From positions 1 to 34,686 of the forward strand of contig WHTT01000067.1 in NCBI GenBank assembly GCA_009377605.1: 34,686 nucleotides of DNA, in the 5' to 3' direction. The number at the start of each line of letters is the position of its first letter. Positions within the stretch are counted from its first letter, which is position 1. The position numbers and the translations under genes were made by a program. The notes below the pieces were generated by a model. The model was not told where the DNA came from. It ran no database searches and was given only the letters and a program-made list of their open reading frames with translations. The DNA comes from Luteitalea sp. Lineage in GTDB: Bacteria; Acidobacteriota; Vicinamibacteria; Vicinamibacterales; Vicinamibacteraceae. Shown here in pieces: positions 1-34,686 of this stretch.

Positions 1-1
1 C

Positions 2-655
2 AAGGATCTCGCGCTCTTCAGACACCTCGAAGAGCACTTGTATACGGCGGTCGTCGCCGATTCGCTGGACGCGCTCGGCCACGATCACTGCGCCATGCGG
101 GAGACCCTGCGTCCGCTCTTTCCCAGCGCGAAGTTCGCCGGGTGGGCTCGCACCGTCTGGTGTGCGGATGTGTACCATACGCCCGACGATGTGTATGGCC
201 GCGAGATAGAGGCGGTCGACAGCATCCTGGCGGGCGAGGTGCTGGTCGTCGCGACCGGCGAGTCCAAGCGTAATGCGCCGTGGGGTGAGCTGCTGTCGAC
301 TGCGGCGCTCGCCCGCGGCGCCCGCGGCGCCGTGATCGACGGCTTGGTGCGCGACGCGTTGAAGATCGAGCAGCTCGGATTTCCCGTCTTTGCCGCAGGC
401 ATCAAGCCCGTGGACTCCAAGGGCCGAGGCTTGGTGATGGACTACAACGTTCCGGTTTGCTGTGGTGGCGTGATGGTCGCTCCTGGTGATCTCGTCTTTG
501 GCGACTACGACGGCATTGTCGTCGTACCGGGCAGCATGCTCGAGCGCGTTGTCGAGATTGCCACCGACAAGATGGCGCGAGAGAATCACAGCCGGACCGA
601 GCTGCGCGACGGCGCCTACTTGCGCGACGTGTACGCCAAGTACGGCGTTCTGTAA
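2..655 (+). CDS. RraA-like protein (HMG-aldolase/RraA fold), 5' end outside window
   Basis: The frame is open from the first bases of the window (KDLALFRHLEEHLYTAVVAD...), so the true start lies upstream and the TTG at 38 is only the first in-frame start codon visible. The family includes 4-hydroxy-4-methyl-2-oxoglutarate/oxaloacetate aldolases and RraA, the RNase E inhibitor. Visible hallmarks are an N-terminal TAVVADSLDALG helix, WGELLSTAA, and the Arg-Asp pair in VIDGLVRDALKIEQLGFPVF. In active aldolases an acidic residue usually follows that pair at RDxxE/D; here the position is Lys, so aldolase activity is uncertain. The stop is 7 nt before the creatininase-family ATG, which places it first in a three-gene operon and argues for a metabolic role rather than RNase control. 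Confidence 0.85.
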   Translation, partial: KDLALFRHLEEHLYTAVVADSLDALGHDHCAMRETLRPLFPSAKFAGWARTVWCADVYHTPDDVYGREIEAVDSILAGEVLVVATGESKRNAPWGELLSTAALARGARGAVIDGLVRDALKIEQLGFPVFAAGIKPVDSKGRGLVMDYNVPVCCGGVMVAPGDLVFGDYDGIVVVPGSMLERVVEIATDKMARENHSRTELRDGAYLRDVYAKYGVL

Positions 656-662
656 TCTCCTG

Positions 663-1454
663 ATGCTGCTGGCGCACACGACCTGGAAGGAAGCACGAGA
701 GGCGGCCGCCGGGAACGTGGTGTTCCTGGTGCCGCTCGGCTCGCTCGAGCAACACGGCCCTCACCTGCCGTTGCTGACCGACACGGCGCTCGTGGACGGC
801 GTTGCCGCCCGCGTCGAACAGCAGGCGCCCGACCGCATCGTTCTGCTGCCCACGCTCTGGGTGGGACACTCGCCGCATCATCGCCGGCTCGCATGCGTGA
901 GCCTAGATCTCTTCCCGTACATCGAAGTGCTTCGAGGCGTCTGCCGATCGCTCGTGGCCCTCGGCGCCCGCAAGATTCTCCTACTGAGCGGACACGGTGG
1001 CAACGAAGTGCCTGCGAAGGGAGCGCTCCGCGAGCTCAAGTCGGAGCTCGCGGACCGGCGCGACGTCTACATCGCGTATGCGAACTACTGGAGTCTTGCG
1101 GCACACGCCATCGCCGATATCCGCTCGTCGCCTCCAGGCGGCCTTGGCCACGCCGGCGAGCTCGAAACATCCCTGATGCTCGCACTTCACGAACCGCTCG
1201 TGCGCCTGAAGGAGGCCGCGGCCGACGGCCCATTCGATGCTGGCCCGTGGCGCCTCGCCGACATGCAGCGCAGTCAGCCCTACTACATCGTCAACGAGTT
1301 CGACGAAATCTCTCGATCCGGCACGGTCGGGATGCCGGAGCATGCGAGTCGCGAGAAGGGCGAGGCGCTTCTGGCTGCGATCGCGAACGGCGTCAGGGCG
1401 TTCATCGACGAGCTCCTGACGTGGCGATACCAGGAAGAGTCCGGCTCATGTTAA
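663..1454 (+). CDS. Creatininase-family metal-dependent amidohydrolase
   Basis: 263 residues, the usual length for the family. The ATG at 663 is chosen because it lies 7 nt after the upstream stop and starts the conserved fold; the open frame before it is antisense-like sequence inside the previous gene. The metal-site pattern is clear: LGSLEQHGPHLPLLTD supplies Glu29, His31 and Asp40 in creatininase spacing, SGHGGNE follows at about residue 109, and GHAGELETS is the third conserved block. Family members hydrolyse cyclic or linear amides (creatinine, formamides in cofactor biosynthesis, other lactams). No signal peptide is seen, so it is cytoplasmic. Its stop overlaps the next gene by 7 nt (ATGTTAA), so the two are translationally coupled. 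The substrate cannot be read from sequence, but the partner suggests an amide or formamide. Confidence 0.88.
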   Translation: MLLAHTTWKEAREAAAGNVVFLVPLGSLEQHGPHLPLLTDTALVDGVAARVEQQAPDRIVLLPTLWVGHSPHHRRLACVSLDLFPYIEVLRGVCRSLVALGARKILLLSGHGGNEVPAKGALRELKSELADRRDVYIAYANYWSLAAHAIADIRSSPPGGLGHAGELETSLMLALHEPLVRLKEAAADGPFDAGPWRLADMQRSQPYYIVNEFDEISRSGTVGMPEHASREKGEALLAAIANGVRAFIDELLTWRYQEESGSC

Positions 1455-3076
1455 TTGGCTTCGTCAGCGATGAGTACTATGTTGCCCTTCCCGATACGCT
1501 CCTCGAGATCGATGGCCCTGGATTGAGTGGGCCGCTCGTCGTTCGATCGACGTCGCGAGGCGGCATCTACGCAGACCTCACACCAGGACCCTACAACATC
1601 ACCTTGTCGAAACCGGGTTACGGATCGAAGCGGACCACCGCCGACGTCGTACCGGGGCGGCCGCAGCAGTTCCGGCTCCTTTCGGATGCCCTGCTGGGCT
1701 ACATGTGGCCGAAGTGGACGTCTGCAGGCGGGCGCGGAGAGTTTCGCGTTCACGCCGTCGAGCAGTATCACCTCTCGCTGTGGCGATACGGTTTGCAGAA
1801 GGAATGCATCCGGCCGCTCGGCTGGTACGATGAGCACGGCCCGCGCGCAACCATGCAGATTCTGCCGGATGGAGACTTCACGCAGACAGGCGTTCGGTGG
1901 AACGAAGAAGGTTACGGCGGCTCGCAGCAAGCGCAGACCCTTGCCGCGCCGGACGAGAGCGGGCTCTATTACCTGCATGCGAAGACCCTCTCCGGTCGGT
2001 TCTTTGCCTTCCCCTGGGTCGTTGCGCCGCGGGCGCCGAAGGCGTCGGTCGCTGTCCTAGTGTCCACGAACACCTGGAACGCCTACAACGCTTTTGGTGG
2101 TCGCAGCAACTACCTCAACCCGGCGGGCCTTCCTGAACAGCCGATCGTCAATGCGCGACAGGATCTCGACCGCTATCGCAGCCAGGAGCCGTTTGGTCTG
2201 TGGCGGCCGCGCGATGACGCGTATCTGCCGCTGTCGTTCGACCGACCCGATCCAAGCTGCCACGTGCCCGAGACTGCGCAGGTCAGCGATCCTATTGCTG
2301 GACGCCTGCCACCGGTGGCGGCGCCGGCCGAGTGGCGTCTGCTCGCTTGGCTCGAGCGAGAGGGCTTTGCCTACGACCTGTATGCCGAGGCGCAACTCGA
2401 TGCCGGCAGTCTTCCACTCGAGGCATACCAGGTGCTGATCCTGGCGGTCCACCCGGAGTACTGGACCCGGCGCATGTACCAGCGAGTGAAGGCCTGGGTG
2501 TATGAGGGCGGCGGGCGCCTACTCTACCTCGGAGGCAACGGTCTCAATTGCGAGGTCGAGCTCGATGGCTCGGCCGGGACGATGCGCTGTCTCACCCATC
2601 TGTACAGCCGCGCGGGAGAGATGGGCGGCGACATCGATCAACCGGACCGTTCGTTCGAAAGCCGGCTTCACCGCACCTACGAGTCCGAGGCCAATCTCTT
2701 GGGCGTCGTTTGCACGGAGACAGGCATCATGACCGCGGCGCCTTACGAAGTCCGTGCCGCGAGCCACTGGGCGTTCGAAGGCACGATGCTGCGAGACGGA
2801 GACCGCTTCGGGGCGACGACGCTGCACGAGCGCGTGCCGGGGGGTGCCTCGGGCCACGAGACGGACAAGCGCAGCGCCTCGTCACCGCCGGGGACGGAGC
2901 TCCTTGCAAAGGGTCTCAACCCAGACGAAGGCGGCGCGGAAATCGTGTGCTACGGAACCGCCAGCGCTGGTGCAGTCTTCTCAGTTGGATCGATTACCTA
3001 CGTCTCCGCCCTCTTGGTGGACGATGGCGTGTCGAGGATCACCAAGAACGTCCTCCATCACTTCCTCTCGACTTGA
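1448..3076 (+). CDS. N,N-dimethylformamidase large-subunit-like protein
   Basis: 542 residues from the ATG at 1448, inside the end of the creatininase-family gene; earlier in-frame ATGs are antisense-like and rejected. An N-terminal beta-sandwich-like region (residues 1 to about 130, PGPYNITLSKPGY) is followed by the DMFA2-type C-terminal domain: WNAYNAFGGRSNYLN, LLAWLEREGFAYDLY, VLILAVHPEYWTRRMY and GGGRLLYLGGNG. In characterised dimethylformamidase this domain holds a mononuclear iron bound by two tyrosines and a glutamate, and several conserved-looking tyrosines occur here, but I cannot align the ligands by eye. The small subunit of the enzyme is not encoded nearby. With the two upstream genes it suggests an amide-degradation operon. 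The exact substrate is unknown. Confidence 0.8.
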   Translation: MLIGFVSDEYYVALPDTLLEIDGPGLSGPLVVRSTSRGGIYADLTPGPYNITLSKPGYGSKRTTADVVPGRPQQFRLLSDALLGYMWPKWTSAGGRGEFRVHAVEQYHLSLWRYGLQKECIRPLGWYDEHGPRATMQILPDGDFTQTGVRWNEEGYGGSQQAQTLAAPDESGLYYLHAKTLSGRFFAFPWVVAPRAPKASVAVLVSTNTWNAYNAFGGRSNYLNPAGLPEQPIVNARQDLDRYRSQEPFGLWRPRDDAYLPLSFDRPDPSCHVPETAQVSDPIAGRLPPVAAPAEWRLLAWLEREGFAYDLYAEAQLDAGSLPLEAYQVLILAVHPEYWTRRMYQRVKAWVYEGGGRLLYLGGNGLNCEVELDGSAGTMRCLTHLYSRAGEMGGDIDQPDRSFESRLHRTYESEANLLGVVCTETGIMTAAPYEVRAASHWAFEGTMLRDGDRFGATTLHERVPGGASGHETDKRSASSPPGTELLAKGLNPDEGGAEIVCYGTASAGAVFSVGSITYVSALLVDDGVSRITKNVLHHFLST

Positions 3077-3092
3077 TCGGGTCCCGATCGAG
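3072..3092 (+). terminator. Possible hairpin terminator after the formamidase-like gene
   Basis: A stem CTTGATCGG/CCGATCGAG (one G-U pair) with a GTC loop overlaps the TGA stop at 3074. No T-run follows, so it is not a canonical intrinsic terminator; it may instead protect the mRNA 3' end. It ends the operon and faces a convergent gene. Confidence 0.3.
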
Positions 3093-3150
3093 GTGTTGAC
3101 AGGCAAGAGATCCGACTCGGCCCTGGATTCGTTTGTGTTGTCACCTTCAT

Positions 3151-3208
3151 CGGTAGGGCGGCCCTTTAGGGCCGCCATGGTCGGCGGGGCTAAAGCCCAG
3201 CCCTACCG
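3151..3208. repeat. Paired REP-like palindrome (REPIN-like) between convergent genes
   Basis: The element is bounded by CGGTAGGG at 3151-3158 and its inverse CCCTACCG at 3201-3208. Inside are a perfect 8-bp-stem hairpin (GGCGGCCC-TTTA-GGGCCGCC, 3157-3176) and a GGGCT/AGCCC hairpin (3187-3198). GTAG at the foot of a hairpin, duplicated in inverted orientation, is the architecture of REP doublets mobilised by RAYT transposases. It lies between the convergent ends at 3076 and 3249. The remaining 3093-3150 and 3209-3248 hold nothing recognisable. Confidence 0.6.
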
Positions 3209-3248
3209 TCCATTCACTAGACAAGTGAACTCTCGGATTAGGTTGTCG

Positions 3249-4475
3249 TTACGCTGCCCTGGTTGGTCCATCGCTTGGAAGATCGAGCTTCGGGTCGATC
3301 TCGAGTGGTGACTCGAGCATCTCATCCCAGCTCACGGGTCGGTTCTCGTACGCGGCAAGGCGCCCAAGGATCGCTGTGAGGTTGCTCGCGACGCTTGGCG
3401 TCAACGTGTCACCCAGCGGTTGCTGATTAACGACGGCTGCGTGAAAGTCTTTGATATTGCTCACCGCGCCGCTCTCGTAGAGCCCCTTCGTGCTGCCGCC
3501 GGGCCAGGCGGTGTCGCCCGTGATGCGGACGTCCCCGTCGTACGCGGAGTCGACCGTGCCGCCCGCGCCGTACGTGCGAATACGGATGTCGTCGTATCCC
3601 TTTGCGAACTGCGCAGAGCTGAAGTCGACGAGCACGTCGTTGGGATAGCTGAACGTGACAACGAAGTGATCCCAGCAGTCGCCGACGTCAACGCGGGCCT
3701 TGCGGCCACCAGTGCCTTGGGCCTTCAAGGGATGCCCCTGCAGGTACCAGTTCGCGACATCAATCACGTGGATGTTTTGCTCGACGATGATGTCGCCCGA
3801 TAGCGCTTTGTCGAATACCCAGTTCCGCACGCGGGCGGTCGGGCTCCCGTCAGGGACCTTTGGGTTGAGGCGTCCTGCGTGATAGTAGACGTGGCCCAGC
3901 ACAGGTGCGCCAATGTCGCCCCGGTGCACGCGCTTGGCTGCCTCACGAAATAGAGGGTCTCGGCGGGTCTGGAAGTCTACGAGCAGCGCGAGGCGATCGC
4001 CGGCCTTGCGCGCCGCCTCTTGGATTGCCAAGCAGCCGGGAACGTCGACGGCAATCGGCTTTGCGAGAAACACGTGCTTGCCAGCCCCGAGGGCAGCAAT
4101 CGTCTGGTCAGGATGGAAGTACGGCGGGCTCTCGATGGCGACCGCGTCGATTGGCCGATCGAGCAGCGCACGGTATCCGTCGAGCCCGGTAAAGCGCGCC
4201 TGCGCTTCCACCGACAGCTTGCCGCCAAGCGCTTCGACCCGATCCGCGAAGTAGTCGTGCAGCGCCACGACCTTGCTGTTGGTGTGCTGTTCGAAGAGCT
4301 TCCCGATGAACTCCCCGCGACCGCCGCTGCCGATGATGCCCAGCTCGAGCCGCGAGTTCGCCGGGGTTCCTCGTACCGAGCCTGGCTTGATAATGGTCCA
4401 GCCGGCCGTGGTGGCCACCGTCGCGTGCTTCAGGAAGTCGCGACGCCCAAGGCGCTGCACTTCGGCCTTACCCAT
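3249..4475 (-). CDS. Tat-exported Gfo/Idh/MocA-family oxidoreductase
   Basis: 408 residues. The start at 4475 is fixed by a perfect AGGAGG (4483-4488) 7 nt upstream. A twin-arginine leader (GRRDFLKHATVATTAGW, residues 10-26) predicts export in folded form with bound NAD(P). The Rossmann motif is GIIGSGGRG (46-54) and the usual EKP motif appears as AKPIAV with Lys139 kept and Glu changed to Ala138. The C-terminal alpha/beta domain carries NIHVIDVANWYL and DVGDCWDHFVV. Family members oxidise or epimerise sugars and cyclitols, or open glycosidic bonds through a transient keto-sugar. The divergent ROK kinase and the nearby sulfatase/sialidase-like genes support a role in carbohydrate breakdown in the periplasm. 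Confidence 0.9.
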   Translation of the reverse strand: MGKAEVQRLGRRDFLKHATVATTAGWTIIKPGSVRGTPANSRLELGIIGSGGRGEFIGKLFEQHTNSKVVALHDYFADRVEALGGKLSVEAQARFTGLDGYRALLDRPIDAVAIESPPYFHPDQTIAALGAGKHVFLAKPIAVDVPGCLAIQEAARKAGDRLALLVDFQTRRDPLFREAAKRVHRGDIGAPVLGHVYYHAGRLNPKVPDGSPTARVRNWVFDKALSGDIIVEQNIHVIDVANWYLQGHPLKAQGTGGRKARVDVGDCWDHFVVTFSYPNDVLVDFSSAQFAKGYDDIRIRTYGAGGTVDSAYDGDVRITGDTAWPGGSTKGLYESGAVSNIKDFHAAVVNQQPLGDTLTPSVASNLTAILGRLAAYENRPVSWDEMLESPLEIDPKLDLPSDGPTRAA

Positions 4476-4543
4476 GGGAGAACCTCCTGTGATATTTGTA
4501 ATCTGAGGATATCTCATGCTCGGCCTTCCGGGTATGCTGATGT

Positions 4544-4571
4544 GCTCGCCCGACCTGAAGGTCGAGCCTAC
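4544..4571 (-). repeat. REP-like GTAG palindrome, single copy
   Basis: Read on the minus strand, GTAGGCTCG is followed by a hairpin (CGACCT-TC-AGGTCG, 4551-4564) and GGGCGAGC. It is a different palindrome from those at 5831 and 11864 but keeps the GTAG head. It lies in the 268-nt divergent region between the oxidoreductase (start 4475) and the ROK gene (start 4744). Confidence 0.5.
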
Positions 4572-4681
4572 ACTGGACCACGAGTGCCCCCGTCCTTGCT
4601 GCCCTCGACGATCAAGCCGACTGACACGCGGCGTCTGACCTCCCTGTGCGTGCGTGTCTCGACTCGTCCCCCGACAGTCCA

Positions 4682-4711
4682 TGGACCACGCTCACGGCTC
4701 GCGTGTAGAAT
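4682..4711 (+). promoter_or_regulatory. Candidate sigma70-type promoter for the ROK kinase gene
   Basis: TGGACC (4682-4687) and TAGAAT (4706-4711) are separated by 18 nt and lie about 30 nt before the ATG at 4744. The match is 4 of 6 bases for the -35 and 5 of 6 for the -10. This is a pattern match only. Confidence 0.3.
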
Positions 4712-4743
4712 TCGCGTCGCGTAACTGGCACGGAGGGCAATGC

Positions 4744-5772
4744 ATGTCGAACGCGGACAGTTGGGTCGTCGTGGGGCTGGACAACGGTGGGAACAAGAAC
4801 AGCGCGACCGTGCTCGATGCATCGGGGCGGTTCCTGATCAGCGAGCTCATCGAAAGCCCGAGCCTCGTCCTGGAAGGGCCGGTACCGGCAGTCGACGCGC
4901 TGGTGGCCACGTATGCCGATGTCCTGCAGCGTGCCAAGGTGGATGCGAGCCAGGTCCGGGCCGTCGGCCTCGACACGCCAGGGCCCGCCAGCGCCGACGG
5001 TGTCATCTCGTCCCGCGGCTCTACGAACTTCTCGCAACCGGCGTGGCGCAACTTCGACTTTCGGGGCGCGCTCGAAGCGCAACTGGGGCTGCCGGTCATC
5101 TACAACAATGATGGAAACGCGGCGGCCCTGTACGCTCACCATCGGCTCTTCGGGCCCGTCGCCCTGGAACGTTCATCGATCTCCGCGATTGTCGGCACCG
5201 GCCTCGGCGGCGGCGTGATCCTGGATGGTCGCGTCGTCAAGGGGGCCGCCGGGTTCGCAGGAGAGCTGGGTCACGTCCACATCCCGATGGAAGGCCTGCT
5301 CGAGGAGGGCCAACCCCTGCCCTGCTGCAACTGCGGCTTCACCGGGGATGTCGAGAGCGTGGCGTCACTGACGGCCATCGAGAAGAACCTCCTGCCGTTC
5401 TGGCTGACTCGCTTCCCGGACCATCCGTTGGCGAAAGTCGGCTCGATGGCGAAAGCCGCCAAGTTGGTGCGAGGGTACGGCGAGAACCGGGATCCGCTGG
5501 CGCTCGCGATCTTCGAGCAGCAGGCGATGGCAATCGGTCGCCTGTTCACGATTGCCGCCAACTTCACCGATCCGGACGCCTATTTCGTGGGCGGCGGCGT
5601 CGTCGAGGCCGCACCGGATTTTCGTGAGTGGTTCCTGAGTCGAGTGCGCGAGCACACCGGCCTCCGAGAAGAGCAAGAACTGATCGCCCGCTTCGAGGTC
5701 GTCGTCGATCTCGATATGGCTGGCGCGCGCGGTGCGGCGATTGCGGCGCTCGAGACCGTGCACGGGCATTGA
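4744..5772 (+). CDS. ROK-family sugar kinase (possibly regulator-like)
   Basis: 342 residues; the start at 4744 follows GGAGG (4732-4736) with 7-nt spacing. ROK proteins phosphorylate hexoses or N-acetyl sugars, or act as sugar-responsive repressors. No N-terminal helix-turn-helix is present, so a kinase is favoured. The phosphate loop reads GLDNGGNKNS (D13, G15, G16) where DxGGTK is usual, so Thr is replaced by Asn. The catalytic Asp is D123 in YNNDGNAAA, and the ROK signature GTGLGGGVILDG continues to GFAGELGHVHI. The zinc motif, normally CxCGxxGCxE, is CCNCGFTGDVE: the third Cys is Asp202, with an additional Cys194 just before. It is cytoplasmic and divergent from the Tat oxidoreductase, which suggests a sugar pathway. 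Confidence 0.88.
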   Translation: MSNADSWVVVGLDNGGNKNSATVLDASGRFLISELIESPSLVLEGPVPAVDALVATYADVLQRAKVDASQVRAVGLDTPGPASADGVISSRGSTNFSQPAWRNFDFRGALEAQLGLPVIYNNDGNAAALYAHHRLFGPVALERSSISAIVGTGLGGGVILDGRVVKGAAGFAGELGHVHIPMEGLLEEGQPLPCCNCGFTGDVESVASLTAIEKNLLPFWLTRFPDHPLAKVGSMAKAAKLVRGYGENRDPLALAIFEQQAMAIGRLFTIAANFTDPDAYFVGGGVVEAAPDFREWFLSRVREHTGLREEQELIARFEVVVDLDMAGARGAAIAALETVHGH

Positions 5773-5773
5773 C

Positions 5774-5851
5774 GGCGCGCTCGGCGAGCGCGCCCTACCT
5801 GGACCAAAGTAGGGACTGGACAAAAGGTAGGGACGCCTCGCCGAGGCGTCC
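5774..5851. repeat. Two REP-like palindromes between convergent genes
   Basis: There are two perfect 21-nt palindromes, each with 10-bp stems and a one-base centre: GGCGCGCTCG/CGAGCGCGCC at 5774-5794, followed by CTAC, and GGACGCCTCG/CGAGGCGTCC at 5831-5851, preceded by GGTAG. The two GTAG heads face each other. The first starts 1 nt after the ROK stop and the second ends 2 nt before the sulfatase stop, so the element fills the convergent gap and may act as a bidirectional terminator. Confidence 0.65.
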
Positions 5852-5853
5852 GC

Positions 5854-7344
5854 TCATTCTTCGTAGGCTGGCGGTCGCCAGGGCTGTCTTGGTTGCAAGA
5901 ACATCGCGTTTACCTCGCGGTACCAGGCGTGCAGCTGGTCCCGAAGCTCCTCGACGCGCTCCGGCTCCTTGGGGGCCAGGTCGTGGCGCTCCCCGATGTC
6001 ATCCGCCAAGTTGTACAGGTGAGCGCGGCCATCCTCGTACCGCTCGATCAGCTTCCAGTCTCCAACCCGCACGGCTCCACCGGGGAAGCCTCCCTGATTG
6101 CCGTAATGAGGATAGTGCCAGTAGAGCGGTCGGTTGGCGAGGGCTCCCGCACTCGCGCTTCCATCTATCGCGCGATGCCGCAGCAGCGGGACCAAGCTTT
6201 CTCCGTCGACGACCGTTCCCCCGTGCTCTGTGGCACCGGCGATCTCGAGGAGCGTCGGATAGACATCCACTGTGCTCACCGGCACATCGCTTGTGCTGCC
6301 TGGCTTCGTGACGCCTGGCCATGTGACGAGCCACGGCTCCCGAATGCCCCCTTCGTACAGCCAGCCCTTGCCGCCTCGCAGCGGAAGATTCGAGGTAGGG
6401 GCACCTTCCGATGTCGAAAGGCCGCCATTGTCCGAGAGGAAGACGACGACCGTGTTCTCGGCCAGGCCGAGCTCATCGAGCTTTGCCAGCACGCGGCCGA
6501 CGGCGGTATCCATCGTTTCGACCATGGCCGCGTACACGGCGTGCCGTTGTGCAACTCGCACGCGCCGCGGCTCGTCCACCGGCCACACTTGCTCCTCGTC
6601 TGCGAACTCCTCCACGGGTGGTAGTGCGGCCGCCTTGCGCCGGTACTTCGCGACCAGCGCCTCCGGCGCTTGCAGTGGCGTGTGGACGGTGTAGAACGAC
6701 AAATACAGCAGGAACGGGTCGTCTCTGAGCTCTTCTAGGAGCCCCACCGCTTCCTCGGCGAGCCGTGCCGTGAGGTGCTCATTGGGTGGGCCGTCCTCCA
6801 AGCGAGGATTGTTCCAGGGAGCAAAATAGCCCTTGGATGGCGCCCCGGCGCTGTGCCCACCGATGTTGATCTCGAAGCCCTGATTCTCTGGCCAGTACTC
6901 CTCGGTCGGTCCCAAGTGCCATTTGCCAAGGAACGCCGTCCGGTAGCCTACGGCCCTGAGGGCCTCCGCCAGCGTGATCTCCCCCAGCGGCATCCGGTCG
7001 CTGAGCGGCGCCGGCTTGAACCATCCTTCGCGGGTTCCGGTGAAGAAGTTGGTGGCCGCCACACGTGTCGGGTACTTCCCCGTCATGAGGCTGTATCGTG
7101 TGGGGCTGCAGACCGGATTGACCGCGTACCCGGTCGTGAACCGTAGCCCTTCGGAAGCCAGCCGGTCCACGTGCGGCGTCTCGTAGAACGTCTGGGGATT
7201 GTTCGCGCCGATGTCCATGTAGCCGAGATCGTCGACGAGAAAGAAGACGATGTTCGGCCGCTCGGACGGCGCAGCTCTGGGCCCTGGAGCGCTCCAATGT
7301 GCGCCGAGCAGCAGGGCGATGGTCAGGATGCCACGTGTCCGCAT
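5854..7344 (-). CDS. Secreted arylsulfatase-type sulfatase
   Basis: 496 residues with a cleavable signal peptide (residues 1-25, ILTIALLLGAHWSAPGPRAA). Calcium-ligand aspartates are in FFLVDDLGYMD (D38, D39). The sulfatase signature NPVCSPTRYSLMTGKYP supplies Cys79 for conversion to formylglycine; CxPxR is intact, so an aerobic FGE or a radical-SAM maturase must act on it, and neither is in this window. LGKWHLG and FLSDNGG complete the active site. It hydrolyses sulfate esters of glycans or aryl sulfates in the periplasm. The start at 7344 is 10 nt after the sialidase-like stop and has no strong ribosome-binding site, suggesting coupled translation. The substrate subfamily cannot be set by eye. 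Confidence 0.92.
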   Translation of the reverse strand: MRTRGILTIALLLGAHWSAPGPRAAPSERPNIVFFLVDDLGYMDIGANNPQTFYETPHVDRLASEGLRFTTGYAVNPVCSPTRYSLMTGKYPTRVAATNFFTGTREGWFKPAPLSDRMPLGEITLAEALRAVGYRTAFLGKWHLGPTEEYWPENQGFEINIGGHSAGAPSKGYFAPWNNPRLEDGPPNEHLTARLAEEAVGLLEELRDDPFLLYLSFYTVHTPLQAPEALVAKYRRKAAALPPVEEFADEEQVWPVDEPRRVRVAQRHAVYAAMVETMDTAVGRVLAKLDELGLAENTVVVFLSDNGGLSTSEGAPTSNLPLRGGKGWLYEGGIREPWLVTWPGVTKPGSTSDVPVSTVDVYPTLLEIAGATEHGGTVVDGESLVPLLRHRAIDGSASAGALANRPLYWHYPHYGNQGGFPGGAVRVGDWKLIERYEDGRAHLYNLADDIGERHDLAPKEPERVEELRDQLHAWYREVNAMFLQPRQPWRPPAYEE

Positions 7345-7354
7345 GGGTCACAAC

Positions 7355-8380
7355 TCACAACTTCGACACATCCAGCACTGTGTGGCGAATCCGTTCGCGT
7401 TTCCATGTGTAGGTAACATGAACGGAGCCATCGCTCGTCTGGATCATCGCAGGATACGAGAATTCACCAGGCTCGTTCTCGAGCATGACGGTCGGGGTCC
7501 ACGACCGTCCGTCGCGCGACATTGCGAGCTGCAACTGATGGCGGCCGCGACGTGTTGGATTGTAGACGAGCAGGAAGCGCCCATCGGCGAGGCGGACGCC
7601 GTCGATGCCCGCATTGGGATTCGGCAGCGACATCTTGGTCATCGGTGACCAAGAACGGCCCTCGTCCTCGGACCATGCCTGCGTCACGACGCCCTGCTTG
7701 CTGCGACAAAGAATCTGTATCCGACCCTGGCCGTGATCCAGGAGGGTGGGTTGGATGGCGTCCCAGTCCTCCGCCTTGTTGACCGGATCGCTCTTCGCCC
7801 AGGCACCCAACGGATCCTTGGTCCACTCCATGTGAACGACCCACCCTTTATGCTCGGTGCTCGACCCGGCGAGGATCGTCCCGTCGGCGAGCTGGATTGG
7901 CTTGGCACGAATGGGTCCGAGGATCCCGTCTGGCAGCCGCTTCGCGTCGCTCCACGTGCGGCCATGGTCTTTCGACTCTTTCACCAGTCCCCACCATTGT
8001 TCGGGACTCGGCCCGACCTTGTAGAAGAGCAATAGGGCGCCCTTGGACGGCTGGAAGAGCACCGGATTCCATGACGGATGACGCGTGCCGTCTGGCTGGA
8101 TACCGTCGGCGACCTCGACCGGTGGCGACCATGCGCGCCCATCATGGCGGGAGAGCCAGATACCGACGTCCGGCGCTCCCTCCTCGCTGCCGCCGAACCA
8201 AGCGGCAACGAGCCCTTTGCTCGTCTCGACAATAGTCGACGCATGCGCCGAAGGGAACGGCGCATGCTCGTAGATGAATTCCGACTGTACGATCGCCGCG
8301 TGGTGCGCTCGCGCGGGCGTGGTCTGATCTTGCGATGTGACCATGAGCGTCACGACTGCCCAACAGAGAAGATATGTCAC
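7355..8380 (-). CDS. Secreted BNR/Asp-box sialidase-like protein
   Basis: 341 residues from the GTG at 8380, which has GGAGG (8385-8389) 4 nt upstream and opens directly into a signal peptide (TYLLCWAVVTLMV). A longer frame to 8488 is possible but lacks these features. Asp-box motifs of the six-bladed sialidase propeller are visible: SRHDGRAW, SKDHGRTW, SEDEGRSW and SRDGRSW. HASTIVETSKGLVAAWFGG is typical of BNR_2-type exo-alpha-sialidase-like proteins. I could not confirm the catalytic Arg triad, Tyr and Asp, so sialidase activity is inferred; related proteins act on other glycans. The gene lies between the receptor and the sulfatase on the same strand. Confidence 0.8.
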   Translation of the reverse strand: MTYLLCWAVVTLMVTSQDQTTPARAHHAAIVQSEFIYEHAPFPSAHASTIVETSKGLVAAWFGGSEEGAPDVGIWLSRHDGRAWSPPVEVADGIQPDGTRHPSWNPVLFQPSKGALLLFYKVGPSPEQWWGLVKESKDHGRTWSDAKRLPDGILGPIRAKPIQLADGTILAGSSTEHKGWVVHMEWTKDPLGAWAKSDPVNKAEDWDAIQPTLLDHGQGRIQILCRSKQGVVTQAWSEDEGRSWSPMTKMSLPNPNAGIDGVRLADGRFLLVYNPTRRGRHQLQLAMSRDGRSWTPTVMLENEPGEFSYPAMIQTSDGSVHVTYTWKRERIRHTVLDVSKL

Positions 8381-8480
8381 GAGGCCTCCGGGCTGGTAGT
8401 TTACCCGAGCGGCCGACTCTGCAAGTGACAGTCGTAGCTCAGGGCCCCGCGTAGCAGGGAGATGAAGGGATGTGTGGTGT

Positions 8481-8505
8481 GGGGGCACGGCCCGCCCGCG
8501 CCCCC
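8481..8505 (-). terminator. GC-rich hairpin downstream of the TonB-dependent receptor gene
   Basis: GGGGGC (8481-8486) and GCCCCC (8500-8505) form a strong 6-bp stem about 10 nt beyond the receptor stop on the minus strand. There is no T-run. It could attenuate read-through into the sialidase-like gene, whose start is 100 nt further on. Confidence 0.3.
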
Positions 8506-8512
8506 GGGAGAG

Positions 8513-11455
8513 CTACCACTGAATGCTGAGTCCGAATCGGACCACGCGCGGCGCGACGATGCCGCTGATGTCGTTGGCATTGCTGGCCGCTTGCAGTGGC
8601 CGCCGCGCCAGGATGGTGTTGACGTTCCCGAGGTTGAAGATGTCCATGGACGGCCGAAGCGTGGCGACGCCGAAGCGAAATGTCTTATCGATGCGAACGT
8701 CGACCGTTTGCAGCGCATCCAAGCGGACCTCCCCCTTACGCTCGAGGAGCACATCCTCCTCACCTGCTTGATTCTCACGGCTGGGGCTCCGGATGGCCTG
8801 CGGGAACGGATAGCCCTGCCGGGCGTTGTAGAAACCGGCGATGTTGATGTCATATGGCAACGTGTAGCGTCCACTGACCTTCACCAGCCACTTGGCGTTG
8901 ACGTACACGTTGTCGATGCCGCTGCCGCCGGCCTCTGGCGCGTAGGCCTGTGAGCCAGGACACAGGCCCTCGCGACAGGTGGGGTCTTCGTAGGCTGCCG
9001 GAGAATCCCACGTGTCCACGGCGTCGTTGTACGCGTAGCTCGCGCCTGCGGCCCACCGGTCGGAATAGCGCTTCTCGAGGGTCAGCTCGAACCCGTTGTA
9101 GTCGCGCCACCGATCCGGTATGTTGGTCGTGATGAACGCCGATGGAATCTCGAACGTGGGCTCGAAGTAGGTCACCGGTTCACAGCGAGCGCCAGCCGGG
9201 CAGTCCGTGGGCGTGAAGCTGACGGGGACGTAGTCGTCGCTCGTCAACCCTGCCGTATCCTCCCAGTTGAAGCGATCGTACTTGCGCCAGATGTAGCTGG
9301 CACCGACCGCCAGCGACCCGCCGAGCTGTCGGTCGAACCCGACGATGAGCTCACGCGTGCGATCGTTCTTGATGTCGGGATCGACGGCGCCAGGCGACAG
9401 GAAGTTACCAGGGTTCTCCGGATCGTATGCCGACGATCGAGAGAGGACCTCCGTGTAGTCGATCTCGTTGGCCTGCACGAATTGGTCACCATTGAGGTCG
9501 TCCCACGGATAGCGCACGAAGAGGGCGCCGGTCGCCGCCAGATCGTTCGAGAGCTGTCCGGGTGCCATCTGGCCGAAATAGGCGGCATAGGAAGCCGAGA
9601 CGATACTTCGGCCATCACCAACGACGTCGTATGTCATGCCGACCCGAGGCGAGATGTCGTTCCACACGACGCCCGCATCAGCGCCTGGAAACGAGATGGC
9701 CGGGAGCACATCCGGAGCGAACGGATGCGCCGGGACCGTCGACGCGGCGGCGAGATCGTCCTGCCGGTCCCATCGCACGCCGACGTTTACCGTCAGGCGG
9801 TTCCGGGTAAAGGTGTCTTGGGCATAGAACCCGTGCGTGTCGAGATGCGAGACCGTGTTCTGGTCCCGGTACAGTTGCGCCGAGTGCGGCACACCGTTGT
9901 CGAAGCGTGCATACGTGTTGCCGCCGCGGTGGTTGAGCGTGGTGGCATGCGCGCTACGCCAGCGGTACCCGACCTTGAGCGCGTGGTCACCGCCCCCAAA
10001 ATCGGGGAGGAAGTAATTGCTCAGCACGTCGACGCTGTTGGTTGGCCGCATGAACACGAACTGCTGGTACGATCGGCCCCAGCGCCCTGTCGAGATCTCG
10101 AAGGTCGGCTGCACGTCAGCCAGACTATCCTCGTGAAAGTCGAGCACGAAGTTGTTGCCGAGGTGCGCCCACTGCACGTCGACGAGCCAGCGATCGCTGA
10201 ACACGTGCTGATCACTCGCCTTCCAGAATGGCGAGGGCCCCGTCAGCCATCCAAACGTGCCGAACTCATCGGCCACAGCTTTCTGTCGGAACGTCGTTTC
10301 AATGGGACGCGTATCGGAGGCGTCGCGCGCACTGCGGACTTTCTCGGCCCACGTGTTCTGGAACGTGATCCGGTTGCCCTCAAAGGGCGCCACCTGCAGC
10401 TTCCAGTTGTAGTTATTGAGGTTGGTCTCGTCGGTCTCGAGGCAATCCCGGAGCCCTTCGGTGTCGGTTGGCGGCGTCGGCCGGCACGTGGGCGTGTCCT
10501 TGTAAAAGCCCACGACGCCAGTCTTGATATCCTGCGTGCCGTAGCTGCCCCAGAGCCAGGCCCGACCGCGCTTGATGGGGCCACCCACCTCGAATCCGTA
10601 GTCCTTGATGTTCTGAATGGGCGCGCCGGAGCCAGCGCCGGCGGCTCGAATCTCGTCGTTGATGTTGTCCGCTTCGAACTGCTCGTCGGTAATGTAATAG
10701 CGACCCGAGCCTCGAAACTGGTCGGTCCCGCTGCGTGTGACCAGGTTGATGCCGACGCCCCCGGTCTGCTGCGTGACATCGGCGCCGCCCGTCCGCACTT
10801 GCATCTCTTCGAGCATGTCGAAGTCGTAATAGATCGGTGATGCGCCCGTGGCCGACATATCGGTGATGTCGACGCCGTCGACGGACCACTTGTTGTTGCC
10901 GGTGCTCGAACCGCGCGAGATGTACATAGACTGCTGTCCCGACTGGCTGCCGCCGACGTTCGCGCGATCCATGGTGATGCCGGGCGCACGCTCCAGCATC
11001 ACCCACGGATCGCGCGCCGAGGGAAGACTCTGCAGCGTCTCGAGGTCGAAGGTGGATTTGGTGCCCGTCTCCTTCGTGTCGATGATTGGGCTCTCCCCCG
11101 TCACCGTCACGCTCTCCTCAACCGATGACAGCTCGAGCTGCCCGTTGACTTGGGCGTTGAAGCCAATCGTGATTCGAACGTCCTGCTGCACGCGGGTCCG
11201 AAAGCCCGTGAGCTCGAACGTGACCGAGTACGTGCCGACCGGGAGCTCCGGCACGCGATAGCTACCGGTCGCAGACGCGATCACGGCACGAGGCTGGAGC
11301 AGGGTGGCACCTGCCACGGTCACGGTGACGCCGGGTAGAACGGCGCCGGAATCATCCGTAACGCGTCCGAAGATCTCGCCCGTCTGCTGTTGGGCGCTGC
11401 CCGGGCTGGCGTAGAGGCACACACAGAGAGTGGCGGCGCTGAGCGCGCGTTTCAT
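8513..11455 (-). CDS. TonB-dependent receptor with carboxypeptidase-regulatory-like N-domain
   Basis: 980 residues in the form typical of Acidobacteriota (Oar-like). It has a signal peptide (KRALSAATLCVCLYASPGSA), a carboxypeptidase-regulatory-like beta-sandwich (about 26-105, GRVTDDSGAVLPGVTVTV), a plug (about 115-240, SMYISRGSSTGNNKWSVDG) and a long 22-strand-type barrel ending in an aromatic residue (VVRFGLSIQW). It imports a large ligand across the outer membrane using TonB energy. An AGGAGG at 11466-11471 serves either ATG 11455 (10 nt) or ATG 11461 (4 nt); I chose 11455. No SusD-like lipoprotein is adjacent. The sialidase-like and sulfatase genes downstream suggest the ligand is a sulfated or sialylated glycan fragment. 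Confidence 0.93.
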   Translation of the reverse strand: MKRALSAATLCVCLYASPGSAQQQTGEIFGRVTDDSGAVLPGVTVTVAGATLLQPRAVIASATGSYRVPELPVGTYSVTFELTGFRTRVQQDVRITIGFNAQVNGQLELSSVEESVTVTGESPIIDTKETGTKSTFDLETLQSLPSARDPWVMLERAPGITMDRANVGGSQSGQQSMYISRGSSTGNNKWSVDGVDITDMSATGASPIYYDFDMLEEMQVRTGGADVTQQTGGVGINLVTRSGTDQFRGSGRYYITDEQFEADNINDEIRAAGAGSGAPIQNIKDYGFEVGGPIKRGRAWLWGSYGTQDIKTGVVGFYKDTPTCRPTPPTDTEGLRDCLETDETNLNNYNWKLQVAPFEGNRITFQNTWAEKVRSARDASDTRPIETTFRQKAVADEFGTFGWLTGPSPFWKASDQHVFSDRWLVDVQWAHLGNNFVLDFHEDSLADVQPTFEISTGRWGRSYQQFVFMRPTNSVDVLSNYFLPDFGGGDHALKVGYRWRSAHATTLNHRGGNTYARFDNGVPHSAQLYRDQNTVSHLDTHGFYAQDTFTRNRLTVNVGVRWDRQDDLAAASTVPAHPFAPDVLPAISFPGADAGVVWNDISPRVGMTYDVVGDGRSIVSASYAAYFGQMAPGQLSNDLAATGALFVRYPWDDLNGDQFVQANEIDYTEVLSRSSAYDPENPGNFLSPGAVDPDIKNDRTRELIVGFDRQLGGSLAVGASYIWRKYDRFNWEDTAGLTSDDYVPVSFTPTDCPAGARCEPVTYFEPTFEIPSAFITTNIPDRWRDYNGFELTLEKRYSDRWAAGASYAYNDAVDTWDSPAAYEDPTCREGLCPGSQAYAPEAGGSGIDNVYVNAKWLVKVSGRYTLPYDINIAGFYNARQGYPFPQAIRSPSRENQAGEEDVLLERKGEVRLDALQTVDVRIDKTFRFGVATLRPSMDIFNLGNVNTILARRPLQAASNANDISGIVAPRVVRFGLSIQW

Positions 11456-11501
11456 GGTCATCCGTCCTCCTGTCACACCGGCCTGGAGCCGGCGAAAAGT
11501 T

Positions 11502-11520
11502 GCCCCGAGCGGGGCGCTAC
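11502..11520 (-). repeat. REP-like GTAG palindrome in the receptor leader
   Basis: On the minus strand GTAGC is followed by GCCCC-GCTC-GGGGC. It lies in the leader of the TonB-dependent receptor gene, about 30 nt upstream of its ribosome-binding site, where the hairpin could affect transcript stability. Confidence 0.45.
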
Positions 11521-11751
11521 ATCGAGGGGAAGAAAAGCGCGGCGGCGCACGCTGGCGAACCGGACCGCAATCCCGTTCACGCCAGCAGGTTGCCAGGGAC
11601 AACAGATCCAGTCACGGCCAATCGTGCCGCCGAGAGCTGTTGCTGAGATAAAGCATATACAAGTTTGACGCCCGCGAAAAGTCAGCCATGGCGCTTACGA
11701 AATTGAGAAGAACCACGCGCCACGTCATCCGTTCGTCGTGTGGTTTCACGG

Positions 11752-11757
11752 TATACT
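11752..11757 (+). promoter_or_regulatory. Possible -10 element for the beta-propeller gene
   Basis: TATACT matches 5 of 6 consensus bases about 170 nt before the ATG at 11929. No convincing -35 is seen. The intergenic stretch 11521-11823 otherwise shows no coding-like frame. Confidence 0.2.
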
Positions 11758-11823
11758 CGCTTCTGTCGTCTCGGTGTGTTTCCGTATCTCGCCCGCCTGT
11801 GTCCCCTCCGATTCGCTTGCGAC

Positions 11824-11910
11824 GGCGCGTTCGGCGAACGCGCCCTACCAGGAACAGCCGGTAGGACGCCTCGCCGAGGCGTCCCTACCACGCCTCGCCG
11901 AGGGAGGCGT
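11824..11910. repeat. Cluster of three REP-like palindromes
   Basis: Three palindromes stand in series: GGCGCGTTCG/CGAACGCGCC (11824-11844, followed by CTACC), GGACGCCTCG/CGAGGCGTCC (11864-11884, preceded by GTA and followed by CTACC), and an imperfect ACGCCTC/GAGGCGT (11890-11910). The middle one has the same 21-nt core as 5831-5851 and the first has the same core as 23140-23160. The cluster lies in the 5' leader of the beta-propeller gene, 5 nt before its AGGAGG. Confidence 0.65.
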
Positions 11911-11928
11911 CCATCAGGAGGAACGTAA

Positions 11929-13173
11929 ATGCCGCCAATGTTTGCTCTCGTGCTGTGGTTAACCACGGCTCTGGCGTCGGCAACCATCGCCACGCCGGCC
12001 GACGAGCCGGACTGGCCTCAGTGGCGTGGGCCAGATCGCACTGGCCTCTCGGAAGAGACCGGGCTGTTGACATCCTGGCCCGATGGCGGTCCGAAGGTGG
12101 CTTGGTCCGTGGATGGCCTGGGAGCCGGTTATGGCTCCGTTGCCATCCAAGATGATCGGATCTTTCTCCAGGGGACGGATGGGAAGAACAGTGTCGTCTT
12201 CGCGCTGAATCGAGCCGACGGCACGCAGATCTGGATGACCGCGCTCGGTCCGACGTTGGAGCAAGACCGTGGTCCGGGACCTCGCGGCACACCGACGGCG
12301 GACGGTCAACAGCTCTATGTGTTGACCGAGGCCGGCGACCTCGCGTGCATGAGCGTGAAGGACGGGACGATCATCTGGCAGCGCAACATTCTGAAGGACT
12401 TCGGCGGCGAGAATCCCAACTGGCACATCAGCGAGTCTCCCCTCATCGACGGCAACCACGTCATCGTCACGCCCGGCGGCGAGGGTGCGGGCATCGTGGC
12501 GCTCGACAAGGGTACCGGGAAGACCGTGTGGACCACGAAGGAGCTCAGCGATCCTGCTGGATACTCATCGTGCCTGGTTGCTGAGGTGCAGGGCGTGCGC
12601 ACCATCATGGGCTTTACGAGCCGCGCCGGCGTGGGCGTTCGTGCCTCCGACGGTAAGCTGATGTGGCGCTACGAGCCAGTGAGCAATCGTGTCGCGAACA
12701 TCGCCACACCAATCATCCACGACGACAAGGTCTTCTACACCTCTGCCTACGATACCGGTGGTGCGCTGCTCGGTTTGAAGGCCGAGAACGGTGAAGTTCG
12801 TGCCGAAGAGGTCTATTTCAGCCGCGACATGCAGAATCATCACGGCGGGGTCGTGCTCGTAGATGGGTACCTCTACGGCTTCTCGAACATGATTCTCACC
12901 AGCATGGAGTTCGCGACCGGCAAGACCATGTGGCGGGATCGCAGTGTCGGCAAGGGTACGCTCACCTATGCGGATGGCCATCTCTACCTATTCGGCGAGA
13001 ACAATGTCGTTGGCCTGGCCGAAGCCACGCCCAAGGGCTACAACGAGAAAGGCCGCTTCGAAGTTGCCGACCAGGGCCTCCCGAGCTGGTCGCACCCGGT
13101 CGTGGTCGGCGGGAAGCTCTACATCCGTAACCAGGGAACGCTGGCCGCCTACGAGATCAAGGCCGGTTCGTGA
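11929..13173 (+). CDS. Secreted PQQ-like beta-propeller repeat protein
   Basis: 414 residues; the ATG at 11929 follows AGGAGG (11916-11921) with 7-nt spacing. The signal peptide (FALVLWLTTALASATIA) is followed by the WPQWRGPDRTG block that opens this family of BamB-like/PQQ-like propellers. Repeated blades end in AxDxxTGxxxW-type strands: LNRADGTQIWMTA, MSVKDGTIIWQRN, LDKGTGKTVWTTK, VRASDGKLMWRYE and MEFATGKTMWRDR. Such proteins are common in Acidobacteriota and Planctomycetes next to secreted hydrolases. They may be binding scaffolds or quinoprotein-like; no quinone-ligand set or cytochrome domain is visible, so no enzymatic activity is claimed. It is periplasmic. Confidence 0.85.
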   Translation: MPPMFALVLWLTTALASATIATPADEPDWPQWRGPDRTGLSEETGLLTSWPDGGPKVAWSVDGLGAGYGSVAIQDDRIFLQGTDGKNSVVFALNRADGTQIWMTALGPTLEQDRGPGPRGTPTADGQQLYVLTEAGDLACMSVKDGTIIWQRNILKDFGGENPNWHISESPLIDGNHVIVTPGGEGAGIVALDKGTGKTVWTTKELSDPAGYSSCLVAEVQGVRTIMGFTSRAGVGVRASDGKLMWRYEPVSNRVANIATPIIHDDKVFYTSAYDTGGALLGLKAENGEVRAEEVYFSRDMQNHHGGVVLVDGYLYGFSNMILTSMEFATGKTMWRDRSVGKGTLTYADGHLYLFGENNVVGLAEATPKGYNEKGRFEVADQGLPSWSHPVVVGGKLYIRNQGTLAAYEIKAGS

Positions 13174-13220
13174 GAAAGTGGCTGTGCCCTGCGAGCCACA
13201 ATTGCGTCGCTTGCTTTCTC
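13172..13220 (+). terminator. Nested stem-loop after the beta-propeller gene
   Basis: An outer stem GAGAAAG (13172-13178)/CTTTCTC (13214-13220) encloses GTGGCT (13178-13183)/AGCCAC (13194-13199). It overlaps the stop codon. No T-run follows, so it is a weak terminator candidate. Confidence 0.25.
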
Positions 13221-13275
13221 GAAGAAACAAGAATGGCCGACCGGCTCGGGTGATGGAGCAATTAGCAGAATCGAT

Positions 13276-13304
13276 TTGACTCGTCTCCTCCGCAACCCTA
13301 ACGT
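13276..13304 (+). promoter_or_regulatory. Candidate promoter for the barrel-less receptor gene
   Basis: TTGACT (13276-13281; 5 of 6) and TAACGT (13299-13304; 3 of 6) are separated by 17 nt, just upstream of the ATG at 13323. The -10 is poor. Confidence 0.25.
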
Positions 13305-13322
13305 CGTCTTCCGGGGGAGACC

Positions 13323-14711
13323 ATGCGGATCAGTCGAGCCAGCGGCATCGCGCTCACAACCATCGTCCTCGCGGCGAGCGTCGCCGCGGCGCAGGTGGAC
13401 ACCGGTCGGATCGTGGGGACAGTCACAGACGATTCCGGCGCGGTCATGCCGGGCGTCACCGTCGTGCTCAGCGGTGACGCGTTGATTGGCGGTGCGCGTA
13501 CACAGGTGACGGACGCGCCGGGACAGTACCGGTTCGAACGCCTACCACCCGGCACGTACCGGCTGACGTTCGAGCTCGCAGGCTTCAAGAGCGTCGAGCG
13601 CACCGACGTGCGCGTGAACGCGGCGTTCACGGCCACGGTCGACGTCCAGCTCGAGGTTGGCGCCCTCGAGGAAACGGTCACCGTTGCGGGGAGGTCGCCA
13701 ACGGTCGATACCAAGTCGAACGTTCACCAGACGGTGATGAGCCAGGAGCTGCTCGAGGGCATTCCCACCGGCCGCGACCCATGGTCGCTCGCGAAGATCA
13801 TTCCCGGCGTTCAGATCTCCACCTACGACGTCGGCGGCACACAGTCGTACCAGCAGAGCGCCATGTCGGCTCACGGCTCGCAGGATGCCGACAAGACGTT
13901 CTCCATCGACGGCATGACAATCAACTGGCCCGGCGGCAACGGCGGCGGGACGATGCTTTATTACGACCAAGGCATGTTCGAGGAGGTGAACTACCAAACC
14001 TCGGCCATTCCCGCCGAGGTTGCCGTCGGCGGCATCTACATGAACATGGTCACGAAGACCGCCGGTAACAGTTGGCGGGGAGACCTCCGTTATTCGTACG
14101 GGAACGACAGCCTGCAGAGCGACAACAGCGGCGCCGAGGAGCTGCAGCGGTTCGACTTTGCCGGCGGAAACCCCATCCAGGTCGCCTACGATGTGAACGC
14201 CTCCGGTGGAGGTGCACTCATCACCGACAAGCTGTGGGTCAACGGATCCTACCGCAAGTGGGTCGTCAACAAGGACAACTTGATTGCGCGCAATCCTGAC
14301 GGCTCGCCGACCCTCGACGACAACGATCTGGAGAACTACGCGATCAAGGGCCAATGGCAGATGCACCGCGACCACCGCGTGTCGGTCGGCTACAACTGGA
14401 ATGACAAGATTCGTGGTCATCGGCGTGACCCGCCGCCGAACTTCGTGGAGGATCGTGCCTCGCTGCGTCAGACGAATCCGGGCTCCACGACACAGGTGAA
14501 ATACACCGGCGTCTTCGACAACCTCGTGCTCGAATCGAGCGGCGGCGGCATGTTCGGCAGGACGAACTATTTCTATCAACCTGCCACGGCGGCCACGGAC
14601 ATCCGTATCGAAGACACCGTCCGCAGCACAGGGGCGGTTGCCGCGCCCCGACACGAAGAGCTTCCCAACGCGCCGCGCGTCGTCCGTGTCGGCTTCGCCC
14701 TGACGTTTTGA
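13323..14711 (+). pseudogene. TonB-dependent receptor with most of its beta-barrel deleted in frame
   Basis: 462 residues where about 950-1050 are expected. The signal peptide (to about residue 24), the regulatory-like domain (GRIVGTVTDDSGAVMPGVTV) and the plug (QSAMSAHGSQDADKTFSIDG) are intact, as are the first few barrel strands. After [25 protein letters not shown] the frame jumps directly to [13 protein letters not shown], a proper receptor C-terminus; the receptor at 8513-11455 ends IVAPRVVRFGLSIQW. The join is near 14668-14672 and removes some 500 residues without breaking the frame. The product cannot form a 22-strand barrel, so it is probably a decayed gene, although a secreted plug protein or an assembly error is possible. 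GGGGGAGA precedes the ATG closely. Confidence 0.75.
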
Positions 14712-14735
14712 CTCCCGGGCGCCGCGCTGTTCCCT

Positions 14736-14775
14736 TTGCGCTTCGACAAGAGTGTGGGTATGATGTCTCTGAGAA
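14736..14775 (+). promoter_or_regulatory. Promoter and possible autoregulatory operator of padR
   Basis: TTGCGC (14736-14741), a 17-nt spacer and TATGAT (14759-14764; 5 of 6) lie 27 nt before the PadR ATG. A 9-nt palindrome TCTCTGAGA (14766-14774) sits at the expected start of transcription. PadR repressors commonly bind their own promoters; the operator role is inferred. Confidence 0.4.
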
Positions 14776-14791
14776 AAGCAACGAGGCGCAG

Positions 14792-15124
14792 ATGGCCGAC
14801 CAACGTATCGATCTTCCGCAAGGCACCTTGGATCTCCTGATTCTCAGGACCCTCGTTCTTGGTCCACGCCACGGCTGGGCGATTTCCGAGCGGATTCGAC
14901 AAGTGTCGAGCGCGGTTTTGAGCGTTCAGCAGGGATCGCTCTACCCCGCGCTGCACCGGCTCGAGCGCCGCGCGTGGATCAAGGCTCGCTGGGGCACGTC
15001 CGACAACAATCGTCGAGCGAAGTACTACGAGTTGACGCGAGCCGGCCGCAAACAGCTCGAGACGGAGGCCGACGCCTGGCGCAAGTTGACGGCTGCCGTG
15101 GCGCATGTCTTGGAGGCGGGCTGA
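14792..15124 (+). CDS. PadR-family transcriptional repressor
   Basis: 110 residues; ATG 14792 follows GAGG (14783-14786) by 5 nt. It has the single winged-helix domain of the short PadR class: [29 protein letters not shown], then the recognition helix and wing [19 protein letters not shown] and [16 protein letters not shown], ending with a short dimerisation helix. In Acidobacteriota this short PadR form usually precedes MacB/FtsX-type permease genes; here it precedes a membrane MutS-like gene, 44 nt downstream on the same strand, which is therefore its likely target. The inducer is unknown. Confidence 0.92.
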
Positions 15125-15168
15125 CCGTTTGCCTTCCTGGATCGCTTCTACCCTGCGAGAATGGAGCC

Positions 15169-17055
15169 ATGCACAGTGGGCCCATGCCTTCTGCCGATCC
15201 AGCCGCGGAGTACACGCACCGTCTCGACGCGCGTCGCGTTGCCCTGACTTTGCAAGAGAAGCGGCACATCACGGTCGGTAACTACAGACTGCTCATCGTC
15301 GTCATCGGCGTAGCAATGGCCATCGCCGCCTTTGCGGCGGACGCCTTCTCCGGCTGGTGGCTGGTCGTTCCAGCGGTGCTGGTGTGGTGGCTCGGCGGGC
15401 GATTGCAGCGGGCCGAGACGGAGCGCGCCAAGCTCGCCCGTGCCGTGACGTTCTACGACCGGGGGCTGGCGCGCATCGACGGCCGCTGGGCGGGCACGGG
15501 CGAGAGCGGTGCTCGCTTTCTCGACGAGCATCATCCTTACACGCTGGACCTGGACATCTTCGGCGATGCATCCCTCTTCGAGCTCCTCTCGACGGCGCGG
15601 ACCCGAATGGGCGAGGAAACATTGGCCGGATGGCTCCGCGGGCCGGCGCCGCCCGAGGAGGTTCGAGCACGCCAAGAGGCGATCGCAGAGCTCGGACCGC
15701 GACTCGACTTGCGCGAAGATATTGCGGTTGTCGGCGAGAGCGCGCGCGCCGGCGTGCATCCCGAGGCGCTGGCCGCGTGGGGCGAGCGGCCGCCGATCCT
15801 CACACGCTCTCCATTTCGCGCGGTCGCGTGGGTGGTCTCCGCTCTGGGAGCGCTCGTCGTCCTGACGCTGATTGCGTCGATTTTCGCGCCGGTCGAAACG
15901 CTCGACGAGCTGCCCGAGGATGTGGTGCCTACTGTACGCGCAGCCTCCTTGCTCATCGTCATGACCGTTATCGCGATCCTCTGGCGCTTCAAGAGACGGA
16001 CCGACCGGATCATCTCCGAAGCCCAGGCGGCCGCGCAGGACCTCGAGCTGTTGGCAGGCGTGCTCGACAGGTTGGAAGCGGAGAGCTTCCGCGCGCCGCA
16101 TTTGGCCCGGCTTCGCGCCGAGCTCGACATCGAAGGGGATCCGCCTTCGCGGCGCATTGCACAGCTTAACCGCCTGATGGACCTGCTCGATTCACGCCAC
16201 AACATGATTGTTGCGCTCCTTGCACCGCTCGTGCTCTTCGATCTTCATCTCGCCTACGCTCTCGAGGATTGGCGGCAGACTTCGGGGCCGGCCATGCGAC
16301 GCTGGCTGAACGCGGTTGGCGATATCGAGGCGCTCTCGTCGCTGGCGGCATACCGCTACGAGCACCCACAAGACGTGTTTCCAGAGCTCGTTCAGGAGTG
16401 GCCTTGCTTCGATGGCGAAGCAGTGAGCCACCCACTGCTGGCCGAGAAGGTGGCGGTTCCCAACGACGTGCACATCGGTGACCTCACGGGGCATCCGTCC
16501 GAGCTCGCCAAGAGCGCCCGCCAAGTGCTCGTCGTGTCCGGCTCCAACATGTCGGGTAAGAGCACATTGCTCCGGACCGTTGGTGTGAACGCGGTGTTGG
16601 CGCAAGCGGGCGCACCCGTGAGGGCGCGGCGACTGCAGCTATCCCCATTGAACGTCGGCGCGTCTATCCGGCTCCAGGATTCGCTTCAGGAAGGCACATC
16701 CCGTTTCTACGCGGAGATCACCAAGCTACGACAGATCATGGACACGGCCGGAAGCCGCCCGCCCGTGTTGTTCCTGATCGATGAGTTCCTCCACGGCACC
16801 AACTCACACGATCGCCGGATCGGTGCCGAGGCGATCGTCCGCGGCCTCGTGCGCCGCCACGCGATTGGACTCGTGACCACGCACGATTTGGCACTCGCGC
16901 ATATCGCCGACGCTCTCGGAGCCCGGGGCGCCAACGTGCATTTCCAGGACCATTTGGAAGACGGCCGGATGCACTTCGACTACCGCCTGCGGGCAGGCGT
17001 GGTCGAAAAGAGCAATGCGATCGAGTTGATGAGATCCGTCGGACTAGAAGTGTAG
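15169..17055 (+). CDS. Membrane-anchored MutS-family ATPase
   Basis: 628 residues from ATG 15169; ATG 15184 is an alternative and the ribosome-binding site is weak. Two N-terminal membrane segments (about 45-85, YRLLIVVIGVAMAIAAFAAD and WWLVVPAVLVWWLGG) and two more near 225-275 (VAWVVSALGALVVLTLIASI, LLIVMTVIAILWRF) flank MutS-III-like helices. The MutS ATPase is complete: Walker A GSNMSGKST (458-466), LQDSLQEGTSRFYAEI, Walker B LFLIDE (D538, E539), the GTNSHDR signature and a TTHD switch. The mismatch-reading domain I is absent, so it is not canonical mismatch repair. Membrane MutS paralogues occur in several phyla but their job is unknown. Its coupling to PadR suggests an inducible membrane process. 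Confidence 0.85.
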   Translation: MHSGPMPSADPAAEYTHRLDARRVALTLQEKRHITVGNYRLLIVVIGVAMAIAAFAADAFSGWWLVVPAVLVWWLGGRLQRAETERAKLARAVTFYDRGLARIDGRWAGTGESGARFLDEHHPYTLDLDIFGDASLFELLSTARTRMGEETLAGWLRGPAPPEEVRARQEAIAELGPRLDLREDIAVVGESARAGVHPEALAAWGERPPILTRSPFRAVAWVVSALGALVVLTLIASIFAPVETLDELPEDVVPTVRAASLLIVMTVIAILWRFKRRTDRIISEAQAAAQDLELLAGVLDRLEAESFRAPHLARLRAELDIEGDPPSRRIAQLNRLMDLLDSRHNMIVALLAPLVLFDLHLAYALEDWRQTSGPAMRRWLNAVGDIEALSSLAAYRYEHPQDVFPELVQEWPCFDGEAVSHPLLAEKVAVPNDVHIGDLTGHPSELAKSARQVLVVSGSNMSGKSTLLRTVGVNAVLAQAGAPVRARRLQLSPLNVGASIRLQDSLQEGTSRFYAEITKLRQIMDTAGSRPPVLFLIDEFLHGTNSHDRRIGAEAIVRGLVRRHAIGLVTTHDLALAHIADALGARGANVHFQDHLEDGRMHFDYRLRAGVVEKSNAIELMRSVGLEV

Positions 17056-17073
17056 CGCGTCGCGGACAGGCCA

Positions 17074-18051
17074 CTAGCGCACGGTGATGCTCCCGCTGGC
17101 GGTTGAGAGCGCCAGGAGGCTTCCGCCACCTCGGACGGTGCCTTGAAGCGTCTTTCGGCCGACCGTGCCCTGGACGGTCAAGGGATGATCAACGGTGATG
17201 GAACCGGAGCTGGACCGAGCGTCGATGCGGAAAGCTGCCTCGTCTGGCACGTCGATTACGATGCTCCCGGAGGCGGCATGCATCTTCCAGTCGCCGCTCG
17301 GGTCGCCATCGACGCGGATTCCCCCACTGCTCGAGTTGACGTCCGCGGCGCCGTTGACGCCTGAGATGTCAACGGAGCCCGATCCGGTATGCGCCCTGAC
17401 CGTGCCCTTGCCTTGAAGAGTGGCGACGATCCGCCCGCTCCCGGTCGAGGCATCGAGATCGGTGCCGACGCCGCGCGCCTCGATGGAGCCGCTCCCGGTC
17501 GAAGCCTCCGCTGCCTGGCCGATTGCCTCGAGCGTCACGCTACCAGAGCCAGTGTCCGCGCGGACACTGCCGTCGACGTTCGAGACCCGCACGCTGCCGG
17601 AGCCCGTATGCGTACGCGCGTTCCGTTGCAGACCATCCACGGTGATGCTGCCCGAACCGCTGTGCGCCTCGACCTCGGTGTCGCCCGGCACCAGGACGTC
17701 ATAGCTGATGGAGAGCCGCCTCCTGATCCGCTCGTCTTCGGGTAACGCCAGTCGAATGCGGTTCCCATTTTGTGTAATGGGCGGCTGCGCCTCGACGTGA
17801 CGGATGTAGCCCTCGACGTCACCAAATTCGAGCCACCGCCTGCGTGCACGGATGGTTCCGGTCACCTGGACGACACCAGTGCCACCGCGCCGCACCGTAA
17901 TACCGCCGGACGCGGTCCGCACTTCCAGCGATACGGGCCCCGACACGGAAAGCGTCCGCTCGAAACGTCCCTCCTGAGCCGATGCCGGCGCCGCCCAAAC
18001 CGCGATGGCGGAGGCAATTACAACGAGCCGTACGCTCGATCGCACAATCAT
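17074..18051 (-). CDS. Secreted DUF4097-type beta-repeat protein
   Basis: 325 residues; the ATG at 18051 follows GGAGGG (18058-18063) with 6-nt spacing. A signal peptide (VVIASAIAVWAAPASA) leads into about twelve short beta-strand repeats with TGSGS turns (SGSGSITVDG, TGSGSVRVSN, TGSGSVTLEA, TGSGSIEARG, SSSGGIRVDG, SSSGSITVDH), the regular pattern of the DUF4097 putative-adhesin family, expected to form a parallel beta-solenoid. It is exported to the periplasm or surface; its ligand is unknown. Genes of this family often accompany envelope-stress or PadR/permease loci. It converges on the MutS-like gene with an 18-nt gap. Confidence 0.88.
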   Translation of the reverse strand: MIVRSSVRLVVIASAIAVWAAPASAQEGRFERTLSVSGPVSLEVRTASGGITVRRGGTGVVQVTGTIRARRRWLEFGDVEGYIRHVEAQPPITQNGNRIRLALPEDERIRRRLSISYDVLVPGDTEVEAHSGSGSITVDGLQRNARTHTGSGSVRVSNVDGSVRADTGSGSVTLEAIGQAAEASTGSGSIEARGVGTDLDASTGSGRIVATLQGKGTVRAHTGSGSVDISGVNGAADVNSSSGGIRVDGDPSGDWKMHAASGSIVIDVPDEAAFRIDARSSSGSITVDHPLTVQGTVGRKTLQGTVRGGGSLLALSTASGSITVR

Positions 18052-18107
18052 AGCGGTCCCTCCTTGTCGTGGCTTAGACGGGACACTGCGGCGAAGGGTT
18101 CATTTCG

Positions 18108-18155
18108 GGAAACAGGGAACAGGAATCAGGAAACGGGATCAGGACCAGGAACCAG
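18108..18155 (+). repeat. Purine-rich GGAAYCAGG-like degenerate tandem repeat
   Basis: The stretch reads as degenerate copies of GGAA(A/T)CAGG/GGATCAGGA and is strongly asymmetric (G and A on the plus strand). It lies upstream of the DUF4097 gene, on the far side of its leader. Confidence 0.4.
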
Positions 18156-18167
18156 GCTTGCCTAGCC

Positions 18168-18225
18168 GTAGCTCGCCGGAGGCGAGCGAAGGCTGGAGGC
18201 GAGCGAAGGCTGGCGAGCGAAGGCT
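18168..18225 (+). repeat. GTAG hairpin followed by a 17-bp tandem repeat
   Basis: GTAG (18168-18171) leads the hairpin GCTCGCC-GGA-GGCGAGC (18171-18187), and its right arm is then reiterated: GGAGGCGAGCGAAGGCT at 18178-18194 and 18195-18211, and a 14-nt copy lacking GGA at 18212-18225. This looks like a REP-like palindrome whose distal part has been tandemly expanded. Confidence 0.5.
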
Positions 18226-18246
18226 GGAGACGACCGCAACGAGGTT

Positions 18247-18462
18247 CTACAACGCAGCGAGCTGCTCGTCCAGGGCGGCAATCAGCTTTTCGAGCATTGT
18301 GCGGTGCGCAGGAACGGTCGCGACTTGAAGGTCCGCCACGGCCCGCGTGCGTGCGAGCTCGAGCGTCCGACGCCGAGGATCTTCCGGCGCGGCTGATGGT
18401 TTCCCGCGTGCGGCATCGTCCTGTTGCGCCTCAACCGACTTGCTCTCCCATCCTCGTGCCAT
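18247..18462 (-). CDS. Small conserved-looking protein of unknown function
   Basis: 71 residues. The ATG at 18462 follows AGGGGA. The N-terminal half is polar and probably disordered (MARGWESKSVEAQQDDAA); the C-terminal half is a predicted amphipathic helix (TLELARTRAVADLQ, HRTMLEKLIAALDEQLAAL). No signal peptide, membrane segment or cysteine pair is seen. I do not recognise a family. Codon use is like its neighbours, and the start plus helical pattern support a real gene. It lies between a repeat tract and a coding-like remnant. Confidence 0.55.
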   Translation of the reverse strand: MARGWESKSVEAQQDDAARGKPSAAPEDPRRRTLELARTRAVADLQVATVPAHRTMLEKLIAALDEQLAAL

Positions 18463-18464
18463 GT

Positions 18465-18716
18465 GTTCCCCTGGAGTACGCGACCGACCGGGCCGGTGAC
18501 CTCATGCGCTTCGAGGGGAAGGAGCTCCGGCCTCGAGCTGTTCTTGAATCCAGACTGTGGCTTCGGGACGTTTTCCAACCGCCCGTCAATAGCTAGGATG
18601 CCGCTCGGCGGAAGCTGCAAGCGATTGTCGCGGCGGCCAAGGCGCTGCGCGCAGATTTCCACGGCTCGGCCCAACCGGGAGGGAGCGGACGAATCGAGCA
18701 GGAGTCGGGCCGGTGA
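18465..18716 (+). pseudogene. Coding-like remnant interrupted by a TAG codon
   Basis: One plus-strand frame reads as ordinary protein: LEYATDRAGDLMRFEGKE, then ESRLWLRDVFQPPVNS, a TAG at 18594-18596, and in the same frame DAARRKLQAIVAAAKALRAD followed by FHGSAQPGG, ending at TGA 18714. GC-rich third positions and the helical pattern on both sides of the stop suggest a decayed C-terminal gene fragment. No start codon with a ribosome-binding site is found and I cannot name the parent family. Otherwise the 18463-18762 gap holds nothing I recognise. Confidence 0.3.
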
Positions 18717-18762
18717 AGAGGGGCATCTCGCGACGCCACCCCTTCACTGCCTCGTGCGTTCT

Positions 18763-19074
18763 CTACCAGCGCGGTTCGGAGCGCCGGCGGCTGCCGCCGC
18801 CTCCGCCGAACCCGCCCGAGCCCTGCGGCTTCGGACGTGCCTCATTGACCGTGAGATTCCGGCCACCCAGCTCATGGTTGTCGAGCTGACTGATGGCGTT
18901 CTGAGCCTCTTCCTCCGTGGTCATTTCGACGAAGGCGAAGCCGCGCGCACGGCCGGTGGCCATGTCGCGCATGACGCTGACCGATTCGACGGTGCCAACG
19001 GTCCCAAACAGGGCATGGAGATCTTGTTCGCCCGTGTCATAGGGCAGGTTGCCGACGTACAGTTTTCGAGCCAT
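18763..19074 (-). CDS. RRM-domain RNA-binding protein, glycine-rich tail
   Basis: 103 residues; ATG 19074 is preceded by GAGG (19080-19083) at 5 nt, so the longer open frame to 19176 is 5' leader. A single RNA-recognition motif spans residues 4-80, with RNP2 LYVGNL (5-10) and RNP1 RGFAFVEM (44-51) including the two RNA-stacking aromatics of the RNP1 octamer. It ends in a short Gly/Arg/Ser tail (GSGGFGGGGGSRRRSEPRW). Bacterial proteins of this type bind single-stranded RNA and are often cold- or stress-responsive RNA chaperones. It is monocistronic. Confidence 0.93.
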   Translation of the reverse strand: MARKLYVGNLPYDTGEQDLHALFGTVGTVESVSVMRDMATGRARGFAFVEMTTEEEAQNAISQLDNHELGGRNLTVNEARPKPQGSGGFGGGGGSRRRSEPRW

Positions 19075-19089
19075 AGTATCCTCATTCTC

Positions 19090-19106
19090 GCCTCGCACCG
19101 CGAGGC
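19090..19106 (-). promoter_or_regulatory. Leader hairpin next to the RRM gene ribosome-binding site
   Basis: GCCTCGC-GGT-GCGAGGC (minus-strand reading) is a perfect 7-bp stem with a 3-nt loop, 7 nt upstream of the GAGG site and preceded by GTAGTAGCAG. It could be a GTAG-type palindrome or a translational control element of the RRM mRNA. Confidence 0.35.
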
Positions 19107-19444
19107 CTGCTACTACCAACGGTGTCCTGATCCGACTCGGATCGCAGATGGATTCGGCCGCGTGCTGAGCGACCACGTGTGTGCGGGAAGAAGCGAGTCA
19201 GAGTGGGCTCGATTCGACGCTTGACGCGGGAGCAAACAGATGGCTGTCTTCCATCGAACACTACTACTGTAGCACGGTTTGGGGGCTGGTGCTCCGCGAA
19301 TGGCAGGGCGCAGGCGCTGGTCCTCTTCAGTTGCTCACGCGCGGTCGGCCTCGCGAAGCTTCCTCCCGGGAACGGCAGCTCGCTGACACACCCACGGATT
19401 CGCCTGATTTCTAGCGGACCGCGGCCCTGGCCACGCTCCTCGCC

Positions 19445-19476
19445 CTTCGACTCCGCTCACTCTTCGACTCCGCTCA
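19445..19476 (+). repeat. Short direct repeat CTTCGACTCCGCTCA, two copies
   Basis: Identical 15-nt units lie at 19445-19459 and 19462-19476. They are in the roughly 530-nt stretch between the RRM gene start and the acyltransferase gene; apart from the elements listed, that stretch has no coding-like frame that I can support. Confidence 0.4.
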
Positions 19477-19505
19477 GGGCGACGCTCGCTCGAGAGCCCC
19501 TAAAC

Positions 19506-19521
19506 TTGACGCAGTGCGTCA
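19506..19521 (+). promoter_or_regulatory. Palindromic TTGACGCAGTGCGTCA site upstream of acyltransferase-usp
   Basis: TGACGCA-G-TGCGTCA (19507-19521) is a perfect 15-nt palindrome, and its left edge forms a -35-like TTGACG. No good -10 stands at 16-18 nt. It lies about 90 nt before the ATG at 19611 and could be an operator or cAMP/CRE-like dimer site. This is inference only. Confidence 0.3.
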
Positions 19522-19610
19522 CGTTTCGGTTTCTCGAGGGTTCGAGTACCTTATAGGTGTCGTTGGGGTCCGTACATCGCGCCGCCGCTGCGTTGATGGG
19601 AGATCCGGAG

Positions 19611-20396
19611 ATGGCCGGCTATCGACACGGGAAGGCCTCGAGCCCTTCGACGGTGGTCCGGGGCAACCGGCGCGGGGCCGGGCTACGCGTCGCCTGGACG
19701 ATTCTCTCCTGTGCTGTCGTCGTGTGTCTGGTCTTTGCTCTTGCCGTGTGGCCAGCGGGCCTTGTGTGGGTCGCGGCGTTGCAGCAGAGCGCGGAGCTCG
19801 GCCTCCTGCGACCGGCTCTCCTCGGCGCCGTGCTGGTGCCCATCTACCTGATGTTCGCGTTGGCGTTGATGGCCTGCTCGACGCTGGCGACGCGGCTGCT
19901 CGGCTGGCGCGTCGCGGCCGGTGTGGACACACGCGTCACGGACTTCGACTGGCCCCTGCTCGACTGGGTGAGACAGATGGTGCTGACGCACGTTGTGCGC
20001 GTCTGTGCCGGCACACTGCTGCGCGCGACGCCCCTGTGGACGATGTACTTGCGCATGAATGGCGCACGACTGGGCAAGGGCGTCTACATCAACAGCCTTG
20101 GGGTGAGCGACCACCACCTGCTCGAGTTCGGGAACCATGTCGTTGTTGGCGGCGCCGCGCACATCTCCGGTCATACTGTCGAGAACGGACGCCTCAGAAC
20201 GGCACCGGTTCGCCTTGGTGACCACGTCGTGGTGGGGACGGGCAGCGTCGTCGGAATCGGCGTAGAGATCGGCTCTGGGTGCCAGATCGGCGCGCTCACG
20301 TTCGTGCCAAAGTTTACCAAGCTTCCACCGAACACGGCGTACTTCGGCGTCCCGCTGCACGTGCGTCATCCACCTGACTCTCGCGCAAGCTCGTAA
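19611..20396 (+). CDS. Membrane-associated hexapeptide-repeat acyltransferase-like protein
   Basis: 261 residues from ATG 19611, which has GGGAG (19598-19602) 8 nt upstream; a GTG at 19557 is less likely. Two or three membrane helices (about residues 25-85: TILSCAVVVCLVFALAVW, LLGAVLVPIYLMFALALM) precede a left-handed beta-helix of hexapeptide repeats (MNGARLGKGVYINSLGVSDH, VVVGGAAHISGH, VVVGTGSVVGIGVEIGSG). The combination resembles the C-terminal region of Pls-type polymerising peptide synthetases and soluble sugar O-acetyltransferases. There is no adenylation domain, so it is stand-alone. It may transfer an acyl group to an envelope component; the substrate is unknown. It is cotranscribed with the stress protein 2 nt downstream. 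Confidence 0.75.
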   Translation: MAGYRHGKASSPSTVVRGNRRGAGLRVAWTILSCAVVVCLVFALAVWPAGLVWVAALQQSAELGLLRPALLGAVLVPIYLMFALALMACSTLATRLLGWRVAAGVDTRVTDFDWPLLDWVRQMVLTHVVRVCAGTLLRATPLWTMYLRMNGARLGKGVYINSLGVSDHHLLEFGNHVVVGGAAHISGHTVENGRLRTAPVRLGDHVVVGTGSVVGIGVEIGSGCQIGALTFVPKFTKLPPNTAYFGVPLHVRHPPDSRASS

Positions 20397-20398
20397 CG

Positions 20399-21334
20399 AT
20401 GCCAACGTTCACTCGTATTCTGCTCGACATCAACGCGCTGGAGGGCGCGCATCCCGCGTTCGCGCGGGCGCTCGACCTTGCCGGGCGGTGTGGGGCTCGG
20501 CTCAAGATCGTGGACGTTGTGCCGGCCTTGCCACAGGTCGCTCAGCGCCATCTGCCACCTCGCCTCGAATCGGACCTCGTCGGCAACCGTAGGCAGCGGC
20601 TCGAGCAGCTTGCTCAGGACGCTCGAGCCGCGGGAACAACGGTCGCGACCGACGTCCTGCGCGGCCAGCCGGCGGTCGCCGTCATCCGAGAGGTGCTGCA
20701 ATCCGGCCATGACCTGGTCATGCGCGCGCATGGCCGCGGCGAAGGGCCGCAAGCGGCATTCGGTCCCATCGATCAGCAACTGCTCCGGAAGTGCCCGGTG
20801 CCGGTCTGGCTGATTGGGCCGGCCGCGGAACGTCCCCGCCATGTCGTGGCGGCGGTTGACGCAACAGCCGACGATCCCGTCGAGCAGCAATTGAACCGCC
20901 GACTGATCGACCTGGCGTGTGCCGTCGGGAAGCTCCACGACAGCGAGGTCACCCTGCTGCATGCGTGGTCTGTGTTCGGCGAAGAGCTGCTCAGGAGCCA
21001 CATGTCGGAGTCGGAGCTCTCCGAGTGCGTGGAAGTGACCAGGCGGGAGGCCGCTGACAGTCTCCAGGGGCTTCGAGATGCGACGTCCGAGCCCGTCGAC
21101 CAGTCCACGCTGAAGCTCGATCTCGTCAAGGGGCGACCAGACGAGGCGATCCGACAGTACGTGGAGACGCATGAGGTCGACCTCGTGGTGATGGGCACAG
21201 TGGCACGCACCGGCTTGGCCGGCATCCTGATGGGAAATACGGCCGAGCGAATCTTACATCGACTACGCACGTCGGTCCTGGCGCTCAAGCCAGAGGAGTT
21301 CGTCTGCCCTGTCCGTCTCGACGCGGATCACTGA
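20399..21334 (+). CDS. Tandem universal stress protein (UspE-like)
   Basis: 311 residues forming two UspA domains (1 to about 140 and 145 to 300). Domain 1 begins FTRILLDINALEGAHPAFARALDLA and ends with HDLVMRAHGRGE. Domain 2 carries the nucleotide-binding pattern VMGTVARTGLAGILMGNTAERIL (G-x2-G...G-N-T), suggesting it can bind ATP, whereas domain 1 is divergent at that site. It is cytoplasmic and of unknown biochemical role; such proteins help survival under starvation, redox or envelope stress. The ATG at 20399 is only 2 nt after the previous stop and lacks its own ribosome-binding site, so translation is coupled. Its TGA lies inside an inverted repeat. Confidence 0.92.
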   Translation: MPTFTRILLDINALEGAHPAFARALDLAGRCGARLKIVDVVPALPQVAQRHLPPRLESDLVGNRRQRLEQLAQDARAAGTTVATDVLRGQPAVAVIREVLQSGHDLVMRAHGRGEGPQAAFGPIDQQLLRKCPVPVWLIGPAAERPRHVVAAVDATADDPVEQQLNRRLIDLACAVGKLHDSEVTLLHAWSVFGEELLRSHMSESELSECVEVTRREAADSLQGLRDATSEPVDQSTLKLDLVKGRPDEAIRQYVETHEVDLVVMGTVARTGLAGILMGNTAERILHRLRTSVLALKPEEFVCPVRLDADH

Positions 21335-21387
21335 AAAAGGAACCGGGTACCTTTTCGGGTCCGAAAAGGTACCCGGTTCCTTTTCAG
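21331..21387. repeat. Inverted pair of GGAACCGGGTACC repeat units; shared 3' hairpin
   Basis: A 28-nt arm starting CTGAAAAAGGAACCGGGTAC and a 27-nt inverse arm flank a GT centre; they differ by a single A. Each arm contains AAAAGGAACCGGGTACCTTTT, itself nearly palindromic. The TGA near each outer end is the stop codon of the flanking gene on that strand (21332-21334 plus, 21384-21386 minus). With its T-rich segments it should work as a bidirectional terminator. Another unit lies at 32626-32647. Confidence 0.7.
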
Positions 21388-22043
21388 CGGTTATCGAGAT
21401 TCCTCGCGAGCAGCGATCCGGCGTTTGCTCCGGCGACGGCGCGTCGCCGATGCTCGGCTGAGGCTGCTCCCTCCTTCATCAGCGACGCGGCGAACTCCAT
21501 TTCTGCGTTCGAGTCTTCAAGGTCGATCGCCTTACGGACGAACCGGTACCCATCCAGCGCTTCCGGCTCGCTGCGCAGGGTCCACGCCGACCGTTCGGCA
21601 CCCGAGAGCATGTCCCACCGATAGACGAGGCTCGCTTGCCGGTAGGTCTCGATAAGATAGCCCGCGTCGAACCAGGCGAGTGAATCGCGCGACCCGTCAG
21701 CCGCTGTTGTCAAGGCGCGTCCCAGTACGGCGCTCAAGAGCTCCGCAGTAATCCGGCGATCCTTTGTTGCATAGATCGTCGCGCGCCGCAGCGTTTCCAT
21801 ACGCGCCATGATCGGTGCATCGGCGGAGAGCAGACGCATCGTGTCGGCCGTAAGCCGCTCGATGTCGTACGAGGGGTCTGGCGAGTTCCAGGTGGAACCG
21901 CTGCTCCAGGGTAACACCGGCGCGTCGCCAGCGTCGAAGGAATGGCAGATCAGCGCCGGTCCTGCGAAGGCGGCGCGAGACAGGGTGAACAGAACGCCCA
22001 GAGCCAGCACACTTCTTGGAACGAGGTGATTTATCTTTCGCAT
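21384..22043 (-). CDS. Secreted protein of unknown function
   Basis: 219 residues; ATG 22043 follows a GGAGG site. The signal peptide (RSVLALGVLFTLSRAAFAGP) ends just before ALICHSFDAGDAPVLPW. The mature part is mostly alpha-helical (RLTADTMRLLSADAPIMARM, LRRATIYATK, EMEFAASLMKEGAASAEHRR) with one cysteine, and reads like a helical-repeat protein of about 190 residues. I recall similar secreted proteins in environmental genomes but cannot name a function. It ends in the shared inverted repeat with the stress-protein gene and is divergent from the TolB-like gene. Confidence 0.75.
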   Translation of the reverse strand: MRKINHLVPRSVLALGVLFTLSRAAFAGPALICHSFDAGDAPVLPWSSGSTWNSPDPSYDIERLTADTMRLLSADAPIMARMETLRRATIYATKDRRITAELLSAVLGRALTTAADGSRDSLAWFDAGYLIETYRQASLVYRWDMLSGAERSAWTLRSEPEALDGYRFVRKAIDLEDSNAEMEFAASLMKEGAASAEHRRRAVAGANAGSLLARNLDNR

Positions 22044-22067
22044 CGCAACAACCTCCTTGGGTGGTCG

Positions 22068-22081
22068 GACGGATGTCCGTC
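22068..22081. promoter_or_regulatory. Palindrome GACGGATGTCCGTC in a divergent leader
   Basis: A 6-bp-armed palindrome with a TG centre lies 25 nt before the ATG at 22043. A second palindrome, GTAACGGTTAC, lies at 22131-22141 before the plus-strand gene. Both are in the 130-nt divergent region and may be operators; there is no direct evidence. Confidence 0.25.
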
Positions 22082-22173
22082 TCGGAGTGTGATCCTAGAA
22101 CATGGGCTGCACCAGTGAGTTGCGGCGAGTGTAACGGTTACTAACGGCGACAAGGGGCTGCTCCGCCGGTTCC

Positions 22174-23172
22174 ATGCCGGCCGATTGGGTTCATACTGAC
22201 AAGGTGCCGCCCAATGCCGACGACGTTCGTTCTCAGCTCGACCGCCTGCTCGCGAGCAGCGCCTTCGCAAGCGCGGACCGCTTGAGCCGCTTCCTCCGCT
22301 ATGTCGTCGAGCGAACGCTTGCCGGTGAAGGGGATCGATTGAAGGAGTATGTCATCGGCCTCGAGGTCTTCGATCGCGGCGATCAGTACGACCCGCGTTT
22401 GGACTCGATCGTCCGGGTGGAGGCTGGACGCCTACGGGCCAAGGTAGACGACTACTACCGAGGAGATGGCCGCGACGACGATGTGATCATCCGGCTGCGG
22501 CGGGGCAGCTACGTGCCCCTGTTCGAACAGCGCCAGGCGCCGCCGTCCCCTTTGTCATCCCCCGACGCCTCGACGTCAAAGTCCACTGGCAAGGCGACCG
22601 GATGGCGACTTGCGCTCGGCATCGTCGCCGCCGGCCTGCTTCTCCTCGCCGTCGCAGCCTGGCGCACCGGCCTGTGGACGCCCGACGCGGCGCCAGCGCC
22701 CACCATCACCGTTGCCGTGCTGCCGTTCGCGCACTACTCCACTCACAAGGGCGACCAGCTACTTGCTGCACGCGTCACCGACGGCGTGACGAGTGAGCTT
22801 GCCCGCAACGGTGCGCTGGGCGTCGTGTCTCGCACGAGCGCTCTCCAATTTGCCAACGCTGGCAGGTCGCTGAGAGAAGTGGCACAGATGCTCAACGCGG
22901 ACATCGTCATCGAAGGCAGTCTCGTGCGGGAGGGTGACCGCGTACGCGTCGAGGCTCGCTTGGTCCACGGCCGGCAGGACCGCAAGTTCTGGGTGCAGGA
23001 GTTCGTCGGAACCGTCGCGGAGATTCCCGAGTTGCAGCGTCGTATCGCAACGGCGGCTGCCGCTGCTGCTGCCGCTGCTGCGACCGGTACCAGTAGGGCC
23101 GCCTCGCCGAGGCGGCCGGTATCTCGCCGGCATCCGGACGGCGCGTTCGGCGAACGCGCCCTACCATCGTGA
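22174..23172 (+). CDS. Membrane-bound TolB/FlgO-like regulator with repeat-encoded tail
   Basis: 332 residues. The N-terminal domain (about 15-120: LDRLLASSAFASADRLSRFL, LKEYVIGLEVFDRGDQYDPR, SIVRVEAGRLRAK) is the conserved helical domain of acidobacterial sensor/adenylate-cyclase-like proteins. A membrane helix spans 144-163, followed by a TolB-N/FlgO-like periplasmic domain (178-290: ITVAVLPFAHYST, VTDGVTSELARNG, VVSRTSALQF, ADIVIEGSLVREGDRVRVEARL). Related proteins usually continue into TPR repeats. Here the protein runs into ten alanines (294-303) and then 26 residues encoded entirely by a REP-like pair, which also supplies the stop. It may be truncated. The ATG at 22174 has a weak ribosome-binding site. 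Confidence 0.75.
   Translation: MPADWVHTDKVPPNADDVRSQLDRLLASSAFASADRLSRFLRYVVERTLAGEGDRLKEYVIGLEVFDRGDQYDPRLDSIVRVEAGRLRAKVDDYYRGDGRDDDVIIRLRRGSYVPLFEQRQAPPSPLSSPDASTSKSTGKATGWRLALGIVAAGLLLLAVAAWRTGLWTPDAAPAPTITVAVLPFAHYSTHKGDQLLAARVTDGVTSELARNGALGVVSRTSALQFANAGRSLREVAQMLNADIVIEGSLVREGDRVRVEARLVHGRQDRKFWVQEFVGTVAEIPELQRRIATAAAAAAAAAATGTSRAASPRRPVSRRHPDGAFGERALPS
23093..23164. repeat. REPIN-like repeat pair forming the 3' end of a gene
   Basis: GTAGGG (23093-23098) opens a perfect palindrome GGCCGCCTCG/CGAGGCGGCC (23097-23117). A second palindrome GGCGCGTTCG/CGAACGCGCC (23140-23160) closes with CCCTAC (23159-23164), so the two GTAG heads point outward in inverted orientation. The whole 72 nt is inside the reading frame of the TolB-like gene. 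Confidence 0.7.
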
Positions 23173-23193
23173 AGGTAGCGAGGCCTCCCGCGC

Positions 23194-23787
23194 TCATTCC
23201 TTGGGATATCCAGGATTAGCCTTGATCTCGCGAATCTGCAGAATGTGGCGCTGCGTGTGCGCCGAGATCATCAAGAACCACTGGTAAGCGTCCATGCTGC
23301 CGTTCACCAGGCGATGCGCTCGTAAGTCTTCCTGCGTCGTCTCCGCGAATTCGCGCATCTCCTTACGCAGTTTGCGAAACTCGGCAACCGCAGCCTTGTC
23401 GTCGTCCCAGCGGCCCGTGGGCAGGTCCGCCTGGACCGCTTGCTCGCGGTCGGTGCGGTCGATGCCGTACCAGAGGATGTCGGCATCCGAGATGCCAGAC
23501 TTCCCCGTCGGCTGCTGCTTCATCGAGTCCTGAAAGCGCTGCCAGTATCTGGAATCACCCACGGCGAGATGCTCGGCCACCTCCATGATGGTCCACCGTC
23601 CGGGCCTTGTCCGATACTTCAGCTGCTGTGGTGAGAGGCCGTCGAGCTCGGTGAGCAGCCAGGACTCGGTCATGTCCAGGTGCGCGAGCAAATGCTGCCG
23701 GTCCCGGTCCGTCATCGGCTCGGCACGGGCCGGAGCCGCACCGGCGATGGTCGTCAACATCACCATCGACGCAATTAGTGTTCGCAT
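23194..23787 (-). CDS. Secreted DinB-superfamily protein
   Basis: 197 residues from ATG 23787 (GAGG 6-7 nt upstream; a TTG at 23799 is less likely). A signal peptide (TLIASMVMLTTIAGAAPARA) is unusual for this mostly cytoplasmic four-helix-bundle superfamily but is seen in Acidobacteriota. The metal-site histidines are placed as expected: MEVAEHLAVGD for the first and ISAHTQRHILQI for the C-terminal pair. LTELDGLSPQQLKYRTRPGRWTI is the classic DinB entry motif. DinB-fold enzymes include thiol S-transferases and hydrolases; the reaction here is unknown. It is divergent from the M1 aminopeptidase gene (98-nt gap). Confidence 0.85.
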   Translation of the reverse strand: MRTLIASMVMLTTIAGAAPARAEPMTDRDRQHLLAHLDMTESWLLTELDGLSPQQLKYRTRPGRWTIMEVAEHLAVGDSRYWQRFQDSMKQQPTGKSGISDADILWYGIDRTDREQAVQADLPTGRWDDDKAAVAEFRKLRKEMREFAETTQEDLRAHRLVNGSMDAYQWFLMISAHTQRHILQIREIKANPGYPKE

Positions 23788-23885
23788 AGCCTGCCTCAAA
23801 CGCTACAATCCACCACGCCCCCTCCGGCCGTCAATACTGCCCTTCCCGATAGAGAACGAGGCCTGGTCTCTGATACCTTGGAACC

Positions 23886-26510
<2,625 letters not shown>

Positions 26511-26530
26511 CCCACGAGACGGGGGGAATC

Positions 26531-28231
26531 GTGTTCCAGGGAGACCAAGACCCGGCCGGGAGATCGTTCGATGTGCTCGTTGTCGGCTCCGGTGCCTCGG
26601 GCGGGTGGGCCGCGAAGCGCCTCTCCGAGGCCGGATTGAACGTGGCGCTGCTCGACGCGGGGCGCAAGCTCACCCAGGCGGACTACCGGGAGCACATCCC
26701 TCGCTTCGAGTTGAAGTACCGTGGCCGGTCGGCGGCGTACGTCCGCCGAGTGCTCCCCGTCCAAGGAAGCGCGAACGCCGAATACACCGCCGACTGGTTC
26801 GCCAACGATCTCGAGGAGCCGTACACCTATCCCGAAGACAAACCATTTTCGTGGAGGGGGCGGTTACGGATCGTTGGCGGCCGCACGAATATCTGGGCTC
26901 GTCAGAGCTATCGCCTGAGCGATCTGGACTTCAAGGCGGCGTCACGCGACGGCTTCGGCATGGACTGGCCGCTCGGCTATCGCGATCTCGAGCGTTACTA
27001 CGATCTCGTCGAAAGCTACGTTGGCATCAGTGGCCATGCAGAGGGCGTGTACGAGCTGCCGGACGGGCGCTTTCATCCTGCCATGGCCATGAGCTGCTCC
27101 GAGGTCACGCTTCGAGATCGCGTCAAGGCAAAGCTGGGACGTGTGGTTACGATCGGCCGGACGGCCAACATCACCCGGCCGCTGGGTAAGCGACAGCCCT
27201 GCCACTACTGCGGGCCGTGCGAGCGCGGATGCGTGACGCATTCTTATTTCAATTCCGCTTACACGACGGTGGCCGATGCGCTCGCCAGCAGGCGCTGTAC
27301 GCTGATCGAGAATGCGATGGCGTACAAGGTGCTGATGGATCGGGACCGCCATCGCGCCCGCGGCATCCTCTACATCGACCGCATCAGCCGCCAGCCGAAG
27401 GAGGTCTTCGGCAAGGTCGTCGTCTTGTGCGCGCAGGCGCTCGAGTCGGTGCGCGTCCTCTTGAACTCGAAGAGCGAGCAGGACCCGTCTGGGGTCGGCA
27501 ACTCGAGTGGCCTGCTCGGTAAGTATCTGATGGACCACATCATCTGCGGCGGCGCGCGCGCGGAATTTCCCGATGTGCCGGTCACTCCTTCGATGAGCGC
27601 GCCCCGGCGCCCCAACGGCATCTACATCATTCGCTTTCGCAATCGGCACAACGAGCCCGCGTCCAAGAAGTTCCTCCGCGGCTATGGCTACCAAGGCAGC
27701 GGCGCCGGGACCGACTTCAACTTCGACGCGCCCGGCTTCGGCCAACGCTACAAGCAGGCCGTCAAGCAAGCCGCACCATCGGTCGTCGGTCTCACCGGCT
27801 TTGGCGAGTGCCTGCCATACGAGGACAACTATGTGGAGATCGATCCGCAGGTGGTCGATACGTACGGTATTCCGGTGGTGCGGGTCCATGCGCGTTTCAG
27901 GGAGAACGAGCAGGCAATCATTACGGACATCGGCGACAGCGCGGCAGAGATGCTGGAGGCGGCAGGCGGCAAGAACATCCGTTTGACCGTAGACCGGACG
28001 AGGCCGTTTGGAGCGGCTATTCACGAGGTCGGGATCGCGCGCATGGGCTCCGATCCAAAACGCTCCGTGCTCAATGGGTTCCAGCAGTCCTGGGATGTCG
28101 AGAATCTCTTCGTGATGGACGGTGCGGGCTTCACGTCGAGCGCCTGCCAGAATCCCACGCTGACGATCATGGCGCTCGCGGTGCGGTCCTGCGACTACCT
28201 GATAGCGCAGGCCAAAAAGCACGAGCTCTAG
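26531..28231 (+). CDS. GMC-family FAD oxidoreductase with Cys cluster
   Basis: 566 residues. GTG 26531 is chosen: a G-rich site (26521-26526) stands just before it and it avoids overlap with the peptidase gene, which the longer frame from 26465 would require. The dinucleotide-binding motif is VVGSGASGG (18-25). The C-terminal active-site pair is His498 (AAIHEVGIARMG) and Asn541 (CQNPTLTIMALA). A cluster CHYCGPCERGC (C224, C227, C230, C234) is typical of the gluconate-dehydrogenase-like branch and may bind a metal or iron-sulfur centre. It oxidises an alcohol or sugar. This branch usually works with a small Tat-exported subunit; a truncated Tat leader lies just downstream on the other strand. 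Confidence 0.88.
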   Translation: MFQGDQDPAGRSFDVLVVGSGASGGWAAKRLSEAGLNVALLDAGRKLTQADYREHIPRFELKYRGRSAAYVRRVLPVQGSANAEYTADWFANDLEEPYTYPEDKPFSWRGRLRIVGGRTNIWARQSYRLSDLDFKAASRDGFGMDWPLGYRDLERYYDLVESYVGISGHAEGVYELPDGRFHPAMAMSCSEVTLRDRVKAKLGRVVTIGRTANITRPLGKRQPCHYCGPCERGCVTHSYFNSAYTTVADALASRRCTLIENAMAYKVLMDRDRHRARGILYIDRISRQPKEVFGKVVVLCAQALESVRVLLNSKSEQDPSGVGNSSGLLGKYLMDHIICGGARAEFPDVPVTPSMSAPRRPNGIYIIRFRNRHNEPASKKFLRGYGYQGSGAGTDFNFDAPGFGQRYKQAVKQAAPSVVGLTGFGECLPYEDNYVEIDPQVVDTYGIPVVRVHARFRENEQAIITDIGDSAAEMLEAAGGKNIRLTVDRTRPFGAAIHEVGIARMGSDPKRSVLNGFQQSWDVENLFVMDGAGFTSSACQNPTLTIMALAVRSCDYLIAQAKKHEL

Positions 28232-28255
28232 GTAGGGCCGCCTCAGCCTGCCTTC
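28231..28255 (+). repeat. Degenerate GTAGGG REP-like half element
   Basis: GGTAGGGCCGCCTCAGCCTG begins on the last base of the GMC stop codon. It matches the left arm of the 23093 element (GTAGGGCCGCCTCGCCGAGG) and then diverges, so only half of the palindrome is recognisable. Confidence 0.4.
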
Positions 28256-28348
28256 CTGGTCGGCTGTGAGACGCAAGCTAGGCAACACCGAGGCGCCAGC
28301 GAGCACGGTGCCTTGAACCATGAACGCGCGTCGACTGAGGTCGGTCAA
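28232..28348 (-). pseudogene. Orphan Tat-leader fragment, gene body missing
   Basis: On the minus strand a TTG start at 28348 has GAGGG (28357-28361) 8 nt upstream and encodes LTDLSRRAFMVQGTVLAGAS followed by VLPSLRL: a textbook twin-arginine leader (SRRAFMV, hydrophobic core, small residues before the cleavage region). The frame then runs into the degenerate REP half and on antisense through the GMC gene, so no gene body follows. It begins 15 nt after the stop of the coiled-coil gene, as a downstream operon partner would. It may be the remnant of a gluconate-2-dehydrogenase subunit-3-like gene; that identity is a guess. Confidence 0.4.
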
Positions 28349-28363
28349 CGTCAAGTCCCTCGA

Positions 28364-28999
28364 TCAGCGCATCAGCGACAGCAGCCCGGCCATGGTGGCG
28401 ACCTGACCTAGCCAGAAGAGGAAGGCCCAGCGAACGACGTCCACTCGCGTTGCCGCCATCTCCCGTCGGAGACTGGCTCCCAGGGTGGCTATCTCTTGGC
28501 GAAGCGCCCCGCCCTGGCCGGCCATGTCCTCGCGCAGCTCCGCACGCTGGTTGATCATTTCCTCGCGCAGCTCCACACGCTGGTTGATCATCTCCTGCCG
28601 AAGCGCCACGCCTTGACCGGCGATCGCCTCGCGCAGCTCCACACGCTGGTTGATCATTTCCTCGCGCAGCTCCACACGCTGGTTGGTCATCTCCTGCCGA
28701 AGCGCCGCACCCTGGCTGGTTATTACGTGGCAGAGCGCCGCACCCTGGGCCGCTATTGCCTGCTTCACATCACCCCTGAGCTCGGATATCTCTTGCTTCA
28801 CACCGCCGATCTCTTGATGCAGCTCGACCCGGACTTTTCCGAGCTCCTCGGCAAGCATCGCGCCGAATCGCAAAGTACAGCTCTCGAGCACGTCAGCCTT
28901 CCAGCCCTCTCCGCAAGCGTCGATCCAGAGCCAGAAGTCCAAGGATGCTTCGCCGCCCATGCGCTGACGGACGGATGACGGTAGCGCGTTGTCCAACAT
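28364..28999 (-). CDS. Coiled-coil protein with 11-residue repeats and C-terminal membrane anchor
   Basis: 211 residues. A globular N-terminal part (SLDFWLWIDACGEGWKADVL) is followed by a long coiled coil. Its central section is built of 11-residue (hendecad) repeats such as QRVELREEMIN, QGVALRQEMIN, QRAELREDMAG and QGGALRQEIAT. A C-terminal helix (VVRWAFLFWLGQVATMAGLL) should anchor it in the membrane. The layout resembles DUF1640/CCDC90-like trimeric coiled-coil proteins, but I do not assign it. The ATG at 28999 has a poor ribosome-binding site; Met14 is an alternative. A Tat-leader fragment follows 15 nt downstream. Confidence 0.75.
   Translation of the reverse strand: MLDNALPSSVRQRMGGEASLDFWLWIDACGEGWKADVLESCTLRFGAMLAEELGKVRVELHQEIGGVKQEISELRGDVKQAIAAQGAALCHVITSQGAALRQEMTNQRVELREEMINQRVELREAIAGQGVALRQEMINQRVELREEMINQRAELREDMAGQGGALRQEIATLGASLRREMAATRVDVVRWAFLFWLGQVATMAGLLSLMR
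28481..28744. repeat. 33-bp tandem repeat, eight units, inside the coiled-coil gene
   Basis: Units of exactly 33 nt run from 28481 in phase with the reading frame. The units at 28547-28579 and 28646-28678 are identical (CTGGTTGATCATTTCCTCGC...CACACG), and neighbours at 99-nt distance are closest to each other, so a three-unit block was duplicated recently. Each unit encodes one hendecad. Confidence 0.8.
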
Positions 29000-29035
29000 C
29001 GCTGCGACTCACGTTTGTCTGCGTCCAGAGACCTG

Positions 29036-29067
29036 ACTCCCGACGACGATGCCATCGTCGTCTCGGG
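29036..29067 (-). terminator. Hairpin downstream of the MATE gene
   Basis: GACGACGAT (29042-29050) and ATCGTCGTC (29054-29062) form a perfect 9-bp stem with a 3-nt loop, extended by CCC/GGG with a bulge. It lies about 60 nt beyond the MATE stop and 40 nt before the coiled-coil gene start on the same strand. No T-run is present. Confidence 0.35.
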
Positions 29068-29120
29068 CAAGTCAAGAGCCATTTACCTGCCGCTCGCGTG
29101 TCGCTTGGTGACCACACCGC

Positions 29121-30476
29121 TCAGGCGACGGGAGCGAGCGCAAAGGTCAAACGTGTGCGGAATTCACGTCGCAGCAGCCAGAGGCTCATCGCCATCTGCA
29201 AAACGATGGATACCGCGGAGAGGTACCAAACCCATCGCAGCTCGAAGCCGGGCAGACGCGAGACGTAGAAGACAGGAATCGCCACGCTGACGACGCGGAG
29301 ACCGGACGTCATGAGCGCTGGAAGTGTGTTGCCCATGGCCTGGAACATGCTCGAGCTGACGAAGGCCATGCCCGAGGCGACGAACGTCCAGGAGAGGATA
29401 CGCAAATACTCGGTGCCGACGTCGACCGCGCGCGCGTCTGATGAGAAGACCTGAATCATGGTCGACGAGGCGACCTGAGAGACGACCGTTAACAACACCA
29501 TGGCGGCCGTGGCCATCACAACTGCCGCCGTGAACGTGTCTCGAACACGCTGCGCCTTGCCTGCACCAAAGTTCTGTCCAGCCACTGGCGCCACAGCAAA
29601 CGCGAGGGCAACAACCGGCATGAACCCAGCCTGTAGCACCCGCATTCCTATGCCAAACCCCGCCTGGGCCGCCGCGCCGAACGGCCGGCTCACGGCGTAC
29701 ACAATCACCAAGTACACCGCCAGCAGGCCAAACTCGGCTCCCGCCGGCAGCCCAATCCTGAGCATTGCCCACCACTGCCTGAGGTGCGGCCTCCATTCGG
29801 TCGGCATGAACGTGAGGTAAGACGATGAGCGCAGGAAATACAGCGCGAGCCAAACCGTTCCCACAGCAATGGAGATGAACGTGGCGAGCGCGGCGCCGGT
29901 GACACCCAGCGGACGGCCAGTCACCCACCCGAAGATCAAAAAGGGCGTCAGGATGATGTTCATGACGATCGTCGCCGTTTGAACGACTGCGCCCGGCTTG
30001 AAATGTCCTGTGCCACGTAGCGCAGCGCTCATGCTGACCAAGCCGAATTGCAGGGCCATTGCCGGGATGAACCACAGCAGGTATTGGGTTGCCAGCGCGG
30101 TCGTTGCAGCGTCGGCGCTCAGCTGGCGGGCATACTCCGAATGAAACGCGAGCGTGACGAGGAGGAATGCCAGGCCGGCAGCCGCAGCCAGCGCCAACGA
30201 CTGGTTGAACGCGAAGATCGCCTGCTCACGGTCCTTTCGGCCAGCCGCATGAGAGATGACGGTCGTGGTGCCAACGCCCAGCATTTGCGTGAGTGCCAAT
30301 ACCACGAACATCAGATTGCTGCTGACGCTGACCGCGGCGACCGCTTCCGTGCCTAGACGGCCAACCCAATAGAGGTCGACGAGGATGTACAACGTGTGGA
30401 AGATCATGGTGACCAGCATGAAGCCGCCGGTCTTGAGGAGATGGCGTGCCACCGAGCCTGTCGTGAGATCTTGCAT
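29121..30476 (-). CDS. MATE-family multidrug/metabolite exporter
   Basis: 451 residues with twelve predicted membrane helices in two pseudo-symmetric halves. The N-terminal half begins LLKTGGFMLVTMIFHTLYILVDLYWVGRLG and has the family motif QMLGVGTTTVISHAAGR; the second half contains PVVALAFAVAPVAGQNFGAGK, the matching MATE signature. The exporter extrudes cationic drugs or metabolites from the cytoplasm using a Na+ or H+ gradient. ATG 30476 is 12 nt after the stop of the upstream DUF3604 gene, so the two are likely cotranscribed, although no functional link is evident. No strong ribosome-binding site is seen. Confidence 0.93.
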   Translation of the reverse strand: MQDLTTGSVARHLLKTGGFMLVTMIFHTLYILVDLYWVGRLGTEAVAAVSVSSNLMFVVLALTQMLGVGTTTVISHAAGRKDREQAIFAFNQSLALAAAAGLAFLLVTLAFHSEYARQLSADAATTALATQYLLWFIPAMALQFGLVSMSAALRGTGHFKPGAVVQTATIVMNIILTPFLIFGWVTGRPLGVTGAALATFISIAVGTVWLALYFLRSSSYLTFMPTEWRPHLRQWWAMLRIGLPAGAEFGLLAVYLVIVYAVSRPFGAAAQAGFGIGMRVLQAGFMPVVALAFAVAPVAGQNFGAGKAQRVRDTFTAAVVMATAAMVLLTVVSQVASSTMIQVFSSDARAVDVGTEYLRILSWTFVASGMAFVSSSMFQAMGNTLPALMTSGLRVVSVAIPVFYVSRLPGFELRWVWYLSAVSIVLQMAMSLWLLRREFRTRLTFALAPVA

Positions 30477-30488
30477 GGACCGTGGGCG

Positions 30489-32555
30489 TCACTTCTGCGA
30501 GGGAGACGCGTTGCGTTCTACCCAGATCGGGCTGGACCAGGCCATCACAGGGCGCCCATCGACCAGCCCCTCCTGCTTGAGCCGCACATAGTAGAACGTG
30601 TCCATCGTCTCATCGAGGTCGGTGACCTCTCCCTCGAACGACGGCTTGCCTGGCGTCCAGCGATGGAACACGTCGTACGCCTGCCGGCGTCGGTCGTACT
30701 TCAACAGCTCGATCCATTCGAGCGGCGCCGTTCCATGCACCACCAGTGTGAGACGTGGAGTCGAGCTCCTTGTCACGCTGCGTCCCGGCATCGTGCCGTC
30801 CAGGCGAAAGTCGAGATAAATACGTTGCCCAGTGGTGCCATACGTGCGGCGATCGCGAAGCGCGTCGAAGATGGTCTCCCGGTCCAAGCGGGAGGCCCAG
30901 ACCGCAGCCAGGCCCTTGCTCGGCTGTCCGGGCCGGGCCGAGTGATCGTCGGACGAGGCGATTGTTCCGAGGCGGAGGCCGGCTGTCCAGGCGTCGCGCG
31001 CGTAGTGCGGCCCGTCGGCGCTGACCGGGCCCGTCAAGGCTCGGTATTCGTCCGGCGTCTCCGGCGCCTGCCGCGGGAACCAATTCTTCCAGCGTTGCAC
31101 CATCAGCATCTGGTCGTAGCTGAGGGGGTCCTTTGGGGCGTAGCGCTCGCTCTGACCGTGTCCTGAGTAAATCTCGATGAGCGGCCGGAGCGGATGGTCC
31201 TCGTCGAACACGGTTGCCGCTCCCCCGCCGCCGTCCGGCGTCCATCGGATTCCTGTGTGGTGCGGCACCGTGAACGCGCGATCGGTTGCCAGTCTGCGCC
31301 ACAGCTCGCGGAGCGTGCCCATCTCGTGCTGGCGGTACAGCGGCGCCCGGGCGTTGGCAAAGTAGACGTTGTGGTGACCGTCGGGATGCGGGAAGCTGGC
31401 TTCGTAGCCGAGGATCGTCACGAATCGTCCTGGCTCGTCGTGCCGGCGCACGTTCTGTTGAATCTCCTCCCACTCCTCGCTTGTAATGCCCTCGTCTTTT
31501 CGGTCGCCCGTCGAATGCTCAGCTGGCGCGTAGAAATCGAGGTTCGCGTGGTCGCGGGCGAACACAAAGGCATTCTCGCCCACCCCATCCTTGCTGATCG
31601 CCGAGTGCGAGTGCAGGTCGCCCCAATAGAGCTTCAGCTCCGGCTCGCCACGACTGACGACGACCGGATTCGAAGGGAACCAGCCAAGCTCTTCGTTGCC
31701 GGCTTCGATCCGGTGCACACCCTCTGTCTCGAAGCTCACCGTCGACTCGGCGAACGTGCCGGTGCCGGTGACGACCGCCCGAGGCGACGCGGTCGTCCCC
31801 ACAGGGCGCAACAGAACGTCCGGCGGCAGCTGCGTGGGATTCCCGAGGTGGTCCTCGGCCGCGACGTGCACGCGAACCGCTCGTCCGATCGCGCTCTGTG
31901 ACGGCGCCGTTACCAGCAGCTTCTTGGGTGCATGCGCGGTTGTCGTCACCTGCGGGGCGGCCAAAGCACTCCACACCCGGTCTCCGGTGTCGAGCTTTGC
32001 GTGGAAGCGGGCAGTCTCCGCGAGAAACGAAGCGTGGATGGGCTTCTGGTCGGTGCCGTACCGTACGGTGAGCGCGTTCCCAGCTTGAAGCGTGCCTGAC
32101 TTCAACGTCAGAACGATTTCCCGGGCAAAGCGATGATACGTTCCGTCGAAGCTTTGTTCGACGACCTCCAACGTCCATGTCGTCCCAGATGCCCCCGGGT
32201 CGAGGGTGCAGTAATCGGCGAGCTCCTTGGTCAGCAGGTCGTACGGTTGCTGTGCGTACATGCGCCCGTCGCGCTCGTGCTGGTGGAGAGCATGCGCCGT
32301 CCAACTGCCCGGTACATGGAACGAGAGCCGTGCGCCAGGCTCGAGCTGCCCCTGCTCGACGCGAAACGTGACCGTCAACGAGCCCGCCTGGTCAGCCTGC
32401 CAAGTCTCGGGTGTCGCGGTCACGGCCACACGCAGGTTGCCGACGAGCGTTTGACCGACGAGCCACGTGGCGGCTGCGACGAGAACCACGCCAGACAGCG
32501 CCACCGAACGCAAGGCAGGCCGCCCGATGCGAGGAACAGGAAGGGGTTGCTTCAC
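30489..32555 (-). CDS. DUF3604-family, PHP-like metallohydrolase, exported or membrane-anchored
   Basis: 688 residues from GTG 32555; the frame extends to 32657 but that part runs through a dispersed repeat. An N-terminal hydrophobic helix (VALSGVVLVAAATWLVGQ) exports or anchors it. A beta-sandwich region of about 280 residues precedes the metal-dependent domain: YWGDLHSHSAISKDG (about residue 310), FYAPAEHS, ILGYEAS, DGHHNVYFAN, VPHHTG and IASSDDHSARPG give the histidine/aspartate set of PHP-like phosphoesterases. A C-terminal beta domain follows. The reaction of DUF3604 proteins is not established. The gene is cotranscribed with the MATE exporter. Confidence 0.82.
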   Translation of the reverse strand: MKQPLPVPRIGRPALRSVALSGVVLVAAATWLVGQTLVGNLRVAVTATPETWQADQAGSLTVTFRVEQGQLEPGARLSFHVPGSWTAHALHQHERDGRMYAQQPYDLLTKELADYCTLDPGASGTTWTLEVVEQSFDGTYHRFAREIVLTLKSGTLQAGNALTVRYGTDQKPIHASFLAETARFHAKLDTGDRVWSALAAPQVTTTAHAPKKLLVTAPSQSAIGRAVRVHVAAEDHLGNPTQLPPDVLLRPVGTTASPRAVVTGTGTFAESTVSFETEGVHRIEAGNEELGWFPSNPVVVSRGEPELKLYWGDLHSHSAISKDGVGENAFVFARDHANLDFYAPAEHSTGDRKDEGITSEEWEEIQQNVRRHDEPGRFVTILGYEASFPHPDGHHNVYFANARAPLYRQHEMGTLRELWRRLATDRAFTVPHHTGIRWTPDGGGGAATVFDEDHPLRPLIEIYSGHGQSERYAPKDPLSYDQMLMVQRWKNWFPRQAPETPDEYRALTGPVSADGPHYARDAWTAGLRLGTIASSDDHSARPGQPSKGLAAVWASRLDRETIFDALRDRRTYGTTGQRIYLDFRLDGTMPGRSVTRSSTPRLTLVVHGTAPLEWIELLKYDRRRQAYDVFHRWTPGKPSFEGEVTDLDETMDTFYYVRLKQEGLVDGRPVMAWSSPIWVERNASPSQK

Positions 32556-32625
32556 GGCGCGAAACCTTGGAGACCGGTTGCCGCGGCAGCATATCCGAAC
32601 CCGTGCGTGGCCGCAATTCCGCCCG

Positions 32626-32647
32626 AAAAAGGAACCGGGTACCTTTT
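32626..32647. repeat. Second copy of the GGAACCGGGTACC repeat
   Basis: The unit at 32626-32647 is identical over 21 nt to the arm of the inverted pair at 21331-21387. It stands alone here, between the start of the DUF3604 gene and a coding-like remnant. Confidence 0.6.
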
Positions 32648-32653
32648 CCACGT

Positions 32654-32770
32654 GCAACGATCTACCTCAACGACGTCGTCGGCCCGGGCCGCGATCGCTT
32701 CGTGGATACGCCCGAGTACAAGGTCACGGCAGTCCACCTCTCACGTGTCGATGGCGAGCCTCATACGTGA
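32654..32770 (+). pseudogene. C-terminal gene remnant beside the repeat
   Basis: A plus-strand frame reads ATIYLNDVVGPGRDRFVDTP then EYKVTAVHLSRVDGEPHT and stops at TGA 32768. It has GC-rich third positions and ordinary beta-strand character, but no start codon; its left edge is the dispersed repeat at 32626-32647. It looks like the end of a gene cut at the repeat. The family is not recognised. Confidence 0.3.
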
Positions 32771-32901
32771 CAACGCTCGCGTCTGAGCAGCTTCAGCATC
32801 TCCATGGCGGTACCAGGGATCAGGCCCACGACCACGGCGAGCCGTGCAGGTGTGGATTCCCAATGTCCACCATGAAGGACGTCGTACAGCTTGCCAGCCA
32901 C
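32761..32901 (-). CDS. Possible small 46-residue membrane-type protein
   Basis: GTG 32901 has GGAG (32910-32913) 8 nt upstream, lying on the stop codon of the FG-GAP gene, so translation could be coupled. It encodes MAGKLYDVLHGGHWESTPAR, then LAVVVGLIPGTAMEMLKLLR and RERCHV. It has a hydrophobic segment (residues 21-35) followed by a basic helix, the look of a small membrane protein. The frame reads much better than the alternatives on either strand, but I know no family, and its end overlaps the plus-strand remnant by 10 nt. Confidence 0.45.
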   Translation of the reverse strand: MAGKLYDVLHGGHWESTPARLAVVVGLIPGTAMEMLKLLRRERCHV

Positions 32902-32912
32902 AACGACTGCTC

Positions 32913-34037
32913 CTATTTCGTCTTGTTCTCGAACAAGAACAAGCCGCTCTTACCTGGTGCGACAAAGTCGCGATCGCCGTCGCCATCGATGTCTACGGCA
33001 GGCAACTGCAACCCGCCGCCAGCGCGGGTGCTGTAGTCGATGACGTGCTTGGCCCAGTCCACTTTGTTGCCGGGAAGGCGTATGCGCTCATACCAGTAGA
33101 GGCCGAGCGGCTCGCGCGCGCCAGGGTCGCCGCCGTTATGTGCCATGTATCGCTTGCCTGTCAGGAGACCGAGGGTTCCAGTGCCGCGGAGATCGACCAA
33201 CGTCATCGCGTGAGCCTGCGACCAGCTCTCGTCGATCACGCGCCTGGTCCATGCGCCATCAGCCTGCTTTTCGAGCGAGAAGATGCCGTAGTCGTGTGCC
33301 ATGGAGGTCACGATGGCCGGCGTGCCGTCGCCGTGGAGGTCTACGACATAAATGAAGCCGACATCGCCCAGCTTCCAATCGGGATGATATGTCCAATTGG
33401 CGGAGCGTGGATCGGCAGGCGCTTCGAGCCAGCCGCTCGGCGTGAGGATATCGTTGCGCCCATCACCGTTGACATCACCGACGCCAATGCCGTGGCCGTA
33501 GCTGTGGTCGCTGACCTCACGGCTCACGATACCCCCGTTGCCGCGCTCGTACCACGCAAGGGGCGCCTTGCGGTCGCCGAACTGCGGGAGAATCTCGACG
33601 GCGTCCCCGTCGTTGTCGAGGTCAACAAGGAAGGCGAACTCGATTGGATAGCCGCCTTGTACGACCTCCTCTTTCCATTCAGCCCCAATCGGGCCGGGGT
33701 TCTTCCACCAAGCCAGCTTCTTGCTGAACCAGCTGGCGGTGACGAGATCGACCTTGCCGTCGCCGTCTACATCCAGCGGCAGCGTCGAGAGGTCATCGAT
33801 GTACTGGTTCTCGTAGTGGATCTCGCGGAAGCGATGCTTTGTCCACTTGGGTGCTTGATACCAGTTCTCGCCGGAGACAATGTCCAGCTTCCCATCGCCA
33901 TCGATATCCGCGATCGCGGCCGATTCGCTGGCGCCGAGATCGAGCGTGTGCCTCTCGAACGGAATCTCTGCCGGGCGGCTGACCGCGAGCGACAAGGCGC
34001 CACCGAGGAGCAACATCGAAGCAGGCCACATTCTCAT
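32913..34037 (-). CDS. Secreted FG-GAP/VCBS repeat protein
   Basis: 374 residues with a signal peptide (MLLLGGALSLAVSRPAE). It has at least four calcium-binding loops of the DxDxDGxxD type typical of VCBS/integrin-like seven-bladed propellers: DIDGDGKLDIV (44-54), DVDGDGKVDLV, DVNGDGRNDIL and DIDGDGDRDFV, and degenerate ones at DLDNDGDAVE and DLHGDGTPAIV. Propellers of this kind bind ligands or scaffold surface complexes and are very common in Acidobacteriota and Planctomycetes. No catalytic domain is attached. The ATG at 34037 lacks a clear ribosome-binding site, and the next gene is divergent with 14 nt between starts. Confidence 0.88.
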   Translation of the reverse strand: MRMWPASMLLLGGALSLAVSRPAEIPFERHTLDLGASESAAIADIDGDGKLDIVSGENWYQAPKWTKHRFREIHYENQYIDDLSTLPLDVDGDGKVDLVTASWFSKKLAWWKNPGPIGAEWKEEVVQGGYPIEFAFLVDLDNDGDAVEILPQFGDRKAPLAWYERGNGGIVSREVSDHSYGHGIGVGDVNGDGRNDILTPSGWLEAPADPRSANWTYHPDWKLGDVGFIYVVDLHGDGTPAIVTSMAHDYGIFSLEKQADGAWTRRVIDESWSQAHAMTLVDLRGTGTLGLLTGKRYMAHNGGDPGAREPLGLYWYERIRLPGNKVDWAKHVIDYSTRAGGGLQLPAVDIDGDGDRDFVAPGKSGLFLFENKTK

Positions 34038-34051
34038 GAGCGGCTATTCTA

Positions 34052-34504
34052 TTGCAGCTGCGGTTTCGGAGGATTCGCACGTACGGACAGCCGGCGAGTG
34101 CGGACCAGCGCGCCGCCCTCGAGGCACTGATCGAGCGATACAAGACGGCCTGGGCCCGGCAGGACACGGAAGCTCTCATTGCGCTGCACGCGGAAGACGT
34201 CGAATGGATCAATGCCTACGCCCGGTTGTTCCAGGGTGCTGCACCGCTCGCCGAATTCCTCGAGAACCGACTGTTCCCTGCCTTCAGTCCTGAAGTCTCG
34301 AAACAGGAGGTCGCGAACATGAGAACGATCTCCGTCCGCTATCTTGGAGGCGATGCAGCCGTGGTGCACATGTACACCGAGGGCACTCGGGGCGCGTCGC
34401 GCAACGAGAACGAAGACGTGCGCCGCACGCACATCCATCTCGTGCTCGCTAGCGACCCCGCCGGCTGGAAAATCGTTCACACGGCAATCATGGACGCCCG
34501 CTGA
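34052..34504 (+). CDS. SnoaL/DUF4440-like NTF2-fold protein
   Basis: 150 residues from TTG 34052; no other start exists downstream of the TGA at 34037-34039 before the conserved region, and GGAGG at 34068 would precede no start codon, so the N-terminus is uncertain. The fold signature is clear: LEALIERYKTAWARQDTEAL, IALHAEDVEWINAYAR, MRTISVRYLGGDAAVVHMYT and HIHLVLASDPAGWKIVHTAI, the helix-plus-curved-sheet pattern of SnoaL-like proteins. Family members are ligand-binding proteins or small enzymes with varied substrates. It converges with the DUF6265-like gene, leaving 4 nt. Confidence 0.8.
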   Translation: MQLRFRRIRTYGQPASADQRAALEALIERYKTAWARQDTEALIALHAEDVEWINAYARLFQGAAPLAEFLENRLFPAFSPEVSKQEVANMRTISVRYLGGDAAVVHMYTEGTRGASRNENEDVRRTHIHLVLASDPAGWKIVHTAIMDAR

Positions 34505-34508
34505 GCAC

Positions 34509-34686
34509 TCACGACCCACACGTCGCCGTACGATACGGAAAGTCCACGCTGCGCGCCTTGCCGTCGACCGTCCCTTCAATGCGCGCCACGAGCCCATCGT
34601 CGTCTGTCTGCCTGTAGATGATCCGCTGCGGAAAGTCATGCGTCGGATTCTCGAACACCACTTCGCGCGCCTCGATGCGCGACGCC
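34509..34686 (-). CDS. DUF6265-like protein, C-terminal part only
   Basis: The frame enters from the right edge of the window; only 58 residues are visible: ASRIEAREVVFENPTHDFPQ, RIIYRQTDDDGLVARIEGTV, DGKARSVDFPYRTATCGS, then TGA (34509-34511 on this strand). VFENPxHDFPQRIxYR and GLxARIEGTVDGKxRSVDFP are the hallmark closing strands of the DUF6265 beta-barrel family, usually secreted proteins of about 160-190 residues next to small SnoaL-like or other unknown proteins. The function is unknown. Confidence 0.75.
   Translation of the reverse strand, partial: ASRIEAREVVFENPTHDFPQRIIYRQTDDDGLVARIEGTVDGKARSVDFPYRTATCGS

What the first reader, a model, noticed from the sequence alone, without database searches (positions are those of the whole stretch)
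23053..23172. Repeat DNA forms the C-terminus and stop codon of a TolB-like gene
The frame leaves the FlgO/TolB-like domain, passes ten GCN alanine codons, then reads straight through a two-hairpin REP doublet, giving an Arg/Ala/Pro-rich tail (residues 307-332), and stops 6 nt beyond it. This suggests a repeat insertion that truncated the gene (relatives often continue into TPR repeats) and created a new C-terminus.
Basis: partly seen in the sequence, partly recalled or inferred. Interest (0 to 1): 0.55.

Follow-up and report, generated by a model that had tools for sequence, protein, structure and literature searches.

The report
Gene tail read from repeat DNA
A bacterial gene appears to have slipped past its old stop codon into a scattered DNA repeat, so the end of its protein is spelled by the repeat; the same repeat supplies pieces of several other proteins in this genome, an uncommon but already described phenomenon.

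Summary
Gene 22174-23172 (+) passes ten GCN codons, reads through a two-hairpin GTAG-type REP (23093-23164) and stops at TGA 23170-23172. The truncation reading fails: seven short-form relatives stop 11-14 codons past the same domain, without TPR or this REP. The nearest (G001, 71% identical) already has the alanine run and ends CGG CAC CAG TAG; the window still holds CGG TAC CAG TAG, but out of frame. So a non-triplet indel in or beside the alanine tract lost the old stop, and the REP lying exactly there became the tail. A sequencing or assembly indel cannot be excluded.

Wider result: up to eight more genes of this genome read the REP in frame; in six of seven with a G001 match, the G001 protein lacks it. 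REPs also tend to sit right behind TAG: 42 of 88 outer left ends against 1 of 26 inner ones. Where a REP touches a gene's TAG stop, the G001 orthologue ends in TAG in 6 of 8. G001's own REPs show this weakly (4 of 23). Intragenic GTAG REPs and REP-supplied TAG stops are in print (PMC3733652); a pre-existing TAG target I did not find described.

The parts
22174..23172 (+). Short-form FlgO/TolB-like gene, 332 codons, with REP-coded C-terminus
   Evidence: weak Pfam FlgO match at residues 180-265; relatives
23053..23082 (+). Ten GCN (alanine) codons; G001 has a similar alanine run without the REP; the net +5 nt difference from G001 lies in or beside it
23085..23096 (+). Relic of the old gene end, CGGTACCAG TAG, readable only in another frame; G001 has CGGCACCAG TAG as its real end
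23093..23164 (+). GTAG REP doublet (two hairpins and a spacer)
23093..23117 (+). Left hairpin with GTAG head
   Evidence: 0 mismatches
23140..23164 (+). Right hairpin with CTAC end
   Evidence: 0 mismatches
23170..23172 (+). Present TGA stop, just outside the right hairpin
21384..22043 (-). Divergent upstream gene; its orthologue sits beside the short-form gene in 4 of 5 relatives tested
23194..23799 (-). Convergent downstream gene (DinB-like by recall, not scanned); orthologue found near the gene in 1 of 5 relatives (G001)

Best explanation
A two-hairpin GTAG REP lies exactly at the old stop codon of a short-form FlgO/TolB-like gene (shown by comparison with G001). REPs of this family preferentially sit directly behind TAG in this genome (shown for the sampled copies), probably because they integrate next to a TAG that is already there (inferred). 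A net non-triplet indel in or beside the alanine tract then moved the gene into another frame (shown by comparison; order of the two events inferred). The old TAG is no longer read, the ribosome would read both hairpins, and it would stop at the TGA just outside (inferred; no expression data). The protein ends about 25-28 residues later than its relatives. The tail is probably tolerated rather than useful (inferred).
For: Seven short-form relatives end 11-14 codons past the domain, with no REP half from 100 nt before to 400 nt after the stop. G001 ends CGG CAC CAG TAG; the window keeps 11 of these 12 letters out of frame and is 5 nt longer between the last well-aligned codons and that point. 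G001 has the alanine run without the REP. Other genes of the genome show REP-coded tails or insertions that the G001 orthologue lacks (6 of 7 with a G001 match). In the same phase, L072 and L074 also read ...ASPRRP...GAFGERALP.
Against: A single assembly of a 382-contig genome; the indel sits beside a GCN repeat and I could not see reads. No strain-level genome was found. The window junction CCAGTAGGG is unusual: G stands before the head in 96% of 114 copies but not here. The region downstream differs between window and G001 (an extra antisense ORF in G001), so the 3' side of the insertion cannot be matched letter for letter.
Confidence: 0.65

Rival explanations
1. The frame change is a sequencing or assembly error in or beside the GCN tract. 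The real gene ends at the TAG at 23094-23096, which overlaps the REP head, and the REP is an ordinary 3' neighbour.
For: The old end is kept at 11 of 12 letters, as if still in use. REP heads supplying or touching TAG stops are common here: 14 TAG stops directly before the head and 7 formed by the head itself among 38 stop-near genes listed. Only one assembly exists in my hands.
Against: Several other genes read the REP in frame without such a tract. No direct sign of an error was found or could be looked for.
Confidence: 0.23
2. The REP arrived inside the last codons and was read in frame at once; no separate indel was needed.
For: In-frame REP insertions do occur in this genome (L082 inside the FabA-like domain, L159 inside IcmF).
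Against: The letters CGG TAC CAG TAG upstream of and overlapping the head match G001's old end but in another frame, which calls for an indel upstream of the REP.
Confidence: 0.08
3. One reading: a REP insertion cut a longer TPR-bearing gene short.
For: More distant whole-domain relatives carry about 330-355 further residues (G017, G026, G042).
Against: All seven short-form relatives end at the same place without a REP, and the five best whole-domain matches in the order are short. The convergent gene begins 21 nt after the stop, so no TPR remnant lies directly behind it.
Confidence: 0.02
4. The REP-coded tail has been taken into use, for example as an arginine-rich nucleic-acid-binding end, and is kept by selection.
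For: Similar tails occur on unrelated proteins (L072, L074, L128).
Against: The tails sit on proteins with nothing else in common and are simply what that REP frame spells; there is only one sequence of this gene with the tail, so selection cannot be measured.
Confidence: 0.02

Closest known systems
GTAG-tagged REPs and their intragenic cases (PMC3733652, BMC Genomics 2013)
   Same: GTAG head, hairpin, dimers in opposite orientation, location at gene 3' ends; [quoted passage not shown]
   Different: Here a sister genome shows the state without the REP and the frame change behind a tail; TAG lies in front of the element, outside it. Whether that paper's lists include this lineage is unknown to me (supplements not open)
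Rickettsia palindromic elements (RPE)
   Same: Palindromic repeats read in frame inside unrelated proteins, as cited in PMC3733652
   Different: Different repeat and different phylum; here at least two internal insertions and several tails; no expression evidence. The original RPE papers were not read (recalled)
REPINs / BIMEs and RAYT-mobilised REPs (passages of PMC3116915 and PMC2817692)
   Same: Paired REPs in many copies, with a Y1-type transposase gene in the genome
   Different: The intact Y1 gene (L106) is not flanked by this REP and the second one (L107) is a broken fragment, so the mobiliser is not identified

Membership tests
GTAG REP | GTAG head joined to a short hairpin | tested here: met
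GTAG REP | High copy number, dispersed | tested here: met
   174 exact left-half matches on two strands, reversed control 0
GTAG REP | Mostly intergenic, near gene 3' ends | tested here: inconclusive
   38 genes ending near a head were listed among 114 heads by my own codon score; no gene annotation was available
RAYT-mobilised element | Transposase gene flanked by the same REP | tested here: not met
   L106 flanks lack this REP at up to 4 mismatches; L107 broken, no REP near; genome 97.5% complete, so a missing gene is possible
Intragenic REP (RPE-like) | REP read in frame in a gene whose relative lacks it | tested here: met
   window and 6 of 7 further genes with a G001 match
Intragenic REP (RPE-like) | The REP-coded peptide is made | not testable with these tools
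   no proteomic data
FlgO (Pfam PF17680) | Score over the curated cut-off | tested here: not met
   18.7 bits against 22.6; resemblance only

The most novel reading that the evidence does not exclude
This REP family integrates directly 3' of a TAG that is already present, with a preference for YTAG, so TAG stop codons are natural landing sites. The usual junction TAG/GTAGGG closes two reading frames and leaves one open; stop loss or in-frame arrival then repeatedly adds the same peptide modules (ASPRRP, GAFGERALP) to unrelated proteins. The TAG preference would be the target rule of a single-strand transposase not yet identified.
Probability: 0.35. Interest if true: 0.6.

Novelty: new member of a known kind. 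Interest (0 to 1): 0.4.

Why it matters
It is a step-by-step case of how extragenic repeat DNA can become protein: a repeat parked at a stop codon, then a slip of frame. The genome pair G000/G001 also allows a comparative test of where REPs land; PMC8266576 says that REP dissemination mechanisms are poorly understood (passages). If the TAG preference holds in more genomes, the long-noted closeness of REPs to gene ends would owe something to target choice.

Tried and rejected
Truncation of a TPR gene: rejected. REP as origin of the alanine run: rejected, G001 has the run without the REP. Known RNA family: three chance-level matches over 22900-23300, all far below their gathering scores. Y1 gene L106 as mobiliser: not supported; L107 is broken. 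L080 as REP-decorated gene: probably a spurious ORF, no Pfam match. L121: undecided, G001 is longer there and the linker does not align. L072: best G001 match only 33%, no orthologue. The search for related loci with the single protein found no relative; with the alignment it found 25 loci. My first alignment of relatives was useless because minus-strand loci had not been turned (mended).

Results against the TAG-target reading: in G001 only 4 of 23 heads follow TAG, 8 follow AAG. Where the REP's own TAG is the stop, G001 has TAG in 3 of 6, TAA in 2, TGA in 1. TAG is a common stop here anyway: 22 of 69 genes away from REPs in G000, 16 of 33 near REPs, 10 of 50 away from REPs in G001. The gene calls behind these counts are my own codon-usage score trained on 19 window ORFs, one of them the gene in question. 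Of 22 stop-adjacent genes sent to G001, 15 gave a usable orthologue; 7 (no match or weak paralogues) were dropped.

Full report
What is there. The window belongs to a 6.79-Mb, 382-contig genome (G000). I take the lineage to be Acidobacteriota (inference from these labels). The gene at 22174-23172 (+) encodes 332 residues. Ten GCN codons (23053-23082) are followed by a REP of two hairpins, 23093-23117 and 23140-23164, and by TGA at 23170-23172. The repeat is real: 174 exact matches to its left-half pattern on the two strands of the genome, 0 to the reversed control, 36 in G001 and none in the other 159 of 161 genomes of the order.

No truncation. Searches of 60 relatives and of 162 genomes of the order gave five relatives that match along the whole domain and end soon after it: G001 (71%), G008 (61%), G104 (53%), G014 (48%) and G102 (43%), with open frames of 299-323 residues. 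Their stops are TAG in four and TGA in one. The divergent upstream gene is conserved beside it in four of the five. A scan of titled genomes gave 25 loci. Six are short forms that stop 11-14 codons past the match; four of these are the contigs above by length, so L218 and L232 are additional, seven short-form relatives in all. Eleven of the 25 match to query residue 273 or beyond and run on for 335-648 residues; the other eight match only the N-terminal part and cannot be judged. No half of this REP, at up to 3 mismatches, lies from 100 nt before to 400 nt after the stop in any of the seven. Whole-domain relatives with TPR-sized extensions (G017, G026, G042) are at most 41% identical.

How the tail arose. 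G001 ends ...RRIAAAAAAAAAAPRHQ, then TAG (CGG CAC CAG TAG). The window has CGG TAC CAG TAG at 23085-23096, 11 of 12 letters the same, but in another frame of the gene. Between the last well-aligned codons and this point the window is 5 nt longer than G001, in or beside the GCN tract. The simplest reading is that the stop was lost by a non-triplet indel and the REP lying at the old stop is now read. The REP's GTAG overlaps the old CAGTAG. G stands before the head in 96% of 114 copies; the window's CCAGTAGGG is 4 nt shorter than CCAGTAG/GTAGGG would be, which loss of one of two tandem TAGG units would explain (inference).

The repeat in other proteins. In the fetched stretches of G000 and the window I looked for REP halves inside coding-like frames: 16 overlaps in ten ORFs, the window's included. 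For the nine others Pfam gives: L047 Peptidase_S9, L072 TPR, L074 Epimerase, L082 FabA-like plus Hexapep (a FabZ-LpxA-type fusion, names recalled), L108 ABC transporter, L121 DUF2339, L159 IcmF-related; L128 and L080 have no match. L080 is probably spurious, leaving up to eight. Seven had a good G001 match (58-88% identity). In six of the seven the G001 protein lacks the REP stretch: tails in L047, L074, L108 and L128, a longer stretch holding REP sequence inside the FabA-like domain of L082 (23 residues more than G001), and 9 residues (GRLGEAALP) inside IcmF of L159. L121 is undecided; L072 has no orthologue in G001. L072 and L074 use the same REP frame as the window.

Where REPs sit. Of 114 distinct left heads in the sampled stretches, 43 follow TAG, 28 of them CTAG and 10 TTAG. 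Among heads with no hairpin in the 90 nt upstream, 42 of 88 follow TAG; among the others, 1 of 26 (Fisher p = 1.3e-5). TAG makes up 0.43% of trinucleotides in these stretches. So TAG belongs to the flank, not to the element. Among 38 stop-near genes that I listed (the window's left out), 14 have their TAG stop directly before the head and in 7 the head's own TAG is the stop. Where a TAG stop touches the REP and a G001 orthologue was found, G001 also ends in TAG in 6 of 8, against 10 of 50 G001 genes away from REPs (Fisher p = 0.004). In six genes stopped by the REP's own GTAG, G001 has TAG 3, TAA 2, TGA 1; in three (L045, L066, L083) the protein ends at the same codon. Against a strict rule, only 4 of 23 sampled heads in G001 follow TAG, and related copies are not independent events, so the p values are upper-end readings. 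Sampling: the 100 listed copies in contig order, the best BLAST matches, and the window; neither was chosen by the upstream flank. For G001, 24 listed of 36 matches, 23 distinct after the edge filter.

What is known. PMC3733652 (section on genome distribution read whole; [quoted passage not shown] it cites in-frame palindromic elements in Rickettsia conorii. PMC12306157 (passages) deals with REPs within 15 nt of a stop codon in E. coli. In passages of PMC2817692, PMC8266576, PMC3116915, PMC6006769 and PMC3686654 and in the listings I saw no TAG target site for REPs. Only open-licence papers are held and I read passages of most, so this is no proof of absence. The case is a new member of a known kind, with one possibly new point, the target preference.

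Noticed in passing
L082:461-1921 (-), genome G000: REP sequence read in frame inside the FabA-like domain of a FabZ-LpxA-type fusion; the Pfam domain spans it and the G001 protein lacks it.
   Followed up: partly
L159:3-2024 (-), genome G000: Nine REP-coded residues (GRLGEAALP) inside an IcmF-related protein; G001 orthologue lacks them.
   Followed up: partly
L106:1447-1920 (+), genome G000: Intact Y1 (IS200-like) transposase gene, flanked not by this REP but by a second GTAG hairpin family, GTAGCGCAGGCC(n)GGCCTGC, seen 3 times in the fetched stretches.
   Followed up: partly
window 5774-5855 and 11824-11888: Two further REP copies of the same family, in intergenic stretches by the ORF list; one left half follows AAAAG, not TAG.
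   Followed up: no
L032 (G001), between the short-form gene and the DinB-like gene: G001 has an extra antisense ORF (OsmC-like by recall) that is missing at the REP position in the window, so the REP may mark a small rearrangement.
   Followed up: partly
sampled left heads, genome G000: Position -1 before GTAGGG is G in 96% of 114 copies, so the element may begin GGTAGGG and end CCCTACC; the right side shows no TAG-like preference but a partial ATCG.
   Followed up: partly
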